Source of the DNA: a virus
Strand: one strand, 5' to 3'
Length of the DNA: 54,952 nucleotides
Virus record (IMG/VR): IMGVR_UViG_3300031269_000018
Span: 1-54,952 of that record
A program made the translations under genes and the position numbers. The notes below the pieces were generated by a model. It was given only the letters and a program-made list of their open reading frames with translations. It was not told the DNA's origin and did no database searches. Below, piece after piece: positions 1 to 54,952 of this stretch. The first letter of the stretch is position 1. Every line of letters begins with the position of its first letter.

Positions 1-3000
1 TCAGTCAGCTGCGATGTCGCTACCATCAGTAGCAGGTGGTGCGGCTGGTTTTATATCTCCGATCCCAGGAGGTCTTGCAATTGGTACTGGTATTGGTACT
101 TTTTCTGTTGAAGCCGGGGCGTATCTTAACGGCGAAATAATCAAAGAAATGCAGAAGCAAGGTCGCGACATAAAAGATTTGACTCAAAATGATGTGTTAA
201 AAGTACTTGACTCTCCTGCGTTTATTGACGGCGCCAAAACAAGAGCGGTGAAAGCGGGTTTATCCGTAGCGGTGGTCGAAGCGTTGTTTGCGGGTGTTGC
301 AGGTAAAATTATTGCGAGAGGACCGGCTAAAGCAGCGGAGCTTGGAATTGAACAAGCTAAAAAAAGTCAATTTGCAAGAGGTGGCGCTGCGTTTGCACTT
401 GAAACTGCAGGAGAACCAGCAGGCGTAATCGCTCAGCAGTTGGCAACAGGTGAGGAGCTTAATTTCGGTGATGCGGCCTTAGAAGGCATTTCGGGACTAG
501 CTCAGTCAGCAGGTACGGTGGCCACAGTTCAAGCTTTATCAACAGCTAAATCACAAATAGCAAATGCAACTCTAGGTGCTAGACGTCCGGCTGTAGATGA
601 TCTTGATAAAGTATTTGGCGAGGGAGTTGATGATGTGCCGGTAGACTTGCTGTCTGAAGAGCTAAGTAAGCCCGATAGCATAATGGAACCGCAAATTCCT
701 GAGTCACAGCCAGAAACACAGGATCAATTAGACTACAAAGCTGAGGTTCAAGGTGCTCAAGACATTATCGATCAGTACCCTGACTTGCAAGACATGGCGG
801 GATCAATAGATGAAAGCACATTAATTAATTCTAACATCCCTCAAGAAATGTTCTTGGTCGCTAGTGAGATACCAGCAAATCAGAGAACACCGGGACAACA
901 AGCATTAGTTGCCTATGGACGCAAACTTTCAAAGCCAGGCATGTCAGACACAGAAGAAATTGCACAAGGCATTTCAGATCCTATACCACAAGATCCTGAC
1001 ATGCCGAGTGACTACGACCAAGAACAAGCTGACATGCAACGTTACGAAGCTACACGAGCACTTGATCCTGTATTACTTGGAAACGCAGATAGAGAATTCA
1101 TTGCTGATTATGAAGCCGAAAATGAAGTTACACCTGAGATGGCTCAACAAGATTTTGACAGCAAACCTATTGCAGCAAGAACGCCTAAAGAAATACTGGC
1201 AAACGAAGATCGTCAGAGTATGGCAAACGAAGTAGCAGCTGCTCCAGAGGTTACGGCGCCAGTTACAAATGAAACAGTATCAGATGCCGTCACTGAGCTT
1301 GAAGGGCGAAATGCTCAAGCAAGTGTAGCCGTTCCAATTGAAGCGGGAGAGTTAGGTACAAATACAGCACAGGCAGATACTACAGATACTGAACAGGGCT
1401 TTGTCAGTGAAGTACCTACAAACGCTGAAATCGACATAGCAGCAAACGAAGCAGCGGCATCACCAACAATCGACGAAAACAAAGCAGCTCTAGCTGAATT
1501 AAAATCGCAGAAACCTAAAGGTATCAAGGCTAAGCGTGATCAAATTGTAGCGATTGCAGATAAGACCACTGAAATTAAAGAAGCAGTGATCCTTGATATC
1601 GACACGAAAGCTAACGAGTCTGCGTTATCACCAACTAACAACAAACCTGAGCCAACTGATGCACAAAAAGAATCAGGTGATTATGACAAAGGCTTAGTGA
1701 CAATCGACGGGATGGGCATTGCGATTGAGAATCCTAGAGGGTCAACACGTAAAGGCAAAGACACGGATGGTAAAGAGTGGGCGACTACCATGAAAGACCA
1801 TTACGGCGAGATCCAGAATACGCGAGGCGCTGATGGTGATAACGTTGATGTATTTATTGGTGACGATCCTACATCCGATGCTGTGTTTATTGTTGACCAG
1901 ATTGACCCAACCACAGGAAAGTTTGACGAGCACAAAGTTATTTTAGGTGCTAACTCACTTAAACAAGCAACTATGTTTTATGGCCGTAATTACGACAAAG
2001 ACTGGAAAGGTGCTGGTGCGGTTACTGAGATGACCAAAGACGAGTTTAAAACGTGGTTATCTGACGGTGATAATAAAGTACCAGTTAGTGACACAATAGC
2101 CACTACTCCTGCCGTTACTGAGTCTTCTGCATCCAGTGATATAAAACCTGACGCTGTTGCACCTCCTGCCGCACCAGCAAAACTTGCACCATTACCAGCG
2201 TCGGTTTCAATTGGGCCAGGTTCATTTAAACCTAAACCACTTGGCGGTACGTTATTTAGGGAGACAAATGCTGAAGGGGTCGGTGATATACTTAGAGATG
2301 TTCTTTCAAATAATAGCTACCAAGGAGCCTCTAAAACTACATTCGTTACAGATAATAAAGATCTTGCTCTCGGTCAAGGCGCTAATAAAGGTGTCATGAT
2401 TGAAATGGATGGTAGTTTAGTATCCGGCAGTGAGAACAAAAAACCCGGTACTGGAATTATGGAAGGTGGCGGTAAAGAGTATAAAACAGACTTTATTGGT
2501 CGAGATGCAATTACCAGATTTACTATTCCTAGTGGCTTCAAATTAAAAGGCCCTGCTAGAGTATTTGCAAACGAGCAATTTAGTAAGGTAAAAAACGAAG
2601 ATGGTAGCATAACGTTTACCAGAAAAGATCTTCCAACCCCTGCGCCAGTCGCTGCACCTAAAAAGCCAACAATGGCTGAAAACAAAGCTGCAAAAGATGC
2701 TGCGAAAGCCGCACAGCCTACTGACGATAAACGCACAGCGGCTAGAAAGAAATCACTTGCCGTTAATGACACTGATTCACTTGCAACTGCAGTCGCTAAA
2801 CGTGGTGGCCTTGATAAAGCTTCATGGATACGAGAAGGCGCTGATCCTGCAGCTGCTAAACGTGGCGGTAATAGTGTTCCGGTTCCCATTGGTAAGCCAC
2901 TATTCAGAGCAAAAGGTGGCATGACTGCAGATAGTGTAGCGGAGTTGGCCAATGAGCTAGGGTACGGCAATGATATAGATGCAAATACCGCAGTAAGTAT

Positions 3001-6000
3001 GATCCTCGGTGAGTTAAATGGCACACCTTCATATACGCCAGCTGGTACTGAGTCTCAGATGGCCGCAGCAATGGATGACCAAGAAGCTGCTCAAGCGCAA
3101 GCAGATGACTTTGATTTGCAGTCAGAACAAGACGGTACAGCTACACCACCGGCAACGCCGGAACCAGCAGCGCCAACAATGAACGATGTAGAAAGCCCTG
3201 AAGAGTTTGGTCTTACTGGCTCGGATAGAGCATCGGATGCGAATGCAAACCAAAGTGATATGTTCTCTCCTGGTGCTATGAACGAGCCTGTGTTTGACGA
3301 TGACGATGATGGTTATGCTTTTGGTTTACCTAATGATTCAATTGAAGGTAGTTCTGATAGCAAAGAACCCTTGTCTGAAGTATCAGAGCCAACTAAACCA
3401 ACACTTGCACCGGAATCATCGCCAATTGCTAAGCTTGTAAAGAACGGCGATCCTCTGGCAGTAGTACAGAATTTAGAAGCTCGACTGGCAGGAACCATGC
3501 TCGGTGAGATAGTTACACGTATAAAAGACTTGATCCCACAGGGACTTCGTTTTGAAACCATTTCTATTGGTGATGTTGACCCTACGCCTTCTGGCAACTT
3601 TAAACGGTCCGTTGGGATCTTCTGGCCTTCTCAGAACAAAATCATATTGCGTGACGAAACATGGACAGAAAATGGTCTTGATGACGAGACAATCATTCAT
3701 GAAGTACTGCATGCAGTAACTAGAGATCTTCTTCAAACTGGAAATCTTGCAGTAAACAAGAATACAGAGCTCGGACGTGCAACAGCCAATGTTTACGACT
3801 TAGCAAATACAATAATTAAGGCGCTAAAGAAAAGAATAGCTGATGGCACATTAGTAATGGAGAGCAACCTCCTAGATATTGCAACTGAAAATATTGACGA
3901 AATCATTTCATGGGGACTTACTAACGAAAAATTTCAGCAGATTCTAAAAGACACTCATGTGGACTATCAAACTGTATGGTCCAAATTTGTCAGTGCGCTT
4001 GCAAATCTAATGGGGATTAATCAGAACGATATGACAGCGTTTGAAGCGTTAATGTCAGCGACAGATCAAATTCTTAATGCTGACTTTCGAGCTAATCCTG
4101 AGTCACGTAATGAGTTAGTTAAAACCATTGAATCAAGTTTTGTAAACTCTAAACCGGATCTTCCATCGCAGCAAAGGATCGTAGAGCTACGCGAACAAAA
4201 CAGTATTGATGAGGAGCTACGCGATAACAGACTCGACATCGCTGCCGGCAAACGCATAAAAGATACCAACGCAGAAATAGACATCCTTGAACAGCAGATC
4301 GAAACACGTAGAGCGAATGATCCTCACTTCAAGCCTGGTGAAGAAGACATTGATAAACTTGCTGAAGAGAAGCTTGCCAAATCAAAGCAATACATGACGT
4401 TAATGGATCGTATGAAAGATGCACTTGATGACAAATTAAATTGGTGGGAAAACGTCCCCAATACAATTGGTCGAATAGCCTCAGGTGCGTTTTACGTTGA
4501 GCAATCTGAGCGCAACATGTATGACGGCCGTAAATCAGCGGAAGACTCCATGACTGCTTTTATACACAAAGCAAATAATTCAAAAGTAGCGGCGTCGATG
4601 GTTATTGATAAATTTGGCGCAAAGCTGGTCAATGGTACTGTTACAGCAGTTAGAGAAAAGCCAGGCCTGCGTCAGATACTTGAGGAAGTGTCAAAAAACG
4701 GTACGCGGTTTCTTCGACGCTTTGAGTTGTACTTGGTAGTCAACAGGTCCAAAGAATTAATAGAGCAAGGACGTGAGAACTTTATTACTCAGAAAGAGAT
4801 TGACACTGTAGATGCGTGGATGGAACGAAACCCAAACACAAAAGCGTTATTTGAAAAACAACAACAAGCGCTGGCTAAATGGAACGAAAGTAACTTGCAA
4901 ATTGCTATCGACGCCGGGTGGATAAATTCTCAAGATGCGTTTGGCGGTTTTAAATTTGTAACCGATGAAGGTAAGGAACTGCTAGGACCGGACAGTACGT
5001 TTTTCAAAACAGAAGCTGAAGCTCAATCAGTAGCAGATCAATTAGGAGTGAAAGGTAATATCGAGAAAGTAGATGGTTGGTTCAATGACGCATACGTACC
5101 ATTTTACAGAGTAAGCGATGATGGAACTACAACCAAGTCACCAAAGTCAAAGGGTAAAATTGGAGAGGTTGGCAAAGCAACCAAAAAGCTGAAAGGCGGT
5201 ATAGGTGCAATACCAGTACTCGACAACTTAGTTAAAAACGCTGAGTTTCTTATTAAAGGGTCGATGAACACACTTGCTATGCAAAAAGTAGAGGAGTCTT
5301 TTACCGATACTGCAATGGAAGAAGCAACAGCAGCTGAGCTTCAAGGACTTGATATTGCTAAGCTACTAGACCCGGCTGTTATGAGACAAGAATACAAAGA
5401 AATGCAGGAACAAGCCGAAGCTGACGGAGAACCACTTGCTGATATGACAGATGCGGAGTTGAAAAGATGGACATCATTTAAACAGTTTGCACGACCTACT
5501 TCTCAAAACGTAGCGGTAGTATACCGTAATGGACGTGCTAAGTATTATAAAGTACTGGAGCCTAAATTATTAGATGTTATAAAATCAATTGGGCCTTACA
5601 AAGCGTCTGCACTTCTTAAAATCGTCGGCATGCCAACACGATTACTGCAAAAGTCGATTACCATCATGCCAGCGTTTCTTGTAAGATCGTTTGCTCGTGA
5701 GGTACAGAACGCTTTCATTGTTAATAAAGAAGGTGGTTACAACCCGCTTAAAACGCTTAGCGTAGCACTCAAGAACTTTGGAAAAATAGCAGTCGGTGAT
5801 AATGTATGGATGGAAGAGATGATGGTATCCGGCCATGTAAATTACAATACATACACAAACACAGCGCCTGATAATATACGTGCTCAATTAGAAAAAGCAG
5901 GTGTTAAAAAAGGCAGTTTTAAAGATATTGTGCAAGGGCAATTCTTAGGGCTTCGTCCTATGCTTCGCTTGTATAAGCAAATTGCGATTGCCTCAGAACA

Positions 6001-7177
6001 TGCAAATAGACGATCTGTATATGACTCAGTTTTAGAAGCAGGCGGTACAAAAGAAGAGGCGATGTACCAGGCACTTGATATCATGAACTTTTCAAGACGA
6101 AGCGACTTACAAGCGATGGAAGTTTTAAACGCCGTTGTTCCGTTCCTGAATCCACGTATACAAGGTATTGACAGGTTGTTTAGAGGTTACAAGGAAGATC
6201 GTAAAACATTCGCTCTAAAAGCCGGTATGATGACTGTAGCGGCAACATCACTTGCACTTTGGAATTGGGAAGAAAATGATGAGGAAATGAGCAAACTCAA
6301 GGATGAGGACAAAGCCATGAATTACCATTTCTTTATTGATACTGGATCAGGTGTCAAGCAACATTGGCGTATACCAAAAGGCTTTGAAGTTGGTCAGATT
6401 ACAGGTACATTACCTGAGTTCTTTGTTGAGCAGCTTTACGGCAAAACACCGGAGCCTACTCTAAAAGCACTTCGTCGATTTATGACGACCACGTTTGGCC
6501 TTCAAACACCTCAGTTCATAGCCCCTATTAAAGACGTTGGATTTAATGAGGACTCGTTTAGACAGCGGCCTATTGTTAACTTTGGACAGCAGTTCTTATT
6601 GCCTCCTCAGCAGTTTGACCAGTGGACGTCGAAGCTTGTTGTAGATATCGCTCAGTCACAACCAGACTGGATGCCTACTTGGTTTCGTTCGCCTAAGCAA
6701 CTTGAGTATTTAATTAAAGGCTATACTGGCTCAGCGGGTGCATTAGTGCTTGAAGGGATTGACGATATTTACCGAGCTACAGGTAATGCACCTGATCTAC
6801 CAACCAAGAAATTATCTGAAAGGTATTTGATACGCGACTATTTACGCACTGGGTCATCATCATCTACAAAGCAAACGGATCTTTTTTATGACATGTTAAC
6901 GGACGTTGGTAAGCTATCAAGTACGTTAAAATCAGCTAAGGATTCAGATCGTGCACAGTATCGCGAGTTAAAAGCAACTAACCGTGAGAAACTTGCCGCA
7001 CGTAAATCGCTGAATAGAATTGGCAGTCAAATGACTAAGATATCAAATCGTATCAATAGAGTACTTGAGTCAGATGCAAGCAGGGACTTTAAAGCAGCTG
7101 AGAAAGATCGCCTTGTAAAACAAAGAAACGAAATGGCTCAGCGAGCAGTGGATAAGTACTTCTACATATTTGACTAG
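1..7177 (+). CDS. Giant polyvalent internal-virion protein, 3' part (continues from 54116)
   Basis: This is the C-terminal ~2391 residues of a 2616-residue protein; the frame is open from base 2 and joins in frame to the ATG at 54116 through the 163-bp overlap. In full-length numbering I see a Gly/Ala-rich hydrophobic start (~230-350); a long acidic linker; an inorganic-pyrophosphatase-like polyvalent domain (~785-915, around GMGIAIENPRG and DGDNVDVFIGDD); a region vaguely like ADP-ribosyltransferases (~968-1100, weak); a zincin metallopeptidase motif HEVLH near 1458 (bases 3698-3712); coiled-coil stretches; and a segment like the large-polyvalent-protein domain LPD38 (~2100-2440). Phage and conjugative polyvalent proteins of this type are delivered with DNA into the cell. 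Its place after the internal-virion genes suggests it is ejected, but this is inference. The gene ends at a UUCG terminator and overlaps the convergent gene by four bases. Confidence 0.85.
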   Translation, partial: QSAAMSLPSVAGGAAGFISPIPGGLAIGTGIGTFSVEAGAYLNGEIIKEMQKQGRDIKDLTQNDVLKVLDSPAFIDGAKTRAVKAGLSVAVVEALFAGVAGKIIARGPAKAAELGIEQAKKSQFARGGAAFALETAGEPAGVIAQQLATGEELNFGDAALEGISGLAQSAGTVATVQALSTAKSQIANATLGARRPAVDDLDKVFGEGVDDVPVDLLSEELSKPDSIMEPQIPESQPETQDQLDYKAEVQGAQDIIDQYPDLQDMAGSIDESTLINSNIPQEMFLVASEIPANQRTPGQQALVAYGRKLSKPGMSDTEEIAQGISDPIPQDPDMPSDYDQEQADMQRYEATRALDPVLLGNADREFIADYEAENEVTPEMAQQDFDSKPIAARTPKEILANEDRQSMANEVAAAPEVTAPVTNETVSDAVTELEGRNAQASVAVPIEAGELGTNTAQADTTDTEQGFVSEVPTNAEIDIAANEAAASPTIDENKAALAELKSQKPKGIKAKRDQIVAIADKTTEIKEAVILDIDTKANESALSPTNNKPEPTDAQKESGDYDKGLVTIDGMGIAIENPRGSTRKGKDTDGKEWATTMKDHYGEIQNTRGADGDNVDVFIGDDPTSDAVFIVDQIDPTTGKFDEHKVILGANSLKQATMFYGRNYDKDWKGAGAVTEMTKDEFKTWLSDGDNKVPVSDTIATTPAVTESSASSDIKPDAVAPPAAPAKLAPLPASVSIGPGSFKPKPLGGTLFRETNAEGVGDILRDVLSNNSYQGASKTTFVTDNKDLALGQGANKGVMIEMDGSLVSGSENKKPGTGIMEGGGKEYKTDFIGRDAITRFTIPSGFKLKGPARVFANEQFSKVKNEDGSITFTRKDLPTPAPVAAPKKPTMAENKAAKDAAKAAQPTDDKRTAARKKSLAVNDTDSLATAVAKRGGLDKASWIREGADPAAAKRGGNSVPVPIGKPLFRAKGGMTADSVAELANELGYGNDIDANTAVSMILGELNGTPSYTPAGTESQMAAAMDDQEAAQAQADDFDLQSEQDGTATPPATPEPAAPTMNDVESPEEFGLTGSDRASDANANQSDMFSPGAMNEPVFDDDDDGYAFGLPNDSIEGSSDSKEPLSEVSEPTKPTLAPESSPIAKLVKNGDPLAVVQNLEARLAGTMLGEIVTRIKDLIPQGLRFETISIGDVDPTPSGNFKRSVGIFWPSQNKIILRDETWTENGLDDETIIHEVLHAVTRDLLQTGNLAVNKNTELGRATANVYDLANTIIKALKKRIADGTLVMESNLLDIATENIDEIISWGLTNEKFQQILKDTHVDYQTVWSKFVSALANLMGINQNDMTAFEALMSATDQILNADFRANPESRNELVKTIESSFVNSKPDLPSQQRIVELREQNSIDEELRDNRLDIAAGKRIKDTNAEIDILEQQIETRRANDPHFKPGEEDIDKLAEEKLAKSKQYMTLMDRMKDALDDKLNWWENVPNTIGRIASGAFYVEQSERNMYDGRKSAEDSMTAFIHKANNSKVAASMVIDKFGAKLVNGTVTAVREKPGLRQILEEVSKNGTRFLRRFELYLVVNRSKELIEQGRENFITQKEIDTVDAWMERNPNTKALFEKQQQALAKWNESNLQIAIDAGWINSQDAFGGFKFVTDEGKELLGPDSTFFKTEAEAQSVADQLGVKGNIEKVDGWFNDAYVPFYRVSDDGTTTKSPKSKGKIGEVGKATKKLKGGIGAIPVLDNLVKNAEFLIKGSMNTLAMQKVEESFTDTAMEEATAAELQGLDIAKLLDPAVMRQEYKEMQEQAEADGEPLADMTDAELKRWTSFKQFARPTSQNVAVVYRNGRAKYYKVLEPKLLDVIKSIGPYKASALLKIVGMPTRLLQKSITIMPAFLVRSFAREVQNAFIVNKEGGYNPLKTLSVALKNFGKIAVGDNVWMEEMMVSGHVNYNTYTNTAPDNIRAQLEKAGVKKGSFKDIVQGQFLGLRPMLRLYKQIAIASEHANRRSVYDSVLEAGGTKEEAMYQALDIMNFSRRSDLQAMEVLNAVVPFLNPRIQGIDRLFRGYKEDRKTFALKAGMMTVAATSLALWNWEENDEEMSKLKDEDKAMNYHFFIDTGSGVKQHWRIPKGFEVGQITGTLPEFFVEQLYGKTPEPTLKALRRFMTTTFGLQTPQFIAPIKDVGFNEDSFRQRPIVNFGQQFLLPPQQFDQWTSKLVVDIAQSQPDWMPTWFRSPKQLEYLIKGYTGSAGALVLEGIDDIYRATGNAPDLPTKKLSERYLIRDYLRTGSSSSTKQTDLFYDMLTDVGKLSSTLKSAKDSDRAQYRELKATNREKLAARKSLNRIGSQMTKISNRINRVLESDASRDFKAAEKDRLVKQRNEMAQRAVDKYFYIFD

Positions 7178-7524
7178 GGCTTCGGCCCTTTGTATTTATT
7201 TCTGTAATTGCTAATTAAACGCAGCACGAGATCAGAACCAGGTACACCCTTGATGGCTGCTACTTGCAATACTTTACGTGACTCATTTGCAATGTATGTA
7301 AGTTCAATCAACTGGTCGCGAAGTAATAAAGTTTCAAAAGGTCTTTGTGTTCGTGGTTCGGTCTTGCTTCCTAGCGTGTTTTGAATTTCTAGTAAATTAA
7401 TAAGTTCATCAGCCATTTCAACTGAGAACTGAGTCTCTTTGAAAACGCATTCAAGAAGACACAACATCATATCTTTTAATCTTTCTTGATCGTGCGCACT
7501 TCTGGATGTAGATATAACTGTCAT
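7174..7524 (-). CDS. Hypothetical protein, 116 aa, last gene of the minus module
   Basis: I do not recognise this protein. It looks soluble and mostly helical, with a basic C-terminus ending Lys-Gly-Pro-Lys-Pro. It is the final gene of the long minus-strand operon and converges on the giant virion gene with a four-base overlap. The ATG at 7524 lies three bases after the stop of the upstream gene and follows GGAG in GAAGGAGTAAATT, a good ribosome-binding site. Confidence 0.7.
   Translation of the reverse strand: MTVISTSRSAHDQERLKDMMLCLLECVFKETQFSVEMADELINLLEIQNTLGSKTEPRTQRPFETLLLRDQLIELTYIANESRKVLQVAAIKGVPGSDLVLRLISNYRNKYKGPKP
7176..7204 (+). terminator. UUCG-loop intrinsic terminator of the late operon
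   Basis: A stem AGGGC / GCCCT with a TTCG loop (7176-7189) is followed by a T-rich run, TTGTATTTATTT. It begins inside the stop codon of the giant gene. The same bases encode the Gly-Pro-Lys-Pro end of the opposing gene, so one sequence serves as terminator on one strand and coding on the other. No T-run follows on the minus side, so it should act only on plus-strand transcripts. Confidence 0.8.
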
Positions 7525-7527
7525 AAT

Positions 7528-7743
7528 TTACTCCTTCATAAACCTAACAATACGGCTCTTATGAACTACGTATGTTTCGTAACCTGGTATTGTGGTGGTG
7601 AGAGGCTGTGAGATCCTGTACCAGTCTCCATACTGGCTTACAGCTGTTCTAGCAACCGTAGTAGTATCGCATTGAATAGCGTCTTGGTAGACATACATTG
7701 GATCTACATATACATGTACGATTTGATTCATTTTTTTATTCAT
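7528..7743 (-). CDS. Hypothetical protein, 71 aa
   Basis: Unrecognised. It has many Val, Tyr and Thr residues (around YVDPMYVYQD and YETYVVHKSRIV), suggesting a small beta-rich fold. Its ATG at 7743 overlaps the stop codon of the upstream coiled-coil gene (TGATG), so the two are translationally coupled. Confidence 0.65.
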   Translation of the reverse strand: MNKKMNQIVHVYVDPMYVYQDAIQCDTTTVARTAVSQYGDWYRISQPLTTTIPGYETYVVHKSRIVRFMKE

Positions 7744-7982
7744 CAGCCTTCACCCTCCAGTTTTAACTCTTTTTCCCACTGCCTGTGGTATTCAGCAACC
7801 CTATCGTTCTCTTTGTTAGTTGCTAATTTTTTATTTGCATCAGCTAACTGCTCACGTAACTCTAGTTTTTCTAACTGTAGCGTTTCTGCAACCCTACCCC
7901 ATGAATCCCGATTTTGCTTTAATTTTTCTATTTCATCAGCTTGGTCGATGACTTTTTGTAGTAAGTTATTTATTTTAGACAT
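7743..7982 (-). CDS. Small coiled-coil protein, 79 aa
   Basis: The whole sequence is charged and helical with heptad-like Leu/Ile spacing. Its segment DSWGRVAETLQLEKLELREQ resembles DSWRAVAHKLEQDKLDLK in the next gene upstream, suggesting an ancient tandem duplication. The start follows ACTGGAGAAGGAATA, a version of the CTGGAG start context of this module, and its ATG shares bases with the upstream stop (TAATG). Function unknown. Confidence 0.7.
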   Translation of the reverse strand: MSKINNLLQKVIDQADEIEKLKQNRDSWGRVAETLQLEKLELREQLADANKKLATNKENDRVAEYHRQWEKELKLEGEG

Positions 7983-8356
7983 TATTCCTTCTCCAGTTTT
8001 TTAACAGCGTCAAGTAAAGCCTGTCGATATCCATGCAGTAATGCGTGAGTACCCTTATTCCAGCACGTTCCAAATGACAATCCTTTAGCTGCGGAGTGAA
8101 GTTCTTTGTAACCAGCTAATGCGTATTTTAAATCTAGTTTGTCTTGCTCTAACTTATGCGCTACTGCTCTCCATGAGTCTTTCAAGTTTATTTCTTTAGC
8201 TAACTGCTCTTGCATATTATCGTGCGCCCACTGATTGGCATCACTTTTAATTTTTAAATCAGCGTATTTCTCTGCCCATGCGTCTAACTGTTCACGTAAT
8301 CTTTGATTTTCAGCTAAAAGATCCACATTGACTTTACTGTTGTCTGTTTTAATCAT
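7982..8356 (-). CDS. Coiled-coil protein, 124 aa, paralogue-like to the next gene
   Basis: The first ~80 residues are a charged coiled coil (LLAENQRLREQLDAWAEKYA onward). The C-terminal ~40 residues contain Gly, Cys and His (around LSFGTCWNKGTHALLHGYR) and look like a separate small domain. It shares the DSW..VA..L..DKL.L motif with the 79-aa gene downstream. Function unknown; the pair may form hetero-oligomers, which is inference. Confidence 0.7.
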   Translation of the reverse strand: MIKTDNSKVNVDLLAENQRLREQLDAWAEKYADLKIKSDANQWAHDNMQEQLAKEINLKDSWRAVAHKLEQDKLDLKYALAGYKELHSAAKGLSFGTCWNKGTHALLHGYRQALLDAVKKLEKE

Positions 8357-8558
8357 TAGCCTGCCCTCCTATTAGCGGTTTAAATATTTTTCTTATTTCA
8401 GGATTTTTGCTGTATTGTAAATCAAAATCAACCCTATTTTTAAACTCGTACCTTACTACTTCTTTTGTATGAGGATTTTTAGATTCGTAAATCTTAGGCC
8501 ATAAATCAAAACCCCCAAGCGTCTGTTCTTGTACCTTCAAATTTAAAAAATATGCCAT
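8349..8558 (-). CDS. Hypothetical protein, 69 aa
   Basis: Unrecognised small protein (MAYFLNLKVQEQTLGGFDLW...). The open frame runs back to 8600, but I chose the ATG at 8558 because it overlaps the stop of the upstream gene as TGATG, the coupling used repeatedly in this operon. Its own end overlaps the next gene by eight bases. Confidence 0.6.
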   Translation of the reverse strand: MAYFLNLKVQEQTLGGFDLWPKIYESKNPHTKEVVRYEFKNRVDFDLQYSKNPEIRKIFKPLIGGQAND

Positions 8559-9022
8559 CAGTCTGCACTCCCTATGCAATAGCCTTCTGCGATAAGCCAC
8601 TCATAAATGCTTAATTGATGATCGTCTAAAAAGTTGTGATAGGTGTTGTACCAGTCTTTAGGCAACGGCTTAACTTTGGATTTTGTGTAGCCAGCGTCGT
8701 ATAAAGTTAAACGTGCATCACTAGCATCCGCACAATCTTTTGTTAATTTAAACATTTCATCAATCGCTTTTTGCTTTTCGGCTTCTTTTTTATCCAGGAC
8801 AGGACGATACTGAGGATCCATAACATCTGCGGTGTGTATACCAATATATTTCCCGTCGCCCAAACTCTCAGTAAAAAACCGTTGTCCGTCTATGTGGTGT
8901 CCTACTACTTTATGAGTAGCCTTACACCACCATTCCTCTACACCATCCTCACCGACAACTTTAGGGGTATCTAACTCTGTATTTAAAAGCGGCATCCCTT
9001 TACCATTCCAATTGTTGCTCAT
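8558..9022 (-). CDS. Hypothetical protein, 154 aa
   Basis: Unrecognised. Aromatic-rich (WWCKATHKVVGHHIDGQRFF) with a charged helix near residues 80-100 (KKEAEKQKAIDEMFKLTKD). It starts after CTGGAGAATAAA-ATG, exactly the start context of the DEDD exonuclease gene at 15105. Soluble, no signal peptide; function unknown. Confidence 0.7.
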   Translation of the reverse strand: MSNNWNGKGMPLLNTELDTPKVVGEDGVEEWWCKATHKVVGHHIDGQRFFTESLGDGKYIGIHTADVMDPQYRPVLDKKEAEKQKAIDEMFKLTKDCADASDARLTLYDAGYTKSKVKPLPKDWYNTYHNFLDDHQLSIYEWLIAEGYCIGSAD

Positions 9023-9057
9023 TTTATTCTCCAGTGTCCGTTGTTATCTATTGCATT

Positions 9058-9429
9058 TTAAAGCTCGCATAATATACGTGCTTTTTTAAGAGCGACTTGA
9101 AATGAATCATCAAGAGGCGCTTTAATTTTACCTCTCATATGTCGCGTTTTTACATCAAATTTAGCTAAATTTACTTTCGAAATACGTTGTGTGTCGTACT
9201 TTAAAAGCCCCAGTTCAAAACCCGCTTTTAATCGACGTATGCTTTTCTGAACGTTTAAATCCGTCATTCCATTCATACCTGAGTGCCTACCCTGCATAAT
9301 AAATTTTAAAATGCGAGAGTAAGCAGTCTCATTTAATTTGTGCATGAAATGCGTTTCTACGACAGTCATACCTGCATAACGCCTAAGCTGATGCATCACT
9401 AAAAATGCTTTTTGCGAAGACGTCAGCAT
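9058..9429 (-). CDS. Hypothetical basic protein, 123 aa
   Basis: Lys/Arg/His-rich and helical, without Asp/Glu clusters, so nucleic-acid binding is possible but not shown. The ATG at 9429 follows the upstream stop by one base. No recognised domain. Confidence 0.65.
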   Translation of the reverse strand: MLTSSQKAFLVMHQLRRYAGMTVVETHFMHKLNETAYSRILKFIMQGRHSGMNGMTDLNVQKSIRRLKAGFELGLLKYDTQRISKVNLAKFDVKTRHMRGKIKAPLDDSFQVALKKARILCEL

Positions 9430-9430
9430 T

Positions 9431-10372
9431 TTAGTTACCCCACTGCTTTACTAAATTAGCCAGTTCGGTGTCAAGATCTTCGTCTGAATTGGCATCGTTG
9501 CTACCATCGTCAGCCGGTGGTGGCGGTGCTGTGTCATCGTCAGCCGGTGGTGGTGGCGCAGCAGCAGTGTCATTTGCTTTTATCGTCTGAGTAACTACTT
9601 CTTTTGGCGCTGCAGGGACACTTTCACTCTTCTTGTTTACGTTTCTGCGTGCCTTGAATGCACCGTCATTTTTAATTGAAGGTGTTTTTGTATCTTTCGA
9701 CATGCCATGTACGTCACTGTCAAAAATATCACCGTTAATGTCTTCCCAGTCTCCCTCATCATTAAGGAAAGGGTATGCACCTGGATCCATCTTTTCTTTT
9801 GAAGGCTGCGTTCTTGGCGCTTCTGGTACAGCTTCAACCTTCGGCGCTTCTGGTACAGCTTCAACCTTCGGCGCTGAGATCAACTTGCAGAACTTATGTT
9901 TAATTAGAAGAGCAAGTGTCCAGCCTGACGTCTCCATGAATTTTTCATAGGTAACGCCTTTAGCTACTGCCTGCATTTCATAAATACTTCCGTCCAATTC
10001 AAATTGATTAGGGCCAAGTACTACTTCAGGCGCTGCGGGTACTACTTCAGGCGCTGCGGGTATTTCGTTGGCTTCAACTTCAACTTCAACTTCAACTTCG
10101 ATTACATAACCGGCATCAATCATTGCAGATAACGTCCAACCCGCTGTTTCTAACTTCTCCATTGAGAATTTACAGCCTGGCGCTGATTCATACGTCACTT
10201 CAACTTTTGCTTTTACTTCTGGAGGAGACGGTGGTGTTGGCGCTTCTTCTTCTTGTTGTAAATCATCTACGAATAAGAACAGCTCAGATGATGACATCTT
10301 TACGGATGCATCATTAAACGTCACGTCACCGTCTATCTCAAATGTACCTAGTTTTTCTATAATCAATTTCAT
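9431..10372 (-). CDS. Acidic replication-module protein with two GWT motifs, 313 aa
   Basis: A low-complexity acidic and Pro/Ala-rich protein. It has two copies of a short motif, FSMEKLETAGWTLSAMIDAGY (written here in two parts: FSMEKLETAGWT, LSAMIDAGY) and YEKFMETSGWTLALLIKHKF, that match the C-terminus of the gene just upstream (YDAFIAQKWTDKQLIENGY). A further segment, DINGDIFDSDVHG followed by DGAFKARR, resembles the degenerate WDxxIH...GxWRxRR motif seen in many phage replication-region proteins. Repeats of PPPADD and VEAVPEAP lie between. I chose the ATG at 10372, two bases after the upstream stop and behind GGAG, not the longer frame from 10423. Function unknown. Confidence 0.7.
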   Translation of the reverse strand: MKLIIEKLGTFEIDGDVTFNDASVKMSSSELFLFVDDLQQEEEAPTPPSPPEVKAKVEVTYESAPGCKFSMEKLETAGWTLSAMIDAGYVIEVEVEVEVEANEIPAAPEVVPAAPEVVLGPNQFELDGSIYEMQAVAKGVTYEKFMETSGWTLALLIKHKFCKLISAPKVEAVPEAPKVEAVPEAPRTQPSKEKMDPGAYPFLNDEGDWEDINGDIFDSDVHGMSKDTKTPSIKNDGAFKARRNVNKKSESVPAAPKEVVTQTIKANDTAAAPPPPADDDTAPPPPADDGSNDANSDEDLDTELANLVKQWGN

Positions 10373-10374
10373 CT

Positions 10375-11316
10375 TTATACGATCTCCATGTAACCATTTT
10401 CTATAAGTTGTTTGTCCGTCCACTTTTGCGCTATAAACGCATCGTAGCCAAGACCATTTGCTTTTTGTGTCATTACTTTTTTAGGTTGAGGAACTGGTGG
10501 TGCTTCCTCTTCTGGAACTGGTGGTGCTTCTTGCTCGTGCAGTGGAAGTTGGCGCACATCAATCTCTTGCTCTGCGGGTGCAAGTTCCATAATATTACGA
10601 CTAGGCAGTGCCAGTTGCACATCATCGCTTTCGCTTTTAGCAATCATGTTGTCAGCGTCAGCTTCTGATAAGAAACTCACAGGAGCAAATTCAAGCTGAG
10701 GATGTGTCGCGTCAGTAAATGTCACTTTCGTAACCACAATCTGCGGAGGGCATTTTTGCTTTGCAAGTAAACGCCCGTAGCCTGAAAGTGCTTTTAAACT
10801 GGTAGCAGGTACTCTAAGGACCATCGGAGACTCATCCATCTGGTGAGCTTCAACGATAAATAGGTTTTTAACGTCAGCACAGGCTTTTCCTTTTGTTGGA
10901 GTGCCTGATGCATCTGTACCCGATCCAAATGCGTTCTTAGGGCATTCTGCACAGCTTCTGACGCCTTTGGGGATCATAGTTGACTGAGCATCTGGTTTGA
11001 TACCATTTGAACTAAAGCAATCTGGCAACGTAAACTCTGCGTTCTCACTGTAGTTTGAGTTATACCATGCTTTTGAAACGCCTTGTTGTGGGTCCGTAGC
11101 AAGTATGATGCATTTCAATGCAGTTCCCATTGGATAGACGTACTCTTTGTCTTCCTTCATGTATCTAAATTGCTTGCCTTTAATCGACATCTTAGGTAGC
11201 GATGCAAATCCTGTAACCATGCCTGCCGCATCGTTGGATTTATCAACGTACTTTGCTATATGAGCAGGTTTATCCGAACCGCCACCTGTATCAAAAATTG
11301 ATATCTCATTTGACAT
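10375..11316 (-). CDS. Possible ssDNA-binding / replication accessory protein, 313 aa
   Basis: The central part has a cysteine cluster, SCAECPKNAFGSG then KGKACADVKNLF, followed by LRVPATSLKALSGYGRLL and VTKVTF. This order (CxxCPxxxFG, small-ligand-like beta region, LRVP) is seen in widespread phage proteins sited next to replication genes and sometimes labelled single-stranded DNA-binding; I recall the pattern, not a proven function. The C-terminus is acidic and proline-rich and ends in a GWT-like motif (YDAFIAQKWTDKQLIENGY). The start overlaps the upstream stop (TAATG). Confidence 0.6.
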   Translation of the reverse strand: MSNEISIFDTGGGSDKPAHIAKYVDKSNDAAGMVTGFASLPKMSIKGKQFRYMKEDKEYVYPMGTALKCIILATDPQQGVSKAWYNSNYSENAEFTLPDCFSSNGIKPDAQSTMIPKGVRSCAECPKNAFGSGTDASGTPTKGKACADVKNLFIVEAHQMDESPMVLRVPATSLKALSGYGRLLAKQKCPPQIVVTKVTFTDATHPQLEFAPVSFLSEADADNMIAKSESDDVQLALPSRNIMELAPAEQEIDVRQLPLHEQEAPPVPEEEAPPVPQPKKVMTQKANGLGYDAFIAQKWTDKQLIENGYMEIV

Positions 11317-11615
11317 TATAATCTAACTCCAAAAAAGTGATATTGTGCATCTACTGAGAGTCGTGACTTCTTAGAAATGCCTCTTACTTGACGCTTGCCT
11401 GTGCGTTTATTTTCAAATACACCGTAGCCCAGTTCATCACGTTCGACAAACGACCACTTATCCTTATCGCGTTGTACGTATTTACTGGGCGCTCGACGGG
11501 TACGTATTCTATTCATCGTATCGGTTAAGAATCTAGGCTGCGTTCCATCTAGGCTTAAGTCATTATGCCCCAGTCCATCTGCCATCGACATTGCTAAATC
11601 TGATTTATTCATCAT
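11316..11615 (-). CDS. Hypothetical basic protein, 99 aa
   Basis: Arg/Lys-rich (MNRIRTRRAPSKYVQRDKDKW) with a C-terminal basic beta-like segment (GKRQVRGISKKSRLS). Two adjacent ATGs at 11615 and 11612 are possible; GAGG lies five or eight bases upstream respectively. Function unknown; nucleic-acid contact is plausible from charge only. Confidence 0.65.
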   Translation of the reverse strand: MMNKSDLAMSMADGLGHNDLSLDGTQPRFLTDTMNRIRTRRAPSKYVQRDKDKWSFVERDELGYGVFENKRTGKRQVRGISKKSRLSVDAQYHFFGVRL

Positions 11616-11626
11616 GATAACCTCTA

Positions 11627-12130
11627 TTATTTCTTAGCGGTGGATTTGCGGATTTGCACTGCCTGTTCGGTAGTGTATACAATTCCAGGTGGCATGATCC
11701 CCTCGTTGGAGTTCATGAAGTCTTTACAGTTTGTTTTACTTGCAGATAACGTAATCAAATCAAAAGCACCTGATCCTGCCAGTTTATCTACATGTTCTTT
11801 TAAATCGCTTTCTCCGTCTGGCTGCCATTGTCCTTTTTCCGTTTTGTATATGTAGCCTTGTAGATTAAGAAGCATTGTTTCTGCAAGGAAGAACTTAAAC
11901 TCTTCTTTTTCCTTGATAGATACAAAATCTTTAGTCGTAATGAAAGCAGTTCCAAACTCTCCTTTAAGACTGTCCATTCCAGTTCGATCAATTTCTTTCT
12001 TTAAAAATGATTCAATTAAGTCCAGCTGCTTGGTAAGCGGAGCTATTTTTTCTTTCGCATCTCTGTTTACTTTCTCAATGGTAGACCGTATTTTTAAGTA
12101 CACTTCAATTGCTTGGTTAGCGGTGGTCAC
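11627..12130 (-). CDS. Conserved phage replication-region protein, 167 aa
   Basis: An N-terminal coiled coil (YLKIRSTIEKVNRDAKEKIA) leads into DRTGMDSLKGEFGTAFITTK and ends near MPPGIVYTTEQAVQIRKS. The order coiled coil / G..S..t..GTA / PPG(V/I)...vRks matches a common family of phage proteins of unknown function found beside helicases and ssDNA-binding proteins. I recognise the pattern, not a role. Confidence 0.65.
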   Translation of the reverse strand: MTTANQAIEVYLKIRSTIEKVNRDAKEKIAPLTKQLDLIESFLKKEIDRTGMDSLKGEFGTAFITTKDFVSIKEKEEFKFFLAETMLLNLQGYIYKTEKGQWQPDGESDLKEHVDKLAGSGAFDLITLSASKTNCKDFMNSNEGIMPPGIVYTTEQAVQIRKSTAKK

Positions 12131-12167
12131 TTTTCATCTCCTTTGTTGTCTTGCCAGTAATGATAAC

Positions 12168-13748
12168 TTACTTCTTAATCATGTCAAGTAGTAATCCTTG
12201 CATTTTTTCTTTTTTATCGAGCCTGTTATACACCGCTCGCTCAATATCAGAGCAGTATAGATGTTTAATATACTGTTTGCGTTCTTGACCTGGGCGAGAA
12301 ATACGTCCGTTGGCTTGCTCATATATCTCAAAATCATCTACCGGACCCCACCAAGTAATAACGTTAGTCGCAGTCAATGTTAGTCCATGCGCCATCGCTG
12401 CCGGGTGAGCTACAATAATATTTAAATCACCGTCTTGAAAATCACCAAATATTACATCGCGCTGCGCTTTTGGAACGTCTCCATTTATAACGCCATACGT
12501 AATATCACTGTGATTTTTTTGAATATGTTCTGTAATGACTGGGATAGTATTTTTAAAAGGTGCAAATATAATTAACTTGTTGCCTGACTCTTCGATAATA
12601 ATCGATAGCTCATCTGTCTTAGGCTTACAGTTTAATTTTGATATTGTTCCGTTATCGTGATAGATCGCTCCACAGGCCAGTTGCAGTAATTTTATTAACT
12701 TGGCTCCTTCGTTGACTGCGGTGATGATGCCTTGCTGCAGCTCTGCTATGAAGTTTTTCTTAAGCCCTTCATAAGCCGTTATCTGTTCTTTGGACATCTC
12801 AACACAATGATCCACTGTCATTGCTGGTGGCAAGTCAACACACTCGTCACGCTGGAACCGGATGCTGGGTTTTAAGCTTGAGTAAACAATGTCTTCCCAT
12901 CCTTTCATCGGCACGTACTTAAACATATTTATCTTGTACATGGTCTGATCTCGGAACCGACTAAAATACTTTGGAACCGTTTCAGGATTGACGATTTTTG
13001 CTTGTGCCCAGGCGTCAGTAGGTGCTTTGGGCATCGGTGATCCTGTCATCCATACCAATCTTTTCATAACATCTTTATTTGCAATAGCGTTTAATGCCTG
13101 CCACAGGCCTGTTTTATGGTTCCTGAATCTGGCTCCTTCATCCACAATAACCATGTCAAATGACATTTCGATAAGTCGTTCACTCTCAGTTTTCAGGCCT
13201 TCATGGTTGATGATGTAGAACTCTTTTGATAGATCGGAAAGCAGTTTCTTACGCCTAGACGCAGCACCGTGAATAACACTCGCTGTTCGATAAGGCATGT
13301 TGCTGAATATCTCTTCAAACCATACCCGATCAAGTGTTGATAATGTGGATGTGATCAGAACTCGCTTTATGAGCCCTTTTGACATTAGATAGTCAGCAGC
13401 CCAAAGAGCTGTCAGTGTCTTGGCGGTTCCAATACCGTTAAATACAAAATTACGTTTGTTTAAAACGATGAAATTAAATGTATGAGGCTGGTGGTCAAAT
13501 GGTTTGGGATATTTACTTGGCCAATGGTATTCAAAGTAAGCCGGGCATTTAACTTGGATCCCTGCATTAGCTAATCTTTCACACATATCCATGTCCCAGT
13601 TACAGATCATGTAGTCTCTCATTTTATACTGAACTGGCTTTCTCTTGCGATCATCAAAACTAATCGCCATGCATTTATTAAGTGGTACTAACATGCATTT
13701 GCGATGACGGATCACAATCACGCTGTTGTCGTACAGTTTATCTGTCAC
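12168..13748 (-). CDS. SNF2/SF2-type DNA helicase, 526 aa
   Basis: Motif I is GIGTAKT near residue 106, motif II is VDEGARFRN near 198 (DEGA in place of DEAH), motif III is WMTGSPMPK, and motif VI is ANGRISRPGQ near 474. These are ordered as in SNF2-family superfamily 2 translocases, and the length suits the compact phage versions that often sit beside a VRR-NUC nuclease, as here. It would remodel or unwind DNA during replication or recombination. The first ~90 residues hold no recognised domain. Confidence 0.85.
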   Translation of the reverse strand: MTDKLYDNSVIVIRHRKCMLVPLNKCMAISFDDRKRKPVQYKMRDYMICNWDMDMCERLANAGIQVKCPAYFEYHWPSKYPKPFDHQPHTFNFIVLNKRNFVFNGIGTAKTLTALWAADYLMSKGLIKRVLITSTLSTLDRVWFEEIFSNMPYRTASVIHGAASRRKKLLSDLSKEFYIINHEGLKTESERLIEMSFDMVIVDEGARFRNHKTGLWQALNAIANKDVMKRLVWMTGSPMPKAPTDAWAQAKIVNPETVPKYFSRFRDQTMYKINMFKYVPMKGWEDIVYSSLKPSIRFQRDECVDLPPAMTVDHCVEMSKEQITAYEGLKKNFIAELQQGIITAVNEGAKLIKLLQLACGAIYHDNGTISKLNCKPKTDELSIIIEESGNKLIIFAPFKNTIPVITEHIQKNHSDITYGVINGDVPKAQRDVIFGDFQDGDLNIIVAHPAAMAHGLTLTATNVITWWGPVDDFEIYEQANGRISRPGQERKQYIKHLYCSDIERAVYNRLDKKEKMQGLLLDMIKK

Positions 13749-13763
13749 AATTTAAACCTCTTT

Positions 13764-14039
13764 TTAACCAGCTATAAATGAAGCAACAACAACACCGCGT
13801 TCTTTACTTATTGCCTTTCCGAGCAGAGTCACTTTTAAAGTACCTACCTGAGTTAGTGATATCCAAGATTCAAGGATATAATACGTATCTGTAGTGATAG
13901 AATCCGTATCTTCAGGGACTATGCTTTTGGTGGAAGGGTGTATGTTTCTTGCGTCATCCTCACTTGTTGCAGCTACAACTGCCGATTTATACTGGTCATA
14001 ATCAATCGTATCGGTACGTTCTATTAAATATAAATTCAA
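13764..14039 (-). CDS. Hypothetical protein, 91 aa
   Basis: Unrecognised soluble protein (MNLYLIERTDTIDYDQYKSA...). Residues SAVVAATSEDDARNIHPS resemble the short segment seen in many small phage proteins in which a beta strand is followed by an Asp/Glu-Ala-Arg helix. It overlaps the VRR-NUC gene by four bases (ATGA) and precedes the SNF2 helicase by 15 bases. Confidence 0.65.
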   Translation of the reverse strand: MNLYLIERTDTIDYDQYKSAVVAATSEDDARNIHPSTKSIVPEDTDSITTDTYYILESWISLTQVGTLKVTLLGKAISKERGVVVASFIAG

Positions 14040-14383
14040 AATCTAAACCTCTTCTTTATAATGTGTTCGACTCGTGCGACATCCTCTTTTGAATTTGCTA
14101 CCTGGCCTATCGCACCTGAAGCAACTATGGACGCTATATTAAGTGTTTGAAGTCCATGAAGCTCGCCATGTGGTTTCTTTGACTCAATGCCGACAAACAT
14201 GCCAAAAGTCTCCCCAACCATATCTTGAGTGATTGTCACCGGGACGCTCGCAATATGATCAGGAATTCCTTTCGTGCCATAACCTGCAAACGGCATTATC
14301 TGGTATACATCGTCAGATAAGCCGCCTAGCATTTTCTTGACTGCTTTTTTGGTTTCGCCTTCAAGTGGTTCTTTAACTCCCAT
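14036..14383 (-). CDS. VRR-NUC domain nuclease, 115 aa
   Basis: A stand-alone VRR-NUC module of the PD-(D/E)XK superfamily: E at residue 8 (LEGETKKAVKKML), GTKGIPDHIASVP supplies the catalytic Asp, MFVGIESKK supplies the E-x-K pair, and GLQTLNIASIVASGAIGQVA is the closing Q-helix. Phage versions are small and often encoded beside an SNF2 helicase, as here; the pair may process branched DNA. It overlaps the upstream gene by 11 bases. Confidence 0.85.
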   Translation of the reverse strand: MGVKEPLEGETKKAVKKMLGGLSDDVYQIMPFAGYGTKGIPDHIASVPVTITQDMVGETFGMFVGIESKKPHGELHGLQTLNIASIVASGAIGQVANSKEDVARVEHIIKKRFRF

Positions 14384-14558
14384 GTAGCGATTGGTTCCAG
14401 TAGCCTACAACTAAATGAGCGTTTCCAAACATAGGCAAGACCTCAGATCGGTTTTTTACTGGTAACGATGATACACGCCACCAGTTATTTATAAGTACGA
14501 TGTGAGGCTTTCCAGTGACTTTAGGAGTAATCGTTATGTTGCTTGTATATCTACGCAT
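14373..14558 (-). CDS. Hypothetical protein, 61 aa
   Basis: Unrecognised small protein, beta-rich with paired tryptophans (NNWWRVSSLPV). It overlaps the exonuclease gene upstream by eight bases and the VRR-NUC gene downstream by 11, which supports it being translated within the operon. Confidence 0.55.
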   Translation of the reverse strand: MRRYTSNITITPKVTGKPHIVLINNWWRVSSLPVKNRSEVLPMFGNAHLVVGYWNQSLHGS

Positions 14559-15105
14559 GGATCCGCTTCCTGCATTCTGCTAACTGCGCTATCTGAGCGT
14601 GACAGTCAGCCAAGGCATTGTGAACAACAGTGCCTTTTGGAACACCGCACTCTTTCATTAGCGTTCTAAGCTCACGTTTGTTCCGAAATGACCAAGGTAG
14701 TTGCATTGGGTGTTTACTAGATGCAATTAAATTTTCGAGTAGTTTAAAATCAAAGTCACCTTTTGACCACCAGGCTTCGATGTTGTACTTCTGTGTGAAA
14801 AAAGTACTGGCAAGAAATGAGTGAAAATAATCGAGATCCATCACACTCGGATCGTTTAACGATCGTTGCAAATTATCTGGTATGTTTAAATGGAATGTCA
14901 ATGTGCTTTCAGAGATCGTTCGACCTGCATTTATCTGCTCTTGGATCTCTAGGTTTATCTGCCGCGAAAAAATAGGTGTGTGGTCTGCATCAAACAGCAC
15001 AACAGCTACTTGAAATATAACTGCGGTTTCGGTTGTATCAAGTGTTTCGATATCAACCATTGCTTCACAGGCCATAATGTCTTTACTTAATTCAGTCATA
15101 TCCAT
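14551..15105 (-). CDS. DEDD 3'-5' exonuclease, RNase T / Rv2179c-like, 184 aa
   Basis: Residues AMVDIETLDTTETAVIFQVA give the first DxE of the DEDD exonucleases; WSKGDFDFKLLENL gives the second Asp region, and HNALADCHAQIAQL gives H-x4-D of the third. The arrangement matches the Rv2179c-like exoribonuclease family found in many phages. Role: trimming single-stranded RNA or DNA ends. It has its own promoter, with an operator-like palindrome, at 15132-15164, and the start context CTGGAGAATAAA-ATG. Confidence 0.8.
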   Translation of the reverse strand: MDMTELSKDIMACEAMVDIETLDTTETAVIFQVAVVLFDADHTPIFSRQINLEIQEQINAGRTISESTLTFHLNIPDNLQRSLNDPSVMDLDYFHSFLASTFFTQKYNIEAWWSKGDFDFKLLENLIASSKHPMQLPWSFRNKRELRTLMKECGVPKGTVVHNALADCHAQIAQLAECRKRIHA

Positions 15106-15131
15106 TTTATTCTCCAGTTAGTTGAACGTAA

Positions 15132-15164
15132 ACAATAGTCGTACTTAACAAAGATGTCAAGTAC
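15132..15164 (-). promoter_or_regulatory. Sigma70-like promoter with a 24-bp palindrome over the -35
   Basis: On the minus strand TTGACA (15160-15155) is followed by 17 bases and TATTGT (15137-15132), then 15105 is the start of the exonuclease gene. The -35 lies in an almost perfect inverted repeat, GTACTTAACA - AAGA - TGTCAAGTAC (plus strand, 15141-15164, one mismatch). The right arm overlaps the stop codon of the upstream nuclease gene. A near-identical core occurs at 29711-29728, so a shared DNA-binding protein is likely. Confidence 0.6.
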
Positions 15165-15867
15165 TTTTATGCTCGCATTGATCTTCTCTTGCTTCGCACC
15201 ATCCGCAAAGATGATTCGGTTTTGCAGGCCAGTTCCCCGACTCATTGCACATTTGAATTAACTCTTGGCGATCACCAAAGTCTTGCCATATTGCCTCCAT
15301 GTCTTTACGAGAATATTCAGCGTAAGTAGGTGATGTGTTTTCGTGCTCGCACCATACATAAGCAGTCAGAACTCGATTGACTTTTTTATATTTTGAAAGA
15401 ACCGCACCTGCAAACAATTTAAGCTGGTCGCTATGCTGTTTTACTTTTCCAGTCTTCCAGTCAATGACCAATGCAAAGTCACCGACTATAATAAGCGCAT
15501 CAAGTACGACTCTACACCACGCTTTTTTATCGAACCAACTGACCTCATGCATGCGGATATCAAATGTCACCTGGAGTTCAGGTAGCACTGTATTTGCTTT
15601 GCGCATCTTATCGAGCAGCGGCATCAAGAAGTCCAGTTTTACAGAGAACGTTTCAGGTCCGTTTATTTCAGGCACTGGGAATGGGATCTTTGTACCATCG
15701 CGCAAGTAGTCCTCTAATACTTTATGCACCGCCTTACCTTTTTTAAAGTGAGCAGCTTCAAAGTTAGGTTTTGGAAATACTTTGCCAACGTTATTTCCCC
15801 AAAAACGCTTAGGGCATTGCTCAAACATACTCAGTCGGCTCCAACTCCATGCTATCGGTTTACTCAT
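15157..15867 (-). CDS. RecB-like PD-(D/E)XK nuclease with Cys cluster, 236 aa
   Basis: WSWSRLSMFEQCPKRFW opens the protein as in RecB/Cas4-type nucleases; FALVIDWKTGKVKQHSDQLK gives the D...D-x-K core and Q helix. Three Cys in the tail (CGWCEAREDQC) plus Cys18 could bind an iron-sulphur cluster or zinc as in Cas4/AddB, though spacing is only consistent, not proof. Likely a DNA end-processing exonuclease of the replication-recombination module. Start context CTGGAGAGTAAAA-ATG. Confidence 0.8.
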   Translation of the reverse strand: MSKPIAWSWSRLSMFEQCPKRFWGNNVGKVFPKPNFEAAHFKKGKAVHKVLEDYLRDGTKIPFPVPEINGPETFSVKLDFLMPLLDKMRKANTVLPELQVTFDIRMHEVSWFDKKAWCRVVLDALIIVGDFALVIDWKTGKVKQHSDQLKLFAGAVLSKYKKVNRVLTAYVWCEHENTSPTYAEYSRKDMEAIWQDFGDRQELIQMCNESGNWPAKPNHLCGWCEAREDQCEHKST

Positions 15868-15897
15868 TTTTACTCTCCAGGGTTATTTTCATAAATG

Positions 15898-16071
15898 TTA
15901 ATCCTTAATTTTCAGGCCCATGCGTACCATTTTTTGTATTACATGTAACTTTTTACGCTTTGGAAATTCAAGTGCAATTAGATCCGTTTTCATTCCTGAT
16001 TGACGAAGTTTAAATAGTTTTTTGGTGTCTTCGTCTGACCAGTTTGTTTGTCCTCTTCTACTTCTCAGCAT
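15898..16071 (-). CDS. Small SANT/GcrA-like DNA-binding protein, 57 aa
   Basis: Too short for common cut-offs. The sequence reads MLRSRRGQTNWSDEDTKKL..., with W-S-x-E/D-x3-K-x-L near residues 11-19, then IALEFPKRKKLHVIQKMVRMGL. This W-[ST]-x-E...L-x4-G...IA..FP-R....V..K..R.GL pattern is that of SANT/Myb or GcrA-like helix-turn-helix segments. The ATG at 16071 shares a base with the methyltransferase stop (TAATG), supporting coupled translation. A DNA-binding regulator next to a methyltransferase is inferred. Confidence 0.65.
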   Translation of the reverse strand: MLRSRRGQTNWSDEDTKKLFKLRQSGMKTDLIALEFPKRKKLHVIQKMVRMGLKIKD

Positions 16072-18116
16072 TATAATTTCCTAAAGTCGACGTAAGTGTC
16101 TCGGATGTTCTGATTAAGTCCCCATGGTGTGAATATGTAAACGCAACATGCAAACTTAGGTCCTTGCGGCTTGCCGTCTTTATCGACAAACCCAGAACCG
16201 TCAGGCCGCAGAAACTTCATTCTATAGGGCATATGGATCACAGTGTCAGCAAGTGCTCTCGCATTGCGTGTATAATCTGTCTCAGGTTTATCAGGCACAA
16301 GCAACGCTGTTAGGCTGCACCCTTTCATCGCCTCCTTAGCAGCTTTTAAAACCCACGGCTTTATATCGCTGTATGGAGGGTTGCAGAAATTTGCTGTCGG
16401 AGACCATGGCAATTTAAAAGCATCCTCACTTCGTTCCGCTAGTGAATAGTACTCACCGCATTTAGCTGTTCTCTTTAGCGCACAGACATCCAATCTAAAT
16501 GAGATACGCAAGTACTTTTCAAGTGCTTTTACGAACTCAGGCGGTGTCTGAGCGAGATCTTTTTCTTCTTCCGGTGTATTGCTGTTGTTGTTTTCCAATT
16601 GCGGCTCCTTGTATTGGTCTATGTTTGGGATCTGATTGAAAATGTGAGCGATAACGTCAATAGTCCAACCGTTACCAAACATTTTATATAATTGCGAGTT
16701 GCTTATACCGGCGCTTAACAACGTGTCTAAAATGTCCTCTGGTATTGTTTGAAGTCTGCCGCATTCGCGGGGTGTTAGTTTGCGGTAGTGAATGTTTTTA
16801 AGGCATTCGCTTTTTATAGAAAGTTTATTGTTATGTTCCCAACTATTTGCGCTTAATGTAGGGGTTTTACCGTCTAGCGCCTTTTCACCTCCTTTATTAA
16901 AACCTCGAGGTGTTTGTTGTATTGATACTTTAGATTCTTCTATTAATAAATTCCCAGCTCCAGCAGTGCCCCCAGATTGAGATGATAAAGCTATCGACTT
17001 TCCAAATTTTGAATAAACCCTATTACCTTGACCCCCGCCTTTAAATTCATGCACTCTTATTGGCGCGTTACTCGAATTATCTATTGATACTTTAGGCTCT
17101 AAGTTGCCCCCTGTTGCCGCTGCTAATGTTGGTGCTTTACCATTCGGTGAATAAATACGTTTATTGTAATCATGCCCTTTAATGTCTGATGCAGTGGCTA
17201 CTCTTTGTATAACAAAATTGTCTTTTTGAACCGTTGTAAGTGAGTTTGTTTTATCGTCTTTCCTAACTTCAAATTGCTGTTGTATTTTACCGTTATCGTT
17301 ATATCTTCCGCGTTGTGCTACGCATTTAACCTCTAAATAATTATATGGAACGCCTTTGTGCATGTTAGCAGTGAGACAAAATGATTTTTCTTTATCTTCT
17401 GATTGGGTACATCTATCAGCCCTACGCGCACCGGCTTGTTGCCACTTTTCATTGCCTTGTTGCATGTAATTAATTGCGCTATCAGTGTGAAAAAAAGAAC
17501 TTTCAACCTCACTTTCAAGAATGTCTTTTAACACAATTCCCTTATCTTTCGGTTGCTCAACGCCCCAATTACACCAGTAATAACGCTGCCTGTTTTGTGC
17601 GCTAACTAATGCGCTGTTGATAAAGACAGGCTCTACACCGATTGCATTACTAATTAAGTCCAAAAAGTCTTTTTTCATCTTCACGTTTTCAAGGAAGAAC
17701 CTAATGTTAGGGTTGACTAACTTGATATGGTCTAGCAATAAAATATATTCCCAAAACAGATAAGACTGACTTAAAAACTCTGCACCTGCTAATTTCAACT
17801 CAAGGTACTTTTCTCTGCTATCAACAACTATTTTTTCACCGTTTAGTATTGCAGCAGTGCCAGCCATTTTTCCGGCCATTGAGAAACCCTGGCACGGTGA
17901 ACCACCAATGAATAAATCAATCGTTGACCAGTTAATTAACCATTTGCGCCACTTAGTTATATTGCCCATTTGTATGGTTTTAGGGAATACCGCTATAGTT
18001 CCTTGTATAGCGTACTTATTAATCTCACTTGCATAGTATTTAGCGGGTTTTATCCCCATTACTTTTAATGCGGTTTGGCCGCCTGAATGACCGTCGAACG
18101 CTGCAAACACATTCAT
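16071..18116 (-). CDS. Bifunctional DNA methyltransferase: C5-cytosine domain fused to N6-adenine (Dam-like) domain, 681 aa
   Basis: Residues 1-490 are a cytosine-C5 methyltransferase: AAFDGHSGGQ (motif I), GGSPCQGFSMAG with catalytic Cys75, FLENV (143-145), SAQNRQRYY (174-178), LTPRECGRLQ (448-456) and MFGNGWTID (479-487). The target-recognition part (~266-435) contains three or four related modules around GRYNDNGK, IYSPNGKAPTLAAATGG, VYSKFGKSIALSSQSGG and ALDGKTPTLSA, so more than one target sequence is possible. Residues 524-681 match the phage Dam-type N6-adenine family: TPPEFVKALEKYL, FRLDVCAL, and NPPY at 579-582. It may protect phage DNA from restriction; target sites are unknown. Three bases separate it from the polymerase gene. 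Confidence 0.88.
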   Translation of the reverse strand: MNVFAAFDGHSGGQTALKVMGIKPAKYYASEINKYAIQGTIAVFPKTIQMGNITKWRKWLINWSTIDLFIGGSPCQGFSMAGKMAGTAAILNGEKIVVDSREKYLELKLAGAEFLSQSYLFWEYILLLDHIKLVNPNIRFFLENVKMKKDFLDLISNAIGVEPVFINSALVSAQNRQRYYWCNWGVEQPKDKGIVLKDILESEVESSFFHTDSAINYMQQGNEKWQQAGARRADRCTQSEDKEKSFCLTANMHKGVPYNYLEVKCVAQRGRYNDNGKIQQQFEVRKDDKTNSLTTVQKDNFVIQRVATASDIKGHDYNKRIYSPNGKAPTLAAATGGNLEPKVSIDNSSNAPIRVHEFKGGGQGNRVYSKFGKSIALSSQSGGTAGAGNLLIEESKVSIQQTPRGFNKGGEKALDGKTPTLSANSWEHNNKLSIKSECLKNIHYRKLTPRECGRLQTIPEDILDTLLSAGISNSQLYKMFGNGWTIDVIAHIFNQIPNIDQYKEPQLENNNSNTPEEEKDLAQTPPEFVKALEKYLRISFRLDVCALKRTAKCGEYYSLAERSEDAFKLPWSPTANFCNPPYSDIKPWVLKAAKEAMKGCSLTALLVPDKPETDYTRNARALADTVIHMPYRMKFLRPDGSGFVDKDGKPQGPKFACCVYIFTPWGLNQNIRDTYVDFRKL

Positions 18117-18119
18117 GGA

Positions 18120-20006
18120 TCATAGCTCCTTTAATTCTGACCAACGAGAACCTACTTGCACATCCCATGTTAGCGGTACAGTTGGTGTATAGCCCCACCA
18201 TTTGCCGTAATCCATTTTGTTAAGCATTTCACGGCACTCAATAAGACGTGAGTTTGGGACGTCGTTTTTTACTTCGTAGTGTAATCCGTCATGTAAATCA
18301 AACCAAAACTCAAACTCTGGAAAGTATTTTCCGATTTCTTGTATTGCTAAGTCTTTCATATCAGCGCCACTGCCTTGGATCGGAAAGTTTATAGCTGATG
18401 ATTCAGTCGACCATTTACTTTCTTTATCCCAAAAATCTAATTTATAGCGACGACCTGCCATTGATTCGGCATAGCCTGTTAGTTTGCCTTTGTTTATAGC
18501 ACTCGTCCAGTATGGCTTAATTTTCTTAAAGCCTCTGTGAAACGTATTTTGCCAGCTTGCGGCCGTCATAAAATCAACGTTCATTCCGTATTGAACCCGC
18601 GCTTGAACCCGCAACTTTTTTACGCCAATTCGATAGTTATTTGCTAGATTTGTGAATTTGCCTTGGTAGCGATAACCATGATCCCCGGTAATAGCAGTGT
18701 TTCCTTCTTTCTTTCCTTTCATGAAATCGTCGTAATGGATCCCTGATATCTCAGAGCCAGTGAACGAGTGAAAATCTTTTCCCATTACAAATATCTCAGT
18801 CATATTCTCATCGCCTGAGTAGTCTGCTATCAATCGAGACTCTTGACCCGCTGCATCGTACTCTACGTGCTTGTATCCCGGTCTGGGGCGTATCAATGCG
18901 CGAAACTCTTTTTGTCTTGGCCATTGATGTAATGCCATACCAATTGAGTATTTTTTCTTGATCTTGCTTGTGTATGTCATCCTACCGGTATAAGTGGAGA
19001 ATATTCTGGCTTGCGGGTGCAGTACTTCACTGCCAAGGTACTCTCGAGATTTTAAAGGTGATTGAATGTACTTTGTAAGTTGAGTATTTAATTGGCGCCA
19101 TCTTAGGATCTCAATAACATGGTCATCATCATCTGCAAGATAGGTCAACGCCGCTTTATCGGTGCTCGGTGCTTTGGTTTTTTCACTGAAACTTTTAGGT
19201 GTCAGCTTCCATACATCGTAGAGTAGGTTTGCCATTTGTTTCGGGCTGCGCAGTATTTTACTGGGGATCCAACCATTCACGCCAAGTCGAACTACTTTTG
19301 ACTGCTGATGATTATGCACGCCCAGTTTGTATTCGATGGTAGCCATCTCTTCTGTGATCGCAGGGGTGATATCATCAATAAGCGAGAAGTCTACCATTAC
19401 ACCGCGCTCGTATGACTCTGCAACTGGTATCAAGCTTGCCATTGAGATCATACATGATTTCTGCTGTTGAGGCGTGAGGCGTGAGTATGCAACGGTAGCG
19501 ACTCGTGCTGTCATAATGGCGTCAAGCTTTGCTCTGGTTTCCCAGTACTTGCCTTGAGCGCCTGCATGCACTTCTTGCTCTTTCATTTTTACAAACGCAA
19601 CCGCCCAAGGCTCGTCTTTGAAAAAGTACTTCACCGCATCTGCTAGTGACCAGGCAGGGCGTCGTTCTTTTCGCTGTGAGTTTGAAAGCCATTTCCAAAT
19701 AATCCCGGCGTCGACCCACTTTATTTTCTTCACTTCTTCTACATAACCAGCCGCAATTAAAAATGAAATGTCAAACGTGAGGTTATAGCCAGTGAGTGTC
19801 TGACCTTCTAAGCTTCTTAGTAACGCCCGGTACTGTGTCTTCTTTTGTACAACAAACGCTTCTCCGGATGCTTTTCCAACCGCTATATTCGTGATCATGG
19901 CAGTGCCTTCCCGTACTCTCCATGGTTGCAGTGCATATTCTTGAGGGGCATCTCCAGTAGGTGCTGTCTCAATATCCAATGCAGGGATATCTAGTTTGTT
20001 TGACAT
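18120..20006 (-). CDS. DNA polymerase, family A with 3'-5' exonuclease domain, 628 aa
   Basis: The N-terminal proofreading domain shows LDIETAP (Asp11, Glu13), GYNLTFDISFLI and KLDAIMTARV. The polymerase part shows motif A VEYDAAGQESRLIADYSGD (~380), motif B around FTNLANNYRIGVKKL, and motif C FDLHDGLHYEV (~572), where the usual HDE reads HDG. There is no 5'-3' exonuclease domain, as in other phage PolA enzymes. It is four bases downstream of the primase-helicase and is the likely replicative polymerase. Confidence 0.92.
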   Translation of the reverse strand: MSNKLDIPALDIETAPTGDAPQEYALQPWRVREGTAMITNIAVGKASGEAFVVQKKTQYRALLRSLEGQTLTGYNLTFDISFLIAAGYVEEVKKIKWVDAGIIWKWLSNSQRKERRPAWSLADAVKYFFKDEPWAVAFVKMKEQEVHAGAQGKYWETRAKLDAIMTARVATVAYSRLTPQQQKSCMISMASLIPVAESYERGVMVDFSLIDDITPAITEEMATIEYKLGVHNHQQSKVVRLGVNGWIPSKILRSPKQMANLLYDVWKLTPKSFSEKTKAPSTDKAALTYLADDDDHVIEILRWRQLNTQLTKYIQSPLKSREYLGSEVLHPQARIFSTYTGRMTYTSKIKKKYSIGMALHQWPRQKEFRALIRPRPGYKHVEYDAAGQESRLIADYSGDENMTEIFVMGKDFHSFTGSEISGIHYDDFMKGKKEGNTAITGDHGYRYQGKFTNLANNYRIGVKKLRVQARVQYGMNVDFMTAASWQNTFHRGFKKIKPYWTSAINKGKLTGYAESMAGRRYKLDFWDKESKWSTESSAINFPIQGSGADMKDLAIQEIGKYFPEFEFWFDLHDGLHYEVKNDVPNSRLIECREMLNKMDYGKWWGYTPTVPLTWDVQVGSRWSELKEL

Positions 20007-20009
20007 GGT

Positions 20010-22376
20010 TTATTTGACCTCTTTAAGTTGGGGTGGTGCTACCTCTTTTTTTAATAACATGCATTCTGAGCGTGTCAGCTCATGACGTATTGCTTCTGGA
20101 TTACTTTCAATCCAAGCTTTGTGATTTCTAACGCTTCTTGGTCTGTGTCTCCACCTCACTCCTTTGCCGTCGGTTCTTAGTTGACCATCGTATGCTTTGT
20201 TTGAAAGACGTGTCATAACCTCAATCACTTCTTGCTTTATCGCGTTGTTCAATGGCGTTTCAGAATGCTCAGCAACAAAATTCGTGACCAGTACATTGCT
20301 TGTTATATCAGCGCCGAATGGACCGTCTCGAGCATCAATTGCATCAGCGATCAACCCTTCTAAGTACGAACGACTGTTCTCAATTAAGTCGGCTTTGGAC
20401 TTCGTTTGAGGAGGCGGTTTATTGTATGCAAACTGAGTTAGATCACGCTGAGCGCACCACGCTAATATATGAGATAAATTATCACCCTTGCGCTGCCACT
20501 CCCAAATTTCGTGGTAATACTTAGCGTCAAGAACACCGTCAATTCTATGCACCCAAAAACGACGATCTCCACCTCTTATTTGCGCAGCATCTTCGTTGTT
20601 CGAGAACAAGATCACATTGCAAAATATTTGCTCTGACTGCTCCTTTTTTCCTTTTGTGTTTATTTCTATGTGAGATTCAGAAATAATATGATTTAGTTTT
20701 TCAACAACACCGCCTCTGAGGTCTTTGTGCATTTCATCAATGCAAACTAATGTTTTGTTTTGCAAAAATGAGTTGAACTGATTGGTTAGACGTTCAGGCA
20801 AGATCATAATGGCATTCTGCTTTCCAACTAACTTGACCATCAATTCATAGATCCAGCCTTTTCCTGCACCTGGGTCTGATATAAGCAGAGGAACCCAAGG
20901 GATCCTTCGCTCTGGGTGTATAATTGTACAAGCAAACCAATCCATAAATAAGAACCGATCATCGTCATTCGGAAATAGGAATTCCATATGTGCTAAAAAA
21001 GGTTTTATCTTACCAACATCAATTTCGGGCGCTGGGACTATCTGGGCTGCTTTATATAAGTTCCAATAATCTGAGTCTTCGAGATTTACTATGGCTTCTT
21101 TGCCCGGATAGTAAATGGTGTCGCGAACACTTTTTCTGTTATGACATTCGAGCCACTTTTTACTGAGAAAAGCTTTTCCCCCAACTTTAATGTTTTGAGT
21201 CGCGTTTTTCCAGTCTTGGAGCGAGTACATACTGTGTTCTCCGCTGAGTTTGGTATCAATAACTCTCGATCCTTCGTCAACGTAGCGAAATCGTTCGATC
21301 CATGCATCGAGTGTATTCTCACCACCTGATATATCTTCATAGATCACCTCCTCAGCTTTAGTGCCTTTGTTGATAACAGACTCAATTGTTGTATCGGCAG
21401 TGATGGGTGGCGGTGGTGGCGGTGCATTTGCAATTTTTTCTTCTTGTGCTTCTTGTTCGCGCTGGTCGCAAAATTTATCAACGCAACCTAGTACTTCATA
21501 TTCGAGGGTGGCTTCGTCAATTGGCTCTGCATCGGATGGGCATAGATCCACATTCATACGAATTATCTCAGCTTTGATAGCCGCAGCACTGTAGCCATCT
21601 GATACCATCTTGCCTATGTGAGCCACCAGCAACGGTGTTCTGTTGCCCGGCGCTAATACAACTGGCTCTTGATAGCTGTCGGATATGTCTAACCCAAACG
21701 CATCGGCTTCCATCGCTCTGGCTGTCATTTTTCTAGGTTTTGCGGATATGGCATGATGAGTAGGTATTGCTTTTGCAGCACAATCGTATAAATGTTGTGT
21801 TGCGTAGTCACCACCAAACGCTTGCACTGTAACCATAACAGGTTCTTTTTTCTGATGTGGAAAACCTGGGACTCTCAACACTCTGTCTAAATTATTTACA
21901 TGAGGGTCCGTATTGAACTGTATAGCGAGTTGTTTTTGCATTGATTTAAACTGATCGAGCTCACAATCAACCACTCGCCAGTACACATGGAATTTGCCTT
22001 TGCTCGACGTTACGATCATTGAGGGTCTTGGCATGTAGTCAATCAATGATTTCATTGTCTCTACGGAAGTGTCAGGTTTGTCAGCGTCAACAAACAATGC
22101 ACGTATGCCAGTAATTGCATTTAATGAGCGTTTCAACCCTTCGTTTATTTGTACAAATACACCGGCGCCTCTTTCTGACAGTGATTTGAGTGTGTCTTCA
22201 TGCTCATCAAATGATCCTATTAATACTCGTGCAAGTGGATCAATAGGTTTTCCTAAGGCATTTTTTTTAAACGTTGCTTTTAATTCTTTTTTGTCAGTAA
22301 ACGTCTGGAACACATATGGTCCGTCTCCCAGCTCGCGCAAAAACGCTGTGGCTTGAGAGAGATCATACATTCCCAT
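20010..22376 (-). CDS. Primase-polymerase / SF3 (D5-like) helicase, 788 aa
   Basis: The first ~300 residues resemble the archaeo-eukaryotic primase fold: IRALFVDADKPD gives acidic metal ligands and GKFHVYWRV (~127) the conserved His. The C-terminal half is a superfamily 3 / D5-type helicase: ISDPGAGKGWIYELM (Walker A, ~499), TLVCIDEMHKD (Walker B, ~542), and SNNEDAAQIRGGDRRFWV (sensor/arginine region). A central acidic, proline-rich linker (NAPPPPPP) joins them. It would prime and unwind at the fork. It begins inside the end of the small DNA-binding gene upstream (two ATGs, 22376 and 22370). Confidence 0.88.
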   Translation of the reverse strand: MGMYDLSQATAFLRELGDGPYVFQTFTDKKELKATFKKNALGKPIDPLARVLIGSFDEHEDTLKSLSERGAGVFVQINEGLKRSLNAITGIRALFVDADKPDTSVETMKSLIDYMPRPSMIVTSSKGKFHVYWRVVDCELDQFKSMQKQLAIQFNTDPHVNNLDRVLRVPGFPHQKKEPVMVTVQAFGGDYATQHLYDCAAKAIPTHHAISAKPRKMTARAMEADAFGLDISDSYQEPVVLAPGNRTPLLVAHIGKMVSDGYSAAAIKAEIIRMNVDLCPSDAEPIDEATLEYEVLGCVDKFCDQREQEAQEEKIANAPPPPPPITADTTIESVINKGTKAEEVIYEDISGGENTLDAWIERFRYVDEGSRVIDTKLSGEHSMYSLQDWKNATQNIKVGGKAFLSKKWLECHNRKSVRDTIYYPGKEAIVNLEDSDYWNLYKAAQIVPAPEIDVGKIKPFLAHMEFLFPNDDDRFLFMDWFACTIIHPERRIPWVPLLISDPGAGKGWIYELMVKLVGKQNAIMILPERLTNQFNSFLQNKTLVCIDEMHKDLRGGVVEKLNHIISESHIEINTKGKKEQSEQIFCNVILFSNNEDAAQIRGGDRRFWVHRIDGVLDAKYYHEIWEWQRKGDNLSHILAWCAQRDLTQFAYNKPPPQTKSKADLIENSRSYLEGLIADAIDARDGPFGADITSNVLVTNFVAEHSETPLNNAIKQEVIEVMTRLSNKAYDGQLRTDGKGVRWRHRPRSVRNHKAWIESNPEAIRHELTRSECMLLKKEVAPPQLKEVK

Positions 22377-22578
22377 TTTTCTCCATGTAATCGGCTAAGA
22401 TAGTGTCAACGACAGAAGAGCGATTGATTGATTTGTTTTTTGGAAATTTGAGGCGTAACGAATCAGCGTATCTTGATAGCCATTCATCTGTGCTTTCTTT
22501 AATAGTAAAGGAACACACTTTTTTGTTGTCGCGTTTAATGCCTTGGTTCAAAGCTTCGGCTGAGAGAATTCGTGCCAT
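22363..22578 (-). CDS. Small ribbon-helix-helix-like protein, 71 aa
   Basis: First gene behind the promoter at 22611-22639. Basic start, then KVCSFTIKESTDEWLSRYAD, a beta strand followed by a helix, and INRSSVVDTILADYMEKNG, a second helix. This strand-helix-helix order with S-x-V-V at the turn resembles Arc/MetJ-type DNA-binding or plasmid CopG-like proteins. An autoregulator of the replication operon is a reasonable inference. Confidence 0.6.
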   Translation of the reverse strand: MARILSAEALNQGIKRDNKKVCSFTIKESTDEWLSRYADSLRLKFPKNKSINRSSVVDTILADYMEKNGNV

Positions 22579-22610
22579 TGGGTGTTGCCTTTGGATGTAT
22601 TAGGTTGTGT

Positions 22611-22639
22611 AATATGATACATCTTAATTGCATTGTCAA
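22611..22639 (-). promoter_or_regulatory. Sigma70-like promoter for the replication operon
   Basis: On the minus strand TTGACA (22639-22634), a 17-base spacer and CATATT (22616-22611) precede the ribbon-helix-helix-like gene, whose ATG is at 22578. It lies downstream of two minus-strand terminators, which separate it from the accessory block, so it should drive 22578 to 7174. Confidence 0.65.
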
Positions 22640-22748
22640 CCGACTTTATAAATGTATATTTAAAAATACAGTCTTGACAATTTATTTATTTAGGCAGGTA
22701 TAAAGTTGAGGTCACCGGAAGTGCGGTAGTTTCGATAGAGTGGGGATG

Positions 22749-22789
22749 AAAAAACCCCATAAAAGGAACTAACTTGGTCTTTTATGGGG
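22749..22789 (-). terminator. Intrinsic terminator, minus strand
   Basis: A perfect 11-bp inverted repeat, CCCCATAAAAG (22755-22765) and CTTTTATGGGG (22779-22789), with a 13-base loop. Read on the minus strand it is followed by six T (22754-22749). It is the second of two terminators ending the accessory block. Confidence 0.8.
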
Positions 22790-22911
22790 GAACCACAACA
22801 ACACTGACACTGGAGATGTCACTGCCTTTATAATCATTTTTATACTTGATGTCAATAGACAACACAGACTTGAATTCAATAGGTCTTATTGTGTCATTGG
22901 ATTGTGGATAC

Positions 22912-22934
22912 AAAAAAGCCCCGGTTAAGGGGCT
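22912..22934 (-). terminator. Intrinsic terminator, minus strand
   Basis: A six-base stem AGCCCC / GGGGCT (22917-22922, 22929-22934) with a six-base loop; on the minus strand it is followed by a run of T (22917-22912). It lies about 28 bases beyond the stop of the small membrane-protein gene at 22962. Confidence 0.8.
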
Positions 22935-22961
22935 GTCGTGTTGTATTTTTATGTTGTTATT

Positions 22962-23141
22962 TCATGGCAATCTCCTTTTATTTTTGGCATCCTCCCGATC
23001 AATCGAGGTCTTTATTTTATACGCTATATATCCACATGGCAGCGCAATCAGGATCGCGGTTGACACTGCTAGACTCAAAACAATACAGGCAAACATTGTG
23101 ATGGTCAATACGGCAACCAAGGCCAGTTTGTAGTACCTCAT
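22962..23141 (-). CDS. Small membrane protein, 59 aa
   Basis: Below common length cut-offs. The peptide starts MRYYKLALVAVLTITMFACI, continues through a long hydrophobic stretch (VLSLAVSTAILIALPCGYIA) and ends in a charged tail (KIKTSIDREDAKNKRRLP). One long or two short membrane helices are predicted by eye. The ATG overlaps the stop of the upstream gene (ATGA). Last gene of the accessory unit. It could be a holin- or exclusion-type protein, but nothing decides this. Confidence 0.65.
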   Translation of the reverse strand: MRYYKLALVAVLTITMFACIVLSLAVSTAILIALPCGYIAYKIKTSIDREDAKNKRRLP

Positions 23142-23410
23142 GCTTGCACCGTTACGTTATAGTCGATAACTACATTTGATACTTCAATGATTAGTTCTTT
23201 GGAAGGTACATACCATACCGCGCCCGTATTAATGTTAAGTATCTCTATGAATTGTGCTGGCCTTTTTGCTATTGACACACTGACATGTACTTTCATGTGC
23301 AAACCGCCTTCACGTTCAAATACATCTCCGACTTTTATGTCTCCAACCGTTAATTTCTTTGGCGAAGGTAGTTTATTGCGCACTATTTTAAAGTTTTTAT
23401 CTTTGCTCAT
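23138..23410 (-). CDS. Hypothetical protein, 90 aa
   Basis: Beta-rich soluble protein: LTVGDIKVGDVFEREGGLHM followed by KVHVSVSIAKRPAQFIEILN. The DxxxGDVFxxEGG..M segment resembles short phage proteins of unknown role. The ATG overlaps the upstream stop (ATGA) and the stop overlaps the small membrane gene. Confidence 0.65.
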   Translation of the reverse strand: MSKDKNFKIVRNKLPSPKKLTVGDIKVGDVFEREGGLHMKVHVSVSIAKRPAQFIEILNINTGAVWYVPSKELIIEVSNVVIDYNVTVQA

Positions 23411-23634
23411 GATTCTGTCCTCATGTGATATGTGTCTAAGTTAATTGGATGAACGGGGATCATGCCTTGGCTAAACTTTCGTGCATGATATTTCGCCGCG
23501 TCCTTGCTGTGTTGAGTTACCTCACCTTTGCGAATATCCTTTATTTCGCAACGATCTTTCACATCTTGTTTTACAATCGTGACCACTTGACCACAAATCA
23601 TTTGCTCTTGAATTGATATAAACGGCTTTTCCAT
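23407..23634 (-). CDS. Hypothetical protein, 75 aa
   Basis: Unrecognised; short beta-strand-rich and Lys-rich (MICGQVVTIVKQDVKDRCEI). It is preceded by a full copy of the repeated linker (23635-23705), whose AAGGAAATTAT tract provides the ribosome-binding site. Confidence 0.65.
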   Translation of the reverse strand: MEKPFISIQEQMICGQVVTIVKQDVKDRCEIKDIRKGEVTQHSKDAAKYHARKFSQGMIPVHPINLDTYHMRTES

Positions 23635-23705
23635 ATAATTTCCTTACTTGGTTGCTTGCGGATTATTCCGGCATTAACCACTCGTATATAATGGCTAATA
23701 ACAGA
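23635..23705 (-). repeat. Stop-to-start linker, copy 1
   Basis: On the minus strand the copy begins directly after the stop codon of the 167-aa gene with TCTGTTATTAGCCATT, forms a hairpin with AGTGGTTAA, then a CGGA-ATAA-TCCG mini-hairpin, and ends with AAGTAAGGAAATTAT directly before the ATG at 23634. Nearly identical to copy 2 apart from the loop and a few bases. Confidence 0.85.
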
Positions 23706-24209
23706 TCAGTCTTGGTTTGCCTCTACACCACTACTTGTGCCTTTTGAAGTCCATACCATTGATAGAGCATACCCTTTCTTGCATGTTGCTAACCATTGGC
23801 TATATGTTGCTGTCATACTTCCATACGCCGATGCATCGTTATCTGTAAGCCACTGAGCTAATTTCTCCACAGTGTCAAATGCCGGGCTTATTGGTGTACC
23901 TTCTGTACAGTCTTCATACATTCGCATCTGAGTTTTTTCATTTTCATCCCACTTGGGCATATAATCCGACTCGACTGGTTTACCTCCTGAGTACTTTTTG
24001 AAACTGATGTTTTCATATTCTTCAAGCTTTGGCTCCCATTCAATATTTTCTTCGTAACTTTTTGTATATCCTTCAAACCATTTTTTTCTTTCTAGTTCCC
24101 ACTGCTGCCTTTCAGCTTTAAAATCACGGTTTAAAAGTGGTATGTATTCACCTGAAGCATCCAAAGGGTGCTCCCAGTTCTCTGGTACGTTTCTTATTTC
24201 TCTACCCAT
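23706..24209 (-). CDS. Conserved phage protein, 167 aa
   Basis: Opens MGREIRNVPENWEHP and contains YEDCTEGTPISPAFDTVEKLAQWL; GRE.R.VP..W.HP and Y...EGTPisP are marks of a widespread phage protein family without known function. Acidic and aromatic-rich, soluble. Linkers flank it on both sides, so it looks like a self-contained cassette. Confidence 0.75.
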   Translation of the reverse strand: MGREIRNVPENWEHPLDASGEYIPLLNRDFKAERQQWELERKKWFEGYTKSYEENIEWEPKLEEYENISFKKYSGGKPVESDYMPKWDENEKTQMRMYEDCTEGTPISPAFDTVEKLAQWLTDNDASAYGSMTATYSQWLATCKKGYALSMVWTSKGTSSGVEANQD

Positions 24210-24285
24210 TTTATAATTTCCTTACTTGGTTGTTGTTTCGGATTATTCCGGCATTAACCACTCGTTTCGAATGGCTAATAACAGA
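24210..24285 (-). repeat. Stop-to-start linker, copy 2
   Basis: Directly after the TAG of the secreted-peptide gene: TCTGTTATTAGCCATTCG pairs with CGAGTGGTTAA (11 pairs counting G-U), then CGGAATAATCCG, AAACAACAAC, and AAGTAAGGAAATTATAAA before the ATG at 24209. The differences between arms are G-U pairs, so pairing in RNA, not DNA symmetry, is preserved. Confidence 0.85.
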
Positions 24286-24480
24286 CTACACCTGGATGTT
24301 AAGGGGGCATATATCAATTGCTCGCATTGTTCGAGTGTATTGACTGCCCAGGAACTTGTAGTAGCATTGTTTTGTCATCCCTGTGACTTTCTCGCCTGTG
24401 TAGAATGCGGTTCCTGCGTTTGCTGTGGTTGCAAAAACTAAGGTAATAAAAACGACTAGTGCTAGTTTTACAGATTTCAT
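24286..24480 (-). CDS. Small secreted protein, 64 aa, with signal peptide
   Basis: MKSVKLALVVFITLVFATTA is a Sec signal peptide, with likely cleavage after TANA. The mature part starts GTAFYTGEKVTGMTKQCYYK, has two Cys (CYY, CPL) that could form a disulphide, and ends DICPLNIQV. I recall peptides of this GxAFYTGE..TGMTK.CYY type in gammaproteobacterial phages and chromosomes; the function is unknown. It would act in the periplasm. Confidence 0.8.
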   Translation of the reverse strand: MKSVKLALVVFITLVFATTANAGTAFYTGEKVTGMTKQCYYKFLGSQYTRTMRAIDICPLNIQV

Positions 24481-24549
24481 TTTGTGTTGCCTCTTGTTGT
24501 TTCGGATGATTCCGACAGTAGCTACTTAAATCAAATAGCTACTAGCAGA
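24481..24549 (-). repeat. Stop-to-start linker, copy 3
   Basis: Variant copy: TCTGCT, then AGTAGCTA and TAGCTACT, a perfect eight-bp stem of unrelated sequence to copies 1 and 2, then CGGAATCATCCGAAACAAC. The ribosome-binding end differs (AAGAGGCAACACAAA). Ten further bases separate it from the stop of the upstream gene. Confidence 0.75.
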
Positions 24550-24559
24550 TCATTTGTTG

Positions 24560-24796
24560 TCAGTCTTTTTTAATTGTAAATCGCGCTCTCCCTTCTTGGT
24601 TGCGACACCACACCGTAAACTCACCATGCATTTTAATGTTACGATTAATCAATTCGTGGTTTCTAGTACTAATTTCAGTGTAAATGTGGTACTTAGTAAA
24701 TCGGATCGCCTCTTCTAAACTTTTAAATTCGAAATCTTTTTTAAATGTGTTTCGAGTACTTGTTGGGTTTACCAGTGATAATTCAATGTTGTACAT
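24560..24796 (-). CDS. Hypothetical protein, 78 aa
   Basis: Unrecognised soluble protein with mixed strands and helices (KSLEEAIRFTKYHIYTEIST; GEFTVWCRNQEGRARFTIKK). It looks like a small alpha-beta fold. The ATG overlaps the stop of the zinc-ribbon gene (TAATG). Confidence 0.65.
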   Translation of the reverse strand: MYNIELSLVNPTSTRNTFKKDFEFKSLEEAIRFTKYHIYTEISTRNHELINRNIKMHGEFTVWCRNQEGRARFTIKKD

Positions 24797-24996
24797 TATG
24801 ACACCTCAAACTTATCTTTTACAGACTGGTTGTAGCACCCTGCACATAAAGTTACTACTTCGTAACCAGCAGTCATTTTACCATCAGTTTCTTCACAAAA
24901 TGAGCATACCGTTTCATGCACCACATCGGCTAATTCACCACACTTATCACACTGCGAACACCAACGCTCTCTAAGTTCTTCTCTTGTTGGTCTCAT
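24796..24996 (-). CDS. Small zinc-ribbon-like protein, 66 aa
   Basis: Eight Cys in four pairs or near-pairs: CSQCDKC, CSFCEE and CAGC, with a His before the second pair. Spacing fits one or two zinc knuckles. Such proteins bind nucleic acid or partners; no specific family is recognised. The ATG overlaps the upstream stop (ATGA). Confidence 0.7.
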   Translation of the reverse strand: MRPTREELRERWCSQCDKCGELADVVHETVCSFCEETDGKMTAGYEVVTLCAGCYNQSVKDKFEVS

Positions 24997-25250
24997 ATAT
25001 TTACCTCAATATTATTTTGTTTTAAAAGAGTACTTAAATAGAACCCTGTGTTTTCTGGATCTTCAGCCATCACAGCAACTGTGTTTTGTATTGACCAGCT
25101 GATGCCGCGATCATCTAGTAAGTTGGCCCAGTGACCAAAGTTTGTATGAATGCCTTTTGTGTAGTGACAGCTTAGTGCAAAAAAGAAGCTTTGCAAATGT
25201 AGGTACTGTGACCTGTTTACTACCTGGTTGTGTGATTTTTCAAGTGCCAT
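24993..25250 (-). CDS. Hypothetical protein, 85 aa
   Basis: Unrecognised (MALEKSHNQVVNRSQYLHLQ...). The open frame extends to 25340, but the ATG at 25250 sits right after the linker's AAGTAAGGTAATTACA, so that start is preferred. This avoids a 90-base overlap with the upstream gene. Confidence 0.6.
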   Translation of the reverse strand: MALEKSHNQVVNRSQYLHLQSFFFALSCHYTKGIHTNFGHWANLLDDRGISWSIQNTVAVMAEDPENTGFYLSTLLKQNNIEVNI

Positions 25251-25290
25251 TGTAATTACCTTACTTAGTTGTTTCGGATGATTCCGGCAT
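25251..25290 (-). repeat. Stop-to-start linker, copy 4 (partial, overlaps coding)
   Basis: Only the downstream half is kept: GCCGGAATCATCCGAAACAAC then TAAGTAAGGTAATTACA before the ATG at 25250. The upstream gene reads into it and ends there, so the linker encodes its last residues MPESSETTK. The first hairpin is absent. Confidence 0.8.
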
Positions 25291-25671
25291 TTCAAAATTT
25301 TTGCTGTTAAGAAGGTGCAGCCAGCTGATCGCGTCGTCAAACGTTGATAGACTGGTTAAATGAGGGTGCATAAGCTCTAGATCCGAAAACTCACCTGATT
25401 CAATCGCAGATCCTCTTCGGTTACTGCTCTCAGCTAACCATATCGTTTCAGAGACGTACTTTGTTAAATTAGTATCGAGCTCATCAGCAAAAAACGGACA
25501 CGCCTCATGAAAAGAAAAACCCTCAGGCAGGTTAAAAACCATGTGCCAGCCAATTACGCAATGAGCTGCGCCGCAACCTTTTAATGTTATCCAATCATCC
25601 ATGATAAAAAGGTTAGTTTCAATTTGCTTCGCTTTTTCTAGTGTTTTGATTAGGTCGTCTAAGATTTTCAT
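25261..25671 (-). CDS. Hypothetical protein, 136 aa, C-terminus encoded by linker
   Basis: CGAAHCVIGWHM (residues ~36-47) matches a C-G-x2-x-C-x-x-G-W core seen in many small phage proteins of unknown role. The last nine residues, MPESSETTK, come from the repeated linker, so the gene's original end was probably lost by recombination into the linker. Soluble, acidic. The start at 25671 is three bases after the upstream stop. Confidence 0.65.
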   Translation of the reverse strand: MKILDDLIKTLEKAKQIETNLFIMDDWITLKGCGAAHCVIGWHMVFNLPEGFSFHEACPFFADELDTNLTKYVSETIWLAESSNRRGSAIESGEFSDLELMHPHLTSLSTFDDAISWLHLLNSKNFEMPESSETTK

Positions 25672-25674
25672 ACT

Positions 25675-26040
25675 CTAGTACTCCAGTAAATTAGGTATGT
25701 CGCCTATAAGTTCAAAATAAAATGTATATGTGCATAACCACAAGCGCAAATCACCTTCTTTCCATTTATTCATTTGATGATTATTTGCTGCCTGGCCTGT
25801 TTTATCTTCATACACTACAACTTCAACCCTGTTGACCTCATCTTCAAGATAATAAGGATTAACGATAATGTCGTTTTTATCGCACCCGGTTAAATCTGCA
25901 ATTTCAATTTTTATATCTTCTAAAGTCGCGGCAATGATTTCAAATTTTATTTTGTGTTCAAACCTTCCCATTATACAACCATCTTCAAAGCGATCTTCTT
26001 CCGAAAACTTACAAACGGATTTACATATTAATTTTTTCAT
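25675..26040 (-). CDS. Hypothetical protein, 121 aa
   Basis: Acidic, mixed alpha-beta protein without recognised motifs. Its ATG overlaps the methyltransferase stop (ATGA), so the two are coupled. The start MKKLICKSVCKFSEEDR has two Cys but no metal-site pattern. Confidence 0.65.
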   Translation of the reverse strand: MKKLICKSVCKFSEEDRFEDGCIMGRFEHKIKFEIIAATLEDIKIEIADLTGCDKNDIIVNPYYLEDEVNRVEVVVYEDKTGQAANNHQMNKWKEGDLRLWLCTYTFYFELIGDIPNLLEY

Positions 26041-26669
26041 TTTGTGATCCTTATGATTTTAGTATTTACCTTGGCATAACTAAACGTGTTGTTGCCGAGT
26101 TCTTTCAATATGTCATGCTCAAGCTTTTTGTATGTGATTGGGACCAGGCAAATAGCCAAGCCGCCAGGTTTAAGACATTTAAAAACCTGATCCATGTGTG
26201 CAACGATATTTTTAAATGGTGGGTTACAGATGATCCGGTCTTCGCCGCTATATATATCACCTGGTCTGTGCTTGAATTCATCGAAATCCGTTAAAAAATC
26301 GCCTTGGTTGATACTTACAAGGGTATATTCAAACCGGTTTTGCATGTGCTCAACTAACTTTTGATGTTTTTCGATAGTATTAATACATCCGCTCATAAAC
26401 CCAGCTCGCAGCATCGCCGCCACTAGCTGCCCGGTTCCGGCGTGCGGTTCTAACACACCGTGAGCCGCTTCGTTGATAGTGGCGTCTTTATAGTCTAAAT
26501 ATTCAACCATTAGATCAGCAACGTGATCCGGTGTCGTGTGGCATTCAGTGCCCCGGTCAACCGTAAGCAGCTTAGGCGCATTTATATTGACAATCGGGAT
26601 CGGGATATCAAAATCAGGACGTTTGCACGTCAACGGCTTTTTAGGGCGCGTAAAACAGGTGTTATTCAT
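26037..26669 (-). CDS. N6-adenine DNA methyltransferase, 210 aa
   Basis: VLEPHAGTGQLVAAMLRAGF is the SAM-binding motif I and RIICNPPFKNIVAHM is motif IV with NPPF; LKPGGLAICLVP follows. The layout is that of the small class-I N6-adenine (HsdM/TaqI-like) enzymes without a large target-recognition domain. A second adenine-methylating activity beside the fused Dam-like domain at 16071-18116. The ATG at 26669 is preferred over 26678 because AGAG is nine bases upstream of it and abuts the other. Confidence 0.8.
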   Translation of the reverse strand: MNNTCFTRPKKPLTCKRPDFDIPIPIVNINAPKLLTVDRGTECHTTPDHVADLMVEYLDYKDATINEAAHGVLEPHAGTGQLVAAMLRAGFMSGCINTIEKHQKLVEHMQNRFEYTLVSINQGDFLTDFDEFKHRPGDIYSGEDRIICNPPFKNIVAHMDQVFKCLKPGGLAICLVPITYKKLEHDILKELGNNTFSYAKVNTKIIRITK

Positions 26670-26859
26670 GATTATCATCTCTAGTGCAAACGCTTTTCGC
26701 GCTGTGCATTACACAACTTGAAAACTCTTGCATCGCTCCGCGTAACGATAGTGAATGTATTTCTTGCAATCCGTATTTGATTGTAAAAAGGGTTTTAGTT
26801 TTTTGTATTAGTGTGACCGGGTGATCTAACCCCTTTGACGCTGTAATTAATATATTCAT
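26662..26859 (-). CDS. Hypothetical protein, 65 aa
   Basis: Unrecognised small protein (MNILITASKGLDHPVTLIQK...). Its start overlaps the stop upstream (TAATG) and its end overlaps the methyltransferase gene, consistent with a translated member of this chain. Confidence 0.55.
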   Translation of the reverse strand: MNILITASKGLDHPVTLIQKTKTLFTIKYGLQEIHSLSLRGAMQEFSSCVMHSAKSVCTRDDNHE

Positions 26860-27092
26860 TATTTACGATCCTCTGTTAGAATTTGAACCGGGCCTTTGTC
26901 TTTGTAGCTCCAGATAAAAGGGATCTCATAACTCAGGTCCCCGGTTACCTGGTCGATAAATGTGATCACATTACACTTGAATTCGTAATTTTTTATGATC
27001 TCGGTTGTCTCCGGTGTCACTTTTATATAAATATCACTGCACCAATTTGACAGCGGCAAGCCTGTAGCTATTAGTTGATCAAGTATTTTCAT
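26859..27092 (-). CDS. Hypothetical protein, 77 aa
   Basis: Beta-rich soluble protein of unknown function (MKILDQLIATGLPLSNWCSD...). The frame is open to 27179, but the ATG at 27092 forms an ATGA overlap with the upstream stop and follows GAGGG, so I chose it. Confidence 0.6.
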   Translation of the reverse strand: MKILDQLIATGLPLSNWCSDIYIKVTPETTEIIKNYEFKCNVITFIDQVTGDLSYEIPFIWSYKDKGPVQILTEDRK

Positions 27093-27532
27093 ATTGAAAC
27101 CCTCTTTTGTAAGTGAATGAAGAAACCAAAAACGCGTGAAGCGTTTGCAGGCTTTGCATATTTTGTTATCTTTGCCCAAGTGTATAAAAGTTCAAGCTCT
27201 GACTGTTCAAGCTGATTAGGATCTTTATTAAAGTCAATATGCATACTTAAAACACCCTTGGCCATTGCGCGGGTGGGCTTGGTTGGGTACTGTATTTTTC
27301 CGTGTGTGTTATGCGCGTCAATATCTAAACGAGCGCAGCACTCGCGGCTTGTGCCACATTCAAGGTTGCATTGACACGTTTTTGATCCATCTTCTTCAAT
27401 AAAATATAGATCAACCGTTTGCCACTCGTAATGATTGCCCGCTTTATAAAAGATATTAGAGCCACTGTGCGCTAATGTTTCATTTGATAGATCGATATCA
27501 AGTTTTAAAATTTTAGGTGTTATACGTTTCAT
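27089..27532 (-). CDS. Hypothetical protein, 147 aa
   Basis: Unrecognised soluble protein. Cys occur in the middle (CQCNLECGTSRECC), suggesting a metal site or disulphides. It is preceded by linker copy 5, which provides AAGTAAGGAAATTACA before the ATG. Function unknown. Confidence 0.65.
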   Translation of the reverse strand: MKRITPKILKLDIDLSNETLAHSGSNIFYKAGNHYEWQTVDLYFIEEDGSKTCQCNLECGTSRECCARLDIDAHNTHGKIQYPTKPTRAMAKGVLSMHIDFNKDPNQLEQSELELLYTWAKITKYAKPANASRVFGFFIHLQKRVSI

Positions 27533-27600
27533 TTTTGTAATTTCCTTACTTTAGTTAACATCACATAACCAACTTTAAAAGCTGGCTATAGGATAGCAAA
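27533..27600 (-). repeat. Stop-to-start linker, copy 5 (divergent)
   Basis: From the TAG of the DUF3560 gene to the next ATG: ATAGCCAGCTT pairs with AAGTTGGTTAT (11 pairs counting G-U), then TAACTAAAGTAAGGAAATTACA. The CGGAATNATCCG mini-hairpin is missing. The TAGCCA...TGGTTA arms are shared with copies 1 and 2. Confidence 0.75.
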
Positions 27601-28986
27601 CTATATAAGCGCGATTTGTCCGGGCTTGGCGGTTTCTGGCATTTCGTGCACTTTACTGTCAGTTAAAAACACCGCTTTATAGTCGTAATCTGCCCGGCCA
27701 TATTTATCAACGCCCATTTTAACGAATCCGATCCGGATCCTAAACGTCTTGCATTTTGATAATATGGTGCTCTTGTGGTCGTTTCCGATCCCTTTGTACT
27801 GCTCTTTTGTAAGCTCTACTTGGTCAAGCTCTCGCGCTCTGTAGCCGCCTTGCCAGGTAACAGGTTGATCAGTCTTAAAGTTTAAGATAGGGATCGCAGC
27901 CTTAGCACTGGGGGCGCGTTTTGCTGGTACTTCATAACCAACTGACTGCATGAGCTCGCGCCATTCTTGATCGTCCAGCTCAAGATCACAACTGCTCGAT
28001 AAGTGAAGCGGCAAGCAAACCGAACTAGTGACGGTCCAGGCTTCGTTTTTTAACTCTGCTTTTGGTTTATCTGCGCCGTGGGCCCTCAAGAATGTTTGCA
28101 GCACTGCCGGAGTCAATGCACCGTCATACAATGGCACAATGGCAAGCTGTCCTTGCTCGTATGCTAAGCGGTTTAGAATATGGTTGATTATCCTTGCCCG
28201 TCTTTTGCTATTAATGCGTGCCGTGTAGATTTCCCGCAGTTTCTCAAGTGCTTGGTCTTCTGTGATCTCTCCTGACTCGATTTTATTATTAAGATCCAGG
28301 TTTCTAGTTTCATACTGGCCGCATAAGTTGTATGTGTAAGTCGTCTTTGATTCTGGCTTCATTTTGTTTTTGACGATATCGATTACATTCAAAGAATGCG
28401 CGGCGTCGTTGATCGCTCGTTGTTGATCGCGTAGGTCTTTAGATAGCGTCTTGATCCTGTTTGAGATGGTGCGCGTGTTGTTCTTGTGGTCTGCATGACC
28501 GATCACGCCTTTCGCCCTCCATACCCAATACCCCACGGCATCGGCTGTGTTGTGTGCGTTATCAATGGCACGCTCGATCTGTTTCTCTGTTTTCTTTGCT
28601 TTGCGTTCTGAATGATGGCCGCTTAAGATTGGTTGATTGTTGCCGATCCGCTGCATCAAGTCATTTGCTGCTAACTGGTAACCATGGCATTGATCCGATC
28701 TCTTTTGAGCCAAGAGAAGCAACCGATCCGCTTTTGCCTCTGCGCGTTCAACCATTGTTAAACCCTCGGGCATAATATCGCCAGCAAGAGCAAGACAAAA
28801 ATCCTCGTTATCAAGTGACCAGTAAGCGACGAACAGCTTTTGAACTGGCGCCCACTTCCACCCGCTTGACTTCAATGCGGACCAGTCTTCGGAGTCAATG
28901 CGGACCTCAGTGTAAATCCTTAGCTTATTGTCTTCGGGTGAATAAGTCGCGCTAAAATCTTCAGCGTTGTACTTGTCAATATTCAT
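27601..28986 (-). CDS. DUF3560-containing protein, 461 aa
   Basis: Residues ~80-180 carry a DUF3560-like domain: a charged helix (ERAEAKADRLLLLAQKRSDQ), then NNQPILSGHHSERKAKKTEK and a following helix with YWVWRAKGV. N-terminal residues 1-65 form a small domain (WSALKSSGWKWAPVQKLFVA) that often precedes it. DUF3560 proteins occur on phages and plasmids beside anti-restriction and polyvalent proteins; biochemical function is unknown. The gene is the largest of the accessory block and is bounded by linkers on both sides. Confidence 0.8.
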   Translation of the reverse strand: MNIDKYNAEDFSATYSPEDNKLRIYTEVRIDSEDWSALKSSGWKWAPVQKLFVAYWSLDNEDFCLALAGDIMPEGLTMVERAEAKADRLLLLAQKRSDQCHGYQLAANDLMQRIGNNQPILSGHHSERKAKKTEKQIERAIDNAHNTADAVGYWVWRAKGVIGHADHKNNTRTISNRIKTLSKDLRDQQRAINDAAHSLNVIDIVKNKMKPESKTTYTYNLCGQYETRNLDLNNKIESGEITEDQALEKLREIYTARINSKRRARIINHILNRLAYEQGQLAIVPLYDGALTPAVLQTFLRAHGADKPKAELKNEAWTVTSSVCLPLHLSSSCDLELDDQEWRELMQSVGYEVPAKRAPSAKAAIPILNFKTDQPVTWQGGYRARELDQVELTKEQYKGIGNDHKSTILSKCKTFRIRIGFVKMGVDKYGRADYDYKAVFLTDSKVHEMPETAKPGQIALI

Positions 28987-29056
28987 GTAATTACCTTACT
29001 TAGTTGTTTTCGGATGATTCCGACACTAGACCCTTAATAAAAGGCCTAGTGGCAGA
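28987..29056 (-). repeat. Stop-to-start linker, copy 6
   Basis: Directly after the TGA of the 32-aa membrane gene: TCTGC, stem CACTAGGCC / GGGTCTAGTG (nine pairs with one G-U), CGGAATCATCCGAAAACAAC, then AAGTAAGGTAATTAC before the ATG at 28986. Arms differ in sequence from other copies but pair as well, pointing to selection for structure. Confidence 0.85.
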
Positions 29057-29155
29057 TCATTGCCCTAATAAAAACGCCAGTATAAAAAGAAGCCCTAACA
29101 CGTTAAACGCGATCACAAGGCCGATCAATAGTACTTTGATTAAACGCTGCATCAT
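29057..29155 (-). CDS. Tiny membrane protein, 32 aa
   Basis: Too short for ordinary gene calling. The peptide, MMQRLIKVLLIGLVIAFNVL then GLLFILAFLLGQ, is one hydrophobic helix with a basic start. Its ATG shares a base with the upstream stop (TAATG), and its stop is followed at once by linker copy 6. Small one-helix phage proteins can be inhibitors of host membrane enzymes or lysis factors; here the role is open. Confidence 0.6.
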   Translation of the reverse strand: MMQRLIKVLLIGLVIAFNVLGLLFILAFLLGQ

Positions 29156-29355
29156 TATGTGTTGCTCCAATCGTTGATATTGAAATCAGTGTCATAATGA
29201 TACGCATCAAGAAAAGCGCTCACATCATCAATGGTATACGCTTCAATCTCGCAATATGTCTGCGCCTGATCAATAACGCATTCGACTGGATAACCTGCGA
29301 TACGTAAATAATTGTTATAGTGTTGGTCTAACTGCTGGATCTCTTGTTCTCTCAT
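29155..29355 (-). CDS. Hypothetical protein, 66 aa
   Basis: Acidic protein with no recognised motif (MREQEIQQLDQHYNNYLRIA...; DVSAFLDAYHYDTDFNINDW). A shortened linker-like sequence (29356-29385, with AACAACAAC and AAGGAAATTA) precedes its ATG. Confidence 0.6.
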   Translation of the reverse strand: MREQEIQQLDQHYNNYLRIAGYPVECVIDQAQTYCEIEAYTIDDVSAFLDAYHYDTDFNINDWSNT

Positions 29356-29385
29356 GGTCTTAATTTCCTTAAAACGTTGTTGTTG

Positions 29386-29619
29386 TTAGTATGTCTTTAC
29401 GACTTTAAAAGCTAGGTTTAGATCGCAACCGTCCCAATCACAGGATGTCATTTCACCATCAATACGAGCAAATACAACAAACTCGGCTATATCATCAGGC
29501 AAGTCGTCATTGCTACAACTAAAAGTAAAGTCATTGCAAATCGTATTTACTACACTGAATTTAATGACAGCGAAGTACAGAACACCGTTATATTGTATTT
29601 CTAAGTCGTTTATAATCAT
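29386..29619 (-). CDS. Hypothetical protein, 77 aa, first gene of the accessory block
   Basis: Beta-rich, acidic small protein (MIINDLEIQYNGVLYFAVIK...). No family recognised. GAGAG precedes the ATG. It is the first gene after the non-coding control region, so it may be expressed very early; an operator-like palindrome lies about 90-110 bases upstream. Confidence 0.6.
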   Translation of the reverse strand: MIINDLEIQYNGVLYFAVIKFSVVNTICNDFTFSCSNDDLPDDIAEFVVFARIDGEMTSCDWDGCDLNLAFKVVKTY

Positions 29620-29710
29620 TTGTGTGATCTCTCTGTTTAGTTGCTAAGTCGCTAAGTATTTATTCAAGTCGTAACGCGGTGGCTGATGCTCTTGATTGCT
29701 TAATTCCTAA

Positions 29711-29728
29711 CTTAACAAAGATGTTAAG
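29711..29728. promoter_or_regulatory. Operator-like palindrome matching 15141-15164
   Basis: CTTAACA - AAGA - TGTTAAG is a perfect inverted repeat with a four-base centre. Seventeen of its 18 bases match the corresponding part of the palindrome over the promoter at 15132-15164. Here it sits upstream of the first accessory gene. No good -10 is seen at the matching place. Confidence 0.5.
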
Positions 29729-29928
29729 ATAAATCAAGTAAATCGGCACACCTATTTGTAATTAGAGGGATGAGTCAAGGCTGAGTCAAGAAATAGCAGG
29801 GCTACAGGGTGCGCGGTTGCTGGGTTTCTTTGTTCCGTTGGCTCGGTGCGGCACAGGTCAGGAGGGTGAGACGGTTTCCTTGATCTTAGTATCTGCGTGG
29901 CTTGTAGCTCTGTTACTTAACATTATTG

Positions 29929-29950
29929 TATATATATATATATATATATA
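29929..29950. repeat. (TA)11 tract
   Basis: Eleven perfect TA units, the only long simple repeat of this kind in the window. It is followed by TGTATGTATTATGTATATATGG and then G/T-rich repeats. Easily melted DNA of this kind often marks replication origins. Confidence 0.9.
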
Positions 29951-29970
29951 GTGTATGTATTATGTATATA

Positions 29971-30011
29971 TGGTGGCTGTGGTGGCTGTGGCTGTGGCTG
30001 TGTGTGTGTGG
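29971..30011. repeat. G/T-rich tandem repeats
   Basis: Repeats of GGTGGCTGT, GGCTGT and GT follow the TA tract. The strand is G-rich, so the complementary strand is C/A-rich. It may form a structured or protein-bound single strand beside the AT tract. Confidence 0.75.
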
Positions 30012-30115
30012 TCACCAAAGCTGGAACATGGTGAGTCAGTGAGTTAAATGGCTACAGACCACGCCAGGTAAGGGTTAGAGCGGTTCAGGGGGGGTAAGTC
30101 GGTAATCTTGGATTT

Positions 30116-30181
30116 GTACAATAAACGTACATTAGTCAACCTTTTTTCTAATTTGCATTGACAGCAGTACAAAATACGTAC
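30116..30181. promoter_or_regulatory. Paired GTACAANNNACGTAC boxes with divergent -35-like elements
   Basis: GTACAATAAACGTAC (30116-30130) and GTACAAAATACGTAC (30167-30181) share 12 fixed bases and are 51 bases apart. Between them are TTGACT on the minus strand (30139-30134) and TTGACA on the plus strand (30158-30163); each is 15 bases from a -10-like hexamer that lies in or at the edge of a box (TACAAA leftward, TACGAT rightward). The 15-base spacing is short, so promoter activity is uncertain. Repressor-controlled divergent promoters are inferred. Confidence 0.4.
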
Positions 30182-30685
30182 GATTTACTTCTTCAAGGGG
30201 TATTTCAAGGTCACCAGTTACTTGAACAAGTCAGATCATGGCTACCTACTGACTACAAAGTCACTCGGACACTAAGCCTCTACCCTTGGCCGACAGCGCA
30301 GAAATTAAGCCAGCCTTGACCGTCAAGTCATGAAGCGACGCCAACACATAGTTACCTGTCAACTTACTTTAAGGTGTGCCGAGTGAGTCAGTACTGAAGG
30401 ATCGCAGACACGACAACGCTTTGTAAGCTGGCTCAGGGCCTAAGAGGGTGAGTCAGTAGCAAGATCGTCGTTATTTTGCTGCTTCCTTACTTCGATCCTT
30501 CGCTGCTACATAAAAACGCGGTAGCAAATCACGCTTAGAAAAAAGATTTCCAGTACCTTTTTGCTTTTCCGTTTTAGGATCTCGGTTTCTGAGAGCTGCG
30601 ATCGCCAGGCGGGGGTTTAGTCTATATTATATATACATACAGTAAGCTTACACACAGAACCAAAAAAATAAAAAACCCAAGGTAC

Positions 30686-30714
30686 TTGACTGCTATTACG
30701 AAAGCTATTAAATT
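30686..30714 (+). promoter_or_regulatory. Promoter candidate for the late operon
   Basis: TTGACT (30686-30691), a 17-base spacer and TAAATT (30709-30714), 29 bases before the terminase gene start. It begins GTACTTGAC, the same nine bases as the start of the 15132-15164 promoter. The HindIII-like palindrome GTAAGCTTAC lies at 30642-30651 just upstream. Confidence 0.5.
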
Positions 30715-30742
30715 ACATCTATTTAATTAAGCGGTGACACGT

Positions 30743-31555
30743 ATGATTTCAGACTTCATGGCGAAGAAACGAATTGACTGGATAATTGACCCAAGGGTTG
30801 CTGATATCGATGGAACTTGGATGCCTGGTAGCAACGATGTAACGCGAGTATGGGATGTGTGTTCTGCGAGAGAAAGAGAGGCGATAGTTGCATTTATCTC
30901 ATGTGATACTTACGGCGAGGTGATACAACGGATAACAAGTATGTCACTTCAAGCATGTGTTACGCTGTTACAGACAAACAAAAAAGTAGTGTTAGCGGTG
31001 GTTGCAGGTCGCTTGTGTAATTTGCCATCGGATACTGCGCGTTATATGTATTTAGACACGTTGATGTCAACGGTGCATCAGAGGGAAATTCATCGAAACG
31101 AAATCAGTTCAATTATTAAAACGGACAAAGACCATTTAATTGAGTTATCGCAGAAGCTTAAAATTGATGGTGATGGGAAGCGAGATATTTTAAAGCAATT
31201 GGTAGCTTATGGCATGCAGACTAAATTACATGAGGAGGCAGAGCTTGACCATGCGACTGGTTTGGTCAGTAGGCCAGCGGTGTATACATTAGCGGATCCG
31301 AGAATGGCGTTGTTGTCTGTTCAAGAGTTGAATAAGATGGACCATGAGTACAGTGAGGATGAGTCAAGTACATCAAGTACTGAGTCTCAAGCTGAAAGAA
31401 TTAGACGTTTAAGACAAACGGCGCCAAAAGAAATTTTAAAGACATTGAATGACACAGCGAACCGAGAGGCGAAGAAATTGAATGGGATTGCCAAGCAGAT
31501 ATCTAAGCGACAAATGAGTGATCTAGAGAAACTTGAAACAGGTGCTGACGAATGA
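30743..31555 (+). CDS. Terminase small subunit candidate, 270 aa
   Basis: Placed directly before the large terminase, with an ATGA overlap (31552-31555), where small subunits usually are. The protein is helical, with a Ser/Thr/acidic linker (EDESSTSSTESQAERIRRLR) and a basic C-terminal helix. I see no definite helix-turn-helix motif, so the call is from position only. I chose the ATG at 30743 because GGTGA lies five bases before it, as at two other late genes; a GTG at 30734 is also possible. TGAGTCAAG of the control region recurs at 31360 in the coding sequence. Confidence 0.55.
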   Translation: MISDFMAKKRIDWIIDPRVADIDGTWMPGSNDVTRVWDVCSAREREAIVAFISCDTYGEVIQRITSMSLQACVTLLQTNKKVVLAVVAGRLCNLPSDTARYMYLDTLMSTVHQREIHRNEISSIIKTDKDHLIELSQKLKIDGDGKRDILKQLVAYGMQTKLHEEAELDHATGLVSRPAVYTLADPRMALLSVQELNKMDHEYSEDESSTSSTESQAERIRRLRQTAPKEILKTLNDTANREAKKLNGIAKQISKRQMSDLEKLETGADE

Positions 31556-33126
31556 ATGCGTCTGAGAAGTTACAATTTGAAAGAGAAAAAGCCCAGGCTG
31601 AGATAGATCAATTTGTGTACTTATGCATGCACGACTTTGAATTTTTTGCTAAAACATGCTTGAAAATTAAGACCAAAACAGATGGTATACAGAATTTAAA
31701 ATTTAACAGAGCGCAGAATTACCTGCAGAGTGTCGTTGATGACATGACAAAAGAGCATGGAAAAGTGCGAGTGATCATTGTCAAAGGTCGTCAGCAAGGG
31801 CTTTCAACATGGGTACAAGCCAGAGGTTATTGGAAAACCAGTCAAAACGAGGGTGTTAAGGCGTTTATTTTGACGCATGAGAACCAAGCAACGAAGAATT
31901 TGTTTGAGATGACCAAGCGATATCACGACAATGCCCCGGTGGATGTAAAACCGTTAGTGAAAAAATCGAACAGGGAAGAGTTAGAATTTCATGAGATTGA
32001 TTCTCAGTACTCAGTTGGTACGGCAAAGACAGGTGATACAGGTCGTTCTCAGACAATACAGTTTTTTCACGGCAGCGAAGTTGCGTATTGGCGAGCAGCA
32101 GAAGATATTTCATCCGGTGCGATGGAAGGCATACCAGAAGCACCTGGTACAGAAGTCTACTTAGAAAGCACAGCTGCAGGTTTCGGTGGTTACTTTCATT
32201 CGATGTGGCAAAATGCAATCTACCCAGGCGAAGAGATACACAGCAAATGGAATGGGTATATTCGGGTGTTTGTACCATGGACCTGGCAGGAAGAATATCG
32301 AGAGCCGCTTAGAGATGCAATGGAATACACTCGAGAAGAAATTGAGTTGAAGCGACTGCATAAACTTGATGATGAGCAGATCCAGTTTCGTCGTATGAAG
32401 ATCGCAAAAATGAAAAACGATGTTTCCCGGTTCCAACGAGATTATCCGCTTACACCTGAGGATGCATTTAACTCATCTCTAATCAATGTGCTGATACAAC
32501 CAAACAAAGTGATGAAGGCTAGGGCCAAAGGCAGATCGAAATACTATCAACCAGTGGGCGTGATGGTATTGGGTATCGACGTAGCAAGGGAAGGCGATGA
32601 TTCTACTGCGCTAGTGCTAAGGCAAGGCCGGATCATGCACTGGTATAAACGCTTCAATAAGTTAGATAACATGGAAGTTGCGGGGATTTGCATTAACATC
32701 ATTAGGCAATATCGCGTTGACTTTGGCTGCATTGACTCGACAGGAGGCTACGGCGCCGGGGTCTATGATCGCATGGTAGAACTAGGTTATGGCAGTAAAA
32801 TAACTGCAGTGAACTTTGGTAGTAAAGCATTCGATGACGAACACTATAAAAACCGTAGAGCCGAGATGTGGGTTGGGATACGAGAGTGGTTGGACGAGGG
32901 TGCGCAGATGCCTGATCGGGATGAAATACAACTTGATCTATGCGCGGTAACCTACAAACACGACAGCACTGGAGAGCGCCTTCAGCTTGAATCAAAAGCC
33001 GATATGAAAAAGCGCGGGATTAAGTCTCCTGACATCGGTGATGCATTAGCTTTGACATTTGCTAGACCTAGAGTAAACTTAAGCGGAAGAGGCGAGTCAT
33101 TTGATCCAGAAGAGTACTTTAACTAA
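31552..33126 (+). CDS. Terminase large subunit, 524 aa
   Basis: The ATPase domain has VKGRQQGLSTWVQA (Walker A-type, ~78-90) and FFHGSEVAYWRAAED (Walker B region, ~170-184). The nuclease domain has VLGIDVAREGDDSTALVLR (~339-357), GCIDSTGGYGAG (~393) and SPDIGDALALTFARP (~491) as RNase H-like acidic positions. The motor that cuts and pumps phage DNA into the prohead through the portal. The type of packaging cannot be read from this alone. Confidence 0.92.
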   Translation: MNASEKLQFEREKAQAEIDQFVYLCMHDFEFFAKTCLKIKTKTDGIQNLKFNRAQNYLQSVVDDMTKEHGKVRVIIVKGRQQGLSTWVQARGYWKTSQNEGVKAFILTHENQATKNLFEMTKRYHDNAPVDVKPLVKKSNREELEFHEIDSQYSVGTAKTGDTGRSQTIQFFHGSEVAYWRAAEDISSGAMEGIPEAPGTEVYLESTAAGFGGYFHSMWQNAIYPGEEIHSKWNGYIRVFVPWTWQEEYREPLRDAMEYTREEIELKRLHKLDDEQIQFRRMKIAKMKNDVSRFQRDYPLTPEDAFNSSLINVLIQPNKVMKARAKGRSKYYQPVGVMVLGIDVAREGDDSTALVLRQGRIMHWYKRFNKLDNMEVAGICINIIRQYRVDFGCIDSTGGYGAGVYDRMVELGYGSKITAVNFGSKAFDDEHYKNRRAEMWVGIREWLDEGAQMPDRDEIQLDLCAVTYKHDSTGERLQLESKADMKKRGIKSPDIGDALALTFARPRVNLSGRGESFDPEEYFN

Positions 33127-33159
33127 GCATAAAACAAGTAACTTAACTAGGTGAATAAC

Positions 33160-33201
33160 ATGAGTGAAATACTAATTTATATGTCCAGTCGTGCTAGTTA
33201 G
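33160..33201 (+). other. 13-codon mini-ORF behind a strong ribosome-binding site
   Basis: AGGTGA is followed, five bases later, by ATG and 13 codons (MSEILIYMSSRAS). AGGTGA is the usual late start context. It may be a leader peptide or the remnant of a gene interrupted when the following fibre gene was inserted. Confidence 0.4.
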
Positions 33202-33234
33202 AAATTAAATTGATTGTAGAGAGAGAGAGCTATT

Positions 33235-36200
33235 ATGCCTGGTTACCTAAGTAATCCAAGTGCAGGAAATATAAGAGTAGAAATACCAACAATAACACTA
33301 AGCTCAGATGGAGATTATATTGAGTTTAGCGGCTTTGCTAATGCAGATAACGAAGACGATAGATATGAAATCTTTGGTATGATATCTGGCTTTAATAGTA
33401 GATTAATATTGGATCCAGCTGAGCTACAAGTAAAAGCTAACGGAGGAAGTACTGAGAATTTTTCATCAGGTTATACACAACCCTCGGTAGGTACAGACTT
33501 TATAATAAGGATGCAACATAACGGAAGTGGTTATGATGCTTCCTTGGATGGAACAATAATAGGAACTCACTCTAGAGGTGACTTAGATTTTACAATTAAT
33601 TCTCTGCTGTCTTTTAATTCAACTGGAGCTAGAGGTTTTAAAGGAGGTATGTATTACTTTAAAGCTGGTACATCAGGTGGATTAACCCGAGATTACGATC
33701 CTGCATTATCTAGTGGCTCATCTACTGCTCTAGTTTGCAAAGTAGACAGTGATAATAACGGTACGATTGTTAATTATGCTACTGATGGAAGTCAATGGTT
33801 AGGTGGAAATGAAGTACCTACAGCAAACGCAGGAAGCTCAGTAACAGTAATAGAAGGAGAGGAGTTCCAGTTAGATGGTAGCGGATCATCAGATAGCGAT
33901 GGAACAGTAGCGTCTTACGCTTGGGCACAAACAGCAGGAACAACTACTGCGTTAAGTGATGCTACTGTTGTTAACCCAACAGCTACAAGAGGAGTAACGG
34001 GTACAGGTGAAACTCTTACTTACAGCTTAGTAGTCACAGATGACGCAGGAGGAGAAAGTGTAGCTAATACAGTTAATGTAGTTGTCAGTGCAATTGATGA
34101 AATCGCACCAGTTGCAGCAACTAACGGCAATCAAAGTAACTTAGCTGCGGACTCAACAGTGACATTGGATGGAACTGACTCTACTGATGAAGATGGAACA
34201 ATTGCTAGTTACGCTTGGACCCAAACAAGTGGCGATACAGTTTCTTTAACTAACGCTGATTCTGCAACAGCTACTTATACTGCGCCAGATATACCAGAAG
34301 AAAGTACTCTTGTGTTTTTACTTACTATTACAGATAACGATGGTAATACAGGTACGGCGTCTGTAACTCACAATATTGAAGGTAACGGTGCAATAATTCC
34401 CATTGACTTAGATACCGCACCACTTACTGCCAGTATATCACTAAGTTACATTGGTGCATTTTATGGGGCAAATATGCCATCAGCTCAACCTAGTTTTTGC
34501 ATTAGTGAAGACAGTGCAACTATGTTTGCTCAAGGCAGGGATGGCGTAGTTGTTCAATTCGCTATGCCAACTAATCTTGTCGATACAGCTACAGGGGGAA
34601 GCGCAGAGTTAATGAGTGAGCTACAGAGAACAGAAGATATGGTAAGTAGCTCTAGGATTAACTTAGGTATAACTGATCGGTTTAGAATTACAGGTATAAT
34701 GGAAAAAGATGGTCGTTTATTTATAAACTATATTGATTGGTATGACAACGCAGGAACACAGCAAACTACATTTATTTTTTCAGATTCTAGTGATTTAGAA
34801 AACTGCGTGGTTTATGGGCCGTTTGGTCTTGAGGGTCAAGCTAGAACAGGTGGCGTTATGCAAGCAATACCCCCTGAGTATTTAGAATTTTTTGGCGGTG
34901 ATTTTATTGGAGGTGCGCCTAATGGGAGTATTAGTAACAGATTTGATATGGGTCCATCTCTTAGGTCGTTCCAAAGTACAGACTTTACTAACACTAATGT
35001 TGGAAACGCTGACAATTACATAAGCGTAAGCGGTATAGAGTTTGCTGGCTATCCTTTTGGTAATGGAGAAGGAGTTAATGGCTTTACTGGATTTTATGAG
35101 CTACCCGAATTTGCAGAGTTTACAGAAGTTCAGAAAGGAACAGTTTTACCTGAAAACATAGAATTAGAAAAATCAGACGGTACGTTTACTAAAAATGATT
35201 GGTGGACTACAAGCAGCAAGTCTGTAGCAAATTTTGTTATTCCCGGTACTAAAACATTGTGTGTTGTAGCAGGAGTAGTAGGCGGAACAAGAGAACCTTA
35301 TTATACGGATGCAGTCGATTTACCTACTGATATTACACAGGGTATAGGGTATAAGACTAAAAACTGGTCTTATGACGCTGACAACAATACTTATGTTGAA
35401 GCAGAGTCAGAAGCAGGTGGTTACAGTGCAAGAATTGCCGATGATGCTTACCACAACTTTTTCTTGTTTAACTTAGACGATTACAATGACGCTAAAAACG
35501 GTGATATTGAATTATGGGAAGTACGACCCTACTACGTAGGTCAATTCAAAGGTTTAATACAAGAAGCGAGAGGTGGAACAGTAGCTATTCATACGGTCCC
35601 CGAAGCTGGTACTTTTGATTATAACTCTAACATATTATATTTGTGCTACCACAGAATAGGTGGAGTTGGTCAATATGACTATTCTCCTTTGTGGGCTGCA
35701 ATTGATGTTAATAGTATGGCAGATTTAGCTAAAGTAACCAACGGAGGTGTTGCAAGTACTAAACCTGTAATTACAGTATCAGGTAATTCAACTACTACAG
35801 TTACCGAAAGCGGAACTGTTCCAACTTTTACTGCATCAGCGTTAGATAATGATGGAAATAATATAACAGACGATATTGTTGTTAGTGGTGACACTGTCGA
35901 TACAGATGTGCCAGCAACTTATGTTATTAGGTATAACGTTGTTGATTCTGAAGGAGAAGCAGCAAATCAGGTTGTTAGGACAGTTATAGTAGAAGAGGCT
36001 CTCTCTGATGATGAACTTCCTGTAATAACTGTATCAGGAGAAGAAACTACTACTGTTACGCAAGGGGATGATGCGCCAGTGTTTGTTGCTACAGCATTAG
36101 ATAACCTTGATGGAGATATATCATCCAGTGTTATTGTCACAGGCTCAGTAGATACAAGTACAATTGGGTCATACGATCTTACATTTGCTGTAGAAGATGC

Positions 36201-36474
36201 TGCGGGTAACTTTGCAATAGAAGTAATTAGAACAATTATTGTACAAGAAGTAGGAACTTCCACATTAAACCTTTCATTAACAGGCATACCTAACGGCACT
36301 TATTCGGTGAGAGTTATAAATAAAGCTAATAATGCTTTAAGCTTTACGCAAAATGTAACGTTTACTGACAGCACCGCTTCTCTTTCAATCAGTGTAGCAG
36401 CAAGTTCAGCCTTCGAATACTTTACAGTGGACGGAGACGCTTACGGACTTAGTGTGACAGGAGTAACAGTATAA
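33235..36474 (+). CDS. Multi-domain adhesin / tail fibre protein with PKD and Ig-like domains, 1079 aa
   Basis: Domains by eye: a beta-sandwich of concanavalin/LamG type (1-190); two PKD/REJ-type domains (~194-285, ANAGSSVTVIEG... GSSDSDGT; ~290-382, DSTDEDGTIASYAWTQTSGD); a long central part of unknown fold (~383-840); two bacterial Ig-like repeats opening KPVITVSG (~842) and LPVITVSG (~927); and a small C-terminal beta domain. Such arrays form stalks that bind cell-surface sugars. Codons GGA, AGA, TTA and ATA look more frequent than in the terminase and portal genes. Its place between terminase and portal is unusual. Confidence 0.75.
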   Translation: MPGYLSNPSAGNIRVEIPTITLSSDGDYIEFSGFANADNEDDRYEIFGMISGFNSRLILDPAELQVKANGGSTENFSSGYTQPSVGTDFIIRMQHNGSGYDASLDGTIIGTHSRGDLDFTINSLLSFNSTGARGFKGGMYYFKAGTSGGLTRDYDPALSSGSSTALVCKVDSDNNGTIVNYATDGSQWLGGNEVPTANAGSSVTVIEGEEFQLDGSGSSDSDGTVASYAWAQTAGTTTALSDATVVNPTATRGVTGTGETLTYSLVVTDDAGGESVANTVNVVVSAIDEIAPVAATNGNQSNLAADSTVTLDGTDSTDEDGTIASYAWTQTSGDTVSLTNADSATATYTAPDIPEESTLVFLLTITDNDGNTGTASVTHNIEGNGAIIPIDLDTAPLTASISLSYIGAFYGANMPSAQPSFCISEDSATMFAQGRDGVVVQFAMPTNLVDTATGGSAELMSELQRTEDMVSSSRINLGITDRFRITGIMEKDGRLFINYIDWYDNAGTQQTTFIFSDSSDLENCVVYGPFGLEGQARTGGVMQAIPPEYLEFFGGDFIGGAPNGSISNRFDMGPSLRSFQSTDFTNTNVGNADNYISVSGIEFAGYPFGNGEGVNGFTGFYELPEFAEFTEVQKGTVLPENIELEKSDGTFTKNDWWTTSSKSVANFVIPGTKTLCVVAGVVGGTREPYYTDAVDLPTDITQGIGYKTKNWSYDADNNTYVEAESEAGGYSARIADDAYHNFFLFNLDDYNDAKNGDIELWEVRPYYVGQFKGLIQEARGGTVAIHTVPEAGTFDYNSNILYLCYHRIGGVGQYDYSPLWAAIDVNSMADLAKVTNGGVASTKPVITVSGNSTTTVTESGTVPTFTASALDNDGNNITDDIVVSGDTVDTDVPATYVIRYNVVDSEGEAANQVVRTVIVEEALSDDELPVITVSGEETTTVTQGDDAPVFVATALDNLDGDISSSVIVTGSVDTSTIGSYDLTFAVEDAAGNFAIEVIRTIIVQEVGTSTLNLSLTGIPNGTYSVRVINKANNALSFTQNVTFTDSTASLSISVAASSAFEYFTVDGDAYGLSVTGVTV

Positions 36475-36743
36475 TGAGCTTAGGCACTTGGAACACAGAA
36501 GGGCAAGGAGGTTGGCAAACTTCTGCGCCATTCAATCCAATACCAGTAGCAGCACCAGTTGACGTAACGGTTAAATCACCGACTGTAATCTTTCGAAAAA
36601 TAAATGCGTCTGCATTAGTGCAACAACTTGAAGGCCCGGAACCTAAATATCCAGTGTATACATTTGGATCTACTCGTAAATTTGAGCGCCCAGAACACCC
36701 TGGCAATGAATACCGATGGCTCGATGATCAAGAGGATTTTTAA
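36474..36743 (+). CDS. Hypothetical protein, 89 aa
   Basis: Unrecognised. Rich in Pro, Gly and Trp (SLGTWNTEGQGGWQTSAPFN), likely a small virion or fibre-associated protein by position. The ATG overlaps the fibre gene stop (TAATG). Confidence 0.6.
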   Translation: MSLGTWNTEGQGGWQTSAPFNPIPVAAPVDVTVKSPTVIFRKINASALVQQLEGPEPKYPVYTFGSTRKFERPEHPGNEYRWLDDQEDF

Positions 36744-36745
36744 TA

Positions 36746-37198
36746 ATGAGTATTATTCTATCTAATAACTATGTGTTAACGAAACAAAAAGCTAAAAATA
36801 AACTTATAGCTGATATTGATGAAGAAGCAAAAGCTCAGCGAAAAATTGAATTAGAAATAGTTCAAGATCCGGAAGAGGCGATTTTTAGAATTAAAGATTT
36901 TGAAGTTGCCAAGATGATTGGAGCCGCACTTTGCCATAAATATCCGAACCATGGATGGCAAATTGAAGCAGATAGTCGCAACGGCATAGCAAAAATATTT
37001 ATGTCTCAAATGAGCAGTTCTCAGGGCTATATTTACAAGCTAAAAGATATCTCACTTGGTACTTTTGACCGTGAGATGATGCGAGTAGGGGGTGAAATGC
37101 TTGAACGTTTTAGCATATCACGGGGTAGATTTAATGAGGACAGCATTAAAAACGTAATGCGTGATCCTCGCGGCAACGCAATAGCGGATTTATCATGA
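36746..37198 (+). CDS. Hypothetical protein, 150 aa, next to portal
   Basis: N-terminal charged helix (KQKAKNKLIADIDEEAKAQR), then an alpha-beta part with KMIGAALCHKYPNHGWQIEA. The gene overlaps the portal gene by four bases (ATGA), which suggests a joint role in head assembly. No family recognised. Confidence 0.6.
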   Translation: MSIILSNNYVLTKQKAKNKLIADIDEEAKAQRKIELEIVQDPEEAIFRIKDFEVAKMIGAALCHKYPNHGWQIEADSRNGIAKIFMSQMSSSQGYIYKLKDISLGTFDREMMRVGGEMLERFSISRGRFNEDSIKNVMRDPRGNAIADLS

Positions 37199-39363
37199 GC
37201 AGAACTGATACGCAAGACACTGATGAAGTATTGACGCAAGGTTATACGAAAGAAGATAAACCTAATACGAAATCAGAAAAAGAAGCTTACTTTATTGAAT
37301 TAGCACGAAGCAACTTTAACACTGCTAAAACGTACATGGATACAGCTCTTTCAACGCAGTGGGAGCAAAATGCTGATCACTTTAACAATAAGCATGGAAG
37401 AAGAAGTAGATACAACTCAAAACAGCATAAAGGCAGCAGCCGTATATTTAGGCCATTAAGTAGAGCATCTGAGCGGTCCTCATCGGCAACAGCAGCAGCA
37501 GCACTTTTCAGCAACTTAGATGTGCTTGACTTACAACCAGAAAATAAAAACGATCCCGCTCAAGTATTCTCAGCTAGAGTAATGAAAAACATCGTTGCTT
37601 ATTATCTTGATAGAAAAATCCCATGGTATTTAACTGTTATGGGCGCTTGGCAAGACACTCGTGTGTATGGACCTTGCTGCAGCTTTACAGATTGGCGTTT
37701 TAAATCAAAAGAAGTTACAACCGAAGTACCAGTTTTAAATATATATGGCAAACCCAAAGAAGATGGAAGTACACAAAAAATAACTGAAACCGTTGTAGTA
37801 AAAGATGAGCCATATATTGATTTGATCCCAGTTGAGAATTTACTTTTAGATCCCGCTTGTGACTGGAGGGACCCAATTAATTCCAGTCCGTATGTCATTT
37901 ACTTAAAAGCAATGGCGATCACCGATGCTACGCACATGATGGCAAGCGGAGAATGGAATACTTACTCAGAAACGGAATTACTCGCTGCCACTGATCATAC
38001 GTACAACACTGTGACATCAGCTCGTGACGGCGATAACCGCCCGGATGCTCGTGACAGCCAAACAAAAACAGAGTTTAAAACTGTTTGGATACATTACAAC
38101 TTTGTAAGAATGGATGGTGAGGAGTATTTCTACTTAACAGCAGGAACTCAATTACTTCTTACAGACATTAAAAAACTAGAAGAAGAGTATCCAGCGGGTG
38201 TCCGACCTCTTACATATGGTTTCAGCGTAATTGAAGCACATAAGTTTGCGCCTAACTCACCAACTGAAATTATCAGTGGGTTGCAAGTAGGAGTCAATGA
38301 CATTGCAAATTTGCGTATTGATAACATTCGGTTAGCTTTGAATAAACGATATGTAATTCGGCGTGGAGCTACCGTTGACCTTGAAGCATTAATGCGTTCT
38401 GTACCTGGTGGCGGTATTGTCACAGATGACGTAGATAAAGACATCAAAGTACTAGACACACGAGATGTAACAGGATCTAGCTACAAAGAACAAGAAAGAC
38501 TCGAAACTGAAAGTAACGATATTTCAGGAACGTTTATGGGCAGTTCAATTCAAAACAACAGAAACTTAAATCAAACTGTAGGTGGCATGGAAATGCTTGC
38601 AGATGGACAAAGTGCACTAAGTGACATGGATATCCGAACGTTTGCTGAGTCATGGGTAAAACCGCAACTTGAACTGCTCATTCTAAATATTCAAGCTTTC
38701 ACACCTGACGAAGTTATTCAGACTATTGCACTAGAAGGCGCTGAAAAAGATCTACAGTACTTGCAACGTTTTGAAGCTGAATTTGAAAAAGGTCCAGAAG
38801 GTGATGTAAAGCGAAGAGAGTTGAAAAACAACTTAATGGCCAAAACGCTAAAAGAAAAAATGACGGTAAGAGTCAATGTCGGATTAGGAGCTACAAGTCC
38901 ACAACGTAAAGTATCTACATTACTTTCAGCTGTCACAGCCGCAATGCAGTTACCTGGCCAGGGCGCTCGTATTAACGAAGAAGAAGTTACCAAAGAAATA
39001 TTTACTGCAAGTGGATTAGCGGATGGAGCTCGTTTCATATTGCCGAAAGAAGATGAGCCACAACTGACGCAAGAAGATCTGCAAGCAGCTCAAGAGCAAG
39101 GCATGCAAGAAGGCCAAGACCAGATTAAATTACGTGAGATTGAAGCTAATTTAACTTTAGGTGAAGGCAAACTAGAGCTACAGCGTGAGTTAGGATATGC
39201 AGAGCTTGCACAAAAGGAAAATATAACGTTGAAAGAATTAGAAACTAGACTTGAAATTACATATCGCAAAGATCAAACACATAGAGACATATCAGCTTTA
39301 CGTGAAAGATTAAAATCTCAAGAGTTAGAATTTAAACGAGTGACAGGCAAACCAGGAATATAG
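37195..39363 (+). CDS. Portal protein, 722 aa
   Basis: Features of large podoviral portals: an N-terminal region with WEQNADHFNNKHGRRSRYN; a core with IDLIPVENLLLDPACDWRDP, IEAHKFAPNSPTEIISGLQV and DIANLRIDNIRLALNKRYVI; then GGMEMLADGQSALSDMDIRT; and a long C-terminal charged helix (EQGMQEGQDQIKLREIEANL onward) like barrel helices. Position between terminase and scaffold/capsid supports the call. It forms the DNA entry ring of the head. Confidence 0.87.
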   Translation: MSRTDTQDTDEVLTQGYTKEDKPNTKSEKEAYFIELARSNFNTAKTYMDTALSTQWEQNADHFNNKHGRRSRYNSKQHKGSSRIFRPLSRASERSSSATAAAALFSNLDVLDLQPENKNDPAQVFSARVMKNIVAYYLDRKIPWYLTVMGAWQDTRVYGPCCSFTDWRFKSKEVTTEVPVLNIYGKPKEDGSTQKITETVVVKDEPYIDLIPVENLLLDPACDWRDPINSSPYVIYLKAMAITDATHMMASGEWNTYSETELLAATDHTYNTVTSARDGDNRPDARDSQTKTEFKTVWIHYNFVRMDGEEYFYLTAGTQLLLTDIKKLEEEYPAGVRPLTYGFSVIEAHKFAPNSPTEIISGLQVGVNDIANLRIDNIRLALNKRYVIRRGATVDLEALMRSVPGGGIVTDDVDKDIKVLDTRDVTGSSYKEQERLETESNDISGTFMGSSIQNNRNLNQTVGGMEMLADGQSALSDMDIRTFAESWVKPQLELLILNIQAFTPDEVIQTIALEGAEKDLQYLQRFEAEFEKGPEGDVKRRELKNNLMAKTLKEKMTVRVNVGLGATSPQRKVSTLLSAVTAAMQLPGQGARINEEEVTKEIFTASGLADGARFILPKEDEPQLTQEDLQAAQEQGMQEGQDQIKLREIEANLTLGEGKLELQRELGYAELAQKENITLKELETRLEITYRKDQTHRDISALRERLKSQELEFKRVTGKPGI

Positions 39364-39366
39364 GTG

Positions 39367-39717
39367 ATGGCAATGGATGAAGAGATATTCGAAGACAGCG
39401 AATACACCTCAGAAGAACAACGAACATTAGAAGCAGATGTTGAAAAAGTACTGATTGAGTGGAGAGCCAAAGTAACAGACGCGGATAACGCAAGACAATG
39501 GTTAAATACGAATCTAGGCAAGCGAGTCTTGGTAGCACTTAAAACAAATCAGATGGCAGCGATGAAAAAATGCATAACTGCTACTGATGCCAATTTAATT
39601 AAAGAAGCGCAATTTGATTATAAAGTTTATTGTCAAGTTGAAACGATTATTGGAAGTGTGATCATGGAAGGTCAGCAAGCACTATCAGAATTAGAATCAA
39701 GAAAGTATTTCGACTAA
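39367..39717 (+). CDS. Hypothetical protein, 116 aa, between portal and scaffold
   Basis: Acidic, helical protein (MAMDEEIFEDSEYTSEEQRT). The frame opens with GTG at 39364, next to the portal stop, but ATG at 39367 is preferred, with AGGA nine bases before. A head-assembly role follows only from position. Confidence 0.6.
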   Translation: MAMDEEIFEDSEYTSEEQRTLEADVEKVLIEWRAKVTDADNARQWLNTNLGKRVLVALKTNQMAAMKKCITATDANLIKEAQFDYKVYCQVETIIGSVIMEGQQALSELESRKYFD

Positions 39718-39733
39718 CTCATATAGGTGACAT

Positions 39734-40777
39734 ATGAAAACTAAAAATAAAAGTACGGATCCAAAGGTTTCAACAGTAGTTGATAATGAAGTAGAAGAAG
39801 TTATTGCAGACCAAGTTGCTTCTTCTGATAAAGAGCTTGGCGATGACGTGGATGATGAACCGATTGTAAGAGTTCCGAGTCCTCGTGAAGAGATGATGAA
39901 GGAAATACTTGAGTCTCGCGGAAAAGACCGACCCATTGCGGATGATGACGATGAAAGCGGTACGTTTGACATCAACCAGGAAAAAGTTGACACACCTGCA
40001 AAAATAGACAATACTTCAATTGTGTCTCAAGGTGGAGAGTCTTTTTTAAAGCTTAAAGTTGATGGTGTTGAAAAACAAATACCTATTCAAGAAGCGATAA
40101 AAATACTTCAAAAATCAGACAGTGCGGATGCTAAATTAAAACAAGCTGCATTGATACTGAAACAAGCCGAAGAGAAGCGGCAGTCCCAAACATTTACCCC
40201 TCCAGATAATGTCAAAGGAACTGCTGTAGAAAGTAGGGAGTCATTGAAGAATGCCCTTACAAAGCTATATGATGGCGATATTGATGAAGCTACGGAAGCT
40301 CTTAGTTCATTATTCTCCGGTAGAAGTGGAAGCGTATCAAACGAAGAACTCAGCAATCTTTTTGATTCTAAAATGCATCAAAGAGACGACGATAAGAATC
40401 TTCAAACTGCATATAAAGGTTTTCAGAAAAACGAAAACTTTAACCATATCTTGCAGGATCCTACACTGACATCGAAGTTAGATATCATCACGGCTGAGCT
40501 ACAGCAAGATCCTGAGTTTTTAGCTACAAGCCCCAGTTACGAAGACTACTTCACAGAAGCAGGTAACAGGGTAAACGAGTGGCTAGGAACGTTGACGAAT
40601 CAACCTAATAAGCAAAAGCCCACAGAAAACCAAGACTCAGTTAACTCGTTAAAAAAGCGAAAAGGCGAAGGTCTACAAAGCATGACTGTTCGCAGAGGCG
40701 CACCTACTCCAGAAAAACCTCGTACTCGTGGTGATATCTTAGGGGAAATGGCATCTCGCAGAGGTCAGAGAATTTAA
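39734..40777 (+). CDS. Scaffolding / capsid assembly protein, 347 aa
   Basis: Strongly acidic first part (EVEEVIADQVASSDKELGDD), charged helices through the middle (ADAKLKQAALILKQAEEKRQ) and a basic C-terminus (LKKRKGEGLQSMTVRRGAP). This acid-helix-basic arrangement directly before the capsid gene is typical of phage scaffolds. Start context GGTGACAT-ATG. Confidence 0.75.
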   Translation: MKTKNKSTDPKVSTVVDNEVEEVIADQVASSDKELGDDVDDEPIVRVPSPREEMMKEILESRGKDRPIADDDDESGTFDINQEKVDTPAKIDNTSIVSQGGESFLKLKVDGVEKQIPIQEAIKILQKSDSADAKLKQAALILKQAEEKRQSQTFTPPDNVKGTAVESRESLKNALTKLYDGDIDEATEALSSLFSGRSGSVSNEELSNLFDSKMHQRDDDKNLQTAYKGFQKNENFNHILQDPTLTSKLDIITAELQQDPEFLATSPSYEDYFTEAGNRVNEWLGTLTNQPNKQKPTENQDSVNSLKKRKGEGLQSMTVRRGAPTPEKPRTRGDILGEMASRRGQRI

Positions 40778-40794
40778 AAATCTAGGAGTTATTT

Positions 40795-41748
40795 ATGGCA
40801 GGTCAAGTATGGGGTACTGATGCAGACGGTGGTTACATGTATTCAGATGAGTTATCTGATTTCTTACGCACCGAATTGCAACCATTAAGCCGCTTTCGCC
40901 AATTTTGTGATATCAAAGAGGGCAAGGGCACAGGCAAGGGCGAAAAATTCAACTGGAACATCTACAGCGATGTTGAGACAGACGGTGATGCACTTGATGA
41001 GTCACATGCAATGCCCGAAACAAAGTTTTCAATTACGCAAGGCACGTTAACAGTGACGGAATACGGAAACTCTGTACCGTACACTAAGAAACTTGATGAT
41101 TTATCTCGTCATCCAGTGCGTGAAGTAATCAATAAAGTGCTTAAACACGACGCTCGAAAAACGTTAGATCGGGCAGCTTATGCTCAATTTGCGTCATCGC
41201 GAGTTACCTTGGCGCCAACTGGCGGTACATCTACAACATCTGTAGCATCTCAGGCAGGCGCAGTAGGTGCAGAGTCTTCAATCACAAATAACGCAGCTAT
41301 GTCCATTGATCATGTTAAGGCTATTGCGGATTTGATGAAGGAACGAGAGATCACTCCTTACATGGGTGACGATTACTTCTCATTAGCAAGACCAACCACT
41401 TTACGTCCATTTAAAAATGAACTCGAGCAAATTCATCAGTACGTTGAATCAGGCATGCAGCTTATTTTCAATGGTGAGACAGGTCGCTATGAAGGCATTC
41501 GTTTTGTAGAGCAAACAAATGTCGCGAGCAAAGGTTGGACAAACGCAAAATCAGATGAAGCATTCTTTTTTGGTGCTGATACAGTTGCGGAAGCAATCGT
41601 AGAGCCCGAGCAAGTTCGTGGTAAGATACCCACTGATTTTGGTCGTAGTCGTGGTCTTGCATGGTATTACTTAGGTGGTTTTGGGATTTCTCATAACTCT
41701 GCCGGTGGTGCTCAGAACCGTATTTTAAAATGGTCTTCAGCTGCTTAA
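40795..41748 (+). CDS. Major capsid protein, N4-gp56 family, 317 aa
   Basis: Opening MAGQVWGTDADGGYMYSDEL and the order ELQPLSRFRQF, KGTGKGEKFNWNIYSDV, TVTEYGNSVPYTKKLDDLSR and DHVKAIADLMKEREITPYMG are characteristic of the N4-gp56-type HK97-fold capsid proteins. AGGAG lies eight bases before the ATG. It follows the scaffold gene as expected. Confidence 0.88.
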   Translation: MAGQVWGTDADGGYMYSDELSDFLRTELQPLSRFRQFCDIKEGKGTGKGEKFNWNIYSDVETDGDALDESHAMPETKFSITQGTLTVTEYGNSVPYTKKLDDLSRHPVREVINKVLKHDARKTLDRAAYAQFASSRVTLAPTGGTSTTSVASQAGAVGAESSITNNAAMSIDHVKAIADLMKEREITPYMGDDYFSLARPTTLRPFKNELEQIHQYVESGMQLIFNGETGRYEGIRFVEQTNVASKGWTNAKSDEAFFFGADTVAEAIVEPEQVRGKIPTDFGRSRGLAWYYLGGFGISHNSAGGAQNRILKWSSAA

Positions 41749-41783
41749 TTAGCAGCTAGAAAACCTCTTAACAGGAGAACGTT

Positions 41784-42002
41784 ATGAAAGATCATAGTCC
41801 CAATGAAGGTGAGAACAACATGCACTTTTCAGGTAACTCTGAAGGTGGACGTAGCTCATCTATAGTCGATAAAGCGGGTGTCGAAGATGGTTTATCATCT
41901 ATGGAAGCATGCGCAGACTGTAAAAATATGGGTGATGTCACTCACAACCAACGCCCAATGGCTGATTCAATGAGCTCTGGCTCGTTCAAGATTGGAACTT
42001 AG
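41784..42002 (+). CDS. Hypothetical protein, 72 aa, after the capsid gene
   Basis: Polar, Ser/Gly/Asp-rich (KDHSPNEGENNMHFSGNSEG) with a short Cys pair (ACADC) and little predicted structure. AGGAGA precedes the ATG. It may be a minor head protein. Confidence 0.6.
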   Translation: MKDHSPNEGENNMHFSGNSEGGRSSSIVDKAGVEDGLSSMEACADCKNMGDVTHNQRPMADSMSSGSFKIGT

Positions 42003-42011
42003 GAGTAATTT

Positions 42012-42380
42012 ATGGCTACATATGATAATCCGGTTCGAATGACGTATTCAGTACTTGCAGCGGCGATTGACACTTCAGGTACGTTGTTATTGATGTCGGG
42101 ACCTAAAGGAATGAAAGGTAGAGTTGAGTCAATTACATTTGTTGCGACTGTCGCAACTACTGTAGCGGTTACTGTTCTATCAGTTGGTTCAGTTGGTGAT
42201 ACCGACAAGTACGCGATAAATACGGTTCCAATTGCTGCTATTGCAGCTGTGTCGAATACAACTACTATTCTAAACTCAGATACAAACCTAATCCCAGCGG
42301 ATGAAGCCGTAGTACTTGCTTCAGATGGTGGGTCCACTGCAGGCGATGGCAACGTATATGTTGTAATTGCTTGGTTCTAG
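42012..42380 (+). CDS. Putative head decoration or minor capsid protein, 122 aa
   Basis: Val/Thr/Ala-rich beta protein (SITFVATVATTVAVTVLSVG), with a size and place after the major capsid gene that suit a decoration protein. A UUCG terminator follows at once, which suggests the capsid gene set is transcribed separately from what follows. Assignment is by position and composition only. Confidence 0.55.
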   Translation: MATYDNPVRMTYSVLAAAIDTSGTLLLMSGPKGMKGRVESITFVATVATTVAVTVLSVGSVGDTDKYAINTVPIAAIAAVSNTTTILNSDTNLIPADEAVVLASDGGSTAGDGNVYVVIAWF

Positions 42381-42397
42381 TTTGTCACCGGGAGGAT

Positions 42398-42425
42398 GGG
42401 GCTTCGGCCCCTGAATCTTTTTTCT
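42398..42425 (+). terminator. UUCG-loop intrinsic terminator after the capsid genes
   Basis: GGGGC - TTCG - GCCCC (42398-42411) followed by TGAATC and TTTTTT (42418-42423). It probably reduces transcription beyond the highly expressed head genes; partial read-through could supply the tail genes. Confidence 0.85.
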
Positions 42426-42436
42426 AGGAAATATTT

Positions 42437-42682
42437 ATGTATTGTGTATGGAAAAGAGTAAATCAAGGATCTTTGGATTCTCCTGAATCACTTTTAAATC
42501 AAGGTGATTACCCTGTTTTGGTAGATCAAGTAAAACCTCAAGACTGCGGTGATATGGGTTTTTGGGCGATGGAAGACGAATTAACAGTGGCTAATAAAGA
42601 TACGAGTGGTAGTATTACAGAAGGCGTCTCCATGGAGCGTTCAATGTATTTTAGTAATATTAGAAAAACATCAAGTTATTAA
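42437..42682 (+). CDS. Hypothetical protein, 81 aa
   Basis: Unrecognised soluble protein (MYCVWKRVNQGSLDSPESLL...). It starts 12 bases beyond the terminator, following AGGAAATATTT. Position suggests a connector or virion-associated role. Confidence 0.6.
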   Translation: MYCVWKRVNQGSLDSPESLLNQGDYPVLVDQVKPQDCGDMGFWAMEDELTVANKDTSGSITEGVSMERSMYFSNIRKTSSY

Positions 42683-42691
42683 GGTGACAAC

Positions 42692-43024
42692 ATGAAATTT
42701 GATCCCACAAAATCCCATATGACGATACATGGACAAGATCCTTCTTTTCCAGGTGCTCGCTACCAGCAAGGCTCTTTTGTATATGATACGCACCATAGAG
42801 TTATTAGTGGCGTAGATCCAAATGCAGACAAGACGCCAGCTCAAGTTGCAAAGCAAGAAGTAATAGAGAAACTAGCTAAAGAGTTGCAAGTTCTTACGGA
42901 CAAGCTTAAAGAAGCGCAATCTAAATATGATTCAGATCAGACAACGCAAACAAAAGCTTCTCTGACCAAAGCAACGAATAAGTATGAAGCTGCTAGAGAA
43001 GAACTTTCTGAAATAGCGAGTTAA
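42692..43024 (+). CDS. Hypothetical protein with C-terminal coiled coil, 110 aa
   Basis: The first half is polar (MKFDPTKSHMTIHGQDPSFP), the second a long charged coiled coil (EKLAKELQVLTDKLKEAQSK). Start context AAGGTGACAAC-ATG. It lies directly before the head-tail adaptor. Function unknown. Confidence 0.6.
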   Translation: MKFDPTKSHMTIHGQDPSFPGARYQQGSFVYDTHHRVISGVDPNADKTPAQVAKQEVIEKLAKELQVLTDKLKEAQSKYDSDQTTQTKASLTKATNKYEAAREELSEIAS

Positions 43025-43029
43025 TCAAA

Positions 43030-43704
43030 ATGTATTCAACTTTCTTAGAACTCTGTCAAGCGTTAATGGAAGAAGCTGGTATTTCAGGCACAATAACATC
43101 TGTAAAAAATCAGACAGGCGAGCGCAAGAGAGTTGTAGGATGGATTCGCAGGTCATGCATGCTAGTAGAAGGTACATTTACAAATTGGAATTTTCTACAT
43201 GAATTTTATCAGTTTAATACTGTAGCACAGATTTCAGATTACCCTCCTCCATCCGATCACAATGTTTGGGATACTGCGACTGGTAGCCTTCCAAATGATC
43301 AATCAGAGTTATTCTTTACGCCGTGGGTTAGAAAGAAAAAAGAGTTTCAAGAAGAATCGTTTGGCTCTCCTTTTGCGTTTACAGTACTGCCATCGCATAT
43401 AATAAGACTTTACGATACTCCAAATACAGTGGTTCCTATTTCGATGGAATACTATCGAGCCCCTACCGAAATGATCGAGAACACTGACACACCTGCGATA
43501 CCTTTGCAGTACCGTGACATAATAATTTACAAGGCTTTAGGGCTTTACGCAAAATATGAAAATGCGGATGAACTGTTACTATCTTCAAGAGAAGATTACA
43601 GCATGCGTTGGGATCAACTACGAGCAAGAGAATTACCTGGTACGCAAGGCATGCAAGCTACGAGCACAGGAATGGATATTCAAGTCGTTGCTGGCGACCA
43701 TTAA
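43030..43704 (+). CDS. Head-tail adaptor protein (SU10-adaptor / T7 gp11-like), 224 aa
   Basis: The start TFLELCQALMEEAGISGTIT, then RKRVVGWIRRSCMLVEGTFT and NWNFLHEFYQF, matches the phage adaptor family that joins the portal to the tail: a helical N-terminus, an Ile/Val-Trp helix and a beta region, then DTPAIPLQYRDIIIYKALGL near the end. Length and place before the tail nozzle agree. Confidence 0.75.
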   Translation: MYSTFLELCQALMEEAGISGTITSVKNQTGERKRVVGWIRRSCMLVEGTFTNWNFLHEFYQFNTVAQISDYPPPSDHNVWDTATGSLPNDQSELFFTPWVRKKKEFQEESFGSPFAFTVLPSHIIRLYDTPNTVVPISMEYYRAPTEMIENTDTPAIPLQYRDIIIYKALGLYAKYENADELLLSSREDYSMRWDQLRARELPGTQGMQATSTGMDIQVVAGDH

Positions 43705-43720
43705 GGTTAAGGTGTGATAT

Positions 43721-45760
43721 ATGCGAAGCCCACGTCAAGGAACTGTAATTCTAGGAGGAGGTTTAGATTTAATAACTCCACCACTTGAGGTTCCTCCTGG
43801 TAGAGTTCTACAAATAAAAAATTTTGAATGCGACCTAAACAACGGTTACAGAGTCTCAAAAGGATTTGAACGTTTTGATGGACGTAACTCCCCAACAGCA
43901 TCTGATTTTCAAACGTTAGCAGTAGCTTCAGTAGTCGATTGGGACGAAGGAGAAACTGTAACAGGAGCTACGTCTGGAGCTACATCTAAAATTTTTAAAG
44001 TTGGAGCTGCCAGCCTTTATACAGCCGAGTTAACAGGTGTTTTTCAAGTAGATGAAACAATCACAGGATCAGTATCAGCAGCGTCAACTACAATAACTCA
44101 ATCTGCAACAAATATACTACTTGATGATAATGAAGTATTTAATGAAGTAAGGTATTTAAAAGAAATCTACCTTAGAGATAAAATTTCAAAAATGCCAGGG
44201 CAAGGTGCTGCTCGAGGTGCGTATCGTCATTTAGACATTGCACTTGGAGTTAGAGATTTTAACGATACTGAAGCGCGTATGTACAAGTCAACTGCAACAG
44301 GTTGGCAGCAAATAGTTGCGTCATACATTGTGTTTTTTGACGCTGTTACTGATATTGCTTTACTTGTAAATGGTGCAACAGTCAGTGATGGCACAAACAC
44401 CGCAACACTTATCGCTGTTTCAGTTAAAACTATAGGAGCATCAACTGGGTACGTAGTACTAACAGGAGCCGCAACAGGATTTGCTAACAACGATAGCCTA
44501 TCGGTTGGTGGTTCAACTGCTGTAACTCTCTCAACAGATGCAGCACTTGTAACGTTAGAACCTGGCGGTCGTTTTGAATGGTACTCCTATAATTTTACTG
44601 GAGGCGCTCAGCGTTATAGAGTCTATTGCTGTGACGGTGTAAACCCTGCATTCGAATACGATCCCACAACAAACACAATAGCGCCTATTTACACTGATAT
44701 TGAAAACATTGCAACAGATACGCCTAAGTTTTTAGCTACGTATCGAAATCATTTATTCTTAGGTTTTGCAGATGGAAAAATGCGAAATTCGGAACCGGGC
44801 AATCCTTTTCTATATGATGCCGCCGCAGGAACAGTTGACTTTGCAATTGGAGCGCCTATTAGCGGGTTTGACAGTACGGCAAAAGCACTTCTTATTGCAA
44901 CCTCTAGGGACACGTTTGCGCTGACAGGACAAATAGCAGAGAATTTCACGCTTGATTTAGCAGCTGATCGAGTTGGTGCGAGGCCTTATACACTGGCACA
45001 TATCAGTACAACGTACATGCTAGATAGCCGTGGAGTAGTCGCTTTAAATCGAGCAGAAGCATTTGGTAATTTTCAAGACTCAACTATTTCAAGGTTAATA
45101 CAACCGCTTTTAAATGAGCTGAAAAATTCAATCGTTGCAAGCAATACGGTACTATCAACAAATATATATAAGATATACACAGATGATGGAAAAGGCGTAA
45201 CAGTAACATTTCAAGAAGGACAAGCTATTGGGTTTGGATCTTTTGATTTAGGCATTGGCATATATACAACAAGTACAGCAGAAGATGAAAACGGAAAGGA
45301 GCGCATCCTAGCATCTTCAACTGATGGGCATGTATATGAACTTGAACGTGGAAGGTCATTTGACGGGTCATCTAAAATCTCTTGGCTTCGAACTGTTTAT
45401 CATTTCTTAGAATCACCTGCTATTCGAAAGAAGTTCTATCGAGCGTTTATAGGGGCCGTAATAAGCGGCAAAGCAACGTTAAAGATAGGAGCTGACTTCT
45501 CACTAGGCACTGATGATGCAAATGCGTTAGATACGCTGACAGAAGACGTAAACGGTCAAGTTGGTTCCTGGGACGTGGGCAAGTATGATACAGCAGTATT
45601 TGACGGTAAGGTTGTTTCAGATGTATATTTAGATTTAGATGGCACAGGGGAGTCAATCAGTTTAATATTTAACCATGATTCGCCAAGTGATGATATATTT
45701 ACGATTAAAGATATTCTTTATTCATATAAAACGCGAAGACCGCAAAGGGGTAGAAGATAA
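43721..45760 (+). CDS. Tail nozzle / tail hub protein (T7 gp12-like role), 679 aa
   Basis: Opens with PRQGTVILGGGLDLITPPLE and LQIKNFECDLNNGYRVSKGFERFDGR, a pattern I associate with podoviral nozzle or stabilisation proteins (N-F-E-x-D-x-N-G-G-Y-R-x-x-x-G-x-E-R-x-D-G-R). The remainder is beta-rich, as in beta-propeller nozzles. It follows the adaptor. Likely forms the short tail tube. Confidence 0.7.
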   Translation: MRSPRQGTVILGGGLDLITPPLEVPPGRVLQIKNFECDLNNGYRVSKGFERFDGRNSPTASDFQTLAVASVVDWDEGETVTGATSGATSKIFKVGAASLYTAELTGVFQVDETITGSVSAASTTITQSATNILLDDNEVFNEVRYLKEIYLRDKISKMPGQGAARGAYRHLDIALGVRDFNDTEARMYKSTATGWQQIVASYIVFFDAVTDIALLVNGATVSDGTNTATLIAVSVKTIGASTGYVVLTGAATGFANNDSLSVGGSTAVTLSTDAALVTLEPGGRFEWYSYNFTGGAQRYRVYCCDGVNPAFEYDPTTNTIAPIYTDIENIATDTPKFLATYRNHLFLGFADGKMRNSEPGNPFLYDAAAGTVDFAIGAPISGFDSTAKALLIATSRDTFALTGQIAENFTLDLAADRVGARPYTLAHISTTYMLDSRGVVALNRAEAFGNFQDSTISRLIQPLLNELKNSIVASNTVLSTNIYKIYTDDGKGVTVTFQEGQAIGFGSFDLGIGIYTTSTAEDENGKERILASSTDGHVYELERGRSFDGSSKISWLRTVYHFLESPAIRKKFYRAFIGAVISGKATLKIGADFSLGTDDANALDTLTEDVNGQVGSWDVGKYDTAVFDGKVVSDVYLDLDGTGESISLIFNHDSPSDDIFTIKDILYSYKTRRPQRGRR

Positions 45761-46311
45761 TGGCTAATGATTACTACACTGCTCCAGCTGCAAAGCAGCC
45801 ATTAGAGATCATAAGATCTTCGGAATATAATACTAATAACTTAGCCACAGAAGCTGGGTTTGACAAATTACCCGCTCAGTCGCAATTAAATAGATCGCAG
45901 TATGGTAACGATACAAGCACTGTTGCAACGCTTTATAAAATAACCGTACCAGTGCTTGATGTAGCATATTATGAAGGTCTGACTGTCGTATTTGAAGCTG
46001 TGCTTGCAAACACAGGCACTGCAAATATTCAAATAAACGGTGGGGTAATTAAAGAACTTGTAGATTCTGGTGGCACTCCTCTTGTAGTAGGCAATATATT
46101 TACAGGTCAAATTGTAACAGCTACATACACATCAAATTTAAAATTTCAAATTCAGTTTGCAGCAGACTCAGCAACGTCAGCAGCCATTGCATCTACCGCT
46201 GCAGCCGAAGCGCTATCGTCAGAAACAACAGCATCTGCAGCACTTACAGAAGTACAAAGAATTGCAGCACTTCAAGATGAAGTTTCACTCCACTTTTATA
46301 GGAATTCATAA
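45760..46311 (+). CDS. Tail fibre-like appendage protein, 183 aa
   Basis: The segment ANTGTANIQINGGVIKELVD, followed by GNIFTGQIVTATYTSNLKFQ, is the N-T-G-x-A-x-I-x-I-N-G ... G-x-I-x-x-x-x-Y repeat type of many short phage tail fibres and baseplate appendages. The C-terminus is an Ala-rich helix (SAAIASTAAAEALSSETTAS). The ATG overlaps the nozzle stop (TAATG). Confidence 0.65.
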   Translation: MANDYYTAPAAKQPLEIIRSSEYNTNNLATEAGFDKLPAQSQLNRSQYGNDTSTVATLYKITVPVLDVAYYEGLTVVFEAVLANTGTANIQINGGVIKELVDSGGTPLVVGNIFTGQIVTATYTSNLKFQIQFAADSATSAAIASTAAAEALSSETTASAALTEVQRIAALQDEVSLHFYRNS

Positions 46312-46313
46312 TC

Positions 46314-46664
46314 ATGGCAACAGTTAAAGGTCAATTAGGTGCTGCTAACGTTCCCGGAGACGGTACGTTAACTGATATATACACAGTACCAAGTGCAAAA
46401 GAAGCCAGCGTTAACGTAACAATTGCAAATAGAGCGGATACAGCCACTCTTTTAAGGGTAGCGCATATTAAAGCAGGTGTAGCTGCGGCCATCGCAAATG
46501 AAGATTACATTCTTTATGACGTAGATACATCAAAATTTGCAGAAAACAAAGCCCCCGTTTTTCTAACTGCTATACTCATGTCGGTAGGTGACACTATAGC
46601 TATCTACTCAAGCGCATCAGCGGTATCGGCTCAAGTTAACGGAATTGAAGGGGATGCCCCGTGA
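46314..46664 (+). CDS. Putative virion-associated protein, 116 aa
   Basis: Beta-rich, small residues (DIYTVPSAKEASVNVTIANR; ATLLRVAHIKAGVAAAIANE) resembling small fibre-associated virion proteins. It ends in GTGA shared with the next gene. Family not assigned. Confidence 0.55.
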   Translation: MATVKGQLGAANVPGDGTLTDIYTVPSAKEASVNVTIANRADTATLLRVAHIKAGVAAAIANEDYILYDVDTSKFAENKAPVFLTAILMSVGDTIAIYSSASAVSAQVNGIEGDAP

Positions 46665-47077
46665 ATAATATTCCGTATGGCGGTGGTGGCGGTGGATATT
46701 TTGAAAAGGTTGATTTAACTAGACCTTCGCGTGGGATCAGTGGCGATATTTATATTGCTAATATACCTGTTAATTCTACAACTCAAGAACCAATAATTGA
46801 CGTTGATGGTACGGGTGTTATTTCATGGGCGCAACTTGTTGGTCCATCGAACGGTACTGTATTTCCAGAGATGGAATTGATAATTGACGGCGGCACTCTA
46901 TGGAATGACACTTTAACGGTAACAGGTGTAAGTTCTGGAAGATCGACTTTATGGGGTAGAAAAGGATTTGATACTCCTTGGATGGAACCGATGCGATTTA
47001 ATAGCAGTTTTGTACTACGTTGTAAGTCTAGTACGGTGACGAGTGTAAGTGTTGAGTATAATTTGATAAGGGTTTAA
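46661..47077 (+). CDS. Hypothetical virion-region protein, 138 aa, GTG start
   Basis: The start is GTG in GTGA, overlapping the upstream stop; AAGGGG lies about eight bases before. A Gly run (PYGGGGGGYFEK) is followed by beta-rich sequence. Likely a fibre or tail accessory protein by position. No family recognised. Confidence 0.55.
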   Translation: MNNIPYGGGGGGYFEKVDLTRPSRGISGDIYIANIPVNSTTQEPIIDVDGTGVISWAQLVGPSNGTVFPEMELIIDGGTLWNDTLTVTGVSSGRSTLWGRKGFDTPWMEPMRFNSSFVLRCKSSTVTSVSVEYNLIRV

Positions 47078-47078
47078 T

Positions 47079-47399
47079 ATGAAACGCAATGAAATAGCGA
47101 CGGGTGTCTTTACTACTGGTGTTGTAGCGAAAAAACAACTGGTACTTACTCGCGGTGAGTTTAAATTACGTATGACGCAAACAGAGCGCATAGCAACTAG
47201 AGTGCTAGCCCTTTCAGGTACTGAAAACGGAATGATAGCGATGGACTTTAACGACTTGCTTAGCGATGTACCCATTGTTGACTTAGACCAACAAGAAGTT
47301 AAAGACGGTATGAATTTTCTTGAATCTGTTGGTGTTTTGGATGAAGGCAGAGCAAGTCAAATTCTTAACGCAGAAATAACAGAAGGTGAAAAGACATGA
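47079..47399 (+). CDS. Hypothetical protein, 106 aa
   Basis: Mixed alpha-beta protein (MKRNEIATGVFTTGVVAKKQ; VDLDQQEVKDGMNFLESVGV). It overlaps the next gene by four bases (ATGA). It could be a tail assembly factor; this is only positional. Confidence 0.55.
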   Translation: MKRNEIATGVFTTGVVAKKQLVLTRGEFKLRMTQTERIATRVLALSGTENGMIAMDFNDLLSDVPIVDLDQQEVKDGMNFLESVGVLDEGRASQILNAEITEGEKT

Positions 47400-47791
47400 G
47401 TTCAATTACAGAACCAAGTACTAGTGCATTTTTCTTTGTCGTAGATGATGAAACGACAGGAAGCCAATTTGATGTTTTTTTAGATGTTAATTTTTACAGT
47501 GGATTTGAAACTTTTGACATGCGATTTAGGCCAGCAGGCTCTCAAGATAAGTGGACGTTTATATCACTTAATTCGGTAGATGGTTTTGACAGTGAAATCC
47601 CAACTGATTTAGATACAGCAGAAAAAACATTTGCTGAAATTGATCGAATAGTAGCTCACGCAAATAAAGTTATTGTTTTGAAGTTTGGAGTTCAAGAGCG
47701 CCCCCCTTTTGGAGTACCGTTAATTTTATGGTTATTAAAATCTGGTTTTTTAAAAGAATCAAACAATGTTTTAACGTTTGAGAGACCATAA
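47396..47791 (+). CDS. Hypothetical protein, 131 aa
   Basis: Beta-rich first half (SAFFFVVDDETTGSQFDVFL), then helices (EIDRIVAHANKVIVLKFGVQ). Overlaps both neighbours by one to four bases. Role unknown; it lies just before the lysis cassette. Confidence 0.55.
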   Translation: MSSITEPSTSAFFFVVDDETTGSQFDVFLDVNFYSGFETFDMRFRPAGSQDKWTFISLNSVDGFDSEIPTDLDTAEKTFAEIDRIVAHANKVIVLKFGVQERPPFGVPLILWLLKSGFLKESNNVLTFERP

Positions 47792-48060
47792 TGGATGATA
47801 AGCGGTTGGATAGAATCGAAGCGAAGTTGGATAAGTTAACCGATGCTGTAACCGCGATTGCAAGAGTGGAAGAAAAGACGCACGCTATGACGAAAAGAGT
47901 GGATGCGATAGAAACCAGAGTTGCAAGGACAGAGGACGATTTAACAAACATTGCAATTATTGCACGTAAAAACTCAGGCGTTGCGAGATTTGCAGATAAA
48001 GCATTTTGGCTTATAGTAGGCGGAGTGTTAGCGGTAATTACTTTTATATTTAAGGAGTAA
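47791..48060 (+). CDS. XhlA-like holin / lysis membrane protein, 89 aa
   Basis: A charged coiled coil (RLDRIEAKLDKLTDAVTAIA ... RVDAIETRVARTEDDLTNIA) followed by one C-terminal membrane helix (AFWLIVGGVLAVITFIFKE). This is the arrangement of XhlA-type haemolysin/holin helper proteins. Directly before the M15 endolysin gene, so it is the likely holin. Confidence 0.7.
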   Translation: MDDKRLDRIEAKLDKLTDAVTAIARVEEKTHAMTKRVDAIETRVARTEDDLTNIAIIARKNSGVARFADKAFWLIVGGVLAVITFIFKE

Positions 48061-48062
48061 TT

Positions 48063-48449
48063 TTGATATTCACTAAGAACTTTCACCCTAGTACAGACCA
48101 CAAGCTATTATGCACTTGCGGCCATGTTAAGTGTGATAAACGCAGTGTAAATCAATTTACCCTTGATATGCTACAGCATGTACGGGCTGACTATGGCCGT
48201 CCTATGATAATAACATCAGGCGGCAGATGCCCGTACCATCCAAACGAAGTAACTAAAAAGAAAGCAGGCGACCACCAACGCCAATACGCTGTTGATGTGT
48301 TTTACGATAATGAGCTTGACCGAAATAAACTGATGGTACTGGCAGGCCGGTACGGGGCCACTCGCGTAGCAGGCTCAGAGCGTTTAAACTTTGTGCATTT
48401 GGCTTGGACTCCGACTGGGGATGCAAGCGTGCCAACGTGGAGTTACTGA
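48063..48449 (+). CDS. Endolysin, M15 D-Ala-D-Ala carboxypeptidase-like, 128 aa, TTG start
   Basis: MIITSGGRCPYHPNEV, then GDHQRQYAVDV and NFVHLAWTP, carry the S-G-x-R-C-x-x-H-N, H-x(6)-D and H-x-x-W zinc-peptidase positions of the M15_3 family. It would cut the peptidoglycan stem peptide. The first codon is TTG (48063), seven bases after AAGGAG; no ATG is suitably placed. Confidence 0.85.
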   Translation: MIFTKNFHPSTDHKLLCTCGHVKCDKRSVNQFTLDMLQHVRADYGRPMIITSGGRCPYHPNEVTKKKAGDHQRQYAVDVFYDNELDRNKLMVLAGRYGATRVAGSERLNFVHLAWTPTGDASVPTWSY

Positions 48450-48450
48450 T

Positions 48451-48681
48451 ATGAAACGATTATTTATTCTTGCCGTGTGCGCTAGCTTACTTACTGGTTG
48501 TTCTTCTATTATGCGAATAATCGATTATGGCGCGGCGGCTAACACTACTGCGGTGGAGTCCTCTATATATACGCTGTGCAACGCCGCAAGCATCGGTTCA
48601 ATAAGACGCGAGTTTGACACCTCTGAGAAAGTGGAGGTTTGGAAAAGGCTGTGCGACGAGAAAACAGATTTTGAACCATGA
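48451..48681 (+). CDS. Small lipoprotein, possible outer-membrane spanin, 76 aa
   Basis: MKRLFILAVCASLLTGCSSI is a lipoprotein signal with lipobox LLTGC. The mature 60 residues have two more Cys and helices. Directly after the endolysin, so an Rz1-like o-spanin or lysis accessory is reasonable, although no inner-membrane partner is identified. I chose the ATG at 48451 over the longer frame from 48391 because GGAG is eight bases upstream. Confidence 0.65.
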   Translation: MKRLFILAVCASLLTGCSSIMRIIDYGAAANTTAVESSIYTLCNAASIGSIRREFDTSEKVEVWKRLCDEKTDFEP

Positions 48682-49037
48682 GCATCTTCGATAACATACT
48701 ACTCGTAAGTAATGGAAAAGGAGGTTATAACTATGTCATGCAAAAAACGATGGACTATTATAGTGAACGCTACAATAACTGGGTGGTGGCTAGGTCTGGC
48801 GATGTTTTTGATGGCGCTACGGGTGCTATGGATATTGATAGCCGATGCTGGATATTTCACGATGTCCTTTGTCGTGACGGCGTATTCGAGGATGGTACGA
48901 CTTGTACTAACTGGCAAGCGTCGATGGTTTTAAAAGATATACTCAAAGAAGATGGCAGGTGGTTTAGAAAATATTCTTGGTTCGCCGCCACTTGGTTATT
49001 CGGTGGCGGCAAAGCAAGAGACAATGGATTGTTTTAA
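48678..49037 (+). CDS. DUF1353-like phage protein, 119 aa
   Basis: DVFDGATGAMDIDSRCWIFH and HDVLCRDGVFEDGTTCTNWQ, then DILKEDGRW and an aromatic tail, match the layout of small DUF1353-like proteins near phage lysis genes (x-D-G-A-T...HD-x-L...DG...AD...L). The function is unknown. It overlaps the lipoprotein gene by four bases (ATGA). Confidence 0.6.
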   Translation: MSIFDNILLVSNGKGGYNYVMQKTMDYYSERYNNWVVARSGDVFDGATGAMDIDSRCWIFHDVLCRDGVFEDGTTCTNWQASMVLKDILKEDGRWFRKYSWFAATWLFGGGKARDNGLF

Positions 49038-49098
49038 TCTAGGTCTAGTTGTACTATATAGTATAAAATGTACCAAACTTTAAATAATTAGGATTGAC
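49038..49098 (+). promoter_or_regulatory. Gap with palindrome, possible promoter before internal-virion genes
   Basis: Contains the perfect 12-bp palindrome TACTATATAGTA with TATAAA next to it, which could be a -10, but no good -35 is 16-18 bases upstream. AGGA precedes the ATG at 49099. Weak support. Confidence 0.3.
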
Positions 49099-51447
49099 AT
49101 GGTTACTAATCAAGGTTTAATTTCAAGAGCAAGCCCACCTCAACAACGTGTAGCGCTGCCTTTTGATGAAAATATACGGACGCAAACACCGCCTCCTATT
49201 ATGCCATTAAATGATAATCCAAACGCATCAACCGGTACAGTGGCATCTAAAAATACTGTTATTAAGGACCCTAGACGTGTGAATCCAGTAATGCCTAGAG
49301 GTTACAATCCTAATGCTGAGCCTGATGATGATATAAATTATGACTCACGTAACAAAGGATTAGTAACGCAAGCAACTGCGGCTCAACGCGACATTGGGTA
49401 TGATCAAGATCCCAGCGTTACTGCGCCAAGAAACACGTTTGAAACTAACATGAATACAACCGTGGCTGGTCCTCAAGGAGTAGCAAACCCTACAAATTCA
49501 AACATTACTGCACCTACAAACACGTTTGAAACTAACATGGATTCTACAGTCTCTGGTCCTCAAGGCGTAACAGAAGCCCCGAACACTACAATTGATTCAG
49601 TAACAAACAAGGTTCAAGTAGATCAAGCTGGAACTGTGACTGATCTAGCAAAAGCAGAATATTTAAAAGCAAATCCAATAGTTGCTAAGCAAAGTGGTTT
49701 TAAAATCAATATGGATGGCACTGTGTCTAGGATAGACGATGTAGCCACTCGTAATGGTAATACGATAACAGCAACAGAAAATAAATTCCAACAAGCGGAT
49801 CTAACTCAAACAGGAGTAGGTCGGTCTTATAGAGGGTCTTCATATTCAGGAAGAGGGTCAGGTGAAATTGTTGATGAAACATCATCTAATTTAAATCGTT
49901 TGTTAGAAGAAGACAGCGAATATATGCAACTTGCTCGTGCTCAAGGTTCTCGCCAGGCAGAAGCTAGAGGATTAGGAGGTTCATCACTGCGAGGTCGTGC
50001 GGCACAGGGAGCAGCGATAGCATCAGCCATGCCAATAGTGCAGCAAGGAACAGATGTAGCAAATCAACAATTTATATCAGCGCAGAACAACACTGCCCAG
50101 TCGAATATTGCGGCGCAGAACAACACTGCCCAGTCGAATATTGCGGCGTCAAATCGTCAGCTTCAAGAGTTATTAGCTCAACAAGACATAGCCGCTCGCA
50201 TGGGAGACAACGAAGCAGCAAGAGACTTACAAGCTCAAATTCAGAATGAGTCAAATAACATCGAAGAATACAAAGCACAGATCCAAACTAACTCAGCTCA
50301 AAACATGCAACTTCAACAGTTGAAACTTACTGAGCTACTTGAACAACAAAGTTTAGCGCAGCGAGATGGCAATGAGCAGGCTAATCGCGAACTTCAAGCG
50401 CAAATTGAGAATGAGCGTAATAAACTTGACGCATTTACGGTTGAAGCAGGTATAAACTCCAATCAAGATATGCAAGCACAGAGATTAAAACTTGATGAGC
50501 TTTTGAAGAAAAAAGAAATGGCCTTAGCGACTGGCAATGCAGATGCGGATAGAGAATTAACAGCTCAAATTAAAAATGCAGAAATGATTTATTCTGCTTG
50601 GGAATCTGCAACATCCATTGAGTCAAATGAGTTCTTGCAGACAGAGCAAATGAAGCTAAATGAATTACTTACTAAGTATCAAACAAATGCTGATCAAGGT
50701 AATAACGAGGCTAATCGTGAACTACAAGCGGATATTGAATCACAGCGGAATATAGTTGAAACGTGGAAAACAGCAACAACAGTTGAATCAAACGAGTTCT
50801 TGCAGACAGAACAGCTTAAACTAACTGAGATGCTTACTAAATATGAAACAAATGCCGAGCAAGGCAATAACGAAGCCAATCGTGAATTGCAAGCAGATAT
50901 TGAGACACAGCGAAATAAAATTGAAACTTGGAAAACAACTACAAATCTTGAATCTAATGAATACATGCAATTTCAGCAGTTTGAACAGTCAGATGAACAA
51001 GCTGCATTAGATAGAGAACTGCAGAAGAACATGCAAGGAATTGATATCGATTATCGCAAGTGGTTGGAGCAAACAACTTTTGAACACCAAGGCATCTTGC
51101 AAGGAAACCAACAAGCATCAACGGCCTATAATACATACACAGAAGCGGCAACGAATATATTAAATAATCCTGAGACATCATCTGCTCAGAAGAGTTCTTC
51201 CGTTCGATCTTTACAGACGGGACTTACAGACCAGTTAGAACTTATATCACTAACAGCAGGAATTGATTTAAGTGAGTTTTTAAGTACCGCAGGATCCGTA
51301 GGGAATTTTGAGCAAAGAGATTTTGACGGTCCATTTGCAGGCGGTGGTGCAGGCGGTGGTGCAGGCGGTGGTGCAGGCGGTGGTGCAGGCGGTGGTGCAG
51401 GCGGTGGTGCAGGTCGCGCTCGCGGTAGACAAGGTTATTACGGATAA
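49099..51447 (+). CDS. Large repetitive coiled-coil internal virion protein, 782 aa
   Basis: Tandem structure throughout: two ~33-residue repeats (NTFETNMNTTVAGPQGV / NTFETNMDSTVSGPQGV); a perfect 33-bp duplication encoding AQNNTAQSNIA (50083-50148); about five ~54-residue charged coiled-coil repeats (~352-620), typified by NNEANRELQADIESQRN; and a C-terminal Ala-Gly-Gly-Gly array (51337-51408). No enzyme motif. Position at the head of the internal-virion group suggests a core or ejection protein like T7 gp14-gp15; role is inferred. Confidence 0.65.
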   Translation: MVTNQGLISRASPPQQRVALPFDENIRTQTPPPIMPLNDNPNASTGTVASKNTVIKDPRRVNPVMPRGYNPNAEPDDDINYDSRNKGLVTQATAAQRDIGYDQDPSVTAPRNTFETNMNTTVAGPQGVANPTNSNITAPTNTFETNMDSTVSGPQGVTEAPNTTIDSVTNKVQVDQAGTVTDLAKAEYLKANPIVAKQSGFKINMDGTVSRIDDVATRNGNTITATENKFQQADLTQTGVGRSYRGSSYSGRGSGEIVDETSSNLNRLLEEDSEYMQLARAQGSRQAEARGLGGSSLRGRAAQGAAIASAMPIVQQGTDVANQQFISAQNNTAQSNIAAQNNTAQSNIAASNRQLQELLAQQDIAARMGDNEAARDLQAQIQNESNNIEEYKAQIQTNSAQNMQLQQLKLTELLEQQSLAQRDGNEQANRELQAQIENERNKLDAFTVEAGINSNQDMQAQRLKLDELLKKKEMALATGNADADRELTAQIKNAEMIYSAWESATSIESNEFLQTEQMKLNELLTKYQTNADQGNNEANRELQADIESQRNIVETWKTATTVESNEFLQTEQLKLTEMLTKYETNAEQGNNEANRELQADIETQRNKIETWKTTTNLESNEYMQFQQFEQSDEQAALDRELQKNMQGIDIDYRKWLEQTTFEHQGILQGNQQASTAYNTYTEAATNILNNPETSSAQKSSSVRSLQTGLTDQLELISLTAGIDLSEFLSTAGSVGNFEQRDFDGPFAGGGAGGGAGGGAGGGAGGGAGGGAGRARGRQGYYG
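50083..50148 (+). repeat. Perfect 33-bp tandem duplication
   Basis: Two identical 33-base units, in frame, each adding 11 residues (AQNNTAQSNIA) to the coiled-coil protein. The perfect identity of synonymous positions points to a recent duplication. Confidence 0.9.
51337..51408 (+). repeat. Six-copy 12-bp minisatellite encoding Ala-Gly-Gly-Gly
   Basis: GCAGGCGGTGGT is repeated six times without a change, and a partial unit follows. Copy change keeps the frame, so slippage would change the length of the flexible tail rather than switch the gene off. Confidence 0.92.
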
Positions 51448-51455
51448 AAAATACA

Positions 51456-51902
51456 GTGACGGTTACAAAAGCGTGTTTTTCAGATTTACAGCAAATGGCG
51501 GTACTTGGCAGTCACGTAACGAAGACAGTCATGCCTTTTTTGCCAAATGATAAAGATCGAGTATACTCACTAATGAAAGGGTATATTTCGGATAGAAATG
51601 CGATGTTATTGGTTTCAAAAAACAACGGTGTTATTCAAGGTGGTGCATTAGCAATAACAGCTAACAATCCATACGCAAAGAAAATGAATACTCAGCTCAT
51701 TGGACTTTACACTGATATAACAGGCGATGGGATTGAAATGTTTTCTCGTATCAATAACTGGTTTGAAAGTCGCGCCAACAGTTTAATATTATGTTATGCA
51801 GCACCGGCAGATACACGCCTAGATAAGTTACTGCATTTAAAATTCAATCTACAGCGTCAAGGTACGATGCTAGTCAGGAGACGGTACAATGGGATTTCTT
51901 AG
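51456..51902 (+). CDS. Possible GNAT-fold virion-module protein, 148 aa, GTG start
   Basis: The opening KACFSDLQQMAVLGSHVTKT, then AMLLVSKNNGVIQGGALAIT, resembles the first helix and central strands of GNAT acetyltransferases, and LIGLYTDITGDGIEMFSRIN the acetyl-CoA side, but no clear Q/R-x-x-G-x-G/A loop is seen, so activity is doubtful. GTG at 51456 is the only early start; no strong Shine-Dalgarno site. Small proteins of this kind sit among internal-virion genes of podoviruses. Confidence 0.5.
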   Translation: MTVTKACFSDLQQMAVLGSHVTKTVMPFLPNDKDRVYSLMKGYISDRNAMLLVSKNNGVIQGGALAITANNPYAKKMNTQLIGLYTDITGDGIEMFSRINNWFESRANSLILCYAAPADTRLDKLLHLKFNLQRQGTMLVRRRYNGIS

Positions 51903-52677
51903 TAGTATTGTAAAAGGCGTCAAAGGCATTTTCAAAGGGATCAAGAAAGTAGTTAGCTCTGCATGGAAAGGAATTAAGAAATTTGCCAAAAGTAAAGTTG
52001 GTAAACTTGTTATAGGTGCTGCTTTAGTTTACTTTGGAGGTGCTGCTCTTGGCGCATGGGGTGGAAGTAGTTCCGCAGCTGCTGCAACAGGGACCGGAAC
52101 CGCTTTGACCTCATCTACTACAGCCGCAGCTAGTACAGCCGCAGGAACTGGAACTGGGTTGGGAACCGCTTTAGCTGGCGTTGTCCCTGCCGCACCTGCG
52201 TTGCCAGGTACACTTGCAGGTGCGGGTGCGGCAGGAGGTGTAACAGGTGCGGGTGCGACTGCTCAGTCTATTGCCGGAGCAACTGCCTTAAATACAGCCG
52301 GAGCGGGAACAGCTGCAGGGACAGGATTAGGAACCTCCTTAGGTGGTGTCGCATCAACTCCAGTACTTCCAGCAGGGATCACAGGATCTGCAGGAGCAAC
52401 GCCTGGGTTTATGTCTAAGCTTGGGACTGCAGCATCAAACGCAGGAAGCTATATGGCAGCTAATCCAGAATTAACCATTGCAGGCGGTACAGCGTTATCG
52501 TCAATGTTTACACCTAGCGCAGCTGATGACTACGAAGCTATGATGAGAGCAAAGCAAGAGAATAGTAACATCGCTGGCGTGAATTACGATGGCTCTGGAA
52601 GTCAAATCGACATTGGCTTAGTAAGACGAGCTCAGCGCGACGATCTACGTAAACCGACATACAACAATAGAGGATAA
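51889..52677 (+). CDS. Ala/Gly-rich amphipathic internal virion protein, 262 aa
   Basis: A basic amphipathic start (VKGVKGIFKGIKKVVSSAWK) is followed by a hydrophobic stretch (VGKLVIGAALVYFGGAALGA) and a long Ala/Gly/Thr low-complexity part. This resembles membrane-active ejection proteins such as T7 gp14. It overlaps the GNAT-like gene by 14 bases. Likely inserts in the host membrane during DNA delivery; inferred. Confidence 0.6.
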   Translation: MGFLSSIVKGVKGIFKGIKKVVSSAWKGIKKFAKSKVGKLVIGAALVYFGGAALGAWGGSSSAAAATGTGTALTSSTTAAASTAAGTGTGLGTALAGVVPAAPALPGTLAGAGAAGGVTGAGATAQSIAGATALNTAGAGTAAGTGLGTSLGGVASTPVLPAGITGSAGATPGFMSKLGTAASNAGSYMAANPELTIAGGTALSSMFTPSAADDYEAMMRAKQENSNIAGVNYDGSGSQIDIGLVRRAQRDDLRKPTYNNRG

Positions 52678-52681
52678 GATC

Positions 52682-53197
52682 ATGCCTGAAGGTTTAATGA
52701 GTAGAGCTCAAAATGCTCAGCAACCGACTTCAATGCCAGCGGCCACTCAACAGAAAAGTGGTGAAGGTGAAGCGGTATCGCCTGAAGATCAGCAGGCTTA
52801 TGATGATGCAATGCAAATGGTGGGGCAACTAATCTATAAAAACGAGCAGATTAGTGACAAGCTTGTTGCGATGGTGAAGCAAGAAGATCCTGCCACCGGC
52901 ATTGCAGATGCGTCAGCTTTTGTTCTTAGTAAAATTGAAGAAACATTTCAAGGTGAGTACCCTGAGGACCTAATCGTTCAGACTGCAGATGAGATATCTG
53001 ACTTGATAATGGAACTTGTTGAGGCTTCTGGCACTGTCCCTGAGGTAACCGAGGACATTGCAGTTAAAGCTAAAGGATTGCTGACACAACAGCTCATTGA
53101 GGCTTATGGTGTAGATCCTCAACAATTTGAAGCTGCAACGCAAGATGTGTCGGAAGAAGATCTTGCAGAATACAGTAAAATGTTTGGAGCAGTCTAA
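52682..53197 (+). CDS. Hypothetical acidic protein of the internal-virion group, 171 aa
   Basis: Acidic, helical, Gln-rich (QQAYDDAMQMVGQLIYKNEQ). Soluble; no motif recognised. Its stop overlaps the next ATG (TAATG), implying coordinated synthesis with the following virion protein. Confidence 0.55.
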   Translation: MPEGLMSRAQNAQQPTSMPAATQQKSGEGEAVSPEDQQAYDDAMQMVGQLIYKNEQISDKLVAMVKQEDPATGIADASAFVLSKIEETFQGEYPEDLIVQTADEISDLIMELVEASGTVPEVTEDIAVKAKGLLTQQLIEAYGVDPQQFEAATQDVSEEDLAEYSKMFGAV

Positions 53198-54057
53198 TGA
53201 GTGGTTTACTTAGTCGTATAGCAGTAGGATTAGGCGAAGGCGCTCAGGTCTATGGCAAACTAACATTAGAAAAGCAACGCGAAGAAAGGCTTGCAGCACT
53301 ACAACAAAAAATGCAAAAAGATAGTCAAGAATTTCAAATGAGTGAGACTCAGAGCAGTCAAAACTTTACATCTTCTGAAAACGTTAATCAGCGAGAATTT
53401 CAAGCAGAACAAAACAACCTTGATCGTACTCTACGACTTGATTCAGCTAAGTCTAAAGCTGCGAATGCAAATCAAGATAGTGTTAAAGAGATTCAATATG
53501 CAGACGATTTTAGCGGTAATATGACCATTACGAACACGAGTGGTAAGCAGTCTCGATACGATTCTGAGACTGATACCTACTTTGAGCTTGGAAAAGGCAA
53601 ACCTGAAATTACAGAAAGCATGCGCGATCAAGCGATGAAATGGGGTCGAGAGTTTGCGGAGCAACAAGCAAAAACATTTAGCAAAGATAAAACCGATTTT
53701 CCAGTTGTACAAAGTGAGGATCGAGCAGGAGTTTTAGCAGGTCAACTTCTTTTAAATGCGATGACATCAGGACCAGAGGCTACAGAAAAATTCAAAACTG
53801 AAGCAGCTAAACAAGGATTTAGCTTTATTGAAAAACAAGCGGTAGACACACCTGAAATTGTAGAAAGTGTGAAAAGTGGAAAGCTTTCTACGAGTAGAAA
53901 TGGATCGTCAACATCTCAAGCTGGCGCTCAACTACAAGTTGCTTTTGATCGATATCCGAATGCCGATCAAAAAGAACTCGCACAAGCGATGATTGATAGT
54001 AGCAATGTACCTGAGTCTGTAAAGAAACAGGCAAGAGCGTTTCTAAAAGCCAATTGA
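53197..54057 (+). CDS. Coiled-coil internal virion protein, 286 aa
   Basis: A Gln/Ser/Glu-rich coiled coil spans the first ~100 residues (KLTLEKQREERLAALQQKMQ), with a small helical domain behind. The start GLLSRIAVGLGEGAQVYGKL is typical of proteins in ejection cores. It precedes the giant protein and its promoter lies at the end of the gene. Confidence 0.55.
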   Translation: MSGLLSRIAVGLGEGAQVYGKLTLEKQREERLAALQQKMQKDSQEFQMSETQSSQNFTSSENVNQREFQAEQNNLDRTLRLDSAKSKAANANQDSVKEIQYADDFSGNMTITNTSGKQSRYDSETDTYFELGKGKPEITESMRDQAMKWGREFAEQQAKTFSKDKTDFPVVQSEDRAGVLAGQLLLNAMTSGPEATEKFKTEAAKQGFSFIEKQAVDTPEIVESVKSGKLSTSRNGSSTSQAGAQLQVAFDRYPNADQKELAQAMIDSSNVPESVKKQARAFLKAN

Positions 54058-54081
54058 CAATAGTTAAGCTATTAGTATACT
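54054..54081 (+). promoter_or_regulatory. Strong sigma70-like promoter before the giant gene
   Basis: TTGACA (54054-54059), 16-base spacer, TATACT (54076-54081), then 34 bases to the ATG at 54116. The -35 overlaps the stop codon of the upstream gene. It gives the giant gene its own promoter inside the late operon. Confidence 0.7.
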
Positions 54082-54115
54082 GTTCTTTTAAAAGTGAACG
54101 CTTTAAAGGACAGTC

Positions 54116-54952
54116 ATGCAAAACTTCAATTCCTCAAGTAGTACTGGTTTTAAATACCAATCGGAGGACGAAGTTCCTCAAGAATCTATTCAAAAATACA
54201 TCTCCGAACGTAATAAATTAAAAAGCCCTGAAAGCGGTTACATAGATCCTGCAAAAGACACTGAGCTACGAGATGCAATGATGCAAGGATGGTTTGATCC
54301 TGCAACTGCACCAACAGCTGAAATTAGCACTGCAACAAGCCCCGCACTAAACAAACAAACGATAGAGCAACCTACTTCTGAATTTGATTTCACTGGTTTA
54401 TATGACGACATAGAGCAACCTACCTCTGAATTTGATTTCTCTGGTTTATTTGATGATGCGATAGAACCAGTCAAGCAGAGCTACTGGGGTGAGATAGGCG
54501 AGGCACTTTCACAAGGCTACACTGACATGGAAGCTGGGACCCAGGCTACTGGATTTTTAATGGGATTAGTAGACAGAGAAACCATTGCTAAAAATATTGT
54601 TGATAACGAAAAAGCTCGTAAAAAAGTGCCTTTATATGTCACTCAATTCAACGAGCGAATTCAGCAAGAAGGGCGTGACGTATCAAACGCTGAAGGCTTT
54701 ATTGATACTACTGTAGAAGTATTCGATCTTATTGGTGAAACCTTCCTAGAAGCTGTTAAAAACCCCGATGCTACATTCTACACAGTAGCTCAGTCAGCTG
54801 CGATGTCGCTACCATCAGTAGCAGGGGGTGCGGCTGGTTTTATATCTCCGATCCCAGGAGGTCTTGCAATTGGTACTGGTATTGGTACTTTTTCTGTTGA
54901 AGCCGGGGCGTATCTTAACGGCGAAATAATCAAAGAAATGCAGAAGCAAGGT
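54116..54952 (+). CDS. Giant polyvalent internal-virion protein, 5' part (continues at 1)
   Basis: Start ATG at 54116 with AAAGGA before it. The N-terminal 229 residues are absent from the copy at the window start. They include a duplicated 16-residue block IEQPTSEFDFTGLYDD / IEQPTSEFDFSGLFDD (a 48-bp tandem repeat, 54362-54457), then helices and a region (YWGEIGEALSQGYTDMEAGT) typical of N-termini of large phage polyvalent proteins. At 54803 the frame meets base 14 of the window, giving a 2616-residue product. Confidence 0.88.
   Translation, partial: MQNFNSSSSTGFKYQSEDEVPQESIQKYISERNKLKSPESGYIDPAKDTELRDAMMQGWFDPATAPTAEISTATSPALNKQTIEQPTSEFDFTGLYDDIEQPTSEFDFSGLFDDAIEPVKQSYWGEIGEALSQGYTDMEAGTQATGFLMGLVDRETIAKNIVDNEKARKKVPLYVTQFNERIQQEGRDVSNAEGFIDTTVEVFDLIGETFLEAVKNPDATFYTVAQSAAMSLPSVAGGAAGFISPIPGGLAIGTGIGTFSVEAGAYLNGEIIKEMQKQG
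54362..54457 (+). repeat. 48-bp tandem repeat in the giant gene
   Basis: Two in-frame units starting ATAGAGCAACCTAC, differing at a few bases; each encodes 16 acidic residues. May be a binding or packaging motif; function unknown. Confidence 0.85.
54790..54952. repeat. 163-bp terminal overlap with bases 1-163
   Basis: Identical to 1-163 except base 54826 (G; T at 37). The difference is silent (GGT/GGG, Gly). It lies inside coding sequence, which argues for an assembly overlap or circular permutation over a fixed terminal repeat. Confidence 0.95.

What the first reader, a model, noticed from the sequence alone, without database searches (positions are those of the whole stretch)
16071..18116. 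Two-headed DNA methyltransferase with repeated target-recognition modules
A cytosine-C5 domain with three or four related recognition-like modules (R-[IV]-Y-S-x2-G-K-x3-L...GG) is fused to a Dam-type N6-adenine domain. One protein could methylate several cytosine targets and an adenine target. Multi-specific C5 enzymes are known from Bacillus phages; the fusion with a Dam domain plus module repeats is unusual.
Basis: partly seen in the sequence, partly recalled or inferred. Interest (0 to 1): 0.7.

Follow-up and report, generated by a model that had tools for sequence, protein, structure and literature searches.

The report
Five-cassette cytosine methylase fused to Dam
A phage gene encodes one protein that can probably mark its DNA at several different cytosine sequences and also at an adenine sequence, using swappable recognition pieces that related phages shuffle, which would shield it from many bacterial restriction enzymes at once.

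Summary
Window 16071-18116 (-) is one clean 681-aa ORF: a C5-cytosine methyltransferase (PF00145, Cys75) joined to a Dam-type adenine methyltransferase (PF05869, NPPY 579-582). Between C5 motifs VIII and IX lie five, not three or four, cassettes of about 40 aa (A1-B-C-D-E), which are target-recognition domains (TRDs). Cassette C is homologous to the phi3T-specific TRD of M.phi3TI (E 2e-22), which elimination against M.SPRI points to as GCNGC. A cassette-D profile matches only M.HhaI in the PDB, exactly over its GCGC-reading TRD (E 1e-7). In 87 relatives the cassettes occur in 73 combinations; sister genes differ by whole cassettes, one change mapping to a 14-nt direct repeat that flanks cassette D. 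The Dam fusion is rare and arose at least twice. The Dam part keeps a possible internal start (AAGGAG-6-TTG), so it may also be made alone. Best reading: an orphan, multispecific anti-restriction methylase of the Bacillus-phage type, extended to five cassettes plus an m6A head. Activity and specificities could not be tested here. Novelty: new variant of a known kind.

The parts
16071..18116 (-). Whole gene: 681-aa fused C5-cytosine / N6-adenine DNA methyltransferase
   Evidence: ORF; Pfam; PHROG 116 and 111
17520..18116 (-). C5 catalytic domain, motifs I-VIII (residues 1-199)
   Evidence: AF2 block pLDDT mostly above 90
17892..17894 (-). Catalytic Cys75 (GGSPCQ)
   Evidence: invariant
17328..17453 (-). 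TRD cassette A1 (residues 222-263)
   Evidence: profile 80 bits; 95% aa identical in L002 and L005
17205..17327 (-). TRD cassette B (residues 264-304)
   Evidence: profile 60 bits; 95% aa in L005, absent from L002
17082..17204 (-). TRD cassette C (residues 305-345), predicted GCNGC
   Evidence: homologous to the phi3T-specific TRD of M.phi3TI
16941..17069 (-). TRD cassette D (residues 350-392), predicted GCGC-like
   Evidence: profile hits only M.HhaI 228-267 in PDB, Q237 and R240 kept
16815..16928 (-). TRD cassette E (residues 397-434)
   Evidence: profile 69 bits; 95% aa, 96% nt in L002
17082..17100 (-). Direct repeat copy 1 at the C/D junction
16920..16938 (-). Direct repeat copy 2 at the D/E junction, 162 nt (54 codons) from copy 1
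   Evidence: 14-nt exact core reached by 11 of 2000 codon shuffles
16629..16802 (-). C5 motifs IX-X (residues 439-496)
   Evidence: 96-98% aa identical in L002, L005, L006
16605..16610 (-). Candidate internal Shine-Dalgarno AAGGAG, 6 nt before TTG
16071..16598 (-). Dam domain from a possible internal TTG start (residue 507) to the stop, 175 aa
   Evidence: PF05869; N-terminus matches stand-alone Dams
16371..16382 (-). NPPY catalytic motif of the Dam head (residues 579-582)
18120..20006 (-). Upstream neighbour: DNA polymerase
15157..15867 (-). Downstream neighbour: exonuclease-type protein

Best explanation
An orphan, multispecific DNA methyltransferase that protects the phage genome from host restriction. 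One C5 catalytic core (Cys75) is aimed by five tandem TRD cassettes used one at a time, so several cytosine motifs are methylated: C most likely GCNGC, D most likely GCGC-like, A1, B and E unknown. A Dam-type domain fused at the C-terminus adds N6-methyladenine at a further, possibly loose, target and may also be produced alone from an internal start. The cassettes are an exchangeable set: relatives gain, lose and re-order them by recombination, in one case through a short direct repeat at the cassette joints. Shown here: domain make-up, cassette homology to known TRDs, permutation among relatives, one change consistent with repeat-mediated recombination, two independent fusions, accessory position in a replication gene cluster. 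Inferred: activity, exact targets, one-cassette-at-a-time use, anti-restriction role.
For: Domains. Cassette C = phi3T-specific TRD; cassette D = M.HhaI TRD 228-267 only. Cassettes add about 38 aa each; 73 combinations in 87 proteins; B-type and C occur in both orders (7 versus 21). Sister genes L002, L005, L006 share DNA with the window only inside this gene: N-terminal core 77-82% nt, shared cassettes 90-96% nt, different sets. A 14-nt repeat flanks D exactly; L002 has the expected D-less joint. No MTase is annotated between DNA polymerase and exonuclease in phage Xp15 or next to the polymerase in Effie, so the gene is an accessory insertion. Published multispecific phage enzymes methylate several sites through tandem TRDs and protect against several restriction enzymes (PMC8936443; PMC5923457).
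Against: No methylation data. AF2 gives confident shape only to the catalytic core and moderate confidence around cassette C; most of the other cassette residues are below pLDDT 50, which is uninformative but not supportive. L005 carries a truncated C remnant, so dead cassettes exist in the family. Targets of A1, B and E have no characterised homologue in PDB. The GCNGC assignment rests on elimination using specificities partly recalled from memory.
Confidence: 0.8

Rival explanations
1. The enzyme works as a C5 methylase but only one or two cassettes are active; the rest are decayed leftovers of recombination, so the true repertoire is one or two cytosine targets plus adenine.
For: L005 shows a cassette reduced to a remnant and L006 a B/F hybrid. 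Inactive TRDs are known in Bacillus phage enzymes (own knowledge).
Against: All five cassettes of the window protein keep full family profiles (57-80 bits); shared ones are 95-98% identical at protein level in sister phages whose catalytic cores are only 80-84% identical.
Confidence: 0.3
2. The two heads act as separate proteins: Dam is mainly made from the internal start and the fusion is an incidental loss of a stop codon.
For: AAGGAG-6-TTG lies exactly where stand-alone Dams begin; only 0.64% of start-like codons in the window have such a site. L003 keeps the in-frame ATG of stand-alone Dams. On plasmid p2_510 the two genes overlap unfused.
Against: TTG is a weak start; two in-frame internal sites exist in this gene; L003 has no strong Shine-Dalgarno site; two independent in-frame fusions suggest that joining is useful or at least tolerated.
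Confidence: 0.3
3. The repeats are structural elements of one large TRD and the enzyme has a single long or degenerate target.
For: AF2 gives structure to cassette C and leaves the others largely unstructured.
Against: Cassettes are gained, lost and re-ordered; a 293-aa relative has a single recognised cassette (L063); single cassettes match TRDs of enzymes with short separate targets.
Confidence: 0.06
4. The fusion is an assembly error joining two neighbouring genes.
For: Metagenomic contig; only one copy of this exact gene is in hand.
Against: One uninterrupted frame with a linker and a complete Dam N-terminus; the same architecture with a different Dam clade was found identically in two other contigs, L003 and L004.
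Confidence: 0.04

Closest known systems
Multispecific C5 methyltransferases of SPbeta-like Bacillus phages (M.phi3TI, M.SPRI, M.H2I, M.rho11sI)
   Same: One C5 core with tandem TRDs of about 40 aa between motifs VIII and IX; cassette C is directly homologous to the phi3T-specific TRD; orphan phage gene
   Different: Five cassettes instead of the two to three usually cited; the window phage is related by DNA polymerase to Xanthomonas and Acinetobacter phages; C5 part only about 25% identical overall; carries a Dam domain
M.HhaI (GCGC)
   Same: Cassette D matches its TRD 228-267 including Q237 and R240; same C5 fold
   Different: M.HhaI is monospecific with one TRD and belongs to a restriction-modification system
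Phage Dam-type N6-adenine methyltransferases (PF05869, TIGR01712)
   Same: Complete domain with NPPY; nearest relatives are stand-alone Dams of Thalassomonas phage BA3 and Vibrio phage FGH, about 50% identical
   Different: Fused behind a C5 enzyme; scores below the TIGR01712 cut-off (56 versus 97 bits)
L003/L004 viral-contig C5-Dam fusion
   Same: Same two-headed order, several cassettes
   Different: Dam from another clade, different cassette set; an independent fusion
M.BssHII (chromosomal multispecific C5 enzyme; own knowledge, title cited in PMC4081073)
   Same: One C5 enzyme with several cytosine targets
   Different: No Dam head; not a phage enzyme with this cassette array

Membership tests
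C5-cytosine DNA methyltransferase (PF00145) | Pfam match above the gathering score, PCQ cysteine, conserved motifs | tested here: met
   77 bits versus cut-off 22; invariant Cys75, ENV and QNR motifs; fold matches DNMT3 and HhaI
Multispecific phage C5 methyltransferase (M.phi3TI/M.SPRI type) | Two or more tandem TRDs of about 40 aa between motifs VIII and IX | tested here: met
   five cassettes, one directly homologous to a phi3T TRD
Multispecific phage C5 methyltransferase (M.phi3TI/M.SPRI type) | Methylates two or more unrelated cytosine targets | not testable with these tools
   needs expression and bisulphite or nanopore profiling
Multispecific phage C5 methyltransferase (M.phi3TI/M.SPRI type) | Orphan: no cognate restriction enzyme beside it | tested here: inconclusive
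   immediate neighbours are polymerase and exonuclease-type genes; not every window ORF was scanned
PF05869 / TIGR01712 phage Dam | Pfam gathering score and NPPY motif | tested here: met
   70 bits versus 28; NPP[YF] conserved
PF05869 / TIGR01712 phage Dam | TIGR01712 equivalog cut-off (97 bits) | tested here: not met
   56 bits: a divergent clade, so a target such as GATC must not be assumed
PF05869 / TIGR01712 phage Dam | N6-adenine methylation activity | not testable with these tools
   AF2 model (pLDDT 85) resembles CAPAM and KsgA-type adenine methyltransferases

The most novel reading that the evidence does not exclude
Phages from Bacillus to Proteobacteria share a common pool of about 25 portable TRD cassettes which they recombine, partly through short repeats at the cassette joints, into arrays of one to six or more on one C5 core. 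This lets a phage quickly re-aim its methylome to the restriction enzymes it meets; here five cassettes and an adenine head act together in one protein.
Probability: 0.5. Interest if true: 0.75.

Novelty: new variant of a known kind. Interest (0 to 1): 0.6.

Why it matters
Multispecific C5 methylases have been studied mainly in one small group of Bacillus phages. This family shows the same principle on a large scale in environmental phages, with homologous cassettes, so specificities could be assigned cassette by cassette and read from sequence. It offers a natural construction kit for methylases of chosen specificity and a way to read which restriction enzymes phages meet. The Dam fusion, formed at least twice, suggests that combining m5C and m6A protection in one gene is useful.

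Tried and rejected
PDB profile searches for cassettes A1, B and E found no characterised relative. The genome-contig scan found none. INPHARED and PLSDB tblastn found no record covering 80% or more of the fusion. Site counts in the window (GGCC 66 observed versus 88 expected; GCGC and GATC near expectation) are too weak to infer methylation or restriction pressure. AF2 of the full protein left most cassettes unstructured. A first guess that cassette C reads GGCC was rejected because SPR and phi3T share the other cassette. Key TRD and Dam papers (Trautner 1996, Murray 2018, Murphy 2013, Drozdz 2012) are not held; points taken from memory of such papers are marked as own knowledge. Proteus phage vB_BPM-V3 looked like a fusion but has separate small ORFs.

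Full report
OBSERVATION. The ORF at 16071-18116 on the minus strand is 681 aa, uninterrupted. Pfam finds PF00145 (C5 cytosine methylase, 2e-21) and PF05869 (Dam, 2e-19, residues 512-650); PHROGs agree (families 116 and 111). Cys75 (GGSPCQ) is invariant among relatives; NPPY is at 579-582.

HOW MANY MODULES. I collected viral relatives of the C5 part and built profiles of the segments between motifs VIII and IX. The window protein resolves into five cassettes, A1-B-C-D-E, each with a 57-80 bit match. On real variable regions the profiles give 787 matches, on shuffled or reversed ones none. 14 matches fell in the first 180 residues of relatives; I did not examine these, and some of those proteins are truncated so that cassettes start early. 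Among 87 relatives the number of recognised cassettes runs from 1 to 6, the variable region grows by about 38 aa per cassette, and 73 different cassette strings occur. Orders permute: A1-B-C-D-E here, A1-C-E-F in L002, A1-C-E-B2 in L018, A1-B-C in L016, A1-C-B in L027, E-C-D in L024. B-type precedes C 7 times and follows it 21 times. The first place is mostly held by an A- or S-type cassette, so order is not fully free. The seeds for the profiles were picked by eye, so cassette counts are lower bounds and family borders are approximate; overlaps suggest superfamilies (C/D/H/R; A1/A2/A4/A6/F; B/B2/G).

WHAT THE MODULES ARE. The multispecific enzyme of Bacillus phage phi3T (phi3T_150, L143, identical DNA in SPbeta) has two TRD segments. 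One, VGHVDLKGHDAIKRVYSPEGLSPTLTTMGGGHREPKI, is a cassette C (domain E 2e-22). The other (NGRRFKxxGEPAFTVNTIDRHGV) is shared by phi3T, SPR and SPbetaL2. Established specificities (own knowledge of the Trautner laboratory papers; the 1996 paper is not held, but PMC8936443 confirms several targets through tandem TRDs) are GGCC + GCNGC for phi3T and GGCC + CCGG + CCWGG for SPR. By elimination the shared TRD reads GGCC and the phi3T-only one, hence cassette C, reads GCNGC. A profile of four D-type cassettes, searched against all PDB sequences, hits only M.HhaI, exactly residues 228-267, E 1e-7, keeping Q237 and R240; HhaI methylates GCGC. A1, B and E hit no characterised structure. Cassette lengths fit the 38-54 aa published for Bacillus phage TRDs (own knowledge). 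One SPR-only TRD (ASDWRGLNRNQ) also has a counterpart in Proteus phage Saba (L148) and L097 by inspection.

HOW CASSETTES MOVE. L002, L005 and L006 match the window at DNA level only inside this gene, so the gene moves between otherwise different phages. The N-terminal core is 77-82% identical in nucleotides, cassettes A1, B, C and E where shared are 90-96%, motifs IX-X 90-93%. In the window, cassette D is bracketed by a direct repeat (16920-16938 and 17082-17100, 162 nt = 54 codons apart) with a 14-nt exact core CTAAAGTATCAATA; only 11 of 2000 codon shuffles reach such a repeat. L002 reads GAGCCTAAAGTATCAATACAACAAACAC, the left joint followed by the right joint with D missing. L005 has lost the middle of C, leaving a remnant, and L006 is joined inside B to an F-type cassette. 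Direction (gain or loss of D) cannot be told.

THE DAM HEAD. Modelled alone it has mean pLDDT 85 and resembles adenine methyltransferases such as CAPAM and KsgA (top E 9e-4, modest). Its nearest relatives are stand-alone Dams of Vibrio phage FGH, Thalassomonas phage BA3 and Plesiomonas phage phiP4-7, 47-50% identical. Only the window and L003/L004 are fused; none of 78 further Dam ORFs in 80 loci is. In the tree the two fused Dams sit in different well-supported clades (100/100 and 98/88), so fusion happened at least twice, or the Dam was replaced (several branches are long and the bootstrap had not fully settled). On the Photobacterium plasmid p2_510 a related C5 gene overlaps the next Dam gene without fusion, a plausible precursor state. 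In the window, a TTG at residue 507 with AAGGAG six bases upstream stands where free Dams begin. Only 0.64% of start-like codons in the window have such a site, though a second in-frame one exists at residue 597 and only 5 of 33 gene starts tested have it. A separate Dam product is therefore possible, not shown. Specificity is unknown: the domain falls short of the TIGR01712 cut-off.

CONTEXT. The gene lies between DNA polymerase and an exonuclease-type gene in a replication cluster with a primase and a helicase. The closest polymerases are those of Xanthomonas phage Xp15 and Acinetobacter phages, 33-35% identical. In Xp15 the polymerase is followed directly by the exonuclease, and no methylase is annotated next to the polymerase in Effie, where the genes are mostly unnamed. 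The methylase is thus most likely an accessory insertion. No restriction enzyme was seen beside it, but I did not scan every ORF of the window.

VERDICT. The corrections are five cassettes, direct homology to known TRDs with two predicted targets, evidence for exchange of cassettes between phages, and a caution that Dam may also be made alone. Activity, targets and benefit to the phage remain to be tested.

Noticed in passing
L011:2530-4950: A C5 relative of 806 aa carries what looks like an intein inserted at the catalytic PCQ motif (GGSPCFVAGTKV...VHNCQS).
   Followed up: no
L036 (variable region of ORF 3222-5234) and L083 (ORF 3361-4878): A stretch of about 100 aa that reads like a helix-turn-helix domain (TNKQIAEETNQPITKVEHWF) sits inside the TRD array of two relatives.
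   Followed up: no
L026:738-1268 and L086:1-396: A Dam gene lies directly upstream of the C5 gene, the reverse order of the fusions.
   Followed up: partly
L146:265-2130 (Photobacterium damselae plasmid p2_510): C5 gene (525 aa) overlaps the next gene, a phage N6-adenine methyltransferase, without fusion.
   Followed up: partly
L148:292-1575 (Proteus phage Saba) and L097: Counterpart of an SPR-only TRD (ASDWRGLNRNQ), so more Bacillus phage TRDs occur in phages of Gram-negative bacteria.
   Followed up: partly
window 14-7177 (+): A 2387-aa ORF fills the first 7 kb; not examined.
   Followed up: no
window, whole: GGCC is somewhat rarer than expected (66 versus 88) and CGCG too (82 versus 113).
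   Followed up: no
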